A stretch of DNA of 64,000 nucleotides, taken from NCBI GenBank assembly GCA_040757205.1, contig JBFLXL010000011.1, positions 1 to 64,000 on the forward strand, in the 5' to 3' direction. Both the position numbers and the translations under genes were made by a program. Position 1 is the stretch's first letter. Every line of letters begins with the position of its first letter. Shown one piece after another: positions 1 through 64,000 of this stretch. This DNA is from Bacillota bacterium (GTDB taxonomy: Bacteria > Bacillota > Desulfotomaculia > Desulfotomaculales > Desulforudaceae). The notes under the pieces are model-generated. The model had not been told where the DNA came from. It was given only the letters and a program-made list of their open reading frames with translations, and ran no database searches.

Positions 1-402
<402 letters not shown>

Positions 403-431
403 TAGCTCAAAACCTTACCTAATTCACCACT

Positions 432-453
432 GTTCAGTTTTCAAAGACCATCT
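432..453 (-). promoter_or_regulatory. rRNA leader boxA-like element
   Basis: On the minus strand the leader about 30-50 nt before the 16S gene reads TGGTCTTTGAAAACTGAAC. This resembles the boxA/processing sequence (TCTTTGAAAACT) found in Firmicute rRNA leaders, where Nus factors bind for antitermination. The assignment rests on sequence similarity and position. Confidence 0.6.
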
Positions 454-566
454 TAGTTAGTAAAGCGCCGCTTCCGCAGCGCACAAATCTCAGTGTAACA
501 CCGGACCGCCTGTTAGTCAACCATTTTTGGCTAGTATTTTTTGCCTGCGCCGTCCTCGTACTTATA

Positions 567-595
567 AATTTAACATACGGCCACGGCGATGTCAA
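567..595 (-). promoter_or_regulatory. Sigma-A promoter of the rRNA operon
   Basis: The minus strand shows a perfect -35 TTGACA (complement of 590-595), a 17-nt spacer and -10 TAAATT (567-572), about 165 nt before the 16S 5' end. It lies just after the lysS stop, so the rRNA operon has its own strong promoter. Confidence 0.8.
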
Positions 596-625
596 GACCG
601 GCTCGGTACATTCAGCCAATATAAG

Positions 626-2098
626 TCAGTCTTCGCGCGGTCTTAAAAGAGGGAAGAGGATAACGTCCCTGATGGACGGCGAATTGGTCAGGAGCATTAT
701 CAGGCGGTCGATCCCGATGCCGAGCCCGCCGGCCGGGGGCATTCCGTACTCAAGAGCGGTGATGAAGTCCTCGTCGAACACGTGGGCCTCTTCATCGCCG
801 CGCCTGCGCTTTTCCAGCTGGGCTTGGAACCGCTCACGCTGGTCCACCGGGTCGTTCAGCTCGGAGAAGGCGTTGGCGATTTCGCGCCCGGCGATGAAAA
901 GTTCAAAGCGGTAGACCAGGTGCGGCGCGTCCTCCCGCCGCTTGGCCAGCGGCGACAGTTCCAGCGGATAGTCATAGATGAAGGTGGGCCGCACCAATTG
1001 CGGCTGCACCTGGTCCTCAAACACGGCGTTGACGGCCTCGGCCCAGGTCGGCTCGGCGTCGAACTCCAGGCCGGCGCCCCGGGCTGCGGCGGCGGCCTCT
1101 TCCGAAGAGAGGGCTTCAAAATCCAAGCCGGTCTTCTCCTTAACCGCCTCCAGCATGGAATACCGTGGCCAGGGAACGGTGAAGTCAAGCTGCTGTTCAC
1201 CGTAGGGGAAAACGCGTTCCGTGAAGACCTGCTCGATGACGCTTTCGATCAGGCGTTCCGTCAGGCCCATCATGTCGTGGTAGTCCGCGTACGCCTCGTA
1301 GATTTCGAGCATGGTGAACTCGGGGTTGTGCCGGGTGGAGATCCCTTCATTCCGGAAGTTGCGGTTGATTTCGTACACCTTGTCGAACCCGCCGACCAAC
1401 AGGCGCTTGAGGTAGAGTTCGGGCGCGATCCGCAGGAACAAGGAAAGGCCCAGGGCGTTGTGATAGGTCTTGAACGGGCGGGCGACCGCACCGCCGGCTA
1501 GGTTCTGCATCATCGGCGTTTCCACCTCGAGAAAGCCGTTTTCGTCCAGGTAGCGGCGTATCGCCGCGATGATCCGGCTCCGGGTGATAAACACTTCCCG
1601 GCTCCCGGGGTTGATGACCAGGTCGAGGTAGCGCTGCCGGTACCGGAGTTCGACGTCTTTAAGACCGTGCCACTTCTCGGGCAGGGGCCGCAGCGACTTG
1701 GCCAGCAAGACGAAATCGAAAACGGCCACGGTCACTTCGCCGGTGCGCGTCTTGAAGACCGTGCCCCGGACGCCGATGAAGTCCCCGATGTCCAGGGCCT
1801 TGAAAAGCTCGTATTTTTCGGGGCCCAGTTCGTTCAGCCGGAAGTAGGCCTGTACCTTGCCGGACCCGTCCTGAAGATCCCCGAAGGCGGCTTTGCCGTG
1901 GCCCCGCTTGGCTATCAGGCGCCCCGCCAGACTCAGCTCCCGCCCCTCGAGCCGCTCATGGTCCTCCACGACCGCCGCCGCCGAGTGGGTGCGTTCATAG
2001 CGTCCGCCGTAGGCCGGCACTCCCTGGGCCTGCAGTTGGTATAGCTTCTCGCGCCGCACCCGCAACAGTTCGTGCAACTCCTGGTCGTGGCCGCTCAT
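626..2098 (-). CDS. lysS: Lysyl-tRNA synthetase, class II
   Basis: Cytoplasmic enzyme charging tRNALys with lysine. The 490-residue length is normal for bacterial LysS. An N-terminal OB-fold anticodon-binding domain occupies about residues 55-150 and the class II catalytic core the rest. Motif 1 ([10 protein letters not shown]), motif 2 ([18 protein letters not shown]) and motif 3 ([11 protein letters not shown]) are all visible. It follows greA by 25 nt and probably shares its promoter at 2697-2725. The 16S gene follows, conserving the lysS-rrn order of Bacillus. The start at 2098 overlaps no other gene. Confidence 0.97.
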
Positions 2099-2123
2099 TG
2101 ACCGTCCCCCTGAAAAGCGCCTG

Positions 2124-2615
2124 CTAAAGCTCCGAACGCATAATGCCGATGATTTGGTATTTCAACGTCCCGGCCGGCACCAGGATTTCAACGATGTTGC
2201 CCACCCGCTGGCCGAGCATGGCCCGGCCCACCGGTGACTCGTCGGAAATCTTGTTCGCCCGGGGATCGGACTCCATCGAGCCGACGATGGTGTACTGCAG
2301 CTCGTCTCCGCCGTTTAAGTCCTTCAAGCGTACCGTGGAACCGATGCCAACCTCTTCGGTGCCCACGTCCTCGGCGTCGATGACCTTGGCGATGCGCAAG
2401 GCTTTCTCCAACGTGATGATCCGGCCTTCGATAAAAGCTTGTTCGTTCTTGGCGTCCTCGTACTCCGAGCTGTCGGTGATGTCGCCGAACTCAATGGCCT
2501 GTTTGATCCGCTCGGCCACTTCCCGGCGCTTCACCATTTTGAGGTGCTCCAGCTCCCCCTCCAGTTTGCGCAAGCCCGCAACCGTCAGAATCATGTCTTT
2601 CTTTTCTACCGACAC
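2124..2615 (-). CDS. greA: Transcription elongation factor GreA
   Basis: GreA enters the secondary channel of stalled RNA polymerase and stimulates cleavage of backtracked RNA. The 163-residue protein has the N-terminal coiled-coil hairpin (about residues 10-80) with the acidic tip [13 protein letters not shown], and a C-terminal FKBP-like domain with [13 protein letters not shown]. The GTG start at 2615 is supported by an AAGGAG site 10 nt upstream. It is the first gene of a greA-lysS unit, with a promoter at 2697-2725. Confidence 0.96.
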
Positions 2616-2696
2616 GTTCCTCTACTCCTTAATATTGGCCTTAGATCTACACGACGCTGTCACGGGGGTAAAGACCCTAGTGTGCTAACAACCATT

Positions 2697-2725
2697 TATA
2701 TATCTCCCCGGAACCCTTTATTCAA
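2697..2725 (-). promoter_or_regulatory. Promoter of greA-lysS
   Basis: The minus strand has -35 TTGAAT (complement of 720-725 in the 2700s), a 17-nt spacer and -10 TATATA, about 80 nt before the greA GTG. The match to the sigma-A consensus is good. Confidence 0.6.
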
Positions 2726-2739
2726 CCGGACAAAGTTTG

Positions 2740-2770
2740 AGGCACTGCAAGATTCAGGCCGGCAGTGCCT
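2740..2770 (-). terminator. Hairpin after the acyl-reductase gene
   Basis: The arms AGGCACTGC and GCAGTGCCT form a 9-bp stem with a 13-nt loop, 22 nt after the stop of the 2793-3890 gene. On the minus strand only CAAACTTTG follows, so the U tract is weak. It may end that transcript before the greA promoter. Confidence 0.5.
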
Positions 2771-2792
2771 TTGAGCCTCGTCAAGACTTTGG

Positions 2793-3890
2793 TCAATTAT
2801 AATGAGCGTGTTCTCCCTTGTCAAGCCGTCTTTGGGCATTCTCCGCAATCCGGGCGATTTCATCCTTGGAGACGGCCCGCTCAAAGCTGCGAAACCCGGC
2901 CGTTCTGAAGCCGTGTTTTTCGGCCAGGGCGGCGATTTCCTCCACCTGCCGGACCGTCAGCTCCCGGCCCAGGGTGAAGTTTTCAAAACGCCCCTCCAGG
3001 GCCAGGATCATCGTCTCGGCCATGCAGGCGTAGGCCATCCGGGGCGGAAAACCGAAATCGAGTTGAAAGTCCACCGGCCCCGGGACCTCGACCACGCCGC
3101 CCTCGATCACCAGCACGTCGTCCCGCAACTCAACCACGCGCCGGGAAACATCCCGCGGGCGGGCGACGTCGCAGACGACCGCGCCCGGCTTCAAGTGCTC
3201 GGGCTCGATGATCGTGTCGACCGCGCTGGTGACGGTGATGACGACGTCGGCACTGCGGAGCGCCCCCGTCAGGTCGGGCGTGATCCGGGCCGCCAACCCG
3301 CAGTCGCTCATGATCGAATCGGCCACCAACTCCAGCTTCTGCTGGTTGCGGCCCACCAGGGTCATGCGTTTCGCCTCCCGGGCCAGGATCCGGGCACACA
3401 CGGAACCAATGGCCCCCGCGGCCCCCACGACCGCAACCTCGGCCTCGGCCAAGTCGTGACCCATCAGCCGCGCCGCCTCCCGGGTGCCCTGAATGGCGGT
3501 GGCGATGGTGTAGCTGTTGCCGGTGGTTACGGGAATGTCCAGGGCCTTGGCCACCGATATGCCGGCGTCCCCCACCACCTTGGTGAAGGCCCCCAGCCCC
3601 AGGATCTTGGCCCCGAGTTTCTCGGCCTTCTTTCCGGCTTCAATGACCTTCCGCAGCACATACCCGGGATCAAGGCTCATTATCTGCCGCGTCGTCAGCG
3701 GGCAGGAGACGAACCAGCCGGCAACCTCGTTGTACCCCGAGCGGACCCCCGTAATCTCGGCCGTCTTCACCGGGGGCAAAAGCCGCAGGGCGGCCTCTAC
3801 CCAGTTGTCCGGAAACCGGCGGGCGAACTTGAATTTTCGTGATACGTCGCTTACGCTGAGGGGATGGATAACGAAGGCAAACCGGTCCAA
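2793..3890 (-). CDS. Acyl-ACP reductase (AAR)-like NAD(P)-dependent oxidoreductase, COG5322-type
   Basis: This 365-residue protein resembles, by recollection, the cyanobacterial acyl-ACP reductase that makes fatty aldehydes. Shared landmarks are LGAFTKVVG, TTGNSYT, a Rossmann motif (VVGAAGAIGS, about residue 150) and ACMAE, whose Cys matches the acyl-thioester cysteine position. The start is TTG at 3890, with a GAGGAGG site 9 nt upstream. An in-frame codon at 3956 lacks such a site. Such proteins are often annotated as shikimate dehydrogenase or amino-acid dehydrogenase. No aldehyde-using partner is adjacent. The substrate is unknown and the fold assignment is firm. Confidence 0.75.
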   Translation of the reverse strand: MDRFAFVIHPLSVSDVSRKFKFARRFPDNWVEAALRLLPPVKTAEITGVRSGYNEVAGWFVSCPLTTRQIMSLDPGYVLRKVIEAGKKAEKLGAKILGLGAFTKVVGDAGISVAKALDIPVTTGNSYTIATAIQGTREAARLMGHDLAEAEVAVVGAAGAIGSVCARILAREAKRMTLVGRNQQKLELVADSIMSDCGLAARITPDLTGALRSADVVITVTSAVDTIIEPEHLKPGAVVCDVARPRDVSRRVVELRDDVLVIEGGVVEVPGPVDFQLDFGFPPRMAYACMAETMILALEGRFENFTLGRELTVRQVEEIAALAEKHGFRTAGFRSFERAVSKDEIARIAENAQRRLDKGEHAHYN

Positions 3891-3991
3891 GTGGTCAAAC
3901 CTCCTCGCACCAATAACCCATTTTAGCAACCTCTCCGGTTTTTTGGCAAGAAGCACTTCGCGCCGAAACTCGCCCGCGCCACTGTAGGTAA

Positions 3992-4960
3992 CTAAAGACC
4001 CCGGTCGTTAAGGCTCGTGATGAGACGGCGCAAGGAGGCGGCCGTGTCCGCGGTGTGCAGCCGTTCCCGCAGCCGGGCCGAGGCGCGCAAACCCCGCGTG
4101 TACCAAGCGGCGTGCTTGCGCATCTCCCGGACGGCCTTGTCCTCGCCCTTGTACCGAATCAGCAGCTCGAAGTGGCGCAGGGCCATGGCCACCCGTTCCT
4201 CCGGAGTCGGCGGCGGGGGTTCCCGGCCGGTCTCCAGGTATTCGCGCACCTGCTTGAAAACCCAGGGGTTGCCCCGCGCCGCCCGGCCGATCATTACGGC
4301 GTCGCACCCGGTCTCGGCCAGCATCCGCGCCGCGTCCGGACCGCTTTTTACGTCCCCGTTGCCGATCACAGGTATGTCCACCGCCTGTTTGACCGCCCCG
4401 ATCACACCCCAGTCCGCCTGGCCGCCGAAGAACTCGAAACGGAGGCGCCCGTGCACCGTGACCGCGGCCGCACCGGCCTGCGCCGCCACCCGCGCCAGCT
4501 CTACGGCGCCGGGATAACCCTCACCCCATCCCTTGCGCATCTTCACGGTCACCGGCACGGGTACGGCCGCCGCCACCGCCGCCACAATCCGCCCGGCCCT
4601 TTCCGGGTCACGCATAAGGGCCGCCCCTTCGCCGCCGCGGACGACCTTCGGCGTAGGGCAGCCCATGTTGAGATCGACGATATCGGCCCCGGCTTCGGCC
4701 GCCAGCCGGGCAGCGTGAGCCAGGACGCCCGGGCCGGAACCAAAAATCTGGACGGCGAGCGGGTGCTCCCCGGATACGGCCAAAAACTCAGCGCTCCGGC
4801 GGTTTCCGTGCATCAGGGCCTGCGCCGAGATCATTTCGGTCCAGGTGAGGCCGCAGCCCATCTCCCGGGCCAGATCCCGGAAAGCGCGGTCGGTGATCCC
4901 GGCCATGGGGGCCGACACGACCCGGTTCGGCAGGGTGACGGCACCGATTTTGAAGGTCAC
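3992..4960 (-). CDS. dusB: tRNA-dihydrouridine synthase DusB
   Basis: FMN enzyme that reduces uridines in tRNA D loops. The 322-residue product shows APMAGITD at the N-terminus, the NMGCPTPKVV loop with the catalytic Cys, KMRKGW, TVHGR, GNGDV and the IGRAARGNPW phosphate-binding turn. The GTG start at 4960 overlaps the coaX stop by 4 nt (GTGA) and has an AAGGA site 9 nt upstream, so the two are translationally coupled. An upstream reading frame extends further but only shadows coaX. dusB near lysS matches Bacillus gene order. Confidence 0.95.
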   Translation of the reverse strand: MTFKIGAVTLPNRVVSAPMAGITDRAFRDLAREMGCGLTWTEMISAQALMHGNRRSAEFLAVSGEHPLAVQIFGSGPGVLAHAARLAAEAGADIVDLNMGCPTPKVVRGGEGAALMRDPERAGRIVAAVAAAVPVPVTVKMRKGWGEGYPGAVELARVAAQAGAAAVTVHGRLRFEFFGGQADWGVIGAVKQAVDIPVIGNGDVKSGPDAARMLAETGCDAVMIGRAARGNPWVFKQVREYLETGREPPPPTPEERVAMALRHFELLIRYKGEDKAVREMRKHAAWYTRGLRASARLRERLHTADTAASLRRLITSLNDRGL

Positions 4961-5751
4961 TGTTTCAGTCCTTCTGGCGTGGTCAGGTTGCGCTCGTATA
5001 CCAGGCGCAGCCCCAAAAGCGTCAGCAACGGGTCGACGACCTCCACCGTCTCGGTCTCCCGCGCGATCAGTTCCGCCAGCCCGCCGGTGGCCACCACCCG
5101 GGGGGTGCCCTCCATTTCCGTGCGCATCCGGCGCACGAGCGCGTCGACCAATCCGGCGTAGCCGTAAATAATCCCGGACTGGATGCTTTGCACGGTGTTC
5201 CGCCCGATGATGGCCGGCGGGCGCACCAGTTCCACCCGGGGCAGCTTGGCCGCCCGCTCGAACAGCGCCTCGCACGAGATGCTGATTCCGGGGGTGATGA
5301 TTCCCCCCAGGTATTCGCCGCGGACGGAAATCGCGCAGAAAGTGGTGGCCGTGCCGAAGTCGACCAGGATCAGCGGCCGGCCGTAGCGTTCCTGCGCCGC
5401 GATCGCGTTCACGATCCGGTCTGCGCCCACCTCCCGCGGGTTTTCGTACCGGATGGGCATCCCGGTCTTCACCCCGGGGCCGACCAGGAGCGGGGGGCCT
5501 CCGAAGTACTGCCGGCAAGCCTGGTCGACGGTGGTGTTCAGGGGCGGAACGACCGACGAGACCACGGCGGCCTGGATGCCCGCCGTCCCAAGGCCGCGGT
5601 CGGACAGCAACTGCTTGAGCAGGATCCCGAACTCGTCGGCCGTCCAGTGCCGCTTGGTGCTCAAACGCCAGTGGGCGAGCAGGTTTTCTCCCGCCCAGAC
5701 GCCCAGGACGATGTTGGTGTTGCCCACGTCCACCACCAGGATCGTTTTCAC
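4957..5751 (-). CDS. coaX: Type III pantothenate kinase
   Basis: Phosphorylates pantothenate, the first step of coenzyme A synthesis, and so uses the product of the panBCD genes upstream. The protein is 264 residues if started at GTG 5751, where GTGA overlaps the birA stop and a GGAAGG site sits 9 nt upstream. A GTG at 5760 is the alternative. Seen are the phosphate motif DVGNTNIVLGV, the DFGTATTF motif with catalytic Asp, and GGIITPGI. All are hallmarks of the CoaX (ASKHA) fold. It is coupled to birA and dusB on both sides. Confidence 0.95.
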   Translation of the reverse strand: MKTILVVDVGNTNIVLGVWAGENLLAHWRLSTKRHWTADEFGILLKQLLSDRGLGTAGIQAAVVSSVVPPLNTTVDQACRQYFGGPPLLVGPGVKTGMPIRYENPREVGADRIVNAIAAQERYGRPLILVDFGTATTFCAISVRGEYLGGIITPGISISCEALFERAAKLPRVELVRPPAIIGRNTVQSIQSGIIYGYAGLVDALVRRMRTEMEGTPRVVATGGLAELIARETETVEVVDPLLTLLGLRLVYERNLTTPEGLKQ

Positions 5752-6725
5752 GTTGCCCACCCTTCCCTCTCCATATGTAACTCGCCCGTGATCACCCGCC
5801 GGATTCCCCCGGCGGTGTCCAGCAACAGAGCCCCGTCAACGTCCACGTCCACCGCGCGGCCCAGCAGTTCGCCCTCCGGGGTGGTAACCCGCAGCGGGCG
5901 TCCCAGGCAGGCGTTGTGCCTTTTCCAAGCCGCGAGCACGGGAGCGAAGCCCTGCTGCAGCCAGACCAGATACCAGTGTTCCATGGCGGTCAGCAACCCC
6001 CGCAAAAGCTCGGGTCTCAAGACGTCTCCTCCAGTGATCTCCCGGACGGTCACGACCCGGGTCCGCAGTTCGGGTGGAAAGTCCCGCTGATCCAGGTTAA
6101 CGTTCAGACCCATGCCCACCACCAGGTGGTTGATCCGGTCCAGTTCGCCGGTCACCTCGGTCAGGATCCCGCCGAGCTTCAGGCCGCGCCAGACAAAGTC
6201 GTTCGGCCATTTCAGCCCGGCCTGGATGCCGGGATAAGCGGCCAGCGCGTCCACCCCGGCCACCGCCGCCACAAACACGGCCTCCGGGGCCCGCGCTGAC
6301 GGCAGGGGCGGACGAAGTACGACCGAGAACCAGAGCCCGCCCCGGGGCGAGACCCAATTCCGGCCCAGGCGGCCCCGGCCGCCGGACTGTTCCTCGGCGA
6401 CGACCGTGGTCCCTTCGGGGGCCCCCCGCCGGGCCCACTCCTTGGCGTGATCGTTGGTGGAAGAAAGCGTCGGACGGTACACGTAATTGCGGCCGCAAAA
6501 AGCCGTTTTCAGGCCGGGTTGGACCGCCTCCGGCGCCACGAGGTCGGGCTCGGCGAGCAAGCGGTAACCCAAGCGTGAACGGGCTTCAATCCGGTATCCC
6601 TCCGCCCGGAGAGCCCGGATGTGCTTCCAAACCGCCGTCCGCGAAATGGTCAGTTTCCGGGAGATTTCCTCCCCCGAGACGTAGTGCGGGCTTGTCCTCA
6701 GATATTCCAGCACGGAAGACTTCAT
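5748..6725 (-). CDS. birA: Bifunctional biotin--protein ligase / biotin operon repressor
   Basis: Attaches biotin to carboxylase carrier proteins. The 325-residue protein has an N-terminal winged-helix domain (ISRTAVWKHIRALRAEGY, about residues 20-37), so it can also bind DNA as a biotin-responsive repressor. The catalytic domain shows GRGRLGRNW, the biotinyl-AMP loop, and LKWPNDF. The ATG at 6725 has a GGGGGTG site. An upstream in-frame codon at 6776 lacks one. No clear BirA operator was found in the 180 nt upstream. It starts the birA-coaX-dusB coupled group. Confidence 0.95.
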   Translation of the reverse strand: MKSSVLEYLRTSPHYVSGEEISRKLTISRTAVWKHIRALRAEGYRIEARSRLGYRLLAEPDLVAPEAVQPGLKTAFCGRNYVYRPTLSSTNDHAKEWARRGAPEGTTVVAEEQSGGRGRLGRNWVSPRGGLWFSVVLRPPLPSARAPEAVFVAAVAGVDALAAYPGIQAGLKWPNDFVWRGLKLGGILTEVTGELDRINHLVVGMGLNVNLDQRDFPPELRTRVVTVREITGGDVLRPELLRGLLTAMEHWYLVWLQQGFAPVLAAWKRHNACLGRPLRVTTPEGELLGRAVDVDVDGALLLDTAGGIRRVITGELHMEREGWAT

Positions 6726-6905
6726 CCAGCCCACCCCCTGCTCCAATTGTAACCGGCAAAAGGTTATGCTTGACATTTCTGTTGAATTATATTAGGCTTT
6801 TGATAAACAGCGATCAGTCTGGAGCACTTCGCTCGAGGGCGGGGTGTTTCGTTATTTTAAAAACGGTCTGCCATTTAATTACAGTTTTTGGGAGGGTGGT
6901 CTCGG

Positions 6906-7766
6906 TCACCTACCCCGGGGGCTAAAGCTCCCCGGCCGTTCGAGATCCAGTCCGATGTCCAGGTCCGGGACCGAGTGTGTCAGGCGGCCGAGGGAAATAA
7001 GGTCCACTCCGGTGGCGGCGATCTCCCGGATGTTCTGCTCGTCAACGTTTCCCGACGCTTCCAGCAAGACCCGCCCGTCCACGAGCCGCACGGCTTCCTC
7101 GATCAGCGCCGGGGGCATATTGTCGAGGAGAATCACGTCCGCCCCGGCGGCCAGCGCCTCCCGGACCCCGTCCAGATCCTCAACTTCCACTTCCACCTTC
7201 AGCAGGTGGTGAGCGGCGGCCCGGGCGGACCGCACGGCGGCGGTGATCCCGCCGGCGACCGCGATGTGGTTGTCTTTGATCAGCACGCCGTCGTCAAGGG
7301 CAAAGCGGTGGTTGTGCCCGCCGCCCACCCGCACGGCGTATTTTTCAAGCATCCGCAGACCGGGCGTGGTCTTGCGGGTATCCACCAGGCGGACCGGATA
7401 GCCCTCGACCAACTCACTGAGCCGTCGGGTCCGGGTCGCGATTCCCGACAGGCGGCAAAGGAAATTCAGCGCCACCCGCTCACCGGAGAGGATGGGGCGC
7501 GCCGCCCCGCTGACCTCGGCCAGCACCGTGCCCCGTTGTACCCGCTCCCCGTCTGCAACCCGGTTCCGGAATTCCACCGAGGGATCCAGCACGCCGAAAA
7601 CCCGCCGGGCCACCTCCAGTCCGGCCACCACCCCGGCTTCCCGGCTGCGCAGCACGCCGGTGGCCCGGGTTCCGGCGGCAACGGTGGCGGTAGTGGTCCA
7701 GTCCCCCGCACCGATGTCCTCCGCCAGGGCCTTGCGAATCAGTAGATCCAGTTCAAGCTCGTTCAC
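6906..7766 (-). CDS. nadC: Quinolinate phosphoribosyltransferase (nicotinate-nucleotide pyrophosphorylase)
   Basis: Converts quinolinate and PRPP to nicotinate mononucleotide, the last dedicated step of de novo NAD synthesis. The 286-residue protein has the typical N-terminal (LAEDIGAGDWT) and barrel motifs (RLVDTRKTTPGLR, GGGHNHR, KVEVEVEDL, LLDNMPP). The GTG start at 7766 overlaps the end of nadB by 14 nt, so nadA-nadB-nadC form one unit. Confidence 0.96.
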   Translation of the reverse strand: MNELELDLLIRKALAEDIGAGDWTTTATVAAGTRATGVLRSREAGVVAGLEVARRVFGVLDPSVEFRNRVADGERVQRGTVLAEVSGAARPILSGERVALNFLCRLSGIATRTRRLSELVEGYPVRLVDTRKTTPGLRMLEKYAVRVGGGHNHRFALDDGVLIKDNHIAVAGGITAAVRSARAAAHHLLKVEVEVEDLDGVREALAAGADVILLDNMPPALIEEAVRLVDGRVLLEASGNVDEQNIREIAATGVDLISLGRLTHSVPDLDIGLDLERPGSFSPRGR

Positions 7767-9342
7767 GTGTCAAAGCCCTCTTTAAAATGATGTGCTTGCG
7801 CCAGCACTCTCTGGGTTCCGGATAATCGGCGCGGTAGTGCCCGCCCCGAGATTCGCGCCTGGCCGCGGCCGCCTCGGTGACCAGCGCCCCGATCTGGAAC
7901 AGATTGCGGGTTTCCATCGCCTCCGGAGTCTGCGCCGGGCAAAGCTCCAGGTACTCGTGACGCCGGAAGAATTCGAGAGTGCGTTCAAGACCCTCCGCTT
8001 CGCGGCTTAAGCCGACATGGGTGCTCATGTGCGCCTGCAATTCTTCCCGCAGGGCCGGGTAGTCGACCGGCCGCGCCTCGCGCCGCCCGGAATAGGCAAA
8101 GTGCGGGTTGGGTTTCGGGACCGCGGGCCGGGACAGGATGCGTTCCACGATCCGGCCGCCGAACACCAGCCCGTCCAGGAGGGAGTTGCTCGCCAGCCGG
8201 TTGGCCCCGTGCACGCCGGCGCAGGCCACCTCACCGCAGGCGTAGAGGCCCTCGATCGCTGTCTCCCCGTGCAGGTTGGTCCGCACCCCGCCCATGATAT
8301 AATGCGCCGCCGGGGCCACCGGAATCCAGTCCCGGCTGATGTCCAGGCCGACCGTGGCTAAAGTGTGGGTGATCGTCGGGAAGCGCAGCCGCAGGGTGTC
8401 CTCCGGAAGGTGCGTGACGTCCAGAAAAACGTGGTCCGCGCCCGTGGCCTGCATTTCGCTCAGTATGACCCGCGACACCACGTCCCGGGGGGCCAGCTCC
8501 GCGCCCGGGTGGAAGCCGGGCATGAACCGCTCGCCCCGCACATTCCGCAGCACACCCCCTTCACCGCGTACCGCTTCGGAAATCAAAAACGGCGGACCTT
8601 CCGGTACCGCCAGCATCGTCGGGTGGAACTGGATGAACTCGAGGTCGGTCACTTCGGCCCCCGCCCGGTAGGCGACGGCGATGCCGTCTCCGGTAGCCAC
8701 CGGCGGGTTGGTGGTCTGGCGGAACAACTGCCCGGCCCCGCCGCTCCCCAGGATCACCGCCTGGCTGTAAAAAACCTTCAGCCGGCCTTCCGGCTCGTTG
8801 AATACCAGGGCGCCGTAGCAGCGGCCGTGTTCCACCAGCAGGTCGACGACGAAATTGTGTTCCAGCAAGGGGATGCTGCACTCGCCGGCCTGGAAGCAGA
8901 GACACCGCTGAATCTCGGCGCCGGTGGCGTCGCCGCCGGCGTAGAGGATACGGCGCTGGCGGTGTGCCCCTTCCCGGGCCAGGGCAAAACCGTTATCCGT
9001 GCGCTGAAAACAGGTCCCCATCTCCACCAGGTCCCGCACCCGTTCCGGCCCTTCCGTGACCAGGACGCCCACGGCTTCGGGGTCGCACAGACCCGCCCCG
9101 GCCTCCAGGGTATCCTCCAGGTGCAAAAAGGGGGAGTCGCCAGCGCCGATGGCGGCCGCGATTCCCCCCTGTGCCCGTTCGGTGCTCGTGTTTTCAACCA
9201 TCTTCTTGGTCAGCACGACCGGGCGCCTCCCCGACCGCGCCAGCAGATAGGCGGTGTACAGACCGGCGATGCCGCTCCCGATCACGAGATAGTCGACCGT
9301 TTCCACCGGCAGTGCCCGGGTGTCGAAATCAACCAGGTACAC
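7753..9342 (-). CDS. nadB: L-aspartate oxidase
   Basis: FAD enzyme oxidising aspartate to iminoaspartate, which NadA condenses with dihydroxyacetone phosphate. In this presumed anaerobe fumarate is the likely acceptor (inference). The protein has the GSGIAGLYTA dinucleotide motif near the N-terminus, ERAQGGIAAA, and the succinate-dehydrogenase-like flavoprotein body with HPT and GGVRTN motifs. I prefer GTG 9342 as start because AGGAGG lies 8 nt upstream. A TTG at 9366 would add eight residues but has a poor site. Confidence 0.95.
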   Translation of the reverse strand: MYLVDFDTRALPVETVDYLVIGSGIAGLYTAYLLARSGRRPVVLTKKMVENTSTERAQGGIAAAIGAGDSPFLHLEDTLEAGAGLCDPEAVGVLVTEGPERVRDLVEMGTCFQRTDNGFALAREGAHRQRRILYAGGDATGAEIQRCLCFQAGECSIPLLEHNFVVDLLVEHGRCYGALVFNEPEGRLKVFYSQAVILGSGGAGQLFRQTTNPPVATGDGIAVAYRAGAEVTDLEFIQFHPTMLAVPEGPPFLISEAVRGEGGVLRNVRGERFMPGFHPGAELAPRDVVSRVILSEMQATGADHVFLDVTHLPEDTLRLRFPTITHTLATVGLDISRDWIPVAPAAHYIMGGVRTNLHGETAIEGLYACGEVACAGVHGANRLASNSLLDGLVFGGRIVERILSRPAVPKPNPHFAYSGRREARPVDYPALREELQAHMSTHVGLSREAEGLERTLEFFRRHEYLELCPAQTPEAMETRNLFQIGALVTEAAAARRESRGGHYRADYPEPRECWRKHIILKRALTRERA

Positions 9343-9439
9343 ACGCTCGGCCTCCTGTTCACCCAAGTCCTAGGCGAGGCGCCGGCCCTTAACGACCGGC
9401 TCATTCCTTTCAATCCGCTGAAAACGTAATTGAGGAAGG

Positions 9440-10351
9440 CTACAAGGCCAGCATCCGCTCCAGAGACTGAAGCGCGCGGTTTCGGATTTGTTCCGGCACG
9501 GTGACCCGGGGTTCCAGTCTTTTCAAGGCATCACGGACTTTGATCAGGGTGGTGAGCTTCATACTGTCGCATATCATGCCCCTGGACGGCAGATAAAACT
9601 TCTTGCCGGGGCAAAGCTTGGTCATCCGGTGGATGATGCCCTCCTCGGTGCCGACAATGAATTCTTTGAAACTGGAATCCCGCACGAACTGCACCATTCC
9701 GGAAGTGCTCGCCACTTTGTCGGCGAGGTCGATCACTTCGGGACGGCACTCGGGGTGCACCACCACCAGGGCGTCCGGATGCTTGCGCCTCGCCCGCTGG
9801 ATGTGTTCCGGCAGGATATCGTCGTGCACACAGCAGAACCCGGGCCACAGCACCAATTCCCTTCCGGCCTGCCGGGCGGCCCAAGCCCCCAGGTTCCGGT
9901 CGGGCACGAACAGAATCCGGCGGTCCGGGGGAATGGACGCGATCACCCGCACCACGTTGGCGGAAGTGCAGCAGATGTCGCTCTCGGCTTTGACGTCCGC
10001 CGTGGTGTTGACGTAGGAAACCACCACCGGGTTACCGAGTTCCGTCTTTTTGCTGCGCAACGACTCCACCCCGGCCATGTCGGCCATGGGACACCCCGCC
10101 CGCAGGTCGGGCAGGACCACCGTTTTGTGCGGGGAAAGAATCGCCGCGCTCTCGGCCATGAAGTGCACGCCGCAAAAGACGATCACCTCGGCCTCGGTAG
10201 CGGCGGCCGTCCGGGAAAGCTGGAGCGAATCCCCCACAAAGTCGGCAATGTCCTGGACTTCGGGGCGCTGATAATAATGGCTGAGAATTATCGCCTTGCG
10301 TATCCGGCGCAGCGCGTTTATCTCAGCAACTAATTCGTCGGATATTTCCAC
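9440..10351 (-). CDS. nadA: Quinolinate synthase
   Basis: [4Fe-4S] enzyme forming quinolinate from iminoaspartate and dihydroxyacetone phosphate. The 303-residue protein carries the cluster cysteines in VFCGVHFMAE, SDICCTSANVV and GFCCVHD/HPECRPEV contexts, and HYYQRPEVQD near the N-terminus. The GTG start at 10351 is preceded by a G-rich site. It lies between panD (117 nt upstream) and nadB (97 nt downstream), probably in the same transcript as the pan genes. Confidence 0.96.
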   Translation of the reverse strand: MEISDELVAEINALRRIRKAIILSHYYQRPEVQDIADFVGDSLQLSRTAAATEAEVIVFCGVHFMAESAAILSPHKTVVLPDLRAGCPMADMAGVESLRSKKTELGNPVVVSYVNTTADVKAESDICCTSANVVRVIASIPPDRRILFVPDRNLGAWAARQAGRELVLWPGFCCVHDDILPEHIQRARRKHPDALVVVHPECRPEVIDLADKVASTSGMVQFVRDSSFKEFIVGTEEGIIHRMTKLCPGKKFYLPSRGMICDSMKLTTLIKVRDALKRLEPRVTVPEQIRNRALQSLERMLAL

Positions 10352-10468
10352 CGTGCCACCCCTTGCCGCTCTATAAGCGGACCTGATGGAACTCGCCCCT
10401 CGAACTACCCGGCGTCGTTACCGTCATGCTATTTCTCCGGCCCGGTCATGTCAAGTGACCCAAACCCC

Positions 10469-10831
10469 TCAGTCGGGCAAAACCCTGGCGATCTTGTTCT
10501 CGCCGTCGACCAGCACCACCCGTGGCGCCCACCCCAAGGCCTCGTCTTCGGAACACCAGGCGTAAGCCATGATGATCACCAGGTCTCCCGGCACGGCCAA
10601 GCGGGCGGCCGCCCCGTTCAAATTGACCACGCCCGACCCCCGGACACCCGGGAGCACGTACGTCTCAAACCGCACGCCGTTGCTGAGGTTGGCCACCTGT
10701 ACCTGTTCGAAGGCCAGGATTCCGGACGTTTCCAGCAGCTCCTCGTCCACCGTGATGCTGCCCTCGTAGTCTAGGTCCGTCCCGGTCACTTTCGCCCGGT
10801 GGATTTTAGACTTGAGCATCTTCAGGTGCAT
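10469..10831 (-). CDS. panD: Aspartate 1-decarboxylase proenzyme
   Basis: Makes beta-alanine for PanC. The 120-residue proenzyme has the self-cleavage site YEGSITVD, with cleavage expected between Gly24 and Ser25 to give the pyruvoyl group, and the conserved RFETYVLPG and NGAAARL segments. The start lies 5 nt after the panC stop, so the two are probably coupled. Confidence 0.96.
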
Positions 10832-10836
10832 TATCT

Positions 10837-11859
10837 TCAGGCCTCCCTCTGGATACTTGCCGCCACTCTTTGCGCGGACCGTTCGCCCGGCAGCCGGACC
10901 ATCACGTTGTCAATCAGGCGTGCCCGCCCGAAGCGGGCCGCCACGGCCAAGAGCAGCTCCCGGTCGTCGGGACCGGGCGCGGTCAGACCGGGCAGCGCCA
11001 GGATTTCAGCGTATTCCAAGCCGGCCCGCGGCTCGGCCGCGATCGCGGCGGCCAGCCGGTCCCTCACGGCGGGCAGGCCTTCGCCGGCCAGGACGGCCTC
11101 CCGGGCCGCCAGCAGGCTCCGGTAGAGCACGGTCGCCGCGCGGCGCTCAGCCGGGGAAAGGTAGGAGTTCCGGGAACTCATGGCCAGGCCGTCCGGTTCG
11201 CGTACGGTGGGCACGGCAACAATCTCCAGGTCCAGGTTCAAGTCCCGCACCAAACGGCGGACCACCAGCACCTGCTGGGCGTCCTTCCAGCCGAAAAAGG
11301 CGGCGTCCGGCCGGACGATGTTGAAGAGCTTCGCCACCACCGTGGCCACGCCCCGGAAGTGCCCCGGCCGGCTGCGCCCGCACAGGACCCCGTCGATACC
11401 GTCGACCTGCACGAAGGTGCGCGCTTGATCAGGGTACATCTCGCCGGTGTCGGGGACGAATACGCACTTCACGCCCGCCTCCCCGGCCAGCCGCAGGTCG
11501 CGTGGCAAGTCCCGCGGGTAGGCCTCCAGATCCTCGCCCGGACCGAACTGGATGGGGTTGACGAAGATGCTCGCCACCACGTGCGGGAAACGGCGGCGCG
11601 CCTCGCGCATCAGCGTAAGGTGCCCCTCGTGAAAGTAACCCATCGTGGGCACCAGCGCGACCCCGCCGGACCGGCGAAAGTCCGCAACCGCCGCCCGGAT
11701 CTCCGCCACAGTCCCGCAGACCCGCAAATCCGGAAACGCCCCGGGACTTGCTGTACCTTGCCCCCTGACCAGGCTCATCGAATTGGGAGGACAAGCATCC
11801 ATGTCCGGGAACGCCCCGGGACTTGCTGCACCTTGCCCCGGACTCTTCTGTACCGCCAT
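10837..11859 (-). CDS. panC: Pantothenate synthetase with a repeat-derived N-terminal extension
   Basis: Condenses pantoate with beta-alanine using ATP. The core starts near residue 47 and shows [15 protein letters not shown] (HxGH-type), [26 protein letters not shown] and SSRNSYL. The best ribosome site (GGAGG, 7 nt before ATG 11859) starts a 340-residue protein, some 45-50 residues longer than usual. The extra N-terminus contains two copies of a GQG(A/T)ASPGAFPD segment encoded by a 36-nt direct repeat. Internal starts lack a comparable site. Confidence 0.93.
11729..11839. repeat. Pair of 36-nt direct repeats in the panC 5' end
   Basis: Copies at 11729-11764 and 11804-11839 match at 34 of 36 positions and begin 75 nt apart, a multiple of three, so panC stays in frame. 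They encode the duplicated SPGAFPD segments of the PanC extension. Confidence 0.85.
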
Positions 11860-11947
11860 TTTGACTCCTCCAGATAGAATCCAGAATTCAGAGAACCGGC
11901 CGCGGAATTCACCTTCCGGCTTCTGACTCCTGACTCCTGAATTCTTC
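11860..11947. repeat. panB-panC spacer with a short GAATTC-rich repeat
   Basis: The 88-nt spacer holds CCAGAATTCAGAG and GACTCCTGACTCCTGAATTC. A related GAATTCTGGATTCT block lies at 36708-36738, between ppx and hisG. It may be a dispersed intergenic repeat family. Confidence 0.4.
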
Positions 11948-12778
11948 TCATTCCGTCCACTCTTCCTCCGGCATCGCGAAGCCGTGCTCTTCCGCCGGGA
12001 ACCGGCCGGAATCCACCTCTTCCCGGAACTCCCGCAACGCGCGGCTGATCTCCGTGTGCAGGTCGGCGTAACGCTTCACAAAACGCGGGGTGAAACCGCC
12101 GTAGAGCCCGAGCAGGTCATGGGTGACCAGCACCTGCCCGTCGCAGTGGGGGCCGGCACCGATACCGATGGTCGGCACGTTCACCGCCGCCGTGATCCTT
12201 TGGGCCAGCGGCACCGGCACGCACTCCAGCACCACGGCGAACACTCCGGCTTCGTCCAAAATCCGGGCGTCTTCCAAAAGCCGCTTGGCCGACGCCGCGT
12301 CCCGGCCCTGGACCCGGTAACCGCCCAGTTGGTGTACCGACTGCGGCGTCAGCCCGATGTGCCCCATCACCGGAATTCCGGTGCCGGCAAGAATCCGCAC
12401 CGTTTCGGCGACCTCACGGCCGCCTTCGATCTTGACGGCCTGCGCCCCGCCCTCCTGTAAAAAGCGCCCGGCGTTGCGAACCGTCTCCGCACGGTCCACG
12501 TTGTAAGAAAGAAACGGCATGTCGCCGACCACCAGGGCCCGCTTCACCCCCCGGCTCACCGCCCGGGTGTGGTGAATCATGTCGACCATGGTCACCGGAA
12601 TGGTCGAGTCATACCCCAGGACGACGTTTCCCACGGAGTCCCCCACCAGGACGATGTCGATCCCCGCTTCGTCCACCAGCCGGGCGGTGGGGTAATCGTA
12701 GGCGGTCAGCATCGTGACCGGACGCCCCTCTTCTTTCTTGCGGCGGATGTCCAGCGTCGTGAGCCGTTTGTCAGCCAC
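11948..12778 (-). CDS. panB: 3-methyl-2-oxobutanoate hydroxymethyltransferase (ketopantoate hydroxymethyltransferase)
   Basis: First committed step to pantothenate: adds a hydroxymethyl group from methylene-THF to ketoisovalerate. The 276-residue protein shows LTAYDYPTARLVDEAGID, LVGDSVGNVVLGY, the KIEGG motif, GHIGLTPQS and ECVP. The start GTG 12778 has GAGGGGG 9 nt upstream and overlaps the upstream gene by 8 nt. It supplies ketopantoate to the reductase encoded elsewhere or by the adjacent DUF2520 protein. Confidence 0.96.
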   Translation of the reverse strand: MADKRLTTLDIRRKKEEGRPVTMLTAYDYPTARLVDEAGIDIVLVGDSVGNVVLGYDSTIPVTMVDMIHHTRAVSRGVKRALVVGDMPFLSYNVDRAETVRNAGRFLQEGGAQAVKIEGGREVAETVRILAGTGIPVMGHIGLTPQSVHQLGGYRVQGRDAASAKRLLEDARILDEAGVFAVVLECVPVPLAQRITAAVNVPTIGIGAGPHCDGQVLVTHDLLGLYGGFTPRFVKRYADLHTEISRALREFREEVDSGRFPAEEHGFAMPEEEWTE

Positions 12779-13664
12779 GGTCCAAAACCCCCTCAAACAA
12801 GGCGGCCAGCTCCCGGGCCTGCACGGCGCCAAGCGCGCCCTGCTCCCGGGCGAGGCCGGCGGTGTAGGCCCCCAGGGCCCGGTAGACTCCTTCATAACCG
12901 TCATCAAGGCGGGCAAGGGCCGCCAGGTGCCATTCCAGGGTCGGCCGGTCGCCGCGGGCCACCGGGCCGGTCAGCGCCCGCACCGGGCCCAGGTTCCGGA
13001 CGTTCTCCCGGGTACCGTCCACAAGGGGCGCGAGCGCCTTCAGGGCGTCCGCGCGCGTCCAGCCGCACCGGCCCAACAATTCGGTGGCGAGGTGGATCAC
13101 GGCCACCAGGTAGTTTGACGCCACGCATGCCGCCGCGTGATAAAGCGCTTTGTCTTTCGCGTTTACCTCCAGGGGCACTCCCCCCAGGTCCTCCACCAGG
13201 CGCCGCACCCGCCAGACCCCGGCGGGGTCCCCTTCCACCCCGAAGTAACACCCGGGCAGACGTTCCAAAGCGGTCTCCACGTCCGCGAACGACTGCAGCG
13301 GGTGCAGGGAGGCGACGTCGGCGCCGGCCGCCCGCGCCGGGGCCAGGACCTCGGCCGGCGTGGCCCCGCTGGTGTGGGCCACCAGTTGCCCGGCCGCGAA
13401 GCCGCCCCGGGACTGGATAGCCGCGGCCACGGCCCCGATCTCCCGGTCCGGGGTGGTGATGAGCACCACGGCGGCGTTCCGGGTGCACTCCGCCGGACGC
13501 ACCGTAAAGGGGCAACCCAGCCGCTCACCCAGACGCCGGGCGGACTGCTCGCTGCGGGAAGCCACCCCCACAATTTCGTAGCCGCGGCGCTGCAGGGCCA
13601 AGGCCAGCGTCGAGCCCACCCGGCCCGCGCCCACTATGCAAACCTTGCGGTCATTGTCCGGCAT
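12771..13664 (-). CDS. Rossmann-fold/DUF2520 oxidoreductase, candidate alternative ketopantoate reductase
   Basis: The 297-residue protein has an N-terminal Rossmann domain (VGAGRVGSTLALAL, near residue 12) and a C-terminal helical DUF2520 domain with KALYHAAACVASNYLVA. It overlaps panB by 8 nt and is the first gene after the leader of the pan block. No classical panE is present in the window. Ketopantoate reductase (NADPH-dependent pantoate formation) is therefore the natural job, possibly like the PanG enzymes described in other bacteria; this is inference. ATG 13664 is chosen for its TTGGAG site. An ATG at 13685 is less likely. Confidence 0.75.
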   Translation of the reverse strand: MPDNDRKVCIVGAGRVGSTLALALQRRGYEIVGVASRSEQSARRLGERLGCPFTVRPAECTRNAAVVLITTPDREIGAVAAAIQSRGGFAAGQLVAHTSGATPAEVLAPARAAGADVASLHPLQSFADVETALERLPGCYFGVEGDPAGVWRVRRLVEDLGGVPLEVNAKDKALYHAAACVASNYLVAVIHLATELLGRCGWTRADALKALAPLVDGTRENVRNLGPVRALTGPVARGDRPTLEWHLAALARLDDGYEGVYRALGAYTAGLAREQGALGAVQARELAALFEGVLDRG

Positions 13665-13707
13665 TACCATACTCCAATCATCCAATCCTCACGGCCGCCA
13701 GGAAAGC

Positions 13708-13732
13708 AAAAAACCCCGGACAGACCCGCGGG
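13708..13732 (-). terminator. Intrinsic terminator inside the pan-operon leader
   Basis: On the minus strand CCCGCGG and CCGGGG pair (6 bp with one bulged G) and are followed by six U. It lies between the promoter at 13857-13885 and the first gene at 13664, so it can stop transcription before the operon. Confidence 0.65.
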
Positions 13733-13850
13733 ATTTCTTGAAGAACCCACCGTCTCGGTCCTAAAACGGCTCCAAGCGGCCTTGCGCTTTTAAGTTTTAC
13801 GGACCACCAAAACCAGGTGTAGTTCCCCTTTGGGATACCACCCGTTGATG
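13733..13850 (-). promoter_or_regulatory. Structured leader of the pan/nad operon, candidate riboswitch or attenuator
   Basis: The leader RNA folds by eye into a first hairpin (GGTG...CACC around 13815-13840), then a long hairpin at 13757-13805. The second has arms GGTCC/GGACC, an inner TAAAAC/GTTTTA stem with a bulge, and an AAGCG/CGCTT apical stem. The terminator follows at 13708-13732. The 'pan' RNA motif known upstream of panB, panC and panD genes also has hairpins with bulged bases. I cannot confirm identity without a covariance search. Confidence 0.55.
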
Positions 13851-13856
13851 TAAGGT

Positions 13857-13885
13857 ATTGTAGCACGGAACCCGCGGCGTGGCAA
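13857..13885 (-). promoter_or_regulatory. Promoter of the pan/nad operon
   Basis: The minus strand has -35 TTGCCA (880-885), a 17-nt spacer and -10 TACAAT (857-862), between the sirtuin stop and the structured leader. Expected start is near 13850. Confidence 0.7.
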
Positions 13886-13901
13886 TGTCTTTCAACTTTT
13901 C

Positions 13902-14639
13902 CTACAATTCAAGTTCCTGAAGCAGTCCTTTGAATACCTCCACAAGGTCCCCCCGCAATACGACTTCGGCCGCATCGTCCCAGGGGGTCGGGTCCCGGTT
14001 GATGATCACGAACCGCCGGGCGAAGCGGGGCAGCGCGGCCACCGGGTAAACTTGCAAACTCGAGCCGGCGACGAGCAGCAGCGGGCAACCGTGCAGAGCC
14101 TGGACAGCCGCCTCGAAATCATCCCCCAACACGTCCCCGAACAGGACCACGTCCGGCCGTAGAAGGCCGTTGCACGGGCAACGCGGCGGATTCTTCCCGG
14201 ACTGAAACCGGTCCACCAGGAAAGCGAACTCGTGCCGCGCGCCGCACCCCAGGCAGCGGCAGGTCCGCAGATGACCGTGCACCTCCCACGTCCTTGAACC
14301 CGCCCGCACGTGCAGGCCGTCGATGTTCTGGGTGATGACGCCCTGGAGCAGGCCCTCCTGCTGCAAGCGGGCCAGGGCGTGGTGCGCCGGGTTGGGTTCG
14401 GCGTTCGCGAACTCCAGCCACCACTCCATGTTGAACCGCCAAAAGGCGGCGGGATCGCGCTGAAAAGCCTGGACGCTCGCCACTTCCATCGGGTCGACCT
14501 TCTCCCACCGGCCGACCCCGCGGCTGCGGAAATCGGGGATGCCGCTGGCCGTGCTGATCCCGGCCCCGGTGAGCGCCAGCGTGCGGGCAGATTCCCTGAT
14601 CAGCCGCGCCAGTCCGGCGATGTCTTTCCCGGCGGCCAC
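13902..14639 (-). CDS. NAD-dependent protein deacylase, Sir2 family
   Basis: Sirtuin that removes acyl groups from lysines using NAD. The 245-residue protein shows GAGISTASGIPDFR (NAD site), TQNIDGLH, the catalytic His in VHGHL, zinc cysteines in CLGC and CPC, and GSSLQVYP. The GTG at 14639 has GGAGGT 6 nt upstream. A GTG at 14663 is the alternative. A promoter lies at 14780-14808. It sits upstream of the NAD-synthesis block, a loose functional link. Confidence 0.9.
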   Translation of the reverse strand: MAAGKDIAGLARLIRESARTLALTGAGISTASGIPDFRSRGVGRWEKVDPMEVASVQAFQRDPAAFWRFNMEWWLEFANAEPNPAHHALARLQQEGLLQGVITQNIDGLHVRAGSRTWEVHGHLRTCRCLGCGARHEFAFLVDRFQSGKNPPRCPCNGLLRPDVVLFGDVLGDDFEAAVQALHGCPLLLVAGSSLQVYPVAALPRFARRFVIINRDPTPWDDAAEVVLRGDLVEVFKGLLQELEL

Positions 14640-14779
14640 GTTACCACCTCCAAAACAAATCACGACAAAGTGATAGCGATAAGTGAACCGCCCATCCCTT
14701 CGCTCTGTTCAGGAGTTTCCTGGAATAAGCGAATTCGCGGGTTTCCTGCTTCATCGCAACCCTGCCGGGCTGCTCCTAT

Positions 14780-14808
14780 ATTGTAGCAATAGAACCGAAG
14801 TAGAACAA
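14780..14808 (-). promoter_or_regulatory. Promoter of the sirtuin gene
   Basis: The minus strand has -35 TTGTTC, a 17-nt spacer and -10 TACAAT (14780-14785), leaving a ~130-nt leader that contains two CAGGAAAC segments. Confidence 0.55.
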
Positions 14809-15107
14809 TGGTTCCCGGAAAAACAAAGCCCACCTGTCACCCCCGCCCTTCGCCCTCGCTTGGCGAGCAAGGAAGGCGGAAGGCGCGGGGACTTCCCGGC
14901 GGGGGAGGCTAAGCTATTGATCCAAAAGGCACGACTGCCCGGTTCGGTGCCTGCAGGAACTCGGGGGGTGCTGTAGAAAAATTATTTATATGCCTTAAAC
15001 CGGAATACTAGGTGCAGTAAATATCCGGTTAATTGGGCTTGTGCGTCGGGAACTCGCCCGGCCTCGAAGGCTCGAGGCGAACCCAGTGGAAAAGGGGGAA
15101 CCCTGCT
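14809..15107. other. Intergenic region between divergent sirtuin and ilvD
   Basis: No gene was recognised. It contains a GC-rich imperfect inverted repeat around 14850-14890 and a GGCAC/GTGCC hairpin around 14927-14950. An AT-rich stretch at 14980-14996 could hold the ilvD promoter, but no consensus pair stands out. No T-box or leader peptide was seen. Confidence 0.5.
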
Positions 15108-16796
15108 GTGAACAGCGACGTCATCAAGAGCGGATTCGAGCGCGCGCCTCACCGCAGCTTGCTAAGGGCTACGGGCAGGCTGAGGCAGGAAGCCGACATG
15201 CAAAAGCCCTTCATCGGCATAGCCAATTCCTTCGCTGAAATCGTACCCGGTCACGCCCATCTCGACAACTTCGTCACGGAAATTAAAGAAGTCGTTTACG
15301 AGGCTGGCGGGATACCTTTCGAGTTCAACACCATTGCCCTGTGTGACGGGATTTCCATGGGGCATGCCGGCATGCGCTACAGCCTGCCGTCCCGGGAACT
15401 GATTGCCGACAGCGTGGAGACTATGGTCCAGGGTCACCAATTCGACGGATTGATCTGTGTGCCGAATTGCGACAAAATCGTGCCCGGCATGTTGATGGCG
15501 GCCCTTCGCATCAATATCCCCACCATTTTTGTTTCGGGTGGGCCGATGAAGGCGGGCCGGACCAGGGAGGGGCGGCCCATCGACCTAGCCTCAGTATTTG
15601 AGGGTGTCGGAGCTTTCCGTGCCGGTCGGATCGATGAAGCAGGACTGCTTGAACTCGAACGAGCGGCTTGCCCCGGGTATGGGAGTTGTGCGGGGATGTT
15701 CACCGCCAATTCCATGAATTGCCTGTGCGAGGGCATTGGACTTGCCCTGCCGGGCAATGGGACCATTCCCGCCGTCGGCCCGGAGCGAAGCAAACTGAAA
15801 CGTTGGGCAGGGCGACAGATCTTAGAGTTGATCAGACAGGACATCCGCCCCAGGGACATCGTGACCAAGGAAGCCTTGGACAACGCTTTCGCCTTAGACG
15901 TAGCCATGAATGGATCCACCAATACCATCTTGCACGCCCTAGCCATCGCTCAGGAGGCGGGCCTGGACTACCCCCTGGAACGCATCAACCTGATCTCCGG
16001 GCGCACCCCCACTTTGTGCAAGGTTTCTCCTGCTTCCGACCTGCACATTGAAGACGTGGACCGGGCGGGCGGCATTACCGCCATTCTGGGTGAACTCTCC
16101 CGGCGGTCGGGGCTAATAAACCTGGATTGCCTCACGGTGACGGGGGCAACCCTGGCAGATAGCATCGGCCAGGCCCGCAGCCTGGATCCCCGCGTCATTC
16201 GAAGTCTAGCTGACCCCTTAAGCCCCAAAGGAGGATTAAAAGCCCTCTTCGGCACCCTGGCCCCAGAGGGGGCCGTGGTCAAGACGGGAGCCGTCCTGCC
16301 TCAGATGATGCGCCACCAGGGACCGGCGGTCGTCTTTGAATCGGAAGAGGCGGCATCCCGGGCTATTCTGGCCGGGCGCATCAAGCCGGGAGACGTGGTG
16401 ATCATCCGCTACGAGGGGCCGAAGGGCGGGCCTGGCTTCATGGAAATGCTGGGCCCCACCGCGAATCTGATGGGCATGGGACTGGGAGAGTCGGTGGCCC
16501 TCGTGACGGACGGCCGTTTCTCCGGTGCTACGCGCGGCGCCTGTATCGGTCATGTTTGCCCCGAGGCAGCCACCGGAGGCCCCATCGCCCTGGTGAAAGA
16601 CGGCGATATAATTGCCTACGATCTGAATGAGGGTACGATTGATTTACAGGTTTCCGAACGGGAATTGGCCGCCAGAAAGGCTTCTGTTCAACCCCCGCAC
16701 CGGCAGAAACATACGGGCTGGCTGGCGAGGTACGTGGAAATGGTTGGCCCCGCCAGCCGTGGCGCGGTGGTCCGGCCGCCGCACTGGGCATCTTAA
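15108..16796 (+). CDS. ilvD: Dihydroxy-acid dehydratase
   Basis: Iron-sulfur dehydratase of branched-chain amino acid synthesis. It also provides the ketoisovalerate used by PanB. The 562-residue protein has cluster and active-site segments [52 protein letters not shown] and [11 protein letters not shown]. The GTG start at 15108 follows a GGGGGAA stretch. An open frame runs upstream to 15033 without a ribosome site. Here it is solitary, away from other ilv genes. Confidence 0.95.
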
Positions 16797-16955
16797 ACTC
16801 GCCGGTCCGGTACCTGGGAAACTCCGGCATCGGAAAACGATGTCCCTCTCCGGACACCGATACGCTCAAGTCCCCGGGAGGACCAACGACGGACTTGACC
16901 TAAATAAGGTTGACCGGCTGAATCCTGATTGAATCCTTCACAAGAGGTGTTCCGG

Positions 16956-17726
16956 TTGTCGATGGATGACGTGCTAATGGCGCTGGTTCGTGGAGAGATC
17001 GACCTCGAAACCGCCAGGGCAAGGCTTCAGGTGTTAAACATCAGGCGGGTGGGAGAAATCGCCCGCCTCGACGTCAACCGCACCCGGCGGACGGGAGTAC
17101 CGGAGGCCATCCTCGCCCAAGGAAAGCGCCCGGAGGACGTCCGCCGGCTGGCGCTGGCCATGGCGGCTGAAAGCGGTTACGCCTACGTTACCCGGGCTGA
17201 TGCGGCAGCGGTAAGAGCGTTAGCGCGAGATATCCCCCAGGGGCTCGCGATGTCACACAACGGCTTGGCACGCACAGTACTCTTGAAAAACAAGGACTTC
17301 ACTTTCCCCCGTAGCGGCAGGATCGGCGTGCTGGCGGCAGGCACGGCGGACGTCGGGGTGGCCGAAGAAGTGGTCGAGACCGCTCACGTCATGGGCTGTG
17401 AGGCGCTCAAAGCCTATGACGTGGGCGTAGCCGGCATCCACCGTTTGTACGAGCCGCTGGGGGACATGGTCGATCGGCGGGTGGCCGCCATCGTGGTCGT
17501 GGCGGGCATGGACGCCGTCCTCCCCATTGTCGTATCCAGCCAGGTGGCCGTGCCGGTGATCGGGTTGCCCACGTCCGTAGGCTACGGAATGGGCAAGGAA
17601 GGTGTCGCCGGCTTAATGACCATGCTCCAGACCTGTACCCCGGGGCTGGCCGTGGTCAACATCGACAACGGTTTCGGGGCGGGCGTGTTCGCGTCGCTCA
17701 TCGCGCGACAGTCGGCCCAATGCTAG
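16956..17726 (+). CDS. larB: Pyridinium-3,5-biscarboxylic acid mononucleotide synthase LarB
   Basis: LarB carboxylates nicotinic acid adenine dinucleotide and releases AMP, the first step to the nickel-pincer nucleotide cofactor of lactate racemase-type enzymes. The ~256-residue protein has the PurE-like C-terminal domain with VLAAGTADVGVAEE, DVGVAGIHRL, GYGMGKEGVAG and NIDNGFGAG. I take TTG 16956 as start (GAGGTG 6 nt upstream). TTG 16929 and ATG 16962 are alternatives. No larC or larE is nearby. Its substrate comes from the NAD pathway encoded at 6.9-10.4 kb. Confidence 0.88.
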   Translation: MSMDDVLMALVRGEIDLETARARLQVLNIRRVGEIARLDVNRTRRTGVPEAILAQGKRPEDVRRLALAMAAESGYAYVTRADAAAVRALARDIPQGLAMSHNGLARTVLLKNKDFTFPRSGRIGVLAAGTADVGVAEEVVETAHVMGCEALKAYDVGVAGIHRLYEPLGDMVDRRVAAIVVVAGMDAVLPIVVSSQVAVPVIGLPTSVGYGMGKEGVAGLMTMLQTCTPGLAVVNIDNGFGAGVFASLIARQSAQC

Positions 17727-17801
17727 CCGTCTATATCCAAAACCATCACCCGGTGGGTCATCGCGTGTTCCCCCATCCCACGCCGGTTTTGTCCACTATA
17801 C
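17726..17801 (-). pseudogene. Duplicated fragment of the folP 5' end
   Basis: These 76 nt match 21041-21116 at 69 positions. That segment is the first codons of folP plus its ribosome site and -10 box. The first 40 nt are identical, and all seven differences are C/T transitions. The fragment encodes MTHRVMVLDIDG and then stops at the larB end, so it is a dead copy. It lies in the same orientation as the functional copy. Confidence 0.85.
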
Positions 17802-17962
17802 CCGCTTGTCTGCTCCAGGAGAAGAAGTCAAGCTGCGGCGGAGCACTCTCCCATTCGACATGACATGCACCACCAGCCAAAGTCCGGTATAATAACCTGA
17901 AAAGCGTCCTGAAAAACGTCGAGTCGTCAAAATAGGTTTAAAAGTCATGTGTCAGCGCTGGG

Positions 17963-18820
17963 ATGGGGGCGATGGTTTTGGACTCTTCACTTTTCTGGCT
18001 GTTTTTCATTTTACTCATGATCTTGCCCGTGATCCGGCAGTACCGGATTACCATGGCCCGCCTCCAGTTGATCCGCAATATCGAGCGCAAACGTAACACT
18101 CGCGTGATCACCCTGATCCACCGCCAGGAACTCATCGCCCTCTTCGGCATTCCGCTGACCCGCTACATCAATATTGAAGACTCCGAAGAGATTTTGCGGG
18201 CCATCCGCATGACCCCGGACGAGTTGCCCATCGACCTGGTGCTGCACACCCCCGGCGGCCTGGTCCTGGCTTCGGAGCAGATCGCCCGGGCGCTGCTCAA
18301 GCACCCGGCCCGGGTGACGGTGCACATTCCCCACTTCGCCATGTCCGGCGGCACTATGATCGCCCTGGCCGCCGACGAGATTTTTATGGACGAAAACGCC
18401 GTGGTGGGGCCCATGGACCCACAGCTGGGGAACGTCCCCGCTTCCTCGGTGGTGGAGGCGGTGCGCCAAAAAGGGGTGGACAAGGTGGACGACCAGACCC
18501 TGATCCTGGCGGATGTAGCCTCCAAGGCGCTGCGGCAGGTGGAGGCGTTCGTGTTCGAGCTGCTCAGTGACAAGATGAACCAGGAGCAGGCCCGGCAAAT
18601 CGCCCGCGGCCTGACCAGCGGCCAGTGGACCCACGATTACCCGATCACCGTCGAGAAACTGCAGGAAATGGGCCTTCCGGTGTCCACCGGCTTGCTGCGC
18701 GAAATTTACGACCTGATGCAACTGTATCCTCAACCGGGACAGCGTCGGCCCTCGGTGCAGTTCATCCCGGTCCCCTACCACCGCCCCAAGGACGACCAGC
18801 CCCGGCGTCCCGGCGTTTGA
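17963..18820 (+). CDS. Membrane-anchored ClpP-fold serine protease, SDH family
   Basis: The 285-residue protein has an N-terminal transmembrane helix (about residues 8-25) and a ClpP/crotonase-like domain of the SDH (serine dehydrogenase proteinase, Pfam SDH_sah) type related to SppA. It shows HTPGGLVLASEQIA, the likely nucleophile in AMSGGTMIAL, and DEIFMDENAVVGPMDPQLG. A role in membrane protein turnover is inferred. The start is uncertain: ATG 17963, ATG 17972 and TTG 17978 are in frame, and TTG 17978 has the best-spaced G-rich site. Its 5' side abuts the folP fragment. Confidence 0.85.
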   Translation: MGAMVLDSSLFWLFFILLMILPVIRQYRITMARLQLIRNIERKRNTRVITLIHRQELIALFGIPLTRYINIEDSEEILRAIRMTPDELPIDLVLHTPGGLVLASEQIARALLKHPARVTVHIPHFAMSGGTMIALAADEIFMDENAVVGPMDPQLGNVPASSVVEAVRQKGVDKVDDQTLILADVASKALRQVEAFVFELLSDKMNQEQARQIARGLTSGQWTHDYPITVEKLQEMGLPVSTGLLREIYDLMQLYPQPGQRRPSVQFIPVPYHRPKDDQPRRPGV

Positions 18821-18841
18821 ACACCGGCTGACCAGCCGGAG

Positions 18842-18928
18842 ATGTACCGGATCATCACCACCCGGCTGGATGATCTTGAGGAATTCATCCGCGAAGTGCT
18901 CGGCTATCTGCAGAAAGCCCGGTCCTAA
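18842..18928 (+). other. Possible 28-residue ORF or former C-terminal tail
   Basis: In frame with the preceding protease gene and just past its stop, ATG 18842 opens a 28-codon ORF with an amphipathic LDDLEEFIREVLGYL segment. There is no convincing ribosome site. It may be a remnant of a longer C-terminus or of a lost gene. Confidence 0.25.
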
Positions 18929-19008
18929 TCATCCCCCCGGCGTGCACCGGTCCTCCAGTCTTCCTCCCGCCAACCTCATCACCCACGACCCGGCCTTGCG
19001 AACGTTTG

Positions 19009-19521
19009 TTATACTTTACTTGCTGGGGTGTCTCCGGCATAGCGGTGCAACCGCTGTTCCCGGACCAGCCGGCGCGCCAGCACCGACGCCTTACCGCCAT
19101 CCGGGAGATCCAACCCGGGGCACAAGTCCGCCAGCGGCACCACCGCAAAGGCCCGTTCGGCCAGGCGGGGATGAGGCACCGAAAGACCGGGCTCCATAAC
19201 TGTTTGGGTACCAAAAAGGAGCAGGTCCAGGTCGATCACCCGGGGCCCCCACCGCTCCCCGCGTTCCCGGCCCAGCCGCTTTTCAATCTCCAGCATTCGC
19301 TCCAGCAATTCCCGGGCCGGCAGGGTGGTCTCGACCTCCACGACCGTGTTCAAAAACCAGTCCTGTTCCGTATGGCCCAGGGGTGCGGTCTCGTACACGG
19401 GGGCCCGGCGTCTCAGCAACACCCCGGGCATCGCCGCCAGTTCCCCGACCGCCTTTTCCAGGTTGGCCGGCCGGTCCCCCTGGTTGCTGCCCAGACCGAT
19501 GTAAGCAATCGTGCTGCTCAT
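19009..19521 (-). CDS. folK: 6-hydroxymethyl-7,8-dihydropterin pyrophosphokinase
   Basis: Activates hydroxymethyl-dihydropterin with ATP for DHPS. The 170-residue protein has YIGLGSNQGDR at the N-terminus, YETAPLGHTEQDWFLN and the WGPRVIDLDLLLFG signature ending in PHPRLAERAF. Its ATG overlaps the folB stop by 4 nt (ATGA). It is the last gene of the folP-folB-folK operon, the same order as in Bacillus. Confidence 0.96.
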   Translation of the reverse strand: MSSTIAYIGLGSNQGDRPANLEKAVGELAAMPGVLLRRRAPVYETAPLGHTEQDWFLNTVVEVETTLPARELLERMLEIEKRLGRERGERWGPRVIDLDLLLFGTQTVMEPGLSVPHPRLAERAFAVVPLADLCPGLDLPDGGKASVLARRLVREQRLHRYAGDTPASKV

Positions 19522-19889
19522 CCGGTCTCTTCCCGGCGGCGGACGATCTCCACCGCGATGTACTTGAACCGGCCCCGCACCGGGGCGTGGGGCTTGCGCA
19601 CCCGGACCCGCACTTCAGCGAGCGGGAAAGAAGACAGCACCGCCGCCGCCAGGGCTTCGGCCACCGCTTCGATCAACCGGTACCGCCGAGCCGAAAACGC
19701 TTTTTTGACCTCGGCGTACACGGCGCTGTAGTCCACGGTGAGGGCCGGGTCATCGGCCCGGCCGGCCGGTCCCAGATCCAGCACCAGTTCCAGGTCGACC
19801 TGGAAGGGCTGACCCATCTCCCGCTCGGCATCCAGCACCCCGTGATAGCCGTGAAACTCGAGCCCCTCCATTATAATGCGGTCTTTCAT
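19518..19889 (-). CDS. folB: Dihydroneopterin aldolase
   Basis: Cleaves dihydroneopterin to the pterin used by FolK. The 123-residue protein starts MKDRIIMEGLEFHGYHGV, where the Tyr and Glu of the active site are recognisable, and includes TVDYSAVY and LIEAVAEALA. The start ATG 19889 overlaps the folP stop by 4 nt. A longer open frame upstream only shadows folP. Confidence 0.95.
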   Translation of the reverse strand: MKDRIIMEGLEFHGYHGVLDAEREMGQPFQVDLELVLDLGPAGRADDPALTVDYSAVYAEVKKAFSARRYRLIEAVAEALAAAVLSSFPLAEVRVRVRKPHAPVRGRFKYIAVEIVRRREETG

Positions 19890-21076
19890 TGGTCGCTGCC
19901 TCCCCGGACGATGGCGTCCGTCATCCTGGCCACTCGCACCATCTCCCGCACGTCGTGCACCCGCACGATGTCCGCCCCGCGGCAGATGCCTACGGCCACG
20001 GTGGCCGCCGTGCCCTCCAGGCGCTGGTCCACCGGCAGGTCCAATACCTTGCCGATCGTGGACTTGCGGGAGGTGCCGATCAAGAGCGGGCACCCCAGGC
20101 CGGTGAATTCCCCCAGACGCCGCAGCACGGTCAGGTTTTGCTCCGGTGTCTTGCCGAAGCCGAAACCCGGGTCGAGGATGATCCGGCCGGGCGCGATGCC
20201 GGCCTGTGCCGCCTTGGCCAGGCGTTCCTCGAAGTACGCGGTGATGTCGCCCACCACGTCCCGGTATTCCGTCCCCCGCTGGTTGTGCATCAGGACCACC
20301 GGTACCTCGTAGCCGGCCACCAGTTCCGCCATTCCTTCGTCCGCGAGCGCCCACTGGTCGTTCACCAGGTGCGCGCTGGCCGCCAGGGCCGCACGGGCCA
20401 CCGGGGTTTTGCCGGTGTCGATGGATACGGGAATACCAAGTTCTCCGGTCAGCCGCGGCAGGACCGCCATCACCCGGGAGAGTTCCTCCTCCAGGCCGAC
20501 CGGCTCGGCGCCGGGGCGGGTGGATTCACCGCCGAGGTCGATCAGGTCGGCGCCGTGCGCCGCCATTTCCCGAGCCCGAGCGAGCGCCGCCTCCGGCTCC
20601 AGGTAGGCGCCCCCGTCCGAAAAGGAGTCGGGGGTGACGTTTAATATGCCCATCACCAGGGTGCGTTCCCCCAGCGGCAGGAACTTCCCCCGGCAGTCCA
20701 GCCCGCGGGGTTTGGTTTCGCAGTTTTCCAGCACCCGCTCGATCTTGTCGACCAGCGCCGCCAGGCCGAACGGCTGCATCCGCATCTTCTTCAAAAAGGC
20801 GGCATACTGTTTGGCGGTGCCCATGAGCAGCGCGTCGGTTTGGGCCACGGAATGGTTCACCGTTCCCCAAGACACCGCCGCCTCCCCTCCGCGGGCGAGC
20901 ATCTCCTGTTTGACGATGTTCGCCTGCACGGGGGTCAGCCCGGTGACGCGGAGCACGCGGTGCACCGCCTTGGGCGCCATCAGCGCTACTCCGGTTTCGT
21001 CGGCGCCTACTCCGGCCACCGCCCTTTTCGCCGCCTCAAGGCCGTCTATATCCAAAACCATCACCCGGTGGGTCAT
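19886..21076 (-). CDS. folP: Dihydropteroate synthase with N-terminal extension
   Basis: Joins pterin pyrophosphate and p-aminobenzoate. The DHPS barrel begins near residue 138 with VMGILNVTPDSFSDGG and continues with DLIDLGGESTRPGA, SIDT, NDQWAL, PVVLMHN, ILDPGFGFGK and IGTSRKS. About 130 N-terminal residues precede it and belong to no domain I recognise. ATG 21076 is preferred for its GAGGGA site over ATG 21091. It heads the folP-folB-folK operon. Its 5' end is duplicated at 17726-17801. Confidence 0.95.
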   Translation of the reverse strand: MTHRVMVLDIDGLEAAKRAVAGVGADETGVALMAPKAVHRVLRVTGLTPVQANIVKQEMLARGGEAAVSWGTVNHSVAQTDALLMGTAKQYAAFLKKMRMQPFGLAALVDKIERVLENCETKPRGLDCRGKFLPLGERTLVMGILNVTPDSFSDGGAYLEPEAALARAREMAAHGADLIDLGGESTRPGAEPVGLEEELSRVMAVLPRLTGELGIPVSIDTGKTPVARAALAASAHLVNDQWALADEGMAELVAGYEVPVVLMHNQRGTEYRDVVGDITAYFEERLAKAAQAGIAPGRIILDPGFGFGKTPEQNLTVLRRLGEFTGLGCPLLIGTSRKSTIGKVLDLPVDQRLEGTAATVAVGICRGADIVRVHDVREMVRVARMTDAIVRGGSDQ

Positions 21077-21116
21077 CGCGCGTTCCCTCATTTCACGCCG
21101 GTTTCGTCTATTATAC
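21041..21116. repeat. Parent copy of the folP 5' duplication
   Basis: Direct-repeat partner of 17726-17801 (69 of 76 identical). It includes the -10-like TATAAT at 21110-21115 of the folP promoter. The two copies flank a 3.3-kb segment holding the protease gene and the fol operon. Confidence 0.85.
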
Positions 21117-21210
21117 TCGAAAAAGGCAAAGTGCAGGGCTCCGAACCAAGCCGCGGGAGCCGTCCACGCGAAGCACGGAGCTCAGGCGGCGGCTCCACCG
21201 CCCCCAAGAG

Positions 21211-21242
21211 AAACCGTGGGGACGCGCCGCCCCCACGGTTTT
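21211..21242 (-). terminator. Hairpin terminator after the hdr genes
   Basis: The arms AAACCGTGGGG and CCCCACGGTTT are perfectly complementary around a 9-nt loop. T-rich tails are short on both strands. It lies between the HdrD-like stop (21297) and the fol promoter and probably ends the hdr transcript. Confidence 0.65.
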
Positions 21243-21296
21243 ACCTGACAGGGTCCGTTCCTTGGCCGAACGAATCGGCCGGATTCGAGTTTAGTC

Positions 21297-22562
21297 CTAT
21301 TCTTCCTGCTTCGGCCGGGGTCCGTCCTCGGGCCAGATCAGGGCGTGCTCCACCAGGTGGTGCAGGTGCTTGACCTTCATCCCGAGGTTGTACTCCTTGT
21401 TGATGTCGTTTAACTGGTCGTAGCAGTTGTGGCACGGGGCGCAGCAGATCTCGGCGCCGGTGGCCATCATCTGGTCGGCTTTAAGCTTGCCCTTGGCGAT
21501 CCGCTCTTTTTTCACCACGGTGCCCATCGGTAGAGCGCCGGCGCCGCCGCCGCAGCAGTAGTTGTACTCCCGGTTGGGCCACATGTCCACGAACTTCTCG
21601 GCCACGTTCTCTAAAATGTACCGGCCTTCCTCAATCAGACCGCCCTTGCGCACCGTGTTGCACGGGTCATGGATGGTGACCACGTAGGGATTCCTGGTCT
21701 TGTCGACCTTGATCTTGCCGGTCTTGATCAGGTCGGCCATCCAACCCACCATGTGCTCGAAATTCCAGGGCACCTCGCCCTCTTTGTACCAGACCTTCTT
21801 GCCCCACACGAAGGCCCAAAACCCGTGCCCGCACTCGGTCATGACGCAGCGGTTCACATTAAGCCTTCTCATCTCGTCCACCACAAAGTCCATGATCTTT
21901 TTAGCTTCGTCGTCCCGGCCGTTGAACAGCCCGAAGTTGGTGACGTCGAAGGCTTTGGAGGATACCGTCCAGCTCTCCTTGGCGTTCCAGAAGATCTTGG
22001 TCCAGCTCTTGATGTCCTCCGGGTAGTACTTGATCTCCCGCGGGTGCGGCAGAAACAGAATATCCGCGCCCTCCACGTTGACCGGGATGGTCAGGCTCGA
22101 ATCCCCGAACTCGTCCTGGAGTTCCTCCTGCATCCACTCGATGGTCTCCATGAACTCCTCTTCGGTGATCTCCATCTGGTTCCCGACTTGCATGTGCAGG
22201 TCGGCCACTTCCTGCAGCCGCCCGGGGGCGGTCAGGCCGAACTGCCCGCGCACCGTGCGCACCACGTTGGGCAGCGGCACCTTGCCGGGGCAGTGCATGG
22301 TGCACCGGCCGCACATGTTGCAGAGCCAAACGAATTTGTCGTTCAGCACCTCGTCCTTCAGACCGAGGGCGACCTTGCGCATGAACTTGCGCGGGTCGTG
22401 GTTCTCCACTATGTCGGTGAAGTAGCACGCCGCCGCGCAGGTGCCGCAGGCCAGGCAGTAGTTTAAGTCGAACTTGCCCTGCTCGGTCGCGAAACACATC
22501 CTTTGGGATATTTCGTCCCTGAAATTGGGATCTCGGACTTCACTCAGCTTTTTGGCTTCCAT
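21297..22562 (-). CDS. HdrD/HdrB-like iron-sulfur subunit with two CCG domains
   Basis: The ~421-residue soluble protein has two N-terminal [4Fe-4S] motifs (CLACGTCAAACY and CNMCGRCTMHCP) followed by two cysteine-rich CCG domains. The second contains YCCGGGAGALP and CCAPCHNCYDQ. This is the layout of heterodisulfide-reductase HdrD or fused HdrC-HdrB subunits, which reduce disulfide-type acceptors with non-cubane clusters. It follows the double HdrA gene by ~80 nt and is presumably its partner. The acceptor in this organism is unknown. ATG 22562 or 22571 could start it. Confidence 0.82.
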   Translation of the reverse strand: MEAKKLSEVRDPNFRDEISQRMCFATEQGKFDLNYCLACGTCAAACYFTDIVENHDPRKFMRKVALGLKDEVLNDKFVWLCNMCGRCTMHCPGKVPLPNVVRTVRGQFGLTAPGRLQEVADLHMQVGNQMEITEEEFMETIEWMQEELQDEFGDSSLTIPVNVEGADILFLPHPREIKYYPEDIKSWTKIFWNAKESWTVSSKAFDVTNFGLFNGRDDEAKKIMDFVVDEMRRLNVNRCVMTECGHGFWAFVWGKKVWYKEGEVPWNFEHMVGWMADLIKTGKIKVDKTRNPYVVTIHDPCNTVRKGGLIEEGRYILENVAEKFVDMWPNREYNYCCGGGAGALPMGTVVKKERIAKGKLKADQMMATGAEICCAPCHNCYDQLNDINKEYNLGMKVKHLHHLVEHALIWPEDGPRPKQEE

Positions 22563-22643
22563 TATGAACATATCCCTCCACCAACCGAATTTGAAACCCC
22601 GTCCCGGACCGCGGGCCGCGCGGCCCGGGACGGCCTTAGCGCC

Positions 22644-25600
22644 TTATGCCAGGAAAGCCTCGATTTCCGCGAAGAGCTGCTCGTCCCTGAAGCCCATATG
22701 ATCCGCGGCGTGCGACGGGCAGGCCGCCGCGCAGGTGCCGCAGCCCTTGCACAGCACTTCGTTCACCTCGGCCACGTTCTCGGCCTCCAGGAAGGAGATC
22801 GCGCTGTACGGGCAGACCGTGACGCAGATCCGGCAGCCGGAACACTTGTCCCTGTCCACCTTGGCCACCGCGCCGCCGCCGACCAGCAGGTCCTTGGTCA
22901 GGACGGTCGCCGCGCGCGCCGCCGCCGCCCGCGCCTGGGCGATGCTTTCCTCGATGAACTTCGGTCCGTGCGCCAGGCCGGCCACGAACACGCCGTCGGT
23001 GGCGAAGTCCACCGGGCGCAGCTTCATGTGCGCTTCCAGGAAGAACCCGCCGTCGTAGTCGCCGCAGACCTTGTAGAGTTGGGCGATGTCCCTGGAGTCG
23101 TCCGGCGGCAGGGTGGCCGCCGCGAGCCCCACTAGGTCGGCGTCGATCACGAAGGTCTCGCCGAGGACCGGGTCGGTCACGGTCACCGTGAGACCGCCGC
23201 CCGCGTTCGAAACCACCGGCTTGCCGGCCGGGTCGAAGCGCAGGAAGATCACGCCCTTGCGCCGGGCCTCTTCGTAGTAGTCCTCCTTGAAGCTATAGGT
23301 GCGCATGTCGCGGTACAGCACGTACACGCTGGCGTCGGGATTGAGGGCCTTCGCCTTGAGGGCGTTCTTGACCGACTCGCTGCAGCAGACCCGGCTGCAG
23401 TACACGCGGTCCGGCTCCCGGGAACCGACGCAGTTGATCAGCACGAAGTTCTTGGCCTGCTTTGCCCGGTCCGTGCCCTCCACCAGCTCGGCCTCCAGTT
23501 CTAGGCCGGTGAGCACGCGGTCGTCCTGGCCGTACAGGTACTCGGACGGTTTGAATTCCTTACCGCCGATGGCGATGATCACCGCGCCGTGCTCGATGTC
23601 CTTGCTCTGGCCGCCCACGTCGATGGTGGTGGTGAAGTTCCCGACGTAACCGGAGGCACCCGCGATCTTAGCGCCGGTGTACACGGTGATGTTCGGGTTC
23701 GCGTCAACGGCGCCGATCAAGCCGTCGAGGTAAGCGCCGACGTCCATGCCTTCCAAGTTTATGTGGATCTTCCGGGCCATGCCGCCCAGTTGGTCGCTTT
23801 TTTCCACCAGGCTCACCTTGAAACCCTGGCCGGCGAGATCCAGCGCGGCGTTCATGCCGGCGATACCGCCGCCGATAACCAGCGCGTCCTTGTTGACTCC
23901 GATGGTTACCGTCTGCAGGGACTCCAGCAGGCGGGCCTTGGCCACCGCCCGGTTCACGATTTCCTTGGCCTTGACCGTGGCCGCTTCCTTGTCTTTCATG
24001 TGCACCCAGGAGCAGTGCTCGCGGATGTTGCCCATTTCAAACAGGAAGGGGCTCAAGCCCGCCGAGGCACAGGTGGCCCGGAACAAGGGCTCGTGTGTCC
24101 GCGGGGTACAGGACGCGACCACCACCCGGTTCAGTTTGTGCTCCAGGATTACCTCCTTGATCTTGTCCTGGGTGTCCGACGAACAGGAGTACAGGTTTTC
24201 TTCCGCGTACACCACGTTCGGAGCGTTCTTGACGTACTCGACCACCGACGGCACGTCCACGGTCGAGCCGATGTTGATGCCGCAGTGGCAGACGAACACA
24301 CCGATCCGCGGCTCCTGCCCGCTCACGTCCATCTCGGCCACGGGCTCCTCGGCCTTGACCAGGGTGCCCCGAGCTTCGGCGAGCAGGGTGCCCGCACCGG
24401 ATGCCGCCGCGCTGGCTTGCATGACCGCGGTCGGAATGTCCATCGGGCTCTGGAAGGTGCCGCACACGAACACACCCGGCCGGGAGGTCTCCACCGGCGC
24501 GCTGGTGGTGGTGGCCGCGAAACCGTGCTGGTTCAGGTTCACGCCGATGCTCTTGGCCGTCTCCATCGCCTTCGAGGAAGGCCGCAGGCCGACCGACAGC
24601 ACGACGATATCGAATTCCTCGTGCTTGATCTCGCCGCCCTCGTCGCTGTACCGGATCTTGACCTTGTCTGAGGTGCCGGGGCCGAGTTCAAAGCTGCGGG
24701 AACGGATGAACCGGATGCCGGTTTCTTCCTGGGCGCGGTTGTAGTAGGCCTCGAAGCCCTTGCCGTAGGTGCGCATGTCCATAAAGAAGATGGTGGCGTC
24801 CATATCCCCGCCGTGTTCCTTGGCGATCATGGCTTCCTTGATCGCGTAGGTGCAGCACACCGAAGAACAGTAGCTGCAGCCGATACTGCGGTCGCGCGAA
24901 CCCACGCACTGGATCCAGGCGACGTTCTTCGCTTCCTGGTGGTCCGAGGGACGGACCACATGACCCTGGAAGGGACCCGAGGCGCTCAGGATACGCTCGA
25001 ACTCGATGCTGGTGACCACGTTTTTCAGGGTCCCGTAGCCCAGCGTTTTGATGGTCTTGGGGTCGAACTCGTCGAAACCGGGGGCCAGAATGACCGCGCC
25101 GACGTCGAGGGCGAAGGTCTTCTCTTTGTCCTCCCAGTTCAGGGCGTCCTTGCCGCACGCCTTCTCGCAAAGCAGACACACCGGCTTGCCGGTCTGCACG
25201 CCCTTGGTCAGGTAAAGACACTTTTCGGGATGAGTGATCGCGTAAGTGTTCGGCACCGCCTGGGGGTACTTGTTGGCGATGATCTTCCGGACTTCCAACC
25301 CCTCGTTGAACTCGTCCGAAACCTTCACCGGACACTTCGCAGCGCAGTCGCCGCAAGCGACGCACCGGTCGGCGAACACGTAACGCGGTTTCTGGAACAC
25401 CGTCGCTTTGAAGTTCCCGGCTTCACCCTGCAGGTCGACCAGGTTGGCCAGGGTGATGATCTCGATGTTCGGATGCCGGTCGCACTCCACGAGCTTCGGC
25501 GACAAGATGCACATCGAGCAGTCGTTGGTGGGGAAGGTCTTGTCCAGTTGGGCCATGGTGCCGCCGATGGCCGTGGAGGCCTCGACCAGGTACACGTAGT

Positions 25601-25685
25601 ATCCGGCTTCCGCCAAGTCCAGTGAGGCCTGCACGCCGGCGATACCACCGCCCACTACCATTGCCGATCCGATTTTATCTGGCAT
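22644..25685 (-). CDS. Double HdrA-like FAD/iron-sulfur protein
   Basis: This ~1013-residue protein looks like two HdrA/QmoA-like flavoprotein units joined. Each has a FAD motif (VVGGGIAGVQAS near residue 10 and VIGGGIAGMNAA near residue 610). The first half has CSMCILSPKLVECD, a ferredoxin-like CVACGDCAAKCP and CSYCSSVCC. The C-terminus has two [4Fe-4S] motifs, CSGCRICVTVCP and CKGCGTCAAACP. HdrA carries the flavin that bifurcates electrons in Hdr complexes; the same role here is inferred. ATG 25685 fits the family start. GTG 25697 has the closer GGGAGG site. Confidence 0.85.
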   Translation of the reverse strand: MPDKIGSAMVVGGGIAGVQASLDLAEAGYYVYLVEASTAIGGTMAQLDKTFPTNDCSMCILSPKLVECDRHPNIEIITLANLVDLQGEAGNFKATVFQKPRYVFADRCVACGDCAAKCPVKVSDEFNEGLEVRKIIANKYPQAVPNTYAITHPEKCLYLTKGVQTGKPVCLLCEKACGKDALNWEDKEKTFALDVGAVILAPGFDEFDPKTIKTLGYGTLKNVVTSIEFERILSASGPFQGHVVRPSDHQEAKNVAWIQCVGSRDRSIGCSYCSSVCCTYAIKEAMIAKEHGGDMDATIFFMDMRTYGKGFEAYYNRAQEETGIRFIRSRSFELGPGTSDKVKIRYSDEGGEIKHEEFDIVVLSVGLRPSSKAMETAKSIGVNLNQHGFAATTTSAPVETSRPGVFVCGTFQSPMDIPTAVMQASAAASGAGTLLAEARGTLVKAEEPVAEMDVSGQEPRIGVFVCHCGINIGSTVDVPSVVEYVKNAPNVVYAEENLYSCSSDTQDKIKEVILEHKLNRVVVASCTPRTHEPLFRATCASAGLSPFLFEMGNIREHCSWVHMKDKEAATVKAKEIVNRAVAKARLLESLQTVTIGVNKDALVIGGGIAGMNAALDLAGQGFKVSLVEKSDQLGGMARKIHINLEGMDVGAYLDGLIGAVDANPNITVYTGAKIAGASGYVGNFTTTIDVGGQSKDIEHGAVIIAIGGKEFKPSEYLYGQDDRVLTGLELEAELVEGTDRAKQAKNFVLINCVGSREPDRVYCSRVCCSESVKNALKAKALNPDASVYVLYRDMRTYSFKEDYYEEARRKGVIFLRFDPAGKPVVSNAGGGLTVTVTDPVLGETFVIDADLVGLAAATLPPDDSRDIAQLYKVCGDYDGGFFLEAHMKLRPVDFATDGVFVAGLAHGPKFIEESIAQARAAAARAATVLTKDLLVGGGAVAKVDRDKCSGCRICVTVCPYSAISFLEAENVAEVNEVLCKGCGTCAAACPSHAADHMGFRDEQLFAEIEAFLA

Positions 25686-25841
25686 ACCGTATAACACCCG
25701 TCCTCCCTTAGAACGTCCCGGCATGAAAGCCGGGCTTAAGAACTCGAAACACCTCTTTACCCGCTGGAAAACCAACCGGTTGTGGCTCCATCCCCCCTCG
25801 CCGGATGAACTACGATCGCTGACTGATGAAACAATAAGAAC

Positions 25842-25871
25842 AAAAACCGGATTGGAACCGGTCCAACCCGG
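25842..25871 (-). terminator. Intrinsic terminator upstream of the hdr genes
   Basis: On the minus strand CCGGGTTGGA and TCCAATCCGG pair (10 bp with one G-U) around a 5-nt loop, followed by TTTTTG. It either ends the DUF134-mrp transcript or attenuates the transcript from the promoter at 25905-25933, which lies upstream of it. Confidence 0.7.
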
Positions 25872-25904
25872 CAAGCGCCGAAGGACAAGGTTCCCCTTTT
25901 CAGT

Positions 25905-25933
25905 AGTATAGTACCATTCTTTTTCACTGTCAA
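25905..25933 (-). promoter_or_regulatory. Strong sigma-A-type promoter before the hdr leader
   Basis: The minus strand has a perfect -35 TTGACA (928-933), a 17-nt spacer and -10 TATACT (905-910). The leader to the hdr start is ~210 nt and holds the terminator at 25842-25871 and a CCCGGC/GCCGGG hairpin near 25723-25740. Confidence 0.72.
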
Positions 25934-25967
25934 TTCATTCTTAAGATGTCTTGGGGCAAAACCGTCT

Positions 25968-26909
25968 TTAGCTTGGCATTCCCGGGTTTTCGAACCTCCG
26001 GTTCATTGTCTCGTCCATATAGGCCGGCAGGTGCGCCAGCACCTCGGTTTGGTATTTCTCCACCTCGCCCCGGTCGCTCAAGATGGAGAGACCGGCATCG
26101 AGCGGGATCCGGGCCAGCAAGCGCAGTCCGGTGGTGTCGGCCGTCTTCTCGGCCCGGGACGGGCCGAAGAGCTCCAGATTCTCGTCGCACTTCGGGCACA
26201 CGGCGTAGCTCATGTTCTCGATAAACCCCAGGATCGGTATGTTCAGTTTTCTGACCATCCGCACCGCCTTGCGCACCACCAGCACCGCCAGGTCCTGGGG
26301 CGCGGTAACCATCACCACGCCGCCGACCGGCAGGAACTGCATCACGGAAAGGGGCGCGTCGCCCGTCCCGGGCGGCAGGTCGACCAGCAGGTAGTCGAGT
26401 CCGCCCCAACCGACCTCGGTCCAGAACTGCTGGATGGCGCCGGCGATGATCGGGCCCCGCCAGATCACCGGTTCGTCCTCGTGCTCCAAGAGCAGGTTGA
26501 TCGAGATGACACCGATACCGTAGACCGGGGTCTTTACCGGCAGGATCGCCTCCCCTTCCAGCTCCGGCCGTTCGTGAAGGCCGAAGATTTTGGGGATACT
26601 CGGCCCGGTCAGGTCGGCATCCAGAATACCGACCTTGTAGCCCTGACGCGCCAAGGTCACGGCCAAAAGCGCCGTCACCGCGGACTTGCCCACGCCGCCC
26701 TTGCCGCTCATCACCGCGATCACGTTTTTCACCGCGGACTGCGGGTTCGGCGCCAGCACGTGCGACCGCGGCGCGGACTGACCGCAGGTTTGGGCCTCGG
26801 GTATGCCGCAGGCTGCGCTTCCCGGACAACCGCCGCCGGGCGCGCTTCCCGGACAACCGCCGCCGCCGGGAACCCCGCTCTCCCCACCGTTGTTGTTGTC
26901 GGCCGCCAT
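25968..26909 (-). CDS. Mrp/NBP35-type P-loop ATPase, iron-sulfur carrier
   Basis: The 313-residue Mrp/ApbC protein has a deviant Walker A (GKGGVGKSAVTALLA), DADLTGPSIPK, the VDLPPGTGD switch and the bridging CPKC pair late in the sequence that binds an Fe-S cluster at the dimer interface. Its N-terminus is rich in Gly and Cys (GCPGSAPGGGCPGSAACG), suggesting a second cluster site as in NBP35. It probably loads clusters into Fe-S enzymes such as the adjacent Hdr proteins (inference from context). The ATG follows a GGGAGGAG site. Confidence 0.92.
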   Translation of the reverse strand: MAADNNNGGESGVPGGGGCPGSAPGGGCPGSAACGIPEAQTCGQSAPRSHVLAPNPQSAVKNVIAVMSGKGGVGKSAVTALLAVTLARQGYKVGILDADLTGPSIPKIFGLHERPELEGEAILPVKTPVYGIGVISINLLLEHEDEPVIWRGPIIAGAIQQFWTEVGWGGLDYLLVDLPPGTGDAPLSVMQFLPVGGVVMVTAPQDLAVLVVRKAVRMVRKLNIPILGFIENMSYAVCPKCDENLELFGPSRAEKTADTTGLRLLARIPLDAGLSILSDRGEVEKYQTEVLAHLPAYMDETMNRRFENPGMPS

Positions 26910-26936
26910 TATGACACTCCTCCCACGATGTTTTTT

Positions 26937-27398
26937 CTACCTTTTCTTCGGAACCCGGTATTTGCCGGTGGCCCGCTTCGGGCGGGAACACCGGTCGGGC
27001 CGGGTCACAAGTTCCTTGCCGCCGCATTTCGGGCATTGTTGTGCGTTCAAGCCGCCGGGAGCCGGCTCCGATTCCGTCCGGCAGCCGGTACAGCGCATGC
27101 GCCGCGCCACGTACTCGAAGTTGCCGCCCTCCACCCGGATCGCCCTGCCCATTACCAGGGCTTGGGCCACCTTGGCCCGCGCGCCGGTCAAAATACGCTG
27201 AAAGGTGGGGCGCGAGACGCCCATACGCTCGGCACAATCTTCCTGTTCCAACCCTTCCAGGTCCTTTAGACGCAACGCTTCCACTTCTTCCACCGCCAGA
27301 CCGACCTCCTCCAGGTCCCATAACGGAATCCCGGCCGGCCTAAAGTAGGTGTACTGAGGAAGGAACTCAACCCGGCGGCATTTTGGTGGTCTACCCAT
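26937..27398 (-). CDS. DUF134 (UPF0251) DNA-binding protein with zinc-ribbon tail
   Basis: The 153-residue protein begins MGRPPKCRRV and has a sigma-region-4-like helix-turn-helix (ERMGVSRPTFQRIL, about residues 57-70), typical of DUF134. A C-terminal extension carries RCTGCRTE and QQCPKCGG, a likely zinc ribbon. DUF134 genes often sit beside Mrp-type ATPases, as here (27 nt apart). Its targets are unknown. The ATG 27398 has a GGGGAG site. Confidence 0.85.
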   Translation of the reverse strand: MGRPPKCRRVEFLPQYTYFRPAGIPLWDLEEVGLAVEEVEALRLKDLEGLEQEDCAERMGVSRPTFQRILTGARAKVAQALVMGRAIRVEGGNFEYVARRMRCTGCRTESEPAPGGLNAQQCPKCGGKELVTRPDRCSRPKRATGKYRVPKKR

Positions 27399-27411
27399 GG
27401 CTATTCTCCCC

Positions 27412-29112
27412 TTAAAACAGCCCCTTCACCCGTCCGTGCTCGTCGATGTCAATCCCGAAAGCCGCCGGCCGGGAGGGCAGGCCGGGCATGGTGAGCATCG
27501 CCCCGGCCAGGGGGTACAAAAACCCGGCGCCCAGCGACACCCGGATATCCCGGATCGGAAACACATAGCCGGAGGGCACGTTTCTCAGGTTGGGGTCGTG
27601 GGAGATGGAGAGGTGTGTCTTGGCCATGCAGATCGGCAAGCGGCCCCAACCCAGCTCCTCGAAGCGGGCGATCTTCTTTTCCGCCGGGGGCTCGTAGGCC
27701 ACCTCGTCCGCGTTGTAGACCCGCCGGGCGAGCACCTCGATTTTTTCCTTGATCGACAGTTCATCCGGGTAGAGCAGGCGGAAATCTCCGCCCCGTTCAC
27801 AGGCCGACACGACACCGGCGGCGAGTTCAGACGCCCCCGCCCCGCCTTCCGCCCAGGCGGTGACCGGATGCGCGCTCATTGCCCCGGCGCGCACCGCCTC
27901 CCGGAGCACGGTCTCAACCTCGGCGTCCGTGTCACCCAGGAATCGGTTCACGGCGACCACCACCGGCACCCCGTAATAGCGGGCGACTTTGACCATGTGC
28001 GCCAGGTTCCGGCACCCTTCCGCGACCGCGGCCGGGTTTTCCCGCTTGATCTCCTCGGGCATCGGCCTGCCGGGGATGATCCGGCCGACACCGCCGTGCA
28101 TTTTGAGCGACCGTATCGTGCAGGTGACCACCACGCAGTCGGGCCGGAGCCCCGACTGCCGGCACTTGATGTCCATGAATTTCTCCATGCCCAGGTCGGC
28201 GCCGAACCCGCTCTCGGTTACCACGTAGTCGGCCAGTTTCAGCGCCATCTTGTCGGCCAGCACCGAGCACTGCCCGTGGGCGATGTTGGCGAACGGTCCG
28301 GCGTGCACGATGCAGGGCTGCCCCTCCAGCGTCTGAACCAGGTTGGGCTTGATTGCTTCCTTGAGAATCGCCGCCATCGCCCCGGCGCCCTGAAGATCCT
28401 CGGCCGTGACCGGGCGGCCCTGCCGGTCAAATCCCACCACAATCCGCCCCAGCCGCCGGCGCAGGTCGCCGATGCCGTCGGTCAGTGCCAGGGCGGCCAT
28501 GACCTCCGACGCGGTCGTCGCTTCGAAAGCGGCCTCCCGGGGGTAGCCGTTGACCGGACCCCCCAAGCCCACGACCACGTCCCGCAAGGCCCGGTCGTTA
28601 ACGTCCATGACCCTGGTCCAGGTGACCGTGTGCAGGTCGATATCGTGCGGGTTGCCGTGGTAAAGCGAGGCGTCGAGCATGGCGGCCAGCAGGTTGTGGG
28701 CCTGCCCCACCGCGTGGATGTCGCCGGTGAAATGCAGGTTCAAGTCTTCCATGGGCACCACCTGGGCCCAACCGCCCCCGGCGGCCCCGCCTTTGATCCC
28801 GAACACCGGGCCCATGGAAGGCTGACGCAGGGTGCAGGCCGCCCGTTTGCCGATGCGGCCCAGACCCTGCGTCAGTCCGATGGTGGTCAGGGTTTTCCCC
28901 TCGCCGAGCGGGGTGGGGGTGACGGCCGTGACGTCGATCAGCCGGCCGGCCGGCCGTTCCCTGAGTTTGTCGAGCACGTGCAGGCCGACCTTGGCCTTGT
29001 ACCGGCCGTACAGGTCGATGTCTTCCGCCGCCAGGCCGATTGCGGCCGCGAGATCGGCAATGGGGATCATCCGGTGCGCCTGGGCGATCTCCAGGTCCGT
29101 CTTGAACGGCAT
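27412..29112 (-). CDS. fhs: Formate--tetrahydrofolate ligase
   Basis: ATP-dependent formation of 10-formyl-THF, the first folate step of the Wood-Ljungdahl methyl branch. The 566-residue protein has the P-loop TPTPLGEGKTLT, RQPSMGPVFGIKGGAAGGG, the DIHAV segment and VVTCTIRSLK. Its ATG shares one base with the ndk stop (TGATG). A GTG at 29115 is an alternative. The presence of fhs supports C1 metabolism, though no other Wood-Ljungdahl gene is in the window. Confidence 0.96.
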   Translation of the reverse strand: MPFKTDLEIAQAHRMIPIADLAAAIGLAAEDIDLYGRYKAKVGLHVLDKLRERPAGRLIDVTAVTPTPLGEGKTLTTIGLTQGLGRIGKRAACTLRQPSMGPVFGIKGGAAGGGWAQVVPMEDLNLHFTGDIHAVGQAHNLLAAMLDASLYHGNPHDIDLHTVTWTRVMDVNDRALRDVVVGLGGPVNGYPREAAFEATTASEVMAALALTDGIGDLRRRLGRIVVGFDRQGRPVTAEDLQGAGAMAAILKEAIKPNLVQTLEGQPCIVHAGPFANIAHGQCSVLADKMALKLADYVVTESGFGADLGMEKFMDIKCRQSGLRPDCVVVTCTIRSLKMHGGVGRIIPGRPMPEEIKRENPAAVAEGCRNLAHMVKVARYYGVPVVVAVNRFLGDTDAEVETVLREAVRAGAMSAHPVTAWAEGGAGASELAAGVVSACERGGDFRLLYPDELSIKEKIEVLARRVYNADEVAYEPPAEKKIARFEELGWGRLPICMAKTHLSISHDPNLRNVPSGYVFPIRDIRVSLGAGFLYPLAGAMLTMPGLPSRPAAFGIDIDEHGRVKGLF

Positions 29113-29561
29113 CACTCGTAAATCCAGGGATCCAGCGCTTGTGTGTATCCGATCAGTTCCGCGTCCGCAAAGAAAAGTCCAATTTCCCGCGCGGCGCTGG
29201 CCGCCGAGTCGGAACCGTGGACGATATTGCGGCCGACGTCGATGCCGTAGGTGCCGCGGATGGTGCCGGGCAGCGCCTTGGCCGGCTGGGTGGCCCCCAT
29301 CATCTCCCGGACCGCCGGGACCACTTCCTTGCCCTCCAGGACCACGGCCGCGACCGGGCCCGAGGTGATGTAGCGGACAAGCTCCTCAAAAAAGGGCTTG
29401 CCCCGGTGTTCCTCGTAGTGCCGTTCCGCCAACCCCCGGTCGATCCGGAGCAGCTTTAAAGCCACCAGCTTAAAGCCGCGGCGCTCGAAACGGGTGATCA
29501 CCTCGCCCACCAGCCCCCGCTGGACACCGTCCGGTTTCACCATCACAAAGGTTCTCTCCAA
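29112..29561 (-). CDS. ndk: Nucleoside diphosphate kinase
   Basis: Transfers the gamma phosphate between nucleoside triphosphates and diphosphates. The 149-residue protein is canonical: [17 protein letters not shown], the catalytic His in [11 protein letters not shown], and [10 protein letters not shown]. It overlaps fhs by one base and follows ftsH by 3 nt, so ftsH-ndk-fhs are probably one transcript. Confidence 0.97.
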
Positions 29562-29564
29562 AAC

Positions 29565-31439
29565 TTACGCTCCTCCTTGCTGAGCCGCCCCGTGCTGGGC
29601 CGCCCCGCGCCGGTCCGCCTCCGGCCTCACCGCGCCCGTGGCCGCCTCCATCAAAGCCTCGAATTCCTTGCCCTCAATGGTTTCATTATCGAACAGCGTG
29701 GTGGCCACCTGGTGCAACCCCTGCATATTGTCGGTGAGAATGGTTTCCGCCCGCCGGTAACACTCGTCGATAATCCGGCGCACCTCCTGGTCGATGGCGC
29801 TGGCCACCTCCTCGGAGTAGTTCCGGTCGCGGGAGAGGTCGCGCCCCAGGAAAGGCGTGTCTTGGCGCCGGCCCAAAGTCAGCGGCCCCAGTTCGTCGCT
29901 CATGCCGTACTCCATGATCATCTTCCGGGCGGTCTCGGTGGCGCGCTCCAGGTCGTTTTGCGCGCCGGTGCTGATCTCCTCCAGCACCAACTCCTCCGCC
30001 ACCCGGCCGCCCAGCAGCATCGTGATCTGGTCCAGGAGCTGCGAGCGGGTCGCGTAGTACCGCTCCTCCTTGGGCAGGAGAAGGGTGTAGCCCCCGGCCC
30101 GCCCCCGCGGGATGATCGAGATCTTGTGCACCGGATCGCTGTTCGGCAGGAAGTAGCTGACCAGCGCGTGACCGGACTCGTGGTAGGACACCAGCTTCTT
30201 TTCGTAGTCGCTGATCACGCGGGACTTCTTGGCCGGCCCGGCGATCACCCGTTCGATGGCATTCTCGAGTTCCTCCATGCCGATGCGCTTTTTGTTCGCC
30301 CGCGCCGCCAGCAGAGCGGCCTCGTTGATCAGGTTTTCCAGATCGGCCCCGGAAAAACCGGGGGTGCGGCGGGCGATCACGTCCAACTCGACGTCGTCCG
30401 CCAGCGGCTTGTTCCGGGCGTGCACGACCAGGATCTCCCGGCGGCCGTTGATGTCCGGCTGGGTGACGACGATCTGCCGGTCGAAGCGTCCGGGCCGCAG
30501 CAGGGCGGGGTCCAGGATGTCCGGGCGGTTGGTGGCGGCGACGACGATGATGCCCTCGTTGGGGCTGAACCCGTCCATCTCCACCAGCAACTGGTTTAAG
30601 GTCTGCTCCCGCTCGTCGTGACCGCCGCCCAAGCCCGCGCCGCGCTGGCGGCCGACCGCGTCGATCTCGTCGATGAACACGATGCAGGGGGCGTTCTTCT
30701 TGGCGTTCTCAAACAAGTCCCGGACCCGGGACGCACCGACGCCCACGAACATCTCCACGAAATCCGAACCGCTGATACTGTAGAAAGGCACGCCGGCTTC
30801 CCCGGCCACCGCCCGCGCCAACAGGGTCTTGCCGGTGCCGGGCGGCCCGAACAAAAGCACGCCCTTGGGAATCCGGGCCCCGATCTCGCTGAACTTCCGG
30901 GGTTCCTTCAAGAATTCGACCAGTTCCTGGAGTTCCTCCTTAACCTCGTCCACCCCGGCCACATCGGAAAAAGTGACCCGGGCTTTCTCCTCCGTGTGCA
31001 GTTTGGCCCGGCTCTTGCCGAACGACATCACCCTGCTGCCCCCGCCCTGCGTCTGCTGCATCAGGAAAAAGAACAAGCCGACCAAGAGCAGAATGGGCAA
31101 AAAGGACATAAACATCGTCGTCAGCCAACTGGGACGGTCCGGCAGCTCCTGCTTCCAGTTGACGTTCTTGTCGACCAGCAGCGCCGAGAGCGCCTGGTGG
31201 CCGCCGGGGCCCTTGGTTTCAAAGCTGGTCCCGTCCCGCAACCGGCCCGTGATGATGTTGGTTTCGTTGTCGGTCTTGATCACCACGGACGCCACCTGGC
31301 CGTTGTTCACGGCCCGGAAGAAATCGTTGTAGTCGAGGGTCTTGACGTCGGTGGGGCCCGGGGAACTGTATTTGAGCAAAGCGATGACCACGAGGACAAT
31401 CAGGATGTATATGCTTAAGTTCTTGATCACCCGGTTCAA
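29565..31439 (-). CDS. ftsH: ATP-dependent zinc metalloprotease FtsH
   Basis: Membrane AAA protease for misfolded and regulatory proteins. There are two membrane helices (residues ~6-23 and ~100-120) around an extracytoplasmic domain. The AAA module follows ([19 protein letters not shown], then [14 protein letters not shown]), then the zinc site HESGH with the third ligand region near TGAQNDL. I choose TTG 31439 (MNRVIKNL), 8 nt after a GGGAG site, giving 624 residues. In-frame upstream codons lack such a site. It sits downstream of tilS as in Bacillus, but hprT is missing between them. Confidence 0.96.
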
Positions 31440-31486
31440 CAAGTCCACTCCCTTCGGACTCTCACTAGTTGGTCCACAACAGGAGT

Positions 31487-31515
31487 ATATTATCACACTT
31501 TATTTCCACTTTCAA
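31487..31515 (-). promoter_or_regulatory. Promoter of ftsH-ndk-fhs
   Basis: The minus strand has -35 TTGAAA (510-515), a 17-nt spacer and -10 TAATAT (487-492), overlapping the tilS stop codon. Confidence 0.68.
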
Positions 31516-32972
31516 CAAAGTTCAAACCGCGCCGGGCCGGGCTCCGAGACGCTCAAGACAAGCACCGAGCGGGTGCGGGGGGTGAGCTTGCAGAACTCGC
31601 CGATCCGGTGACCGGCCACCCAGACCAGGCGGCCCTCGCCGTCGAAAACCAGCGGAATCCGGTCTCGCTCCGGGCGGGGCACCTTGTTGTTGATCAGAAA
31701 TTCCTTCAGTTTCATCCGGCCGCCGGCCCCCTGCGGCCAAAACACGTCTCCGGGCCTGCGGTTGCGCACGGTCAGCGGCAGAGTCAGAGCATCGAGGTCC
31801 ACCGCCGCCTGTCCGGGCTGGAGCGTTTCCGGACGCCCGACCCGACCCGACCCGACCCACTGAAGTGGGTGCCCCGCGTGGGTGCCCCGCGCGTGCCGTA
31901 TTTCGGCGGTGATCCACCGTCCGTCGGGCAGGTCCGTCCTTCCGGGAACCACCAGCGCCGAGCTCCACGGCAAGGTTTCGGGAGGACTGGGACCGAGGCT
32001 GAAAACCAGCCCGGCCGCCTGTCTTTCCACCAGGATTCCCCGCGGCAGGTCCAATTTCTTGCCGCCGGCCTCGGGGCGGGCCAGTTCAAGGACCCGTTCC
32101 ACGTGGTCGAAATCGAGCGCCCCCGGATCCCCGGCCAACTCCGACCAGGCCTTGCGGACCACCCGCCGCCCAATCGCCGGTGAGAGAGCGGCCACCCCGC
32201 CCGCATCGAGCCGGACGGCGCCGTCCGCTGAAACGGCCAAGCGTTGAAAGGCGGACTCGGCCTGGACCGCCAGATAGTCGTTTTCCGCCCGGCAGATTTC
32301 ACCCAGACGCAAAAGGGCGGTCACCAGGTTCGGGTTATATTTGGTCTCGAGCAGGGGCAGGAGTTCAGCCCGCAGCCGGTTCCGGGTGTAAACGGGATCG
32401 AGGTTGGAAGGATCGAACCGGGGGTCGAGATCCCGGACGCGGCAATAGGCTTCGATCTCCCGGCGCCGGACGCCCAGCAGGGGCCGGATGAAAAGTCCCC
32501 TGACCGGCGCCATGCCGGCCAGGCCGGCCGGTCCGGTGCCGCGGATGAAGTGGTGCAGGATGGTTTGGGCCTGGTCGTCGGCGTGGTGACCGAGGGCCAC
32601 CCGTTGGGCCCCGGCCGCCCGAGCCGCCCGGGCAAAGAAGCGGTACCGGAGTTCCCGGGCCGCTGTCTGGGTGGAGAGACGTTCGGTTTTCCGGAAGGCG
32701 CGCACGTCACATTCCTCGACCACACAGGGCAGAGCAAGCTTTTCGGCCAGCATCCGGACGTACTCGGCGTCCGCCTCGGCCTCGGCGCCCCGCAGGCGGT
32801 GGTTCAGGTGGGCCACGGTAAGGGAAATGCCCAGATCGGCACTCAAAGCACTGAGAATATCCAGCAGGGCCACCGAATCCGGGCCCCCGGAAACCCCCAC
32901 CAGCACGCCCATCCCCGGCGCCAGCATCCGGTGCCGGACAATGTACTGTTGTACCCGATCTTGCAGGTCCAT
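31512..32972 (-). CDS. tilS: tRNA(Ile)-lysidine synthase
   Basis: Converts the wobble cytidine of tRNAIle(CAU) to lysidine. The 486-residue protein has the PP-loop SGGPDSVALLD, HLNHRLRG, GHHADDQAQTILHHFIRG and the C-terminal TilS domain ending in RTRSVLVLS. ATG 32972 has a GGTGG site, and ATG 32984 is in frame upstream. The coding sequence contains a short pentanucleotide repeat (31840-31858), next to two copies of a GTGGGTGCCCCGC unit, at the start of the C-terminal domain. Confidence 0.94.
   Translation of the reverse strand: MDLQDRVQQYIVRHRMLAPGMGVLVGVSGGPDSVALLDILSALSADLGISLTVAHLNHRLRGAEAEADAEYVRMLAEKLALPCVVEECDVRAFRKTERLSTQTAARELRYRFFARAARAAGAQRVALGHHADDQAQTILHHFIRGTGPAGLAGMAPVRGLFIRPLLGVRRREIEAYCRVRDLDPRFDPSNLDPVYTRNRLRAELLPLLETKYNPNLVTALLRLGEICRAENDYLAVQAESAFQRLAVSADGAVRLDAGGVAALSPAIGRRVVRKAWSELAGDPGALDFDHVERVLELARPEAGGKKLDLPRGILVERQAAGLVFSLGPSPPETLPWSSALVVPGRTDLPDGRWITAEIRHARGTHAGHPLQWVGSGRVGRPETLQPGQAAVDLDALTLPLTVRNRRPGDVFWPQGAGGRMKLKEFLINNKVPRPERDRIPLVFDGEGRLVWVAGHRIGEFCKLTPRTRSVLVLSVSEPGPARFELC
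31838..31892. repeat. Simple tandem repeats inside tilS
   Basis: About four CCGAC units (31840-31858) are followed within 10 nt by two tandem GTGGGTGCCCCGC units. Gain or loss of one 5-nt unit would shift the reading frame. Confidence 0.7.
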
Positions 32973-33126
32973 TTCGCCCACCATGCCTCAATACCGGAGA
33001 AAGGAGTCGTCTTTCAGGAGACCGCTGCGGCCTCCAGGCCTCCAAGCGTTTAGAACGATTTCTGGTTTTACAACACTCTTCTAGGCATTCCACGTGGGCG
33101 GGTGTTTTCCTCTATCCGGGGGACTG

Positions 33127-35544
33127 TCAGGGTCCAACTTCTTCCATTCTGCCGACCAGGACCGTCATATCGTCGGGGACGCTCTTGCCGGCGGCGTGCC
33201 TTGCTTGCTGCAGCACCAGCTCGGCCGTGCGTTGGGGATCGGTCCGCGGCAGGTCCCGGAGAAGCTCCCCGAGCCAAGTTTCTTTCTCCAGCGGACCCCG
33301 GTAGCAGTCCAGCACCCCATCGGTGACCATCACCACGAGGTCGCCCAACGCCAGCCGGCACACCACCGGAGCGAAGTCGATCTCCTTGATGATCCCCACC
33401 GGCAGTGCGGCGCTTTCGATCACACTCACCGTATTGGCCCCAACCACGAAGCTCGGTGCCGCCCCGATCTTGATGAACTCCGCCTGGGCCGTATAGAGGT
33501 CGATGACCGCCAGGTCCACGGTGGCGAAACTCTCGTCCGGGGCCCGCAGGAGCAGGATCGAGTTCACTGTTTTCACGGCCATGTCCTTGCCGAACCCGGC
33601 CCGGAACATGTGCTCGAGCAAGGAAACGGTGGTGCTGCTTTCAAGGGCGGCCTGGGCCCCCACGCCCATCCCGTCGCTCAACAGCAGGGAGAACTTACCG
33701 GACTCGAGTTCCAGGTAGGAGGCGGTGTCTCCCGATATGGCACTGCCGGCTTTGCCCACCTGGGCCAGCCCGACCGTCACCCGGTAACGGAGGGCCGGTT
33801 GCAGCCGGAAGGTGCAGTCGGCGGCCTGCTCTTCCCGGGTGCAACTGGTGTCGCTGACCATAAACGGCTGGCCGACCACCTGGGAGACCAGCGGGGCCGC
33901 CACGTACCGGCAGGCCAGTTCACTCCGGCAGGACGGGCGGCTGATGATGATCTCCAACCGGGAGTCTTCCCGGTGCCGGGTTTCGATGCGGTGCACGGGC
34001 ACGTCCAACTCCCGCAGCTTCCGGCGCAACGTACCTTCCAGCTGACCGGCCCGTTCCACGGTGCTGCACAGTTCGGTGGCCAGATTGTTCATGATCCGGG
34101 ACAGGCCCCGCAGGTGTTCGGACACCACTTCGCGGCTGTCCACCAGCCGCCGGTACCAGTACCGGTTTACCCGGTAAGTCTCATAGAGGCAGGTGAGCGC
34201 AACCGCCATCTCCTTCTGCCGCAAACATTTCCGCCGGATTTCCTCCGGAAAGTCCTCCGGGCCCACCCGGCCGGAAGCCTCGACCTGAGCCAAGGTAGCC
34301 TCGAACTGCTCGTTGATGCGGTCCGAATTCCGCTCCCAGCAGCTCCGGTACAGGTTGCAGTCCTTGCAGATCCGGTTGCCGACCTCATTCAAGAGCTCGC
34401 GCAACGGCTTTTCGGTTCCGGGCTCCAGCCCCGCGGGGGAAACTTTAGCAAAGGTGCGGGCCAGTTCCGCAAACATCCGGCTCCAGCTACGGACCCTGCT
34501 CCGGACCAACTCCTGGACCCGCTCTTCGGAAACGGTCGAGCCGACGACGCTGCCTGGAATCAGGGACCGCAACTCCTGATACCACCTCGCCGGAATCACC
34601 GCGAACAGGGCCGCCGCCGTCCCCGCCTCCACCAGCACTCCCGCCAGTTCCCGGTATTCACCGACATATACCGCCAGCAGGATGTTGCCCAGCACAAAAC
34701 CGGCGGCCACCCCCGGTTTGCCGAAGTGCCGGAAGGCGCCGCCCAGAAATCCGGCAAAGGCGTACACCCCCACCACCGCCGGCATCACGGTATAGGCGAT
34801 GCCGGGGATGATTCCGACCACCGCCCCGGCGGCGGCGCCCAACCCGGCCCCGCCCAACCCGGCGGCGACCAGGATGGCGAACTTGCTTAAGAAACCGTGC
34901 ACAGAAAACAGGTCCCAGCCCAGATTTCCGGTTCCGGCCACCGCCGCCGCCAGGAGCACCAGCAAGCAGTAAAAACCTTCCACGGTCAGCGGGCGGGAAC
35001 GGGGCGAAAGGGCAATCAGGAACACGTAGGAGAGCGACCCGGCCAACAGGCTCTCAAAAAACACGGCCACGTACTCATACAGCACCGCCCCCGTAAAGGC
35101 CAGGTACGAACCCTTGATCACCGCCGACACCATTCCGACCAGGACCGCCACCGCCACCCGGGGCCGCCGGAAGTCGGCCGGAATCGCCCGGAGGCCCAGC
35201 CCGACGGCGCCCAGGACCAAGAGTGCCGGCGCCAGTGCGGACCAACTCAGTACCGTAGCCTGCCCCGCGGTACCGGCGAGCACCGCCAACCAGCCCCAGG
35301 GTCCGAAGAGGTGCACGGCGGCGCCCGCAAAGGCGGTTACAAAGGGGCTGAGTTCCCCGAGCAGCACGGTACGGCCCAGCAAGAAAGCAAAAATAATAAG
35401 CCCCAGCTTCTGCCAGTGCATCAGATCCAGGGCTTGTCCCCAGGCCGGCCGGATGGACGGCCGCCGACGGCGGCGTGGAATGCCAACCCCGGCCCACTCG
35501 CCGGTTTTCTGCCGTACCCGATAGGCGTTCGAATAATCGGCCAC
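33127..35544 (-). CDS. spoIIE: Stage II sporulation protein E, PP2C phosphatase
   Basis: SpoIIE dephosphorylates SpoIIAA to release sigma-F in the forespore and acts at the polar septum. The 805-residue protein has an N-terminal basic tail, about ten membrane helices (residues ~45-320), a middle oligomerisation region, and a C-terminal PP2C domain with LLSDGMGVGAQA, SFATVDLAVIDL and VMVTDGV, whose aspartates bind metal. The GTG at 35544 follows a GGGAG site. Its promoter has an unusual 21-nt spacer (35585-35617). Position next to tilS is as in Bacillus. Confidence 0.96.
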   Translation of the reverse strand: MADYSNAYRVRQKTGEWAGVGIPRRRRRPSIRPAWGQALDLMHWQKLGLIIFAFLLGRTVLLGELSPFVTAFAGAAVHLFGPWGWLAVLAGTAGQATVLSWSALAPALLVLGAVGLGLRAIPADFRRPRVAVAVLVGMVSAVIKGSYLAFTGAVLYEYVAVFFESLLAGSLSYVFLIALSPRSRPLTVEGFYCLLVLLAAAVAGTGNLGWDLFSVHGFLSKFAILVAAGLGGAGLGAAAGAVVGIIPGIAYTVMPAVVGVYAFAGFLGGAFRHFGKPGVAAGFVLGNILLAVYVGEYRELAGVLVEAGTAAALFAVIPARWYQELRSLIPGSVVGSTVSEERVQELVRSRVRSWSRMFAELARTFAKVSPAGLEPGTEKPLRELLNEVGNRICKDCNLYRSCWERNSDRINEQFEATLAQVEASGRVGPEDFPEEIRRKCLRQKEMAVALTCLYETYRVNRYWYRRLVDSREVVSEHLRGLSRIMNNLATELCSTVERAGQLEGTLRRKLRELDVPVHRIETRHREDSRLEIIISRPSCRSELACRYVAAPLVSQVVGQPFMVSDTSCTREEQAADCTFRLQPALRYRVTVGLAQVGKAGSAISGDTASYLELESGKFSLLLSDGMGVGAQAALESSTTVSLLEHMFRAGFGKDMAVKTVNSILLLRAPDESFATVDLAVIDLYTAQAEFIKIGAAPSFVVGANTVSVIESAALPVGIIKEIDFAPVVCRLALGDLVVMVTDGVLDCYRGPLEKETWLGELLRDLPRTDPQRTAELVLQQARHAAGKSVPDDMTVLVGRMEEVGP

Positions 35545-35584
35545 TTGCTCAACTCCCAGAACATGGAATATGGGGTTTGCTCTA

Positions 35585-35617
35585 ATTGTAATCCACGTCC
35601 CAGGAGATTTCTGTCAT
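35585..35617 (-). promoter_or_regulatory. spoIIE promoter with 21-nt spacer
   Basis: The minus strand has -35-like ATGACA (612-617), exactly 21 nt, then -10 TACAAT (585-590). The B. subtilis spoIIE promoter is known for the same long spacing and its dependence on Spo0A with sigma-A. It overlaps the stop of the upstream ppx gene. The nearby CTGTCATTTT is only a partial 0A-box match. Confidence 0.55.
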
Positions 35618-36534
35618 TTTAGGATGGCCTGTTCCGTTTTTCTTTCGACAGCCTGAGGACCGTAGCGGGCCAAGCCGTGGAGAATGTCGGCCTCGCTCAC
35701 GATCAGGTCCGGTGCCGCCAAGATCCTCATAATGCAGCGCACGATCCGTGCCCCGGCTGGAATAATGTCGGCCCGCTCGGGCTGCAATCCCGGCATCTGT
35801 TTCCGTTCGGCCGGCCCGGCTGTCTCCAGGCGCAACAAGAGTTCCTCGACCGTGGCTTGGTTCAATCTCGTGCCGTGGACCCGCTCCGGGTCGTAGACTT
35901 CCAGGGCGAGCGCCATGGCCGCCAGGGTCGTGACCGTACCGCCGACTCCCACCAGTTGCCGGACGCCCAACCCACGCCTCTCGTCTGTCAGCAGCGGGCG
36001 GATGAGGGCGGTGATTTCGGTGTCGGTGTAGGGCGTCTCGGTCATCCGCACCGCGCCCACGGGCAGGCTGCGGCAGGCCGGCGACCCTTCTTCGAGCCAG
36101 ACGAACTCGGTGCTTCCCCCCCCCACATCAGCGACCAGGATGCCGGCCGGATCCAGGTCCAGGCCCGAAACCACCCCCAGGAATCCGTAGGCCGCCTCCT
36201 CGGTCCCGGAGAGCACCCGTACCTCGAAGCCGACGGCGTCCAGCACCCGCTTCACGAATTCATCCCGGTTGGCCGCCTCGCGCACGGCCGCGGTTGCCGC
36301 CACCACCATCCCGTCCGGCCCGTATTCGGCCGATACCGCCTGATACTCAGCCAGGCAGTTGATCGTCCGGTCCATGGCCCGGTCCAGGAGCACGCCGCCG
36401 GCCAGGTTTTCGCCCAGGCGGGTGGTGGTGAGCGCCGTGTGCACGACGTCCAGCCGGCCATCCGGAGCTATCCGGGCGATCAGCAGACGGGTGGAGTTGG
36501 TGCCGATGTCGATTGCGCCCACTGTGGTAGTCAA
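35614..36534 (-). CDS. Exopolyphosphatase/guanosine pentaphosphatase, Ppx/GppA family
   Basis: Hydrolyses polyphosphate or pppGpp. The 306-residue protein shows the ASKHA phosphate motifs AIDIGTNSTRLLIA and VADVGGGSTEFVW, and GVGGTVTTLA. It ends after the catalytic domain, so it lacks the C-terminal HD domain of long Ppx enzymes, as is common in Firmicutes. TTG 36534 is chosen because GGGAGGGG lies 6 nt upstream. A longer frame to 36681 has no site. Which substrate it uses cannot be told from sequence. Confidence 0.88.
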   Translation of the reverse strand: MTTTVGAIDIGTNSTRLLIARIAPDGRLDVVHTALTTTRLGENLAGGVLLDRAMDRTINCLAEYQAVSAEYGPDGMVVAATAAVREAANRDEFVKRVLDAVGFEVRVLSGTEEAAYGFLGVVSGLDLDPAGILVADVGGGSTEFVWLEEGSPACRSLPVGAVRMTETPYTDTEITALIRPLLTDERRGLGVRQLVGVGGTVTTLAAMALALEVYDPERVHGTRLNQATVEELLLRLETAGPAERKQMPGLQPERADIIPAGARIVRCIMRILAAPDLIVSEADILHGLARYGPQAVERKTEQAILK

Positions 36535-36557
36535 CTGCTTCCCCTCCCAGGTGCCCG

Positions 36558-36580
36558 AAAAAGGGGCCAGGCCCCTTTTT
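36558..36580. repeat. Perfect inverted repeat between ppx and hisG
   Basis: The arms AAAAAGGGGCC and GGCCCCTTTTT flank a single A. The element resembles blocks in the mfd-pth spacer (46950-47100), so it may belong to a dispersed REP-like family. It could fold as a terminator on either strand. Confidence 0.6.
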
Positions 36581-36702
36581 TGGGGGACAATCTCACGCAC
36601 TCGGCTTGATTTCCGGAGTTGCGTGATCCGCGAAACTCGTATTTCCCGAACCTCGTGAACAACAACAACCGGTCCTTTCATTCACCCATTCTTGCCTTCC
36701 AC

Positions 36703-36740
36703 TACTCCTGAATTCTGGATTCTGAATTCTGGATTCTGCC
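36703..36740. repeat. GAATTCTGGATTCT repeat block
   Basis: Tandem-like CTGAATTCTGGATTCT units upstream of hisG, similar to the panB-panC spacer. No function is evident. Confidence 0.5.
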
Positions 36741-36831
36741 CTCCGCCCGTTGACGGTCCCGCCTTTTTCCGGTATACATAAGCATGTGCGGCATCGCACG
36801 GCAATGATCCACCCAAGGAGGACCGAGTACA

Positions 36832-37701
36832 TTGAAACTGCGCCTTGGACTGCCCAAGGGGAGCCTGCAGGAGAAGACTTTCCAACTGTTCAAGAAGGCG
36901 GGTTACGACATACAAGTGAATTCCCGCTCTTACTACCCGGCCGTGAACGACCCTGACCTCGAAATCCTGCTGATGCGGGCCCAGGAGATTCCCCGCTACG
37001 TGCACGAGGGCGTGCTCGACGCCGGCTTGAGCGGGCTGGACTGGATTATGGAAAACGAGGCCGACGTGGTCGAAGTGGCCGATTTGGTCTACAGCAAACG
37101 GTCTCAGCGGCCGGTGCGCCTGGTCCTGGCCGTGGCCAACGACAGCGGCATCCGGGACGTGCGCGACCTGCAGGGCAAGCGGATCGCCACCGAATTGGTG
37201 AATGTGACCCGCCGGTACTTAACCGCGCAGGGCGTGGAAGCGGTCGTTGAGTACTCTTACGGCGCCACCGAGGTGAAGGTGCCCAATCTGGTCGACGCCA
37301 TCGCCGACCTGACCGAAACCGGGAGTTCACTGCAGGCGAATAACTTGCGGATTCTGGCCGTCATCCTGGAGTCCAACACCAAACTGCACGCCAACCGGGC
37401 GGCCTGGGCCGATCCGTGGAAACGCGAGAAGCTGATGAATCTTACCGTCCTGCTGACCGGAGCTCTCCGGGCCGAGAATATGGTCGGGCTGAAGATGAAC
37501 GTCCCGGGAGACCGGATCGACGCCGTACTCGGCGTACTCCCGGCTATGAAACACCCGACCGTCTCCCGGTTGTTCAACAGCGACTGGGTCGCCATCGAGA
37601 CCATCCTGAACGAGCGGCAGGTGCGGGAATTGATTCCGGTCCTGAAACGGGCCGGCGCCCAGGACATCATCGAGTACCCCTTGAACAAGGTCATCCCGTA
37701 A
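36832..37701 (+). CDS. hisG: ATP phosphoribosyltransferase, long form
   Basis: First enzyme of histidine synthesis. The 289-residue length and the C-terminal ACT-like regulatory region (after residue ~210: VPGDRIDAVLGVLPAMKHPTV) mark the long, hexameric HisG that is feedback-inhibited by histidine and needs no HisZ. The catalytic part shows GLPKGSLQEKT and the DAGLSGLDW and TRRYL segments. The TTG start has AAGGAGG 10 nt upstream. It is solitary on the plus strand with no other his genes, and a hairpin follows at 37757-37781. Confidence 0.95.
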   Translation: MKLRLGLPKGSLQEKTFQLFKKAGYDIQVNSRSYYPAVNDPDLEILLMRAQEIPRYVHEGVLDAGLSGLDWIMENEADVVEVADLVYSKRSQRPVRLVLAVANDSGIRDVRDLQGKRIATELVNVTRRYLTAQGVEAVVEYSYGATEVKVPNLVDAIADLTETGSSLQANNLRILAVILESNTKLHANRAAWADPWKREKLMNLTVLLTGALRAENMVGLKMNVPGDRIDAVLGVLPAMKHPTVSRLFNSDWVAIETILNERQVRELIPVLKRAGAQDIIEYPLNKVIP

Positions 37702-37756
37702 CTTCGTCCGCCAGTTTTCCCAGTGAACCTCCGGTTTGTCTGAATCCAACCACTCC

Positions 37757-37781
37757 AGGCCTCCGGGTCAACCGGAGGCCT
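37757..37781 (+). terminator. Hairpin after hisG
   Basis: AGGCCTCCGG and CCGGAGGCCT form a 10-bp perfect stem around a 5-nt loop, between the convergent hisG and the 37780 gene. The T tract is poor on both strands, so termination may be bidirectional and weak. Confidence 0.6.
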
Positions 37782-37992
37782 AGAGTGTCTTTCGCCTGAA
37801 TACCCGGGCCAGCCTGGGCAGGATGTGGTAGCGGAAGTCGACAAGGGCGAGGAAAAGCACCCCCAGCACGAAGCCGAGCGTGCGGCGCACTCTGATGCGC
37901 AACGTTGGCCGGTATTTCCGGTTGGTTTTGTTCACCGCCTGTTCACGTCCCCTCGCGGGCACGGCGGACACAGTCCGTTTGTTGCTGAACAT
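37780..37992 (-). CDS. Small basic membrane protein downstream of divIC
   Basis: A 70-residue ORF starting at ATG 37992 encodes a basic stretch, one hydrophobic helix (GFVLGVLFLALVDF) and another basic tail. It lies 31 nt after divIC in the same direction. The frame is open further up to 38067, overlapping divIC, and a GTG at 37935 would give 51 residues. I do not recognise a family. It may be a small membrane protein of the division gene group. Confidence 0.45.
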   Translation of the reverse strand: MFSNKRTVSAVPARGREQAVNKTNRKYRPTLRIRVRRTLGFVLGVLFLALVDFRYHILPRLARVFRRKTL

Positions 37993-38023
37993 TTCGCCTT
38001 GCCGATACAAATATCCTCTTTTC

Positions 38024-38380
38024 TCAGTCCTTGATACTCGGATCCGGTATCCGTCCGCCGCTGTCATCCGGAAGCACCGGCACGATCCGCACTTCCCCCG
38101 GTCTGATCAGGCCCAGGCGTTCTCGCGCCGTCTCCTCGACGTAGCCCTCCGATTCCAGTATGGTCAAGCGTTCCCACAGGTATTCATTCTGGTCTCGCAG
38201 TTGGACCACCCGGTCATTCATCTCCGTGATCGAGTGCTGCATCGCCCAGAGCTTGTTCAACTGGAAGCCTAGGGACACGGAGAAATAGGTCAGCAACACG
38301 ATCAGGAGCACCGCCGGCAGCCTGCTCTTTACCGGATTGAACCGACGCCTAGCCGTTGTCGTTTGCACTGTCGGGCTCAC
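38024..38380 (-). CDS. divIC: Septum formation initiator, DivIC/FtsB family
   Basis: Bitopic division protein that joins FtsL and the division septum complex. After a basic cytoplasmic tail it has one transmembrane helix (AVLLIVLLTYFSVSLGF) and a coiled coil (QLNKLWAMQHSITEMNDRV onward), then the typical ARERLGLIRPGE box. GTG 38380, following an AGGAGG site, is the likely start. GTG 38368 is possible. The C-terminal tail is Pro/Asp-rich. It overlaps the upstream HTH gene by about 30 nt. Confidence 0.88.
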   Translation of the reverse strand: MSPTVQTTTARRRFNPVKSRLPAVLLIVLLTYFSVSLGFQLNKLWAMQHSITEMNDRVVQLRDQNEYLWERLTILESEGYVEETARERLGLIRPGEVRIVPVLPDDSGGRIPDPSIKD

Positions 38381-38597
38381 CTTCCTCCTCGCCGAAGATG
38401 CCCAGCGGATCACCACTTATGACCAGCACCACCTGGTAGCCTTTGGTCCGGGCCCGGTTGAACAGGGTGGCCACGGTACTCGGGCTCAAGCCCAGCCTCT
38501 TGGCCACGGCACTGTTGGAATGGCCCAGTTCCTTAAGCGCCACCACCTGGCGTTCACGAAGGCTCAAGCGTTCGGCGCCCCTGATTTCGATTTGCAT
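38349..38597 (-). CDS. Small sigma-region-4/LuxR-like helix-turn-helix protein
   Basis: The 82-residue protein has a helix-turn-helix of the LuxR/sigma-70 region 4 type (LSLRERQVVALKELGHSN, then VAKRLGLSPSTVATLF), a short hydrophobic VVLVISG segment, and an acidic C-terminus. It could be a small DNA-binding regulator or an anti-sigma partner. It overlaps divIC by about 30 nt and has two DnaA-box-like sites directly upstream. Target genes are unknown. Confidence 0.7.
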   Translation of the reverse strand: MQIEIRGAERLSLRERQVVALKELGHSNSAVAKRLGLSPSTVATLFNRARTKGYQVVLVISGDPLGIFGEEEGEPDSANDNG

Positions 38598-38600
38598 AAC

Positions 38601-38621
38601 TTATCCACGGCCTTGTCCACA
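38601..38621 (-). promoter_or_regulatory. Two DnaA-box-like sequences
   Basis: TTATCCACG (38601-38609) and TTGTCCACA (38613-38621) resemble the DnaA box TTATCCACA, spaced 3 nt and directly before the HTH gene start. The consensus match is one mismatch each. The rest of the 38598-38917 gap holds AT-rich DNA and the hairpin at 38714-38742. Confidence 0.4.
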
Positions 38622-38694
38622 GTTTGTGTACAATTTTAGTACAAGATTGACTGGTACAGTTCTACCAAGGCCGGGATTTCCCTGCCGCAAGTTT

Positions 38695-38742
38695 AAAAAA
38701 TTTTAAAAAATTACCGGGCCTACCGTGAAGGGTGAGGCCCGG
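38695..38742 (-). terminator. Intrinsic terminator, minus strand
   Basis: CCGGGCCTC and TAGGCCCGG (38714-38742) form a stable stem. On the minus strand it is followed by TAATTTTTTAAAATTTTTT. It would end transcripts running antisense to the two small plus-strand genes, for example from yabQ. Confidence 0.6.
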
Positions 38743-38917
38743 GAGTAATCCCGCATGACGGTCCGCTTTATTGAAGCCTGAAGGAAAAACTCCTTGACAT
38801 GCCGAAGAAAAAGGCGTGGGGTTTGTCCGGTGAGCCGTCGCGTAAACGGCACTCGATACCGGACTCCAAGGGCCTATTAATTTGGGGAAAGAGATCTCCG
38901 GCTAGGAAGTGTTCAAT

Positions 38918-39169
38918 ATGAGCAATCAAGAACGGAGGAAGGACGGGGACCCCGAGGTGATCGTGGAATACGTCCCCCGAAGCCGGGGACGCCGCTTCTA
39001 CCACTACGGGGCCCGCACCAGGCCGGTGTCGCCCTTGGGCTTCGTCCTGCTCGCCGCCGCCGGCGCAGTCGTCCTGTGCCTGGTGTTGACGATCGGCTTC
39101 ATTATGCTCGGTATCGCGCTGGGCGCCGGCCTGTTGCTCTTGCTCCGGCGCCGCCTGGTGGGGAAATGA
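38918..39169 (+). CDS. Small single-pass membrane protein, unknown
   Basis: An 83-residue protein with a charged N-terminal third (ERRKDGDPEVIVEY, RSRGRRF) and a long hydrophobic stretch (about residues 38-75) ending in a basic tail. ATG 38918 has AGGAAG 8 nt upstream. It overlaps or abuts the next gene and is read opposite to the flanking division and sporulation genes. I recognise no family. Confidence 0.55.
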   Translation: MSNQERRKDGDPEVIVEYVPRSRGRRFYHYGARTRPVSPLGFVLLAAAGAVVLCLVLTIGFIMLGIALGAGLLLLLRRRLVGK

Positions 39170-39171
39170 CA

Positions 39172-39510
39172 ATGCGGCGCAAGAAGAACATCCCCTGGCC
39201 GCAATTATCGATCTTCCTGGCCTTTGCCACTGCACTCCTTTACATTGTCGCGGAGCGGGGACACGCAATGCCGGTGCTGTTGGGGTTCGCGGCGTTGATG
39301 GGTTTCCTGGCGGCCCAGCTTTCCCCCCGGAAAAAACTGCTCCTGGGAATGGTGCCGGCGGCGGGCGGCCTGGCGGTGGACTTGGTGATCGCCTACCAGC
39401 AAGCGGCTCCGGATATCACGGGCGTGCTGAATTTCTGGGTGCCGTTGGTACTGGCCGCCCTGGTCGGGGCCCTGGTCGGCGCCCGCGTGCGGGTTTTCCC
39501 GGGCTTATAA
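39172..39510 (+). CDS. Small multi-pass membrane protein, unknown
   Basis: A 112-residue protein with four predicted membrane helices after a basic start (MRRKKNIPWPQ). ATG 39172 has GGGG 8 nt upstream. ATG 39166 would overlap the preceding stop as ATGA. Coupling to the preceding small membrane protein suggests they work together. The pair sits where B. subtilis has yabQ followed directly by divIC, so it is an insertion here. Confidence 0.6.
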   Translation: MRRKKNIPWPQLSIFLAFATALLYIVAERGHAMPVLLGFAALMGFLAAQLSPRKKLLLGMVPAAGGLAVDLVIAYQQAAPDITGVLNFWVPLVLAALVGALVGARVRVFPGL

Positions 39511-39557
39511 ACGTAAGCGCGAGAATTCCCACCCGCTTCAAGAAGTTGAGGAGAAGG

Positions 39558-40004
39558 TCAAAGCTGCCGGTTATCGGGAGGCGGGCGGCGGAGGCGCTTA
39601 CGGATCCCAACGAGGGGCCGGGTCGCAATCCGGAAAGCGGAAAACACCGTTCGCCAGGCAAATAGAAAAGGGGCGGCCAAAACCCGGATCAGCCGGCCGG
39701 AAAAACGGAGGCAGCGCTCCCAACAGGCCGTACCGAACCGGGAAAGGCGGCGGTGATACAGAAACGCCCCCGCGCCCAGCCCCAATAGGACATACCAGCG
39801 TACCTCGCCCCAGTTGGCCGGCAGCAGGAGGCCGAAAACCACCGCCGTGAGCACTATCCAGGCGATCAGGTCCCCGAAACCAGTACCCCACCGGCCAAGC
39901 TGCAGGCTCACTCTGGCCACCCGGTAACAATCAAAAAGAAAGGCCGCTCCCGCCCCAATGCCGATGGCCACAAAAAAGACGGCCAACTGGGTTTCCAGCG
40001 ACAA
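39558..40004 (-). CDS. yabQ: Spore cortex biosynthesis protein YabQ
   Basis: Mother-cell membrane protein needed for spore cortex formation in Bacillus. The 148-residue protein has about four membrane helices (residues ~8-25, 40-58, 65-82, 108-125) and a very basic C-terminal tail. The motif FDCYRVAR near residue 25 is typical. The TTG start at 40004 follows a GGGGGG site. It lies next to yabP, as in Bacillus. Confidence 0.85.
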   Translation of the reverse strand: MSLETQLAVFFVAIGIGAGAAFLFDCYRVARVSLQLGRWGTGFGDLIAWIVLTAVVFGLLLPANWGEVRWYVLLGLGAGAFLYHRRLSRFGTACWERCLRFSGRLIRVLAAPFLFAWRTVFSAFRIATRPLVGIRKRLRRPPPDNRQL

Positions 40005-40047
40005 GGCCGGACCCCCCTTCTTCGCGCGGCCAGACGCCGCCCGGGCA

Positions 40048-40326
40048 CTATTTCAGAATACGGCTCAATATGTTTTTGCCGCGGCGGGTTTTCCGGTACC
40101 CGGAATCCTTGTACTCGATGCTGTTGATATAGCCCTCCACCTGGAGTCTTCCCGCCTCCAGGTCGAGCTGAGTGATGTTCAGACCTTCCCCGGCAAGCAC
40201 CAAGAGGCCCATATTGGTGTCGACCAAGATCTCTTGCTCGGTAAAACTCTCCACGTGCCGTACCCCGTCAACCCTGGTCTCCTTGCGCTGCCCCACTTCC
40301 AGCCGGTGCCCGGCTTCCTCGCTCAC
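40048..40326 (-). CDS. yabP: Sporulation protein YabP
   Basis: The 92-residue YabP/YqfC-family protein acts with YabQ in spore cortex formation. It shows HVESFTEQEILVDTNMGLLVLAG and GLNITQLDLEAG segments split over the protein, and a basic C-terminus. The GTG start at 40326 has GGAGGGG upstream. It is followed 43 nt later by yabQ. Confidence 0.88.
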   Translation of the reverse strand: MSEEAGHRLEVGQRKETRVDGVRHVESFTEQEILVDTNMGLLVLAGEGLNITQLDLEAGRLQVEGYINSIEYKDSGYRKTRRGKNILSRILK

Positions 40327-40408
40327 GTCCCGACCCCCCTCCGGTTATTGGCTCGAGAGTTGGTAAATTGATACCTAATGGATATGCCCCGTCCCCGGGA
40401 CGGTATGC

Positions 40409-40438
40409 CAAAAAGGCAAGCCGCCGTTTGCCGGCGGC
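40409..40438 (-). terminator. Intrinsic terminator after rqcP
   Basis: On the minus strand GCCGCCG and CGGCGGC pair (7 bp) and are followed by TTGCCTTTTT. It separates the hup-rqcP unit from yabP-yabQ. Confidence 0.65.
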
Positions 40439-40466
40439 CGCCACAGAACAATAGCGGAACAATATT

Positions 40467-40493
40467 GAGGAAGGGCCTATTGCACCCTTCCTC
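40467..40493 (-). terminator. Second hairpin after rqcP
   Basis: GAGGAAGGG and CCCTTCCTC pair (9 bp) around a 9-nt loop, 24 nt after the rqcP stop. Only a few U follow, so it may be an RNA-stabilising or weak termination hairpin. Confidence 0.45.
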
Positions 40494-40516
40494 GAACCCT
40501 TGCGGGCAACATCCAA

Positions 40517-40792
40517 CTAGCGGTTGTCACCCCGGCCCGCTTCCATCCCATTGTCGAGCAGACGGTATAAATCAGCCGCCGCCTTGGCCGGCACATGCTC
40601 ATCGGGCCTCAGAACCTCAAAATGAAGGTTGCGGGAACCCAATCGCACCCGCACAATATCTCCCGGGCTGACCGGGGTCCCGGCCTTGGCCGGCCGCCCG
40701 TTTACGGTAACCAACCCTTGGTCGCAGACTTCTTTGGCCAGGGCACGGCGCTTGATCAGGCGTGACACCTTCAGGAACTTATCGAGCCGCAC
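40517..40792 (-). CDS. rqcP: S4-domain RNA-binding protein RqcP/YabO (Hsp15-like)
   Basis: Binds the 50S subunit with RqcH during rescue of stalled ribosomes and poly-alanine tailing. The 91-residue protein is essentially one S4 domain (MRLDKFLKVSRLIKRR, VNGRPAKAG, GDIVRVRLG). The GTG start 40792 follows GGGGGA. It lies between hup and yabP, the same place as yabO in Bacillus. Confidence 0.92.
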   Translation of the reverse strand: MRLDKFLKVSRLIKRRALAKEVCDQGLVTVNGRPAKAGTPVSPGDIVRVRLGSRNLHFEVLRPDEHVPAKAAADLYRLLDNGMEAGRGDNR

Positions 40793-40801
40793 GGGTCCCC
40801 C

Positions 40802-41077
40802 TTACTTGCCGACCGACTCCCGCAACTGCTTCCCGGCCTTGAAAACCGGAACCTTCGTGGCCGCGATGTCGATCTCCTCGCCGGTCTGAGGATTTCTCCC
40901 CTTACGGGCCGCTCTCTCCCGGGTCTCAAATGTGCCGAACCCGACCAGTTGAACCTTGTCTCCAGCGGAAAGGGCCTCCCCAATGCTCTCCAGCATTGCG
41001 GAAAGCGCTTTTTCGGCATCCTTCTTGGTCAGGTTTGTTTTTTCGGCGACACTCGAAACGAGTTCAGCCTTGTTCAC
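40802..41077 (-). CDS. hup: DNA-binding protein HU
   Basis: Histone-like nucleoid protein. The 91 residues match HU closely: [37 protein letters not shown], and the DNA-intercalating arm [10 protein letters not shown]. The GTG start follows AAGGAGGG. It is 9 nt upstream of rqcP and shares its transcript. Confidence 0.97.
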
Positions 41078-41160
41078 GGCGATGCCCTCCTTAAAGTAAG
41101 TTATTGGTTCTCTACTATTCTTTTACTTTGTAGCTTTTCCTGCCCACCTGTAAAGTTTTC

Positions 41161-42624
41161 CTAGGATTTCTCCAACTTTTTTGCTTCCTCCCACCAGTCG
41201 TCCATCTCCGACAAGGAGACTTGGTCTAGTACCCGCCCCGACGCCCGGCATTTCTCCTCGACTTGCGCAAAGCGGCGGGTGAACTTGTCCACCGTTTGGC
41301 GCAGGCATTCCTCCGCGTCCACCTTGATCAGGCGGGATACGTTCACCGTGGCGAACAGGAGGTCCCCGAGTTCCTCGACGATCCGGTCCCGATCGCCCGT
41401 GTCCAGCGCCTGCCGAAACTCGTCCAGTTCCTCTTCCAGTTTGGCCAACGCCCCGCGATGGTCCGGCCAGTCAAACCCCAAGCGGGAAGCTTTCTCTTGA
41501 ACGCGGTCGGCCCTCAGCAAGGCCGGCAATCTCCGGGGAACCCCCGCCAGGCAGGAATCACCGGCTTCTTGCTTCTCCCGGCGTTTAAGCCTCTCCCAGT
41601 TGGTCAGCACCTCATCCGCATCCCGCACCTTCTCCCGGCCGAACACGTGGGGGTGCCGGTGGATCATCTTATCGCACACCGTTTGGACCACGGCGTTCAT
41701 GTCGAAAGCGGCTTCTTCCCTGGCCATCTGGGCGTGGAACACGATTTGCAGTAATAAGTCTCCCAATTCTTCACAGAGACTATGCACGTTTTCCCGTTCT
41801 ATGGCGTCTAGAACCTCGTACGCTTCCTCAATCAGGTATCGCCCGATCGACCGGTGGGTCTGTTCCCGGTCCCAAGGGCAGCCGTCCTTGCCGCGCAGCA
41901 CGGCCATGATGCCCACCAGGGGAGTCAGGTCGCAAGTCCGGCGGGGTTGGGCAACGGGCGGGATATAAACGGAGGTCAGGTGGTCCAACCAGTCCAGCCG
42001 GTCCAGGGCGTAGAGCGGGACTTCCTCGATCCGTTCCAGCCCGGGAACGCCGGCCGCCCGAACCACCATCACGGGTTGTTCGTCCGCATAGTAAGCCATC
42101 AGGTGGATCTTGGCCTCTCCGGCCACCATCCGGTCGTGGACTTGGAGCAGCATTACCCCCTTGGCCTGTACCGGTTCAAAAAGCCCCGGTTGCATAGCGT
42201 CCAAGATTAGAAGGCCCTCGGACGGGTCCAGGAGCAAGGCCGCGTACACCGCGTCCAGAAAACTCATGGCCGGCCGCACCCGCGTTTCGAGTCCGGTCCG
42301 CCGGGCTTCATCAAGAATCAACCGGGTTGACTCCTCAGCCACCAGGGGATGCCCGGGAACGGCGTAGGCCACCGCCTGCCGCCGCGCCGCGCTGATTACC
42401 GCGGCGGCAATTCTCCGGTACACCGCGTCGAACGTGTCACCGTCCTCGTAGTACCGGTCGAAAGTCTCGAACCGCAGGCCCTGTTCCAAAAGCCAGGGTA
42501 CCACCGGGTGCCGGGCGGTGCGCAGGAATACCCGGTCGTACCGGGCCAACTCCTCCGCCAAACCCGCGGGAATGTCCCCGACGGCCCCCGGCCCCAAGCC
42601 GGCAATTAATACGCCAGTCGCCAT
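41161..42624 (-). CDS. mazG: MazG nucleotide pyrophosphohydrolase fused to tetrapyrrole-methylase-like domain (YabN)
   Basis: House-cleaning NTP pyrophosphatase. The ~487-residue protein has an N-terminal tetrapyrrole-methylase-like domain (GLGPGAVGDIPAG, VPGHPLVAEES) followed by two MazG domains. The first holds CPWDREQTHRSIGRYLIEEA and EELGDLLLQIVFHAQ. The second holds KLEEELDEFRQAL and EELGDLLFATVNVSRL, with the metal-binding EExxE/ExxD pattern. ATG 42624 is 5-6 nt after GGGGGG. An upstream in-frame codon at 42642 is less likely. It lies downstream of spoVT as in Bacillus. Confidence 0.94.
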   Translation of the reverse strand: MATGVLIAGLGPGAVGDIPAGLAEELARYDRVFLRTARHPVVPWLLEQGLRFETFDRYYEDGDTFDAVYRRIAAAVISAARRQAVAYAVPGHPLVAEESTRLILDEARRTGLETRVRPAMSFLDAVYAALLLDPSEGLLILDAMQPGLFEPVQAKGVMLLQVHDRMVAGEAKIHLMAYYADEQPVMVVRAAGVPGLERIEEVPLYALDRLDWLDHLTSVYIPPVAQPRRTCDLTPLVGIMAVLRGKDGCPWDREQTHRSIGRYLIEEAYEVLDAIERENVHSLCEELGDLLLQIVFHAQMAREEAAFDMNAVVQTVCDKMIHRHPHVFGREKVRDADEVLTNWERLKRREKQEAGDSCLAGVPRRLPALLRADRVQEKASRLGFDWPDHRGALAKLEEELDEFRQALDTGDRDRIVEELGDLLFATVNVSRLIKVDAEECLRQTVDKFTRRFAQVEEKCRASGRVLDQVSLSEMDDWWEEAKKLEKS

Positions 42625-42640
42625 GGTTACCCCCCAAGGC

Positions 42641-42663
42641 AAAAAAAAATGGCCTTTCGGCCA
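42641..42663 (-). terminator. Intrinsic terminator of spoVT
   Basis: TGGCC-GAAA-GGCCA is followed on the minus strand by nine U. It begins directly at the spoVT stop. Confidence 0.9.
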
Positions 42664-43224
42664 TTATTGTTCCATTTGTTTCGCCAGGAATCCTGCCGCC
42701 GTTTCGGAAAGTTTCAACTCCAGCTGACCCATCTTCGCTCCAGGCTCCTTGGAAATCAACATCACCGCCCCGATCGGGTCCCCCTCGGAGATGATCGGCG
42801 CGATGACCTCGGCCGTGTATTTGCATTCGCCGTTTTCACCGGCCAGGCATTCCTTGCAGAGCGCCTCATCCCCCGGGGCGTTGATGATGACGGGTTTACG
42901 GTCCTCCATCACCTTTTCCACGGCCGGGCCGACCGGTTTGTTGAGGAATTCCTTTTTGGGAGCGCCCGAAATGGCGATGATCGTGTCACGGTCCGCGATG
43001 CAGGCGATGTGGCCGGTTGCCTCATACAGAGAATCGGCATATTCCTTGGCGAAATCACCGAGTTCCCCGATCGGGGAGTATTTCTTCAGGATGACTTCGC
43101 CGTCACGGTCCACAAAAATCTCTAGAGGGTCTCCTTCTCGGATCCTTAAGGTCCGTCTGATTTCTTTCGGGATAACCACCCTTCCCAAGTCGTCAATGCG
43201 GCGGACAATGCCGGTTGCCTTCAT
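42664..43224 (-). CDS. spoVT: Stage V sporulation protein T, forespore transcription regulator
   Basis: Forespore regulator that tunes sigma-G genes. The 186-residue protein has the AbrB-type swapped-hairpin DNA-binding domain (TGIVRRIDDLGRVVIPKEIR, first ~50 residues) and a C-terminal GAF domain with ECLAGENGECKYTAEV. ATG 43224 is chosen (GGAG 4 nt upstream). Upstream in-frame codons at 43281 lack a site. A sigma-G-like promoter lies at 43272-43302, fitting B. subtilis where spoVT is sigma-G dependent. Confidence 0.95.
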   Translation of the reverse strand: MKATGIVRRIDDLGRVVIPKEIRRTLRIREGDPLEIFVDRDGEVILKKYSPIGELGDFAKEYADSLYEATGHIACIADRDTIIAISGAPKKEFLNKPVGPAVEKVMEDRKPVIINAPGDEALCKECLAGENGECKYTAEVIAPIISEGDPIGAVMLISKEPGAKMGQLELKLSETAAGFLAKQMEQ

Positions 43225-43271
43225 TGAACTCCGTCCCTCCTTTTCTACAGGGTTGCGCGTTTCGCTGAAAC

Positions 43272-43302
43272 TAGTATACAACGCCCATTTAAGATTTATT
43301 CA
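43272..43302 (-). promoter_or_regulatory. Sigma-G-type promoter of spoVT
   Basis: The minus strand has TGAATA (297-302), an 18-nt gap and TATACTA (272-278), close to the sigma-G consensus (GHATR, 18, CATHMTA). Confidence 0.65.
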
Positions 43303-43338
43303 TAATTTTCCAAGGAAATACGCCGTTTCAAGGGCCGT

Positions 43339-46300
43339 TCAGCCTTCGGAAATCTGGGCTTGCGGGTTCTGACTGATTTTGGCAAGAAAACTCTCTATTT
43401 CGCGGATCACGCCCGGACCGTCTCCCGGTGACTCCAGCTTCAGCCAAATTTCAAAGCCGCTCTCTTCTTCCTTGAAGCGCAGCCGCCCCGGATATTGCCC
43501 GGAAACGGCCACCAGGGTGCTTCCGTCCAGCGGGTGAGTGTCCCCCAAGACAAAACGGCAAGAGCGTCCCTGCCGGTTGATGCTCTTAATCCGGAAACCC
43601 TTGGCCCGGGCCCGGATCCGCGCTACGGCCAGCAGGTTCTTCGCCGGGGGAGGCGGGTTCCCGAACCGGTCCAACAGTTCCTCCGCCACCTGGTCCACAT
43701 CCTCCACCTGCCGCACGCGCGCCAGCAGGTGGTAGAACTGCACCTTTTGCTCGGAATCGGGGATATAGTCATCAGGCAGAAATGCGGTCACCGGCACCTC
43801 CACCACCGTTTCGAATTCCTCCGGCGGCGGCGCTTCACCCTTCAGTTCCCGCACGCTTTCCTCCAGCAGCCGGCAATACATTTCAAAACCGACCACGGAG
43901 ATATTCCCGTGCTGTTCGGTCCCCAGCAGGTTTCCGGCCCCCCGGATTTCCAGGTCCCGCTTCGCCAGCCGGAATCCGGAGCCGAAGTCGGTGAAATCCC
44001 GGATCGCCCGCAGCCGCTTCTCGGCCGCTTCCCCCATCAGCCGGTCCCGCCGGAAGGTGAAATAGGCGTAGGCCAGGCGGTTTGAACGGCCCACCCGTCC
44101 CCGGAGCTGGTACAGTTGGGCCAGGCCCAGGTGGTCCGCTTCCTTTACAATCAACGTGTTCACGTTGGCAATGTCCAAGCCGGTCTCGATAATCGTGGTG
44201 CAGACCAGGACATCGTAGGTTTTAGCCACGAAATCCAACATCACCTGTTCCAGCTGGTCCTCCCGCATCTGGCCGTGCGCCACCGCGATCCGCGCCTCGG
44301 GAACCAGCTCCTGCAGCCGGCCGGCAACCCGGTCCAGTTCAAAAACGCGATTGTGCACGAAATACACCTGGCCGCCCCGGGCCAACTCCCGGCCCACCGC
44401 CTCCCGGATCAGCACCGGGTCCTCCTCGACCACGAAGGTCTGCACCGGAAAGCGGTCCAGGGGCGGCGTTTCCAGGATGCTGGTGTCGCGGATCCCCACC
44501 AGGGACATATAAAGCGTCCTCGGGATGGGGGTCGCCGTCAGGGTGACCACATCAACGTTCGGATGTTTTAGTTTCAGTTTCTCCTTGTGCAACACCCCGA
44601 AGCGCTGTTCTTCGTCAACCACGATCAGTCCCAAATCGGCGAACTGCACGTCGTCCTGCACCAGGCGGTGGGTGCCGATCACGACGTCGACCTTGCCCGC
44701 CGCCAATTCGGCCAGGACCTGTTTTTGCTCCCGGACCGACCGGAACCGGCTCAGCATCTCGACCACCACCGGGTGCCCGTTGAAGCGTTCCCGGAAAGTC
44801 TGCTGGTGCTGCTGGGCCAGCACCGTGGTCGGCACCAGCACGGCCACCTGCTTACCGTCCGTCACCGCCTTGAAGGCGGCCCGCATGGCTACTTCCGTCT
44901 TGCCGTACCCGACATCGCCGCAGAGCAGCCGGTCCATCGGGCGGGGACGCTCCATATCCTTTTTGACCTGGGTAATGGCCTTCAATTGGTCCGGGGTTTC
45001 CTCGAAGGGAAAGGCCGACTCGAACTCCTGCTGCCAGGGGTTGTCGGGCGAGAAGCGGTAACCGGGCAAGGACTGCCGGGCGGCGTAGAGTTTCAACAAC
45101 TCCCGGGCCATCTCCCGAACCGCTTCACGCACCCGTTTCTTGGACCGGGCCCAGTCACTGCCTCCCAACCGGGAAAGCCGGGGCGTTTCTCCCTCTGCGC
45201 CGATGTACTTTTGCACCAGGCCCAACTGGTCGGTCGGAACGTACAGTTTGTCCTCCCCCTGGTAGTTTATCAGGAGATACTCCCGTTTCACTTCCGCGAT
45301 CTCCATCGGCACAATCCCGTGATAGCGGCCGATGCCGTGGTTGACGTGCACCACAAAATCGCCGGGCGCAAGCTCCAGTTCATCCAGAGTCCGCCGCCGC
45401 AGCCGGTATGGCTCCCGCCGGTCTTGAAGCTGCTTGCCGTAAAGCTCCTTTTCGGTAAGGACGCTTAGTTGACTTTCGCCGATCTCGAAGCCTTCGTGCA
45501 GGCGCCCGACACCCACGGCTACCTGTCCGGGTTGGACTTGGCCCAGCTCATACGCCTGAAACACGGCGAGCCCGCTAATGCGCAGGCTGTTCATCAAACG
45601 CCGGGCCCGCTCACCGGTGCCCACCAACAGGACTACGCGCTGTCCGGCGGCCTGCCGCCGGCTGATTTCGCCAAGGGCGGCCCCGGCGCGGCCCAGGTTG
45701 GCGGGCAACTCCCGCACCTCAAACCGGACTTCGCGGCCCGGGCTCGGGAAAGCCTTGACCCGGCCGAACAGTGAAAGGTACACGGTTCGAAAAGGGGCAA
45801 GCGCCGCAAACAGCCGCTCCCGGTCCAAGTACAGCCGGGCCTGACCGGGCAACAAACGCCCTTGTTCCAGCAGGGCGGAAAAGCCGTGGGTACGGTGCCG
45901 CGAGATGCTCTCGGCCGTCTCGGCCACCCGGTCCGGCTCAGCCACCACCACAATACCGGCCTGACCCAGGTAGTCCCCCAGGGTCACCGGCTGCGGGCGG
46001 AAGTAGGCCAGCAGGTCCTCAATGCCCGGGGTGTGGCTCTTAGCGTCCAGGTGCGGCCGGATTTCTTCCAGCCATTCCCTGAGCCGGCGCGCTCCTTCGG
46101 TGTCGCCCCGCTTTTCCAGCCGCTCCAGTTGCTGCCGGTGCTCACGGGTCAGGGCTTCAATCCCTGCTTCCCAGGCGCCGTCCTCCACCACCAACTCCGT
46201 GGCCGGCGCCACGGTCACCCGGTCGGTGGCGGCCAGGGAGCGCTGGGTTTCCGGGTCGAAAGTGCGCATGGAGACGACTTCGTCCCCGAAAAACTCAATC

Positions 46301-46872
46301 CGCACCGGATGGCGGGCCGTGTAGGGGAAAAGGTCGGCGATCCCCCCGCGGATACTGAACTGCCCGGCCGTGTCGACCTGGGAAACGGCCTCATAGCCCA
46401 TAGACAAAAGCCGGCCCCGCAGTGCCTCCGTTATCCAGGATTGACCGCTTTTCAGCACAAATATCCGCTCGCGCAGCAAGGCGGGCGGCGGCAGGAGGCG
46501 GGCCAGGGCGTCCACCGGCGCAATCACCACCGGGTTGGTGCCGGTAACCAACGCCTCCAACCCCCGCATCCGGCGCACCCCAATCTCCCGGCTGTAAGCC
46601 AACACCTGCGTTGGCAATAGTTCCCATGCGGAAACCACAAAAATCCCCCGGTCCGGAAGCAGGGTGACCAGGTCGTCGGCCAGGACGGCCGCCTCCCGCT
46701 CGCCGGGGGTGATAATCAGAAGCGGCGCCGGATCACGAGCCAGAGCAGCACACACCAGCGCCTGATGGCCTCCGCCGGCACCGGTCACGTGCTGGCGCTG
46801 ATAACGCGCCAAACCCGATACGACGGTGCTCAGGACGGGGGTCTCCCTTAGGAATTCCGCTAACCCCTGCAT
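43339..46872 (-). CDS. mfd: Transcription-repair coupling factor
   Basis: Removes RNA polymerase stalled at DNA damage and recruits UvrA. The 1177-residue protein has the N-terminal UvrB-like domains, the RNA-polymerase-interacting domain (GDFVVHVNHGIGRY), the RecG-like translocase with Walker A (LLCGDVGYGKTEVA), DEEQRFGV, TATPIPRTLYMS, QLRGRVGRSNR and a C-terminal TRCF domain. The ATG follows GGGAG. It lies between pth and spoVT as in Bacillus. The small fin gene found there in B. subtilis is absent. Confidence 0.97.
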   Translation of the reverse strand: MQGLAEFLRETPVLSTVVSGLARYQRQHVTGAGGGHQALVCAALARDPAPLLIITPGEREAAVLADDLVTLLPDRGIFVVSAWELLPTQVLAYSREIGVRRMRGLEALVTGTNPVVIAPVDALARLLPPPALLRERIFVLKSGQSWITEALRGRLLSMGYEAVSQVDTAGQFSIRGGIADLFPYTARHPVRIEFFGDEVVSMRTFDPETQRSLAATDRVTVAPATELVVEDGAWEAGIEALTREHRQQLERLEKRGDTEGARRLREWLEEIRPHLDAKSHTPGIEDLLAYFRPQPVTLGDYLGQAGIVVVAEPDRVAETAESISRHRTHGFSALLEQGRLLPGQARLYLDRERLFAALAPFRTVYLSLFGRVKAFPSPGREVRFEVRELPANLGRAGAALGEISRRQAAGQRVVLLVGTGERARRLMNSLRISGLAVFQAYELGQVQPGQVAVGVGRLHEGFEIGESQLSVLTEKELYGKQLQDRREPYRLRRRTLDELELAPGDFVVHVNHGIGRYHGIVPMEIAEVKREYLLINYQGEDKLYVPTDQLGLVQKYIGAEGETPRLSRLGGSDWARSKKRVREAVREMARELLKLYAARQSLPGYRFSPDNPWQQEFESAFPFEETPDQLKAITQVKKDMERPRPMDRLLCGDVGYGKTEVAMRAAFKAVTDGKQVAVLVPTTVLAQQHQQTFRERFNGHPVVVEMLSRFRSVREQKQVLAELAAGKVDVVIGTHRLVQDDVQFADLGLIVVDEEQRFGVLHKEKLKLKHPNVDVVTLTATPIPRTLYMSLVGIRDTSILETPPLDRFPVQTFVVEEDPVLIREAVGRELARGGQVYFVHNRVFELDRVAGRLQELVPEARIAVAHGQMREDQLEQVMLDFVAKTYDVLVCTTIIETGLDIANVNTLIVKEADHLGLAQLYQLRGRVGRSNRLAYAYFTFRRDRLMGEAAEKRLRAIRDFTDFGSGFRLAKRDLEIRGAGNLLGTEQHGNISVVGFEMYCRLLEESVRELKGEAPPPEEFETVVEVPVTAFLPDDYIPDSEQKVQFYHLLARVRQVEDVDQVAEELLDRFGNPPPPAKNLLAVARIRARAKGFRIKSINRQGRSCRFVLGDTHPLDGSTLVAVSGQYPGRLRFKEEESGFEIWLKLESPGDGPGVIREIESFLAKISQNPQAQISEG

Positions 46873-46929
46873 TCTTCACTCCCGAAAACCAAACACCAAG
46901 GTTAGTATACCCGTTTTTGTGCAGCGGTT

Positions 46930-47120
46930 GCACTGCACCTGTCCAGCCCAAGGGGTCAGGCCGCAAAAAAGGGGGACAGTCCCATATTTCTCCCCCTATT
47001 TCTCGATCCCCTGGCAAGGTGCCAACACCTTCTCCACGCTTGAAAGCCAGTGTTAGGGGTCTTGAAAAAGGGTCGGGCAGGACCCCTTTTTTGCACGCCG
47101 CACGACTTGACCCCTTGTTT
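46930..47120. repeat. REP-like repeat region between pth and mfd
   Basis: This gene-free spacer carries several related blocks: AAGGGGTCAGGCCGC followed by AAAAAAGGGGGACAGTCCC, an inverted repeat AAAAAGGGTC...GACCCCTTTTTT (47065-47093), and ACTTGACCCCTTGTTTT. They resemble the 36558-36580 element. They look like a decayed cluster of short intergenic repeats. Confidence 0.5.
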
Positions 47121-47157
47121 TGTCGGTGTGGAGCTTTAAAACACCGGTGGAAGGGCG

Positions 47158-47745
47158 TTATACTTCGGCGGTGCCGCTTGCAGGCGTTAGCCGCCAACCG
47201 TTGAAACGGCTCATCGCCTGGTTAAGCCCTTCCCGGCACGCACACGCCACCGCCAGGGCCGACGTGTTTACGACTTCTTCGAGCCCCGGCTGCTCCTCGG
47301 ACCCAAACTCGCCCAGTACGTGGTCCACCGCCTCCCCGGTCTTTCCTATCCCTACGCGCAGGCGCCCAAATTCAGAACTGCCCAGGGCGGCAATGATGGA
47401 CTCGAGACCCCGGTGCCCCCCGGAACCACCTCCGGGCCGCAGACGGATCCGCCCGAACGCCAGGTCGAGGTCGTCGCAGATCACCAGCAGGTCCGCCGGC
47501 CCCGCCCGGTAGTGGCGCAGAAGGTCCCTAACCGCCAGGCCGCTTAGGTTCATGTAGGTCTGGGGCTTGGCCAGCACCACCCGGACCCCGTCCAGGCGAC
47601 CTTCACCAACGAGAGAAAAACAGCGCCTGCGGGTCACTATTGTGCCCGCGGCGCCGGCGAGCCGGTCAACCACCATAAAACCGGCGTTGTGGCGGGTAGA
47701 ACCGTATTTGGCCCCGGGGTTCCCCAGGCCCACGATCAGCTTCAT
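47158..47745 (-). CDS. pth: Peptidyl-tRNA hydrolase
   Basis: Releases peptides from peptidyl-tRNA. The 195-residue protein has VGLGNPGAKYGSTRHNAGF with the catalytic His, KPQTYMNLSG and DDLDLAFGRIRLR with GGSGGHRGLESI. Its ATG shares one base with the ctc stop (TAATG). The ctc-pth order equals that in Bacillus. Confidence 0.96.
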   Translation of the reverse strand: MKLIVGLGNPGAKYGSTRHNAGFMVVDRLAGAAGTIVTRRRCFSLVGEGRLDGVRVVLAKPQTYMNLSGLAVRDLLRHYRAGPADLLVICDDLDLAFGRIRLRPGGGSGGHRGLESIIAALGSSEFGRLRVGIGKTGEAVDHVLGEFGSEEQPGLEEVVNTSALAVACACREGLNQAMSRFNGWRLTPASGTAEV

Positions 47746-48392
47746 TACCCGGTCTCAGAAGCGGGGGATGAGCGCTCTTGTTTACCGGCTTCTTCCCCGG
47801 CCTCTTCCGGGGCTTTCTCCTCCTCACGGTGCGGCGCGATCAGGGTGACCACGGTCACGTCGCCGTCGGTTTCGAATCTCACGCCCTCGGGGGCCCTCAG
47901 GTCGGACACGTGGACGGCGTCCCCGATATCGAGTCCTGAGATGTCGACCTCGATGTGTTCCGGGATATCGCGGGGCAGGCAGGTTACCTCCACCTGGCGG
48001 ATCAGCTGCTCCAGGCGGCCGCCCGCGGTCACCCCCGGAGCGCTCCCCGTCAGCTTCAGGTAGACGGACGCGGTCAGTTCCTCCTTCATCGAGATCTGGT
48101 GGAAATCGACGTGGAAGAACTCGTTTCTGTACGGGTGCGTGTCCACGTCCTTGATAATGGCGTCGTACTTTTTGGCGCGCCCCTTCTCCGGCTCCACCTT
48201 CAACCGGATGAGCGCGTTGCGCCCGGTCTTGGCTATGATGTCCTGAACCGCCCGGGTTTCCACCTCGATCGGCAGGCTGCCGACCTCTTTTCCGTAGAGC
48301 ACCGCCGGGATAAGGCCGTTTTGCTTCAGCCGGTTCCGGTAACCCTTGCCCCGGCCCGCCCTGGGCCGGGCTTTCAAATCAACAACCGCCAT
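47745..48392 (-). CDS. ctc: Ribosomal protein L25/general stress protein Ctc (TL5 type)
   Basis: Binds 5S rRNA in the large subunit. The 215-residue long form has an N-terminal L25 domain (LKARPRAGRGKGYRNRLK, IPAVLYGK) and a C-terminal beta domain (GDAVHVSDLRAPEGV), and ends in an acidic, Lys/Glu-rich tail. AGGAGG precedes the ATG. It lies between prs and pth. Confidence 0.94.
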   Translation of the reverse strand: MAVVDLKARPRAGRGKGYRNRLKQNGLIPAVLYGKEVGSLPIEVETRAVQDIIAKTGRNALIRLKVEPEKGRAKKYDAIIKDVDTHPYRNEFFHVDFHQISMKEELTASVYLKLTGSAPGVTAGGRLEQLIRQVEVTCLPRDIPEHIEVDISGLDIGDAVHVSDLRAPEGVRFETDGDVTVVTLIAPHREEEKAPEEAGEEAGKQERSSPASETG

Positions 48393-48439
48393 CTGCGCTA
48401 ATCCTCCTTGACTACCAGTAATGTCCCCCGCACCGTCAT

Positions 48440-49396
48440 CTAAACCGGGGTGTCAAAAAGCTTGCTGACCGACAGGTTTTCGTGGACCCGGATGACGGCT
48501 TCCCCAAGCAGGGGGGCGACGGACAAGACTTTGATTTTGGGCAGCATTCTTTCGGGCGGAATCGGAACGGTGTCGGTGACGATCACTTCCTCGATCGCCG
48601 AATCTCGCAGCCGGTCGATCGCGGGGCCGGAAAGGACCGGGTGCGTGCAGCAGACGTAGACCGCCTTGGCCCCGTACTCCAGGAGGGCATGTCCACCCTC
48701 CATGATGGTCCCGGCCGTGTCGATGATATCGTCCAGGATTACGGCCGTCTTGTTCTGAACCGGACCGATCACGTGGATGATCTCGGCCACGTTCGGCTCC
48801 GGGCGCCGCTTGTCGATCACCGCCAAGGGCGCCCCGATGCGCTCGGCCAGGTCCCGCGCCCGAACCACTCCGCCCACGTCCGGGGAGACCATTACCACGT
48901 CCTCCAGGTGCCGGCGGATCAGGTACTCAGCCAGGATCGGACCGGCCGGCAGATGGTCCACCGGAATGTCGAAAAAGCCCTGTATCTGACCGGCGTGCAG
49001 GTCCATGGTGATCACCCGGTTCACCCCGCTCGCCGTAAGCAGGTTGGCCACCAGTTTGGCGGTGATCGGTTCCCGCGCCCGGGTCTTCCGGTCCTGCCGG
49101 GCGTAACCGTAGTAGGGCATCACGGCGGTGATCCGGCGGGCGGAAGCCCTTTTCAGGGCATCGATCATCATCAGGAGTTCCATCAGGTTTTCGTTCACCG
49201 GGTGGCCGGTGGGCTGGATCACAAACACGTCCGCGCCCCGGACATTCTCCTGAATGCAGATCCGGATCTCGCCGTCCGAGAACCGTGACGCCTGGGAATT
49301 CCCCAGCGGCACCCCGAGGTAGTGGCAGATCTCGACCGCCAGGGCCGGGTTGGCGTTTCCGGTGAAGATCTTCAGCTTCTTGTGGCGCGAGAACAT
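48440..49396 (-). CDS. prs: Ribose-phosphate pyrophosphokinase
   Basis: Makes PRPP for nucleotides, NAD (NadC) and histidine (HisG), all represented in the window. The 318-residue protein has [20 protein letters not shown] in part, [27 protein letters not shown] and the PRPP loop [17 protein letters not shown] 49396 follows CGGAGGG. An upstream open frame has no site. It is 23 nt downstream of glmU. Confidence 0.96.
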
Positions 49397-49419
49397 CGCG
49401 ATCCCTCCGTTGGGTTTGT

Positions 49420-50820
49420 TCACTGGTCGCCGGTTTGCCGGTCGTCCTTTTCGGCGTGCCTCACCCGGGTTTCCCAATTTGGGATATTCTTCTGCTCGCT
49501 CCTGGCCACCCCCAGCGCGCCGGGGGGCACGTCCCGGCGGATGGTGGAGCCGGCCCCGACATAGGCGCCGCGCCCGACGGTCACCGGCGCCACCAGGTTG
49601 GTGTTGCTGCCGATGAAAGCGCCGTCCTCAATCACCGTCGTCCACTTCTTCTTCCCGTCGTAATTGCAGGTAATCGTGCCCGCGCCGACGTTCACCCTTT
49701 CCCCGATTACGGCGTCGCCCACATAAGAAAGGTGGGGAATCTTGCTTCCGGTCCCCACCACCGATTTTTTGATTTCCACGAAATCACCGATTTTGACCCC
49801 GGCCCCGATCTCGCAGCCGGGCCGGATGTAAGCGAACGGGCCGACCGTGCTGCCCTCGCCAACGGTGGACTCCAGCACCACGGCGTACTGCACGGAAACC
49901 CGGTCACCCAGGCGGGCGCGCACCAAGCGCGTGTTCGGGCCGATTTCGCACTCCTCGCCGACCACGCTGTTCCCCTCAATGAAGGTAAAGGGGTAAATCA
50001 CCGTGTCCTTAGCGATACGGGCGGCACGGTCGATGTAAGTCGAGGACGGATCGACTATGGTCACACCCTGGTCCATCCAGTAGTCGAGCACGGCGGACCG
50101 GACCAGCCTTTCGGCTTCTGCCAGTTGGCGCCGGTCGTTGATCCCGTAAATCTCGACCGGATCCGCCACCGGGCAGGTCCCGATCAAAAAGCCCTTGTCC
50201 AGATAAACGGCCAAGGCATCGGGCAGGTAATACTCCCCCTGGCGGTTGTCGGCCGAAATCCCGCGCAAGCACTCAAACAGTCCGCCGGCCGTGAAGCAGA
50301 ATACGCCAGTGCTTATTTCCCTGACGGCCAATTCCTCCGGGGTACCGTCCGCCTGCTCAACGATCCGGATAAACCGCCCGGCGGGGTCACGAATGACCCG
50401 CCCATATCCGGTGGGATCGCCCAGAAAAGCGGTCAGTACGGTCGCCGCCGCACCCGAGTCCCGGTGCCGGGCCACCAATCCGGAAAGGGTGTCTGCACGC
50501 AAGAGCGGGGTGTCCCCGCAGACCACCAGCACGTGCCCCCAGTGCCCGGCGAGCCTTTCCTCAGCCTGCAATACAGCGTGGGCGGTACCCAACTGCGGTT
50601 CCTGAACGACCGTTTCACCGCCCAGTTCATTGACCACGGCGGCGACTTCGTCGTGACCGTAGCCCGTGATCACGATAATCCGGTGCGCACCAGCCTCCCG
50701 CACCGCCTCTATGACATGCGCAACCATGGGCCTACCGGCCACATGGTGAAGAACTTTGGGGCGGCGCGACTTCATCCTGGTACCCTTGCCGGCCGCCAGC
50801 ACGACCGCTGCTAGATCCAT
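49420..50820 (-). CDS. glmU: Bifunctional GlcNAc-1-phosphate uridyltransferase / GlcN-1-phosphate acetyltransferase
   Basis: Makes UDP-GlcNAc for peptidoglycan. The 466-residue protein has an N-terminal uridyltransferase domain ([26 protein letters not shown]) and a C-terminal left-handed beta helix of hexapeptide repeats ending in [15 protein letters not shown] and [12 protein letters not shown]. It lies between spoVG and prs as in Bacillus. Confidence 0.97.
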
Positions 50821-51042
50821 TTAAACCCCCTGCGTGATTAGGCCCGGGTGACCGATGGCCGCTCATCCGGCGTTCGCCCCGAGACCGGCCCCGGAACTCA
50901 CTGAACCGGCCCGGGACCTGGCTGATCCGCTCCAAGAGAAGGCCGGTCCGGGCCGATTGAAAGGTGTATGCCAGGTATTCATTCAACGAAAACGAGGTGA
51001 TTCCTTTCCCAAAAAAATGGAACACACCCGTTCCGTGAGGGG

Positions 51043-51309
51043 TTAGAATTCAACGGCATCCCGCTGCTCGTAGGCTTCCAGTACTGCATCCTGGATGCGG
51101 GCGCGCGCGGAGGCGTTAATCGGGTGGGCGACGTCCCGGAACTCACCGGTGGGGGTCCTGCGGCTGGGCATCGCCACAAACAGTCCATTCTGGCCCTCGA
51201 CGATTTTGATGTCGTGCACCACGAAAGCGTCGTCCAGGGTGACCGACACAATCGCCTTCATTTTACCCTCGCCCAAGACTTTGCGTATCCGGACGTCAGT
51301 GACCTCCAC
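51043..51309 (-). CDS. spoVG: Septation/sporulation regulator SpoVG
   Basis: Small RNA/DNA-binding regulator of septation and sporulation. The 88-residue protein (GTG 51309, AAGGTGG 8 nt upstream) begins [11 protein letters not shown] and contains [17 protein letters not shown] and the [20 protein letters not shown] signature, kept within family length. An in-frame frame upstream to 51369 is not needed. It sits upstream of glmU as in Bacillus. Confidence 0.95.
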
Positions 51310-51372
51310 ACTGTTCACCACCTTCCAAAACGGCTGGAAACCCCGTCCAGGTTCCCGAACCCGGCGCATGTC

Positions 51373-51531
51373 TTACTTCTGAAGGCCTTTTTTCGGCGCC
51401 AAGCGCCGATATCCTGCCTGGTTAGCAATTTTTTCCCCTTCAACGCCACGCCGGCGATAGCGGCGGCGTGGGCCTCCCGCCAGCCGGTAGCGGGCTTCGT
51501 GCACATCAGCCAACGGCAAGCGTTCATCCAT
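51373..51531 (-). CDS. Small Arg-rich ORF upstream of spoVG
   Basis: A 52-codon ORF begins at ATG 51531, 6 nt after a near-perfect ribosome site (GGGGGAGG), and ends 63 nt before the spoVG start. The product is strongly basic (GGPRRRYRRRGVEG core, APKKGLQK end). I recognise no family. The strong site and the absence of any other gene here make it a plausible small protein, perhaps nucleic-acid binding. Confidence 0.5.
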   Translation of the reverse strand: MDERLPLADVHEARYRLAGGPRRRYRRRGVEGEKIANQAGYRRLAPKKGLQK

Positions 51532-51588
51532 GACCTGCCTCCCCCGGTGATACTAAAAAGTCTCTCCCTATGACTTGAAAATGATTTA

Positions 51589-51616
51589 TTGCAAAAATAA
51601 CAAAAAATAATATAAT
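51589..51616 (+). promoter_or_regulatory. Promoter of lysR
   Basis: -35 TTGCAA (51589-51594), a 16-nt spacer and -10 TATAAT (51611-51616) lie 34 nt before the lysR start, in an AT-rich divergent region. Confidence 0.65.
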
Positions 51617-51649
51617 AAAGACAACCAGTTGACGAGAGAGGTTGTCTTC

Positions 51650-52531
51650 GTGAATCTAAGCTACCTCGAAACCTTTGTTATGGTCGCCAAACACAAGAGC
51701 TTCTCAAGGGCCGCCAAGGCCTTGAGCCTTACCCAACCCGCGGTGAGCAAGCACATTTCCCTGCTCGAGGTCCACTACGGCACCAAACTGGTCGACCGCA
51801 CCAGCCGGCGCGTCGAACTGACCGACGCCGGCATTGTGCTCTACCATTTTGCCGGCCGGATCATCTCGACCATGGAGCGCGCGAAGGAGGAAATCGCCTC
51901 CTTTTCCGAAGAGGTCAAGGGCCGGTTGAACATCGGGGCGAGCACCATCCCCGGGCATTACATCCTGCCCCGCACACTCAGCGAATTCAAAAAAGAGTAC
52001 CCCCTGGTGAACGTTTCCCTGGAAGTGAGCAATACCGGCAAGGTAATCAACCGGCTCCGGGAGGAATCCATCCAGGTCGGGGTCATCGGCGCCCCCGTGA
52101 ACAGCCCCGAGATCAACTGTACCGAGTTCACCAGCGACGAAGTGGTTCTGATCTTGCCGGCCGACCACCCGCTGGCCGAACGCAAGGAGCTGATCACCAA
52201 CGACCTTATCGGCGAAAAGGTCGTGGTGCGGGAAAACGACTCGGGCACCCGGCGCATCGTGGAGGAGAAACTGGCCGCAGCCGGCGTTCCGTTCGACAGC
52301 CTGCAGGTGGCAGGGGAATTCGGCAGCACCGAAGCCGTGCTGGCCGGCGTGGAGGCGGGACTGGGAGCTTCCTTCGTCTCCCGCTGGGCCGCGGAAAAAG
52401 CGGCGACCGAAGGCCGGGTCGTGGTCCGCATACTACAAGATTTGTGCTTCTCGCGCAGCCTGTATCTCATCTACCCCCGGGACAAGAGCCTCTCCAGACC
52501 CACCCGTGCTTTTCTTTCATTCATCAAGTAG
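51650..52531 (+). CDS. LysR-family regulator of the tRNA-yedE-yedF locus
   Basis: The 293-residue LTTR has the N-terminal winged helix (FVMVAKHKSFSRAAKALSLTQPAVSKHISLLE) split across residues 7-38 and a CysB-like effector domain (LNIGASTIPGHYILP, then VILPADHPLAERKEL and GAGLGASFVS). Start GTG 51650 follows GAGAGGTT. LTTRs of this kind are found next to selenium- or sulfur-related yedE/yedF genes. The palindrome at 52603-52617 is a likely operator, and the downstream genes in the same direction are its probable targets. Confidence 0.88.
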   Translation: MNLSYLETFVMVAKHKSFSRAAKALSLTQPAVSKHISLLEVHYGTKLVDRTSRRVELTDAGIVLYHFAGRIISTMERAKEEIASFSEEVKGRLNIGASTIPGHYILPRTLSEFKKEYPLVNVSLEVSNTGKVINRLREESIQVGVIGAPVNSPEINCTEFTSDEVVLILPADHPLAERKELITNDLIGEKVVVRENDSGTRRIVEEKLAAAGVPFDSLQVAGEFGSTEAVLAGVEAGLGASFVSRWAAEKAATEGRVVVRILQDLCFSRSLYLIYPRDKSLSRPTRAFLSFIK

Positions 52532-52602
52532 AACAACGCTCAGCTGCCGGCAACCGGACCCACCCATCCTCCTTGAATATCGCCACCAACAATAAATTCT
52601 TT

Positions 52603-52617
52603 TTATGGCTGCCATAA
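52603..52617 (+). promoter_or_regulatory. Putative LysR operator palindrome
   Basis: TTATGGC-T-GCCATAA is a perfect 15-nt dyad containing the T-N11-A pattern of LTTR sites. It is centred about 55 nt before the inferred start of the tRNA transcript, the usual LTTR position. Confidence 0.6.
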
Positions 52618-52629
52618 GAGGATTTCATT

Positions 52630-52658
52630 TTTACTTGCCGAAAGCCTGAGACTAAAAG
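52630..52658 (+). promoter_or_regulatory. Candidate promoter of the tRNA-yedE-yedF unit
   Basis: TTTACT (52630-52635), a 17-nt spacer and TAAAAG (52653-52658). The boxes are weak, as expected for an activated promoter. The start would be near 52665, about 20 nt before the tRNA. Confidence 0.4.
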
Positions 52659-52685
52659 GGATGTGAGTATTGAGAAATCCCGCGT

Positions 52686-52779
52686 GGAGGGAACGGAGCT
52701 GGCGCTCCCCACGGAATGCAAATCCGCCGGCCGCGCTTGATTAAGCCGGGGTGGGTTCGATTCCCACCTCCCTCCTCCA
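52686..52779 (+). tRNA. Unusual tRNA-Cys(GCA) with a tRNASec-like body
   Basis: The acceptor strands GGAGGGA/TCCCTCC are followed by U73 and an encoded CCA. The D arm is GGAGC-TGGC-GCTCC, a 5-bp stem with a 4-nt loop, unlike normal tRNAs and like tRNASec. The anticodon arm is CGGA-ATGCAAA-TCCG with anticodon GCA (52718-52720), nearly the same as in ordinary tRNACys. The variable arm is long (7 bp with one bulge, GATT loop). The T arm GTGGG-TTCGATT-CCCAC can gain a sixth pair (G750-C768), making 13 acceptor/T pairs. U73 and GCA are CysRS identity elements. tRNASec has G73. Confidence 0.85.
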
Positions 52780-52810
52780 CTCAAAATCACGAAAAAAAGG
52801 GGTGGGGCTG

Positions 52811-53899
52811 TTGTTCAACGTCAAGGGGAAGGGGCTCGTAACCCTGACCGGCCTGACAATCGGCGCGCTCGCCATCGCGTTGATGGTTGCCGGTAATCCC
52901 AAAAACATGGGCCTTTGCATCGCCTGTTTCTTGCGGGACATCGCCGGCGCGCTCGGGCTGCACAGTGCGGCACCCGTCCAGTACGTCCGCCCGGAAATCA
53001 TCGGGATTGCCCTGGGCGCTTTCGCGGCCGCCCTGGCCACCGGTTCCTACCGCGCCATGGGCGGATCGAGCGCCCTGACCAGGTTTGTCCTGGGCTTCAT
53101 CGGCATGATCGGCTTTTTAGTCTTTCTCGGCTGCCCTCTGCGCATGCTCCTCAGGATGTCCGCCGGAGACCTCAATGCCTGGCTGGCCCTGCCCGGCTTC
53201 GCCGCGGGCATCGCCGCCGGCGTCTGGTTCATCAACCGCGGCTTTACGCTGGGAAGAGCCACGCGTCAGAACAACACCCACGGCTACGTATTCCCGACGA
53301 TGATGGCGGCCCTGCTGGCCCTGTTGGTGTTGGGCTTCCCGCTCCTGCGCGCCAGCACGGAGGGTCCGGGGTCTATGCACGCCCCGCTCTTGCTTTCGCT
53401 GGGGGCCGGCCTCCTGGTCGGGGCACTGGCTCAGCGCACGCGTTTTTGCCTGGTCGGCCCGATCCGCGACCTGATTATGTTCCGCGACCCCTACCTGATG
53501 TTCGGGATGGCCGGCCTGTTTCTGGCCGCGCTGGTCGGCAACCTGATCATCGGGAACTTCAGCGCCGGCTTTGCCGGCCAGCCGGTCGCCCACACCGACG
53601 GCCTGTGGAACTTCCTGGGGATGGCCCTGGCGGGTCTATGCTTCACCCTGGTTGCCGGGTGCCCGCTGCGCCAGCTGGTTTCCGCCGCCGAGGGGAACAC
53701 CGACTCGGCGGTCACCATTCTGGGCGTGCTGGTCGGGGCGGCCTTCGCCCACAACTTCGGCCTCGCCGCCAGCCCGGCGGGCGCTTCCGTAAACGGGCAG
53801 TACGCCGTGGGCGCCGGATTGATCTTGACCTTGGGCATCGGCTTCGCCCTGTCCGGCGCCCGGATCCTGGCGAAAGGAAAGGTGACGGAAAGTGCCTGA
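52811..53899 (+). CDS. yedE: YedE/YeeE-family membrane transporter, selenium/sulfur-associated
   Basis: A 362-residue integral membrane protein with about nine or ten helices. It holds paired Cys-containing motifs typical of YeeE/YedE thiosulfate-type channels: GLCIACFLRDIAGA, FLGCPLRMLLRM, RFCLVGPIRDL and VAGCPLRQLV. YeeE of this fold carries thiosulfate. A YedE branch is associated with selenium metabolism. Start TTG 52811 has GGGG 8 nt upstream. It lies 31 nt after the unusual tRNA and overlaps yedF by 8 nt. The substrate is not provable from sequence. Confidence 0.88.
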   Translation: MFNVKGKGLVTLTGLTIGALAIALMVAGNPKNMGLCIACFLRDIAGALGLHSAAPVQYVRPEIIGIALGAFAAALATGSYRAMGGSSALTRFVLGFIGMIGFLVFLGCPLRMLLRMSAGDLNAWLALPGFAAGIAAGVWFINRGFTLGRATRQNNTHGYVFPTMMAALLALLVLGFPLLRASTEGPGSMHAPLLLSLGAGLLVGALAQRTRFCLVGPIRDLIMFRDPYLMFGMAGLFLAALVGNLIIGNFSAGFAGQPVAHTDGLWNFLGMALAGLCFTLVAGCPLRQLVSAAEGNTDSAVTILGVLVGAAFAHNFGLAASPAGASVNGQYAVGAGLILTLGIGFALSGARILAKGKVTESA

Positions 53900-54101
53900 T
53901 GTCGACGTCTGCGGTCTGGTGTGCCCCGAACCCGTGCTGCTGGTCAAGCGGCGGATCGACGCCTTGGGGGAAGGCGCGATCACCGTGCTGGCCGATTCGG
54001 AGGCGGCCCGGGAAAACATCAAGCGCCTGGCCACGGGCAAGGGCTGGGCGGTACGGATCGAGGAGCAGGATGACAAGTACCTGCTTACCCTGACGAAATA
54101 G
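53892..54101 (+). CDS. yedF: TusA/YedF-like sulfur or selenium carrier protein
   Basis: A 69-residue SirA/TusA-fold protein with the GLVCPEPVLLVK motif, whose Cys carries sulfur (or selenium) as a persulfide. It is the short form without the second DsrE-like domain of full YedF. GTG 53892 follows AAAGGTGA and overlaps the yedE stop. The overlap couples it to the YedE transporter, so the pair probably imports sulfur or selenium and hands it on. Confidence 0.9.
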   Translation: MPDVDVCGLVCPEPVLLVKRRIDALGEGAITVLADSEAARENIKRLATGKGWAVRIEEQDDKYLLTLTK

Positions 54102-54132
54102 TCGTTGGCCGGCAACCGTCGGTTTACCGGAC

Positions 54133-54203
54133 AAAGCGCAGTACTGGCGCATGCCTCTGAGAGGCCGTGCCCCAGCCAGAGTTCCGAGGCCTGAGTACAG
54201 ATT
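54133..54203 (+). ncRNA. Candidate structured RNA after yedF
   Basis: GTACT near 54142 and AGTAC near 54194 can close a helix. Inside it, GGCGCATGCCTC and GAGGCCGTGCC form a strong hairpin with a TGA loop. The region lies between the yedF stop and the terminator at 54216. It matches no RNA family I can name, and folding was by eye. Confidence 0.35.
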
Positions 54204-54215
54204 TTCATGACAAAA

Positions 54216-54260
54216 CGCCCGGCACTTGACTCTTCGAGTACCGGGCGCCCTTTGTTTTTC
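54216..54260. terminator. Bidirectional terminator of the yed operon and the facing ORF
   Basis: GCCCGG (54217-54222) pairs with CCGGGC (54241-54246), extended by GACTC-TTCG-AGT-type pairs. The plus strand continues with CCCTTTGTTTTT. The minus strand has GTTTTG. It separates yedF from a convergent ORF. Confidence 0.72.
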
Positions 54261-54507
54261 ACTTTTGTTTTACCGTCCCCTTGACGCAATAAGACCAACA
54301 GGGCACGCGGATCATTTTTTGAGTCCAGATCTCCACCCGCCGGTCCAGGAGCCAGCCGGTCAGGAAGAACAAGCCCTCGCCGTAGACCGCCCACGCCAGG
54401 ACCGTGGCCAGCGACAACTCCCCGAAGGACAGGGAAACCGCGGCTTCGGGCCTGAACGTACCGGACTCGGTAGAATGCCCCGAGATTCCGGTGTCGCGCC
54501 GTTTTAG
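54259..54507 (-). pseudogene. Hydrophobic ORF without a recognisable start codon
   Basis: An open frame of 82 codons ends at TGA 54259. It reads like a real protein (SFGELSLATVLAWAVYGEG, then FFLTGWLLDRRVE and MIRVPCWSYCVKG), with one or two membrane helices and two cysteines. Before the hydrophobic part no ATG, GTG or TTG occurs after the upstream stop. It follows the NTP-transferase stop directly. It may be a decayed gene, a gene using a rare start, or one with a sequencing or frame error upstream. Confidence 0.45.
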
Positions 54508-55274
54508 TTAGTGCGGCTGAAGGGGCCCAAGGCGCAGACCAGGGCGTAGTCTTCGGGCTTGTCTACGTCCACGGCCAGTTCCGGGTATCCCGAGACAATC
54601 GCCCGCCCGGTCACCCCAAACAGGCTGGTGACTCTCTTTTCGGCATCGGCCAGGCTTAAGCGGCGCGCAAGGAAACGCAGAACGAAGACCGGCCCGACGA
54701 TGGCGGCCAGTTTAAGCGGGTTTTTCCGGTGCAATGCGAACTCCTGGGCTTTTGCCCGGCAGCGGTCGAACACCGCCGGGCGGAACAAAACCAGATTCCC
54801 CCCGGTGAAGCGGCCGTCCGACAACCGCACGTACGTGCGCCGCCCCCCGGGGTAGCGCTTTTCAACCACCTCGTCCCGGACCACCGGGTAGTAGATGTCC
54901 GCCCGCCGGTCACCGCAGCGCCGCACAAAATCCCGGACGGCTTCCGGGGTCAAAAGCGGGATGTCGGCCGTAGCCACCAGCACGTTTTCGGGGGCCTCGA
55001 AGCGCTCGAGACCGGCAGCCACGTTCTCCATCAATCCGCCCGCCGGTTCGAACACTTCCACCCCGGCGGCTCCGGGCAAACGCCGGATCGCTTCCGGCCC
55101 CACCGCCACTATCCGGCCCACACAGCCGGACGCACGCAGCGCCTTGATCACGTATTCCACCATGCACGCGTCCCCAATCGGAATGAGCGCTTCGTGCTCC
55201 ACCGGGCTGACCTCCTGGAGCGGCCCGGTGTTCGGACTGCCCGCCAGCAAGAGACAGTCAATCACGGTTCTCAT
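54504..55274 (-). CDS. MobA-like NTP transferase domain protein
   Basis: The 256-residue nucleotidyltransferase-fold protein begins MRTVIDCLLLAGSPNTGPLQ in two pieces, with a degenerate nucleotide-binding loop (CLLLAGSPNTGPL), ATADIPLLTPE (metal-binding Asp) and VDVDKPEDY. It resembles MobA/CobY-like nucleotidyltransferases, but the GG-loop is not canonical, so the substrate is unknown. It overlaps the GntR gene by 17 nt. GTG 55265 is an alternative start. The group ispE-gntR-NTP transferase appears to be an operon. Confidence 0.8.
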   Translation of the reverse strand: MRTVIDCLLLAGSPNTGPLQEVSPVEHEALIPIGDACMVEYVIKALRASGCVGRIVAVGPEAIRRLPGAAGVEVFEPAGGLMENVAAGLERFEAPENVLVATADIPLLTPEAVRDFVRRCGDRRADIYYPVVRDEVVEKRYPGGRRTYVRLSDGRFTGGNLVLFRPAVFDRCRAKAQEFALHRKNPLKLAAIVGPVFVLRFLARRLSLADAEKRVTSLFGVTGRAIVSGYPELAVDVDKPEDYALVCALGPFSRTN

Positions 55275-55947
55275 CCCGAAGCGCGCACAACAGGCTGTTC
55301 TCGGCGTTTTCGATGTGTTCCCAGGCCAGCCGCTGCGCCAACTCGGCGTTCCGTTCCGAAATGGCCTCCACCAGTTGCCGGTGCTCCTCCAGCGCCTCCC
55401 GGGTCCTCCCGGGGCGCGACAGGGTGGTGAGCCTAAACCGCTGAATCACATCCTGCAGGTTGGTCAGAATCAGGGTCAGGCGCTGGTTGCGGCTGGCGCG
55501 GTAGATTATTTCGTGGAACTGGGTGTCTTCGTGCACCAAGGCGTGGATGTCGGCGCTGGTGGCGATTTCCGAAATTTGGACCATTGAGCGTTCGAGCTTT
55601 TCCATCTCCTCTTCGGTGATCCGCTCGGCGGCCAGTCCCGCCGCCAACGACTCCAGGGCCGCCCGCACCTCGAACACGTCAATGATGTCCTTGTCGGTGA
55701 TCCCGGCCACATACGCCCCTTTGCGCGGGACCATCACCACGAAACCCTCGAGTTCCAGCTTGCGGATGGCTTCCCGCACCGGGGTGCGGCTCACCCCCAG
55801 TTCGTCGGCCAACTGCAGCTCCATCATCCTTTCGCCGGGCCTTAAAATCCCCTGGATGATCGCTTCCCGCAACGACTCAAAAACCACCTCCCTGAGCGGC
55901 TTGTAGGAGTCGAGCTTCACCGGAAGTAAGCGTCTTTGCCCCTCCAT
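55258..55947 (-). CDS. GntR-family transcriptional regulator, FCD type
   Basis: The 229-residue regulator has an N-terminal winged helix (LREVVFESLREAIIQG, LADELGVSRTPVREAIRKLE) and an all-helical FCD domain with metal/effector histidines (HEDTQFHEIIYRAS, EEHRQLVEAI). FCD proteins usually sense organic acids. The effector is unknown. It follows ispE and precedes the NTP transferase. Confidence 0.92.
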   Translation of the reverse strand: MEGQRRLLPVKLDSYKPLREVVFESLREAIIQGILRPGERMMELQLADELGVSRTPVREAIRKLELEGFVVMVPRKGAYVAGITDKDIIDVFEVRAALESLAAGLAAERITEEEMEKLERSMVQISEIATSADIHALVHEDTQFHEIIYRASRNQRLTLILTNLQDVIQRFRLTTLSRPGRTREALEEHRQLVEAISERNAELAQRLAWEHIENAENSLLCALRDENRD

Positions 55948-56019
55948 CTTGCAAAACCCCCGTCCAGAATGTGCCTTAACATAATAACAAATATATTCGG
56001 CGACCTCACAGCCGTCAAT

Positions 56020-56883
56020 TTACCGGTCATTTAATGCGGCCGTCAGCGTTCTGGTCGCCCTCGCCAAAAGCCCCCGGGAGCGAAGCCCGGCGGCTACGGC
56101 CCCGGCCCGCTCCACGTCCGCGGTCAGCCCGAACACCGTCGGGCCGCTGCCGGACATCAACGCTCCCAGCACCCCCGTCTCCCCACCGAGCAGTTCTTTA
56201 AGCTTTTTGACTTCGGGGTAAAGGTCGAACACGGCCGCCTCCAGTCCATTGAACAGTCTCCCGGCCACAGCGTGCCGGTCTTTATCGGCCAGGGCCCGGA
56301 GCAACGGACTCAGGTCCGGGCGGGCCCCGCCGGGAAGACGGTCGAAACGCGCATAGGCTTGGGCCGCCCGGACGCCGAAGGCCGGCGTCACCAGCACCAC
56401 CCCCATCTCCGGAGCCGGCGGCAGCGGGGTAAGAATCTCCCCCCGTCCCCGGGCTAAGGCGGTCGGCCCAACCAGGAAGAAAGGCACATCCGAACCGAGT
56501 TCGGCCGCGAGGCCGATCAAAGTTTCAAGGTCCAGGTTGAGGTCCCAGAGTTCGTTCAATCCCGCCAGGGCGGCCGCCGCGTCCGCCGAACCGCCGCCCA
56601 GTCCGGCGGCCACCGGGATGGACTTATGCAGCCGCATCTCGGCCCCGGCCCGGCAGTGGCAACGTTCCCGCAGCAGCGCGGCCGCCTTCCAGGCCAGGTT
56701 TCCGGGGCCCTGCGGCACCTCCGCGCTGTCGGTGTACAGGGTGAGTTCTTCCGCCCGCCGCAACTCCAGCCGGTCGTGCAGTTCGAGTTTTTGCAGCACG
56801 GTTTCCACTTCGTGGTAGCCGTCCGGGCGCAGGTTGCCGACGGCCAGCGCCAGGTTGATCTTGGCGTGGGCCAAAAGACGCAT
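56020..56883 (-). CDS. ispE: 4-diphosphocytidyl-2-C-methyl-D-erythritol kinase
   Basis: MEP isoprenoid pathway kinase. The 287-residue GHMP protein has AHAKINLALAVG, IPVAAGLGGGSADAAAAL (ATP site) and LMSGSGPTVFG. It lies at the far edge of the Bacillus-like block, before spoVG. Confidence 0.96.
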   Translation of the reverse strand: MRLLAHAKINLALAVGNLRPDGYHEVETVLQKLELHDRLELRRAEELTLYTDSAEVPQGPGNLAWKAAALLRERCHCRAGAEMRLHKSIPVAAGLGGGSADAAAALAGLNELWDLNLDLETLIGLAAELGSDVPFFLVGPTALARGRGEILTPLPPAPEMGVVLVTPAFGVRAAQAYARFDRLPGGARPDLSPLLRALADKDRHAVAGRLFNGLEAAVFDLYPEVKKLKELLGGETGVLGALMSGSGPTVFGLTADVERAGAVAAGLRSRGLLARATRTLTAALNDR

Positions 56884-57003
56884 TCCTGAAAAGCCCCCCG
56901 TGAAGCCTCCGGCGTCCCGGCGGCGTGCCTAATGAATTGTACGGCCCGCATAAATATTCCTGCTAGGCGATAGGTATTTCAAAAGGAATCGGAGGCCTGG
57001 TCT

Positions 57004-57711
57004 ATGGCCTATTGGGCAAGCACCCTCGCCGGGGCTTGCACCCTGTTGGGCGCCCTCCTGGTCCTGGCCCTGGGTGAGCCGCGCCGCCCAACCCTGGCCG
57101 CGGTATTGGGCCTGGCCGGCGGCATTATGGTAGGAGTGACGGTGTTGGACCTGATTCCCGCCGCCCTGAAACTGGGCCGGCCTGAAACCGTCTTTTTGGG
57201 AATCTTGCTCGGAATTCTGTCACTCGCGCTGTTGGACAACGCGCTGTCCTCCCTGGTCGGCCCCTCGCGGTCCGGGTTTCTCAAGACGGGTTTGCTGGTC
57301 GGCCTGGGCATCGGGTTGCACGACCTGCCGGAAGGCATGGCCCTCGCCGCCGGTTTTACCGGCACCACAAACCTGGGGCTCTTTTTGGCCCTGACCATCG
57401 GCCTCCACAACATTCCGGAGGGCATGGCCACCGCTGTCCCCCTAAGGGCCGCCGGCGTTTCCCGGCGGCTCATTATCCCGGCGGTCGCCGCCTTGAGCCT
57501 GGTCACACCCCTGGGCACCTTCATCGGGTTCGGACTGGTCCAGGTCAGCGCCCTCGCCCTGGGTCTGCTTATGGCTTTCGCCGCCGGCGCCATGCTCTAC
57601 ATTTCCCTTTTTGAACTCACACCCCGTGCCGTATCCTTGGGCTTCAAACCGGCCCTCGCCGGCGCGGCCGCCGGCGCCGCGCTCGTCTGGTGGGCCGGGT
57701 TACTCTTTTAG
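57004..57711 (+). CDS. ZIP-family metal transporter
   Basis: Divalent metal (zinc, iron or manganese) importer. The 235-residue protein has about eight membrane helices with the paired metal sites GLHDLPEGMALA and GLHNIPEGMATAVPL on helices IV and V. There is no His-rich loop. It ends 12 nt inside the convergent YdcZ gene. The metal is not predictable. Start ATG 57004 follows GGAGGC. Confidence 0.9.
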   Translation: MAYWASTLAGACTLLGALLVLALGEPRRPTLAAVLGLAGGIMVGVTVLDLIPAALKLGRPETVFLGILLGILSLALLDNALSSLVGPSRSGFLKTGLLVGLGIGLHDLPEGMALAAGFTGTTNLGLFLALTIGLHNIPEGMATAVPLRAAGVSRRLIIPAVAALSLVTPLGTFIGFGLVQVSALALGLLMAFAAGAMLYISLFELTPRAVSLGFKPALAGAAAGAALVWWAGLLF

Positions 57712-58146
57712 GAGCAGAAAAGCCCCCCCCGCCAACAGGAAAACCCCGACAGAGCGGTACCATGTGAAAGAAAGCTGCTTCAGGCCGAAGAGCCCCGTAT
57801 GGTCGATCGCGGCCGCGGTCAGGATCTGACCCACAATGATCGCGGTGGTCGCCGGGGCCACCCCGACTTCAGGAATGCTGCGGACGACCGCGTAGATGAT
57901 GGCCACGCCCAGGACGCCCCCCAGGTACAAGTACCAGGGCGCATCGCCGGCCTTGAGCAGCGAACCGTCTCCCAACCGCAGTCCGAACAGCAATAAACTC
58001 ACAAAGACCAGACCGACCAGATGGACGACGAACGTCGCCTCCAACAGGCCCACGATTTTCCCCAGGGCCGCGTTGATGGCGCCCTGGAAAGCCATGGTCA
58101 CCCCGGCCGCGGCGGCGATCATCATGGGCACGAGCTTAAAATGCAA
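57700..58146 (-). CDS. DMT-superfamily YdcZ-like transporter
   Basis: A 148-residue protein with five membrane helices and the half-size YdcZ/DUF606 layout (MAFQGAINAALGKIVG, PWYLYLGGVLGVAIIYAV, TAIIVGQILTAAAIDH). Two such halves normally dimerise or are encoded as pairs, but only one is present. The substrate is unknown. It converges with and overlaps the ZIP gene by 12 nt. Confidence 0.85.
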   Translation of the reverse strand: MHFKLVPMMIAAAAGVTMAFQGAINAALGKIVGLLEATFVVHLVGLVFVSLLLFGLRLGDGSLLKAGDAPWYLYLGGVLGVAIIYAVVRSIPEVGVAPATTAIIVGQILTAAAIDHTGLFGLKQLSFTWYRSVGVFLLAGGAFLLLKE

Positions 58147-58279
58147 AGGCCACTCCCCCCAGCGCCTATTGTTTGCCCCTCACGACCTTGATATACCGGC
58201 GGATTCACCACCACCACCCTCCGCACATACCCTGGCAGTAGCAAATATCAACTGTGGCTATGTATGGAGGGGACAGCCA

Positions 58280-58840
58280 TTGAACGGCGCCTTGCGGGCT
58301 TCTTTTGTCGACCTGGCGGTTTCCGCCCAGGGGTACGGTGACGAACCGGCTTTCGACCACCGGGCCGAGATGACCCGGACCGTGGTGGTCAAACCGCACA
58401 ACGGAAAAGAACTGCTGAAAATCCTGGCCGCCTTCAGCCGGACCCACCGGGCGATCCGCCACGTCCGGATCTTCAGTCACGCTTACCCCCGGGGCGTGAT
58501 TATGACCGACATGTCCGGCTTCTACCATTCTCAGGGCCCCAACGACACGGCCCGGGCCGCCTACGTTTCCGACCTCGAAAAAGCGGTCGCGGAAGGGCGG
58601 ATCGTGTTCGCCCGGGACTGCACCGTCAGCCTGTTCGGCTGCAACCTCACCGGCGAGGGCTTCACCCTCAAGCTGTCCCAGGCCGTCAGCGGCGCCGTGA
58701 TCGCCGCTACCGCCGGGGTGTACCCGGAAATCGCCGGGGGCCGGGAGACCGGCGTGTTCATCGCCTCGACCCGGTGGCAGAAGTTTGTGCGCGGCCGGTT
58801 GGCCGTGCCGAACATGGGCCGGCGCTACCGGGCCTGGTAG
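58280..58840 (+). CDS. DUF4347-like protein, possible caspase-fold (clan CD-like) domain
   Basis: The 186-residue protein (TTG 58280 after GGAGGGG) has the order hydrophobic-SHAYPRG...SLFGCNLTGEG...AAT.GVYPE, like the DUF4347 domain of large surface proteins (SHG, GCN, tGadVaAS). His in FSHAYPRG and Cys in LFGCN are placed as a His-Cys dyad of clan CD peptidases. No signal peptide or partner is visible. Activity is inference. A strong terminator follows, and the gene faces the SPOCS protein convergently. Confidence 0.55.
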   Translation: MNGALRASFVDLAVSAQGYGDEPAFDHRAEMTRTVVVKPHNGKELLKILAAFSRTHRAIRHVRIFSHAYPRGVIMTDMSGFYHSQGPNDTARAAYVSDLEKAVAEGRIVFARDCTVSLFGCNLTGEGFTLKLSQAVSGAVIAATAGVYPEIAGGRETGVFIASTRWQKFVRGRLAVPNMGRRYRAW

Positions 58841-58855
58841 GGGCCATAAGCCCAT

Positions 58856-58886
58856 AAAAAAAGCTGCTTTTAAAAGCAGCTTTTTT
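58856..58886. terminator. Bidirectional terminator
   Basis: AAAAAAGCTGCTTTT-AAAAGCAGCTTTTTT is a near-perfect palindrome with A and T tracts on both sides, between convergent genes ending at 58840 and 58900. Confidence 0.92.
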
Positions 58887-58899
58887 AATTCGGGTTTGC

Positions 58900-60546
58900 T
58901 TAAGGCAGGTTGATAACCTGACCGATCTGCAGGCGGTTTGGATCTACGCCCGGGTTTACCGCCTGGATGGCCTGCACCGTGGTGCCGAAACGCTGGGCCA
59001 GTCTGAAGAAGGTGTCTCCGGCCTGGATGACGTAGGTCCTGCCCGGCGGGGTGGGCGGCTTGGGTTCGGGTACAGGTTTCTTCTCGGGCACCTTGGGCTC
59101 GACCGGAGGCGCAATCGGGCACACGATCTCTGCCCCGGGCCGCAGGCATTCATAAAGCTTCTTCTGCACAATGTCGGTCACCCGCGCGGTCACCTTCAAA
59201 ACCAGCTTCACCACGATCCGGCGCTTATCATCCAGACTCACCGAGACAAACTCGGCTTCGGCCATCACATTCACCGCCGCGCCGGGTTGGGCCCCGGGCA
59301 CTTCGATGAAGGCGGTGAACGGGATCTCGGCCTGGAAGGCGTGCACCTGCTGGTCCGGCGCATCCCGTACGTAGGTGATCTTCACGGTCACCACGCCTCG
59401 GACGATCACCTTGTTGGCGATGACCTCGGTCTCGGTCACCGTGACGTCGGTCACAAAGGCCTCCAGCACCTTTTCAGCGTCCGGCTTCGGCTGGGGAATG
59501 GTGACGATCTCGCGCAGGGTAATCTGCACCTGGTCCCTCTCGTTCAGGATCTGGTCCAGGAACAGGGTGACCTGCCGGATGGCCTGCGCTTCGAGGAGAC
59601 AAGCCAGCAGATCGTCTTCGATCTTCACCACGACCCGCTTCCTGATCTGCTCCATCACGAACGCCTGCAGCGCTAAGACGGCCGTGATCGAGATCTCGCA
59701 CTCGTGCTTGACCCGGGCGCTGACGTCTTCGATCTGCACATGCACGTTCACCATGTCCCCGGGACGGGCCCCGCGCACTTCGACAAACTGGGTGAAGGGA
59801 ATCTCCACGTGGGCGTGGTGCACCGGTTGGGTGGGCCAATCGGCCACGTAGATGACCTGCACGGTCAGGACACCTTCCACGATCACCTTATCCTGAATAA
59901 TCTCTTTCTTGGTGATCGTGACGTCGGCAATGGTGTCGATCACTTCTTTGGGGCAGGGTTTCTTCCCCTGGAACAACTGCTGAATGTCGACCTGGTCGCT
60001 CACCACCACCTGTCTTTTCCCGACGGCCTTGACGATGTCCAGTCGCACTTCATCCTTGACGAACTTCCGCTCGGCGCCGGGCAGATCGATCAGCAACTGC
60101 TTCGGTTCGGCCTCGGTGACCTTGACGAAGATGCGCAGAATCACGGTGACGATGATCTGCTGCGGGTCCTTGGGATCCACGTCGGCCTTGACCTTTTCGA
60201 TGGTAATCTGTTTCACCACGTCCATTCCCGGCCGCACGCCGGGGATGTGCAGGGATTCCGCAAATTCGATCTGGCCGCGCACGTGGTGGACCGGCTGGGT
60301 CGGAAAGTCGGCGACATAAGTCACGTTGAAGACGATTTTCCCCTGGACGATGACCTTGTCGGGGATGATTTCCATCTCTTGTTCCTCGACGCGGGCCCGG
60401 ACGGCCAGTATCTGTTCGGCCTTCGGCTTCTGCTTGGGAATGGTGATCTTGCCGCGGACCACGGTCTGTACCGTCTGTTCCCCGATGACCTGCCGCACAG
60501 TCTCTTCCTGGCAGACGATCCGGACCTTAAGTTCATGTTGGCTCAA
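58900..60546 (-). CDS. SPOCS-domain (DUF3794) spore-coat-type protein with C-terminal LysM
   Basis: A 548-residue protein with three SPOCS repeats, each holding a DKVIV(Q/E/R)G...YVAD.PTQPVHH type core (about residues 60, 220 and 370), and a C-terminal LysM domain ([17 protein letters not shown] ... GQVINLP) after a Pro-rich linker. SPOCS plus LysM is the layout of SpoVID/SafA-like proteins that attach to the spore surface and cortex. TTG 60546 and TTG 60549 are both possible starts. It has a paralog upstream (60732-62195) and an inverted repeat at its start. Confidence 0.85.
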
Positions 60547-60550
60547 CAAA

Positions 60551-60602
60551 ACTTCCTCCTTTCGGCATATTTGCTATCAATATATGCCTCAAAGGAGGAA
60601 GT
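60551..60602. promoter_or_regulatory. Inverted repeat covering the ribosome site of the SPOCS-LysM gene
   Basis: ACTTCCTCCTTT pairs with AAAGGAGGAAGT (12 bp), with an inner GGCATAT/ATATGCC pair. On the minus strand the ribosome site AGGAGG is in one arm. A CATATATT box in the loop resembles a sigma-E-type -10. A similar structure precedes the paralog. Confidence 0.6.
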
Positions 60603-60646
60603 GTGAGCGCCGGCCGGTCAACGGTTCAGGAACCTACCCTGAAAAT

Positions 60647-60682
60647 CCCCTCTCCCTCTGGGAGAGGGTCAGGGTGAGGGGT
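60647..60682. repeat. Interspersed palindromic repeat
   Basis: CCCCTCTCCCTCTGGGAGAG is followed by GGTCAGGGTGAGGGG. This palindromic sequence is a common intergenic repeat in many bacteria, here between the SPOCS genes. It may serve as a weak terminator. Confidence 0.6.
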
Positions 60683-60731
60683 ATTTTCATCCTTCCGCTG
60701 GTGCCGCCGCCGAAGGCGGGGGCACGGTTGT

Positions 60732-62195
60732 CTATTCAATTGGCTCCAGGTTCGGTTTGGGCGGCGGCGAACACTCGATCACGGCGCCGGGCCGCAGGCA
60801 CTCAAATACCTGTTTCTGCACAATGTCAGCCACCCGGACGACGATCCGGAGCACCAGCTTGACGGCCACGCGGCGGCTGTTGTCAATGGCCGCCTGCACG
60901 AACTCGGCGTCGACCATGACGTTCACGGACGCGTCGGGCACGGCGCCCGGCACGTCGACAAAGGTGGTGAACGGAATGTCGACGGTGAAGGCGTGGACCG
61001 GCTGGTCGGGCCTGTCGGCCACGTAAACCACCTTGACGGTGACCACGCCCCGGATGATCACCTTATTGGGAATCACGTCGGTCTCGGTCACTTCGACGTT
61101 GGTGACGATGGTCTCCAGGATCTTCTGGGCGTCCGGTTTCTGCTGCGGGATGCCGACCACCTCGCGGATGGTGACCTGGACCATGTCCTCTTCATTCAGG
61201 ATCTGGTCGATGAACAGGGTCACCGGCCGAATCGCCCGCTCAAACAGCAGGCACTCCAGAAGATCCTCATCGATCTTCACCACGAGCTTCTTCTTGATCT
61301 GTTCGACGACCCTGGCCTTCACGTCCAGTACGGCCGTGATCAGGAGCTCACAGTCATCCTTGACCCGGGCGGTGACGTCCTCGATCCGCACCTGGACGTT
61401 GACCATATCTCCGGGCCGGGCGCCGGGCAGATCGACAAAGGCGGTGAAGGGGATCTCGAAGTGGGCGTGGTGCACCGGCTGGGTGGGCCAGTCGGCAACG
61501 TAGATCACCTGGACGATCAAAACGCCCTCCACGATGACCTTGTCCGGGATGGTCTCCTTGTTCTTGATCACCACGTCGCTGATAACGTCGAGCACTTCCT
61601 CGGGGCAGGGCTTCTTGCCCTCGAACTGCCGCAGGACGTCGAACTGGTCGCTGACCACCACCTGCCTAGCCCCCATGACCTTAACGACATCCAGCCTTAC
61701 CGGCTTCGTCTTGAACCGGTTCTCAGCGCCAAGAAGATCGATCAGCAGCTGTTTCTTATCGATTTCAACCACTTTTACGAAAATGCGCAGAATCACGGTC
61801 ACAACAATCCGGCGTGGATCGCGCGGGTCGAGTTCGCCTTTGACCTTCTCGACGGTGATCTGCTTCACCACGTCCATGCCCGGCCGGGCGCCCGGAATGT
61901 GGAACGATTCCGCGAACTCAAGCTGACCGCGCACGTGGTGCACCGGCTGGGTCGCTTTGTCGGCCACGTAGGTGATGTTGAGGACCAGTTTGCCCTGCAC
62001 GATGACCTTGTCGGGAATGACGTCGATTTCCTTGTCCTCGACCTGGGCCCTGACGGTCAGGATCTGCTCGGCCGGGGGTTTGGGGTGCGGGATGGTCACC
62101 ACGCCGCGCACCACTGTCTGGGCGGCCTTTTCGCCGATGACTTGCTGCACCTTTTCTTCCTGACAGACGACTTTGACTTTTTGCTTATGGATCAT
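60732..62195 (-). CDS. SPOCS-domain (DUF3794) spore-coat-type protein, LysM-less paralog
   Basis: A 487-residue protein sharing three SPOCS repeats and most flanking blocks with the downstream gene (for example [10 protein letters not shown] and VVVSDQ), but ending after the third repeat and a short Pro-rich tail without LysM. Both therefore arose by tandem duplication. ATG 62195 follows AGGAGG by 9 nt. Upstream in-frame codons at 62228 are not needed. It is likely a spore-envelope protein; partner or assembly roles are inferred. Confidence 0.85.
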   Translation of the reverse strand: MIHKQKVKVVCQEEKVQQVIGEKAAQTVVRGVVTIPHPKPPAEQILTVRAQVEDKEIDVIPDKVIVQGKLVLNITYVADKATQPVHHVRGQLEFAESFHIPGARPGMDVVKQITVEKVKGELDPRDPRRIVVTVILRIFVKVVEIDKKQLLIDLLGAENRFKTKPVRLDVVKVMGARQVVVSDQFDVLRQFEGKKPCPEEVLDVISDVVIKNKETIPDKVIVEGVLIVQVIYVADWPTQPVHHAHFEIPFTAFVDLPGARPGDMVNVQVRIEDVTARVKDDCELLITAVLDVKARVVEQIKKKLVVKIDEDLLECLLFERAIRPVTLFIDQILNEEDMVQVTIREVVGIPQQKPDAQKILETIVTNVEVTETDVIPNKVIIRGVVTVKVVYVADRPDQPVHAFTVDIPFTTFVDVPGAVPDASVNVMVDAEFVQAAIDNSRRVAVKLVLRIVVRVADIVQKQVFECLRPGAVIECSPPPKPNLEPIE

Positions 62196-62201
62196 AAATA
62201 G

Positions 62202-62250
62202 ATTCCTCCTTTCGTCATTGATTACCAATGTATGGCCCGAAAGGAGGAAA
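62202..62250. promoter_or_regulatory. Inverted repeat covering the ribosome site of the second SPOCS gene
   Basis: TTCCTCCTTTCG pairs with CGAAAGGAGGAA (12 bp), with an inner CATTG/CAATG pair. It has the same layout as 60551-60602. The loop includes CATACATT, a good sigma-E -10 match. Confidence 0.6.
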
Positions 62251-62336
62251 TGTGAATGTTGCTCGGTTAACCTGAGTGCCGCGGCTTTTAGCCACGACCG
62301 GTTTTGGTGCGGCTGGACTTACAGCCTGACGAAGTA

Positions 62337-63245
62337 CTACCGCCCGATAAACATCTGCGTCCAGTAGTTGGTGTAGCTCCCGCCGACCGCGTGCCCCACG
62401 CCGATATGCGTGAAACTGGAGTTCAAGATATTGGCCCGGTGGCCGGAGGAATTCATCCACCCGCGCATGGCTTCTTCGGGGGTGCGCTGCCCGGCGGCGA
62501 TATTCTCACCGGCCGTGCGGTAGGTAATCCCGAACTGCCTCATCATCTCAAAGGGCGAACCGTAAGTGGGGGATTGGTGGGCGAAATAACGATTGTCCCG
62601 CATGTCCTCCGACTTCAACCGGGCGACCTGCGACAGCTTGGCGTCCACCGCCAAAGCCCGGAGTCCCAGCTTGGCCCGTTCGGCGTTCACCAGATCCACT
62701 ATCTTCAGTTCGTTGGCGGTCATTGACCCGGGATTGGGGGTCGGCGCCGGCTGCGTCGGCGGCGGCGGGGTGGGCTCTGCCGGAGGCGGCGTGGGCTGCG
62801 TCGGCGGCGGTTGTTGCCCGGAGACAACGCCGTTGATCAGCACCACTACAGTTACGTTGTTCCGAATCGCGACCCCGACCTGACTGTACTGCGGCTGTAA
62901 GGCTTGCGGCGCGCAGGAACCGGTCAATGCCCGGACCACCAGGTTCACGTTGCCGGAATTCACGCGCAGCGTGCAGGCCGACCGGTAGGAAATCCCTTGA
63001 TTTCGTAAGGCTTGTGACACGCTGGTCCTGGTCGTCAGGAGATCCAGGGCCACCTGGTTCAAACCGGCGGTATTGGCTAGAGGCTGAACCCCCGCCTGCT
63101 GGCGGGCCTGGTTTATACCCGAAATCAACTTGCTTTCATCAGCAGAAGGTGCGTTGGCGTGGGCCAGGGCGGCCGGAACCAGCAAGGCGATGGTCAACAA
63201 CAGGGCGACAACTAGAACGGCGGGTTTTCTACTAGAGAACTGCAT
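62337..63245 (-). CDS. Secreted CAP/SCP-domain protein (YkwD-like)
   Basis: A 302-residue protein with a signal peptide (LVVALLLTIALLVPAALA), a first domain of ~110 residues resembling a degenerate CAP module, a Pro-rich linker with repeated PPPTQPTPPP-type segments, and a C-terminal CAP domain (LVNAERAKLGLRAL, HQSPTYGSPFEMM, AGENIAAGQRTPEEA, SSGHRANILNSSFTHIGVG). The His/Glu cavity residues are present. Such proteins are often spore- or wall-associated; its role is inferred. ATG 63245 follows AGGAGGT. Confidence 0.85.
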   Translation of the reverse strand: MQFSSRKPAVLVVALLLTIALLVPAALAHANAPSADESKLISGINQARQQAGVQPLANTAGLNQVALDLLTTRTSVSQALRNQGISYRSACTLRVNSGNVNLVVRALTGSCAPQALQPQYSQVGVAIRNNVTVVVLINGVVSGQQPPPTQPTPPPAEPTPPPPTQPAPTPNPGSMTANELKIVDLVNAERAKLGLRALAVDAKLSQVARLKSEDMRDNRYFAHQSPTYGSPFEMMRQFGITYRTAGENIAAGQRTPEEAMRGWMNSSGHRANILNSSFTHIGVGHAVGGSYTNYWTQMFIGR

Positions 63246-63418
63246 GAAAGACCTCCTTTTCCCAGATTTGGACTTGTCCACCCAAGCTTAACATTGACCC
63301 GCCAATCTCGACAAATCCCTCTATTTTTGCTCTCCCTTGGTATGCTTGGATGGCTGCACAACTTTGAGATAATTCTAGCTGGATATTCAAAATATGAGTA
63401 TGATGGTACATTTTGGGG

Positions 63419-63706
63419 CTAGTAGAGCTGGGGTTCGACTTCGAATCCAAGCGCCTGGAACTGCCGCGCCGCTTCCTGGGCCGCCGGGCCGGACAACACA
63501 ATCCGAAACATTCCCACCCGGCTCATTTTCAACAGGGCGTGGGCCGGTTCAAGCTTGGAAGGCGCCCCGCCGTCATCCTTCAGAGCGGCGGCAAAACCGT
63601 TGTTGAAGCCGAGATAGCCACCCTCCCGGTAGCCTTTCTCGTACCCGTCTTCAAAGCCCGCTGCGTACCCCTGGTTATATCCCAGTTCCCATTCCCGCCG
63701 TGGCAT
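63419..63706 (-). CDS. Small protein with a GYxxGY tandem motif
   Basis: A 95-residue protein whose middle reads as a four-residue periodic repeat (GYNQGYAAGFEDGYEKGY, then GYLGFNNGF), followed by a basic/hydrophobic C-terminus (RVGMFRIVLSG, ALGFEVEPQLY). ATG 63706 has GGGAGGG 7 nt upstream, and an open frame extends to 63778. The repeat may build a regular Tyr/Gly ladder. No family is known to me. It precedes the CAP protein. Confidence 0.6.
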   Translation of the reverse strand: MPRREWELGYNQGYAAGFEDGYEKGYREGGYLGFNNGFAAALKDDGGAPSKLEPAHALLKMSRVGMFRIVLSGPAAQEAARQFQALGFEVEPQLY

Positions 63707-63780
63707 CGCCGATCCCTCCCAAGACTTTCCTGACCATCTTATTAAGCTAACGCCCCTTCTGCGCCTCCCCCAAAACAAAT

Positions 63781-63800
63781 AACCACCGGTGAGCCGGTGG
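63781..63800 (-). terminator. Intrinsic terminator of the last gene
   Basis: AACCACCGG and CCGGTGGTT pair (9 bp) around a TGAG loop. The minus strand continues with ATTTGTTTTGGG. It lies 17 nt after the stop at 63818. Confidence 0.7.
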
Positions 63801-63817
63801 TTATTTTAAAACCTGGG

Positions 63818-64000
63818 CTATTTCTTGAATTTTACTACCGGGTCGCAGAAATCCCAGTCGGGGCAGGCACCATTATTGATCGTGACACAGTTTGCGAAAA
63901 CGAGATAAATGACCTTTAGCGGCGCCTTGCAGCCTGACTTCAGGAACGACCGAACGAGTTCGGGATCATCGGATTCATCGAGCGCCTCCATTACGGACCG
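63818..64000 (-). CDS. Cysteine-bearing protein, C-terminal part (partial)
   Basis: The last 60 codons of a gene cut by the window end stop at TAG 63818. The segment reads SFLKSGCKAPLKVIY, then FANCVTINNGACPDWDFCDP. Four cysteines fall within 30 residues. This could be a small metal- or disulfide-binding protein. Too little is visible to name it. Confidence 0.6.
   Translation of the reverse strand, partial: RSVMEALDESDDPELVRSFLKSGCKAPLKVIYLVFANCVTINNGACPDWDFCDPVVKFKK

Follow-up and report, generated by a model that had tools for sequence, protein, structure and literature searches.

Positions 52,686 to 52,779 on the forward strand of the window, i.e., the whole 64,000-nucleotide stretch of DNA that was analysed, hold a genuine tRNA of a known rare class, a cysteine tRNA on a tRNASec body (selC* tRNACys or tRNAReC), which lies behind a candidate tandem LysR-type operator and between genes for a selenium-type LysR regulator and a putative selenium transporter. 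The name tRNAReC is reportedly that of Vargas-Rodriguez 2018 (RNA Biol). Such tRNAs have been reported to recode UGA as cysteine, and on what occasion and for what reason their hosts use them is the question addressed here. The conserved promoter site and the neighbourhood shared with the transporter and the regulator lead us to predict that tRNAReC is made when selenium is scarce. If so, recoding of a codon would depend on supply, with the meaning of UGA changing with selenium, and the disputed role of YedE, in uptake or export, would also be affected. What appears to be new is the genomic context (the conserved gene order and the operator), not the tRNA class.

Fold and identity of the tRNA

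Against the Rfam tRNA-Sec model (RF01852), positions 52,686-52,775 scored 51.7 bits, exceeding the gathering score of 47, while ARAGORN missed the 94-nt tRNA, making no call anywhere in the window. In the unconstrained minimum-energy fold, seven acceptor and six T-stem pairs form an acceptor/T branch of 13 pairs, the D stem has 5 bp and its loop 4 nt, the variable arm has 7 bp including one bulge, the anticodon loop AUGCAAA presents GCA, and the 3' end carries U73 and an encoded CCA; fold stability relative to shuffles gave z = -2.8. In an alignment of 24 relatives these pairs were preserved in 91.6% of cells, and two-sided compensatory cells numbered 72 as against 29.5 in shuffles, also well above slid controls. 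Under a covariance model of the relatives the tRNA scored 89 bits, a value that includes its own contribution as one of the model's 24 sequences. Thus the 94-nt Sec-like fold drawn in an earlier sequence-only reading (13 pairs, 5-bp D stem, 4-nt D loop, 7-bp arm, GCA and U73) was borne out by both the covariance score and the minimum-energy fold. That reading had named a normal class I fold, or an ordinary tRNA at this place in relatives, as grounds for giving it up: a class I tRNACys of the usual kind, which has a 7/5 branch and a short variable loop, was rejected on the ARAGORN result and the fold, and the relatives carry the same unusual tRNA.

Identity elements were constant among relatives, with U73 in all 69 distinct sequences measured and GCA in all verified members of the sample. 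A tRNASec with a changed anticodon, charged by SerRS, was dropped as the main reading on the grounds of this invariant U73 and of a separate tRNASec (G73, UCA) in the genome. At position 33, where U is near-universal, C stands in L105, L095, L090 and L055 and A in L114; C or A at this position occurs in 6/69 distinct sequences and may relate to SelB-guided decoding.

The sequence-only reading had also suspected membership of a class described by the Soll group, and the features do match those of selC* tRNACys, a class that stems from Mukai 2017 (NAR) and is described in PMC7609411. Shared with it are: i) a tRNASec-like fold with a long acceptor/T branch, a small D loop and a long variable arm; ii) cysteine identity, marked by U73 with a GCA (in the class, GCA or UCA) anticodon; iii) coexistence with a canonical tRNASec and SelB in one genome; and iv) an anaerobic Firmicutes background, with close relatives in Desulfotomaculum-type genomes, the lineages of the named members. 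The window copy differs in its T stem, which lacks a bulge, and in its eighth acceptor pair, which is A.C; the 8/4 branch with a bulged T-stem base, called typical of the class, is therefore not seen here. Since 20 of the 69 distinct relatives likewise lack the bulge, which was moreover reported to be dispensable in vivo (PMC7609411), we treat it as typical rather than defining. tRNAReC genes were also found in Actinomycetota (Solincola, Geothermincola and Thermoleophilia MAGs; L073, L083, L084, L092, L093, L097, L112 and others), a phylum outside the class distribution stated in PMC7609411.

The sequence-only reading had asked whether the genome has a normal tRNACys and a tRNASec, and both are present: an ordinary tRNACys(GCA) on contig C3 and a tRNASec(UCA) with G73 on contig C1. 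The genome also encodes SelB, with selA adjoining, and two SelD paralogues (L158 and L159, at G000:C6:98287-99210 and G000:C16:22063-22983), both with an in-frame UGA at the active-site position (TVGGGUAAKVG and SPGSGUACKIG). Of two features of Desulfobacterales, a second SelB and a CysRS without an anticodon-binding part, the former was looked for and rejected, only one gene lying above the SelB cut-off. Nearly every selD of the related genomes has the UGA, with or without tRNAReC, which leaves no variance for a correlation between tRNAReC and UGA-containing SelD.

Gene order around the tRNA

Upstream on the same strand, positions 51,629..52,531 (start codon provisional) encode a selenium-metabolism LysR-type regulator, LysR_Se (NF040786, LysR_Sec_metab, 291.1 bits over a cut-off of 250; PF00126 and PF03466), of a subfamily to which archaeal HrsM also belongs according to PMC5322559. 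Downstream, again on the forward strand, yedE (52,811..53,899; TIGR04112, 486 bits over a cut-off of 200), a putative selenium transporter gene, begins with a TTG codon 31 nt past the 3' end of the tRNA, and its stop is overlapped by a gene for a TusA/SirA-like protein of 69 aa (53,892..54,101, forward strand; PF01206, 61.4 bits). The neighbours had been read earlier as yedE and yedF: YedE stands, while the second protein is only the N-terminal SirA/TusA half of YedF, the full model (TIGR03527) scoring 56.9 bits, below its cut-off of 110. Because a terminator scan found no terminator-like site in the interval between them, tRNAReC and yedE are probably carried on one transcript.

The covariance model of tRNAReC, run on 150 related genomes, found 75 genes in 67 of them. 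The order LysR_Se-tRNAReC-yedE-tusA, whose synteny in relatives the earlier reading had proposed to check, is kept in the genus, by most members of the family, and likewise in L050. More widely, yedE follows 41-255 nt 3' of tRNAReC on the same strand for 23/75 genes, in six families, and the link to yedE, rightly singled out before as striking, is thus recurrent; the public sequences are interrelated, so that locus counts overstate independent events and six families is the safer number. The remaining 52/75 have no yedE directly after them, and yedE occurs in many genomes without tRNAReC. All 67 tRNAReC genomes contain selD (P = 4e-5), and 66 of the 67 match the LysR_Se model, some weakly. LysR_Se adjoins tRNAReC in the window's family and in L050, L055 and L104, and is absent within a few kb of most tRNAReC genes outside that family.

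Other arrangements were seen as well. The tRNA sits between yedE and tusA in L107 and is divergent from yedE in L092 (Actinomycetota). Neighbours other than yedE include LysR_Se in L104 and, as named from their sequences, a selD-like gene immediately 5' of the tRNA in L084 and in L095, and 2-hydroxyglutaryl-CoA-dehydratase-like genes (dehydratase and activase), a kind that PMC5322559 reports close to selenium genes. In L079 (Actinomycetota bacterium Zod_Metabat.502), an ORF resembling cysteinyl-tRNA synthetase lies within ~300 nt 3' of tRNAReC; this cysS-like product would be the enzyme expected to charge the tRNA. Genome G086 has three tRNAReC genes (C1:1322398, 1798285 and 2999043), and G018, G022, G047, G057, G088 and G099 have two each.

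A candidate tandem operator before tRNAReC genes

Side-by-side reading of tRNAReC leaders brought out a pattern of two ATAA-N7-TTAT boxes with a 22-nt period, which in the window occupies positions 52,592..52,628 of the forward strand (ATAAATTCTTTTTAT-GGCTGCC-ATAAGAGGATTTCAT) with 1 mismatch in 16 positions. Bacterial LysR_Se thus gains a candidate operator in these tandem boxes. When named genomes, from Firmicutes to Actinomycetota, were scanned with a tRNAReC pattern, 48 stretches came out, of which 47 were kept, L086 being discarded as not tRNAReC-like. Period-22 tandem boxes with at most 2/16 mismatches were present in 26/47 leaders, as against a mean of 0.03 in dinucleotide-shuffled leaders, 0 for the reversed pattern and 9 for the next-best period; 11/47 loci had at least five mismatches. 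Among loci outside the defining set, 8/27 passed and 22 was again clearly the best period. The operator was found before tRNAReC genes both with and without linkage to yedE, and was not found before six tRNASec genes.

A perfect-match search of the own genome returned no site, the window copy itself carrying one mismatch; with one mismatch allowed there was one site in the own genome, and ~180 in the related genomes versus ~65 for the reversed control. A degenerate copy (3/16 mismatches) precedes LysR_Se itself, and further tandem sites precede a yedE without tRNA (genome G032), HgdB-like genes (L135, L151), DUF169-like genes (L138, L147, L148) and molybdopterin oxidoreductase-like genes (L140, L152). 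The sites before the last three kinds of gene hint at a wider regulon; DUF169 and CoA-dehydratase genes appear in a selenium gene table within PMC5322559. A perfect tandem operator also lies 5' of a tRNA-Lys(ctt) in L155 (G026:C7:49361), where it may belong to a nearby gene or be fortuitous.

The spacer that separates the two boxes is TTGACA-like in several Clostridia, and a TATAAT-like element comes after it, so that box 2 would lie between putative -35 and -10 elements, a position that would suit repression. On genomic context, LysR_Se is the putative binder of the tandem operator.

A predicted low-selenium role, its alternatives and known systems

We think it fairly probable that tRNAReC brings cysteine, by SelB delivery, to SECIS-marked UGA codons, and that it does so as part of a tRNA-yedE-tusA operon controlled by LysR_Se and induced at low selenium. 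CysRS would charge the tRNA by virtue of U73 and GCA, and SelB, not EF-Tu, would bind it owing to the 13-pair branch and the long variable arm, so that cysteine would be inserted at SECIS-marked UGA in place of selenocysteine. Delivery by SelB and decoding of UGA as cysteine, with EF-Tu reported unused, were described for the D. nigrificans tRNA (PMC11415595) and are extended here by homology. As the first gene of the operon, tRNAReC would be governed by the adjacent LysR_Se through the tandem operator, and repression would be relieved at low selenium. This predicted induction is carried over from archaea, where HrsM represses Cys-encoding isogenes at adequate selenium and where selenium depletion of M. 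maripaludis raised yedE by 5.3 log2 (~39-fold) and TusAD by ~4.5 log2 (PMC11097638). Greater capture of selenium through YedE/TusA would accompany translation of selenoprotein mRNAs, including that of SelD, as possibly useful cysteine versions instead of truncated products. The case of SelD is attractive: SelD needs selenocysteine itself to make the selenium donor, and a cysteine form would let the cell restart. On the broader proposal of a regulated LysR_Se regulon, in which one selenium-sensing LysR acts through an operator of fixed 22-bp period on both yedE/tusA uptake and the UGA-to-Cys tRNA, we lean only slightly towards acceptance. Several findings weigh against the low-selenium operon model: LysR genes are numerous, the operator before LysR_Se is degenerate, the 11 poorly matching loci stand beside the 26 good ones, yedE does not directly follow about two-thirds of the tRNAReC genes, deletion of yedE in M. 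maripaludis gave no clear uptake defect (PMC11097638), GCA must mispair at UGA, and the typical T-stem bulge is missing next to an A.C eighth acceptor pair.

Part of the evidence would also suit a selenium-starvation safeguard under another regulator, with the boxes bound by, e.g., a sulfur regulator of the CysL/CysB kind, and with linkage to yedE as the mark of a shared sulfur/selenium response. ATAA-N7-TTAT is a generic LysR site of the T-N11-A type, box copies also precede genes without a known selenium tie, and for most tRNAReC outside the window's family no LysR_Se lies closer than a few kb. We nevertheless hold this to be rather unlikely, given the adjacency of LysR_Se in the window's family, L050, L055 and L104, its model matches, some of them weak, in nearly all tRNAReC genomes (66/67), and the sites before selenium-linked genes (the yedE without tRNA, HgdB-like and DUF169). 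Doubt may likewise fall on the codon that is read: GCA, present in every verified relative of the sample, can pair with UGC/UGU but not UGA, and the tRNA could be a minor tRNACys that EF-Tu brings to ordinary UGC/UGU codons, or could act through SelB at SECIS-marked Cys codons. However, a normal tRNACys(GCA) is already present, there would be no point in conserving a SelB-type branch and a long arm if EF-Tu carried the tRNA, and the studied homologue reportedly decodes UGA without EF-Tu, all of which make this improbable.

Two further readings concern the closeness to yedE. The sequence-only reading had suggested that a Cys-, persulfide- or selenium-charged tRNA is a substrate or sensor for YedE/YedF, an idea that draws on the co-oriented, adjacent genes in six families and that we consider very improbable: most tRNAReC genes have no yedE directly after them, yedE often occurs without the tRNA, the partner gene at the locus encodes no more of YedF than its TusA half, and no mechanism of this kind is known. 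A Sec-like body needs no sensor role, because published UGA recoding through SelB already explains it. Equally hard to credit is a pure cis element for processing or attenuation, with no use in translation, to which the position in what would be the yedE transcript leader, separated from the start codon by 31 nt that hold no terminator-like site, gives some appeal; most copies lie outside yedE leaders, the charging elements U73, GCA and CCA are conserved, and the L107 copy sits between yedE and tusA. The preferred reading is that a SelB-delivered tRNAReC would put cysteine in place of selenocysteine at low selenium.

Among known systems, bacterial tRNASec (selC, RF01852) shares with tRNAReC the 13-pair acceptor/T branch, the 4-nt D loop and the long variable arm, whereas the window tRNA has GCA in place of the UCA anticodon and U73 in place of G73, and the tRNASec promoters checked have no tandem operator. 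Compared with published tRNAReC, the window copy adjoins LysR_Se, yedE and tusA behind such an operator, a context not found in the literature examined, although the original class papers may have noticed it earlier. The LysR_Se/YedE/YedF selenium gene set of Zhang 2015 (PMC5322559) comprises the same protein families with the same neighbourhood logic, while the passages of that paper on the set mention neither a tRNA of this kind nor an operator. Closest in proposed logic is the HrsM switch of Methanococcus (PMC11097638), in which a regulator of the same LysR_Se subfamily sets a selenium-dependent choice between selenocysteine and cysteine and yedE and tus genes are induced at low selenium, as is proposed here by analogy. 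The archaeal switch works by transcription between isogenes, whereas in the bacterium one and the same gene product would receive cysteine by means of a substitute tRNA.
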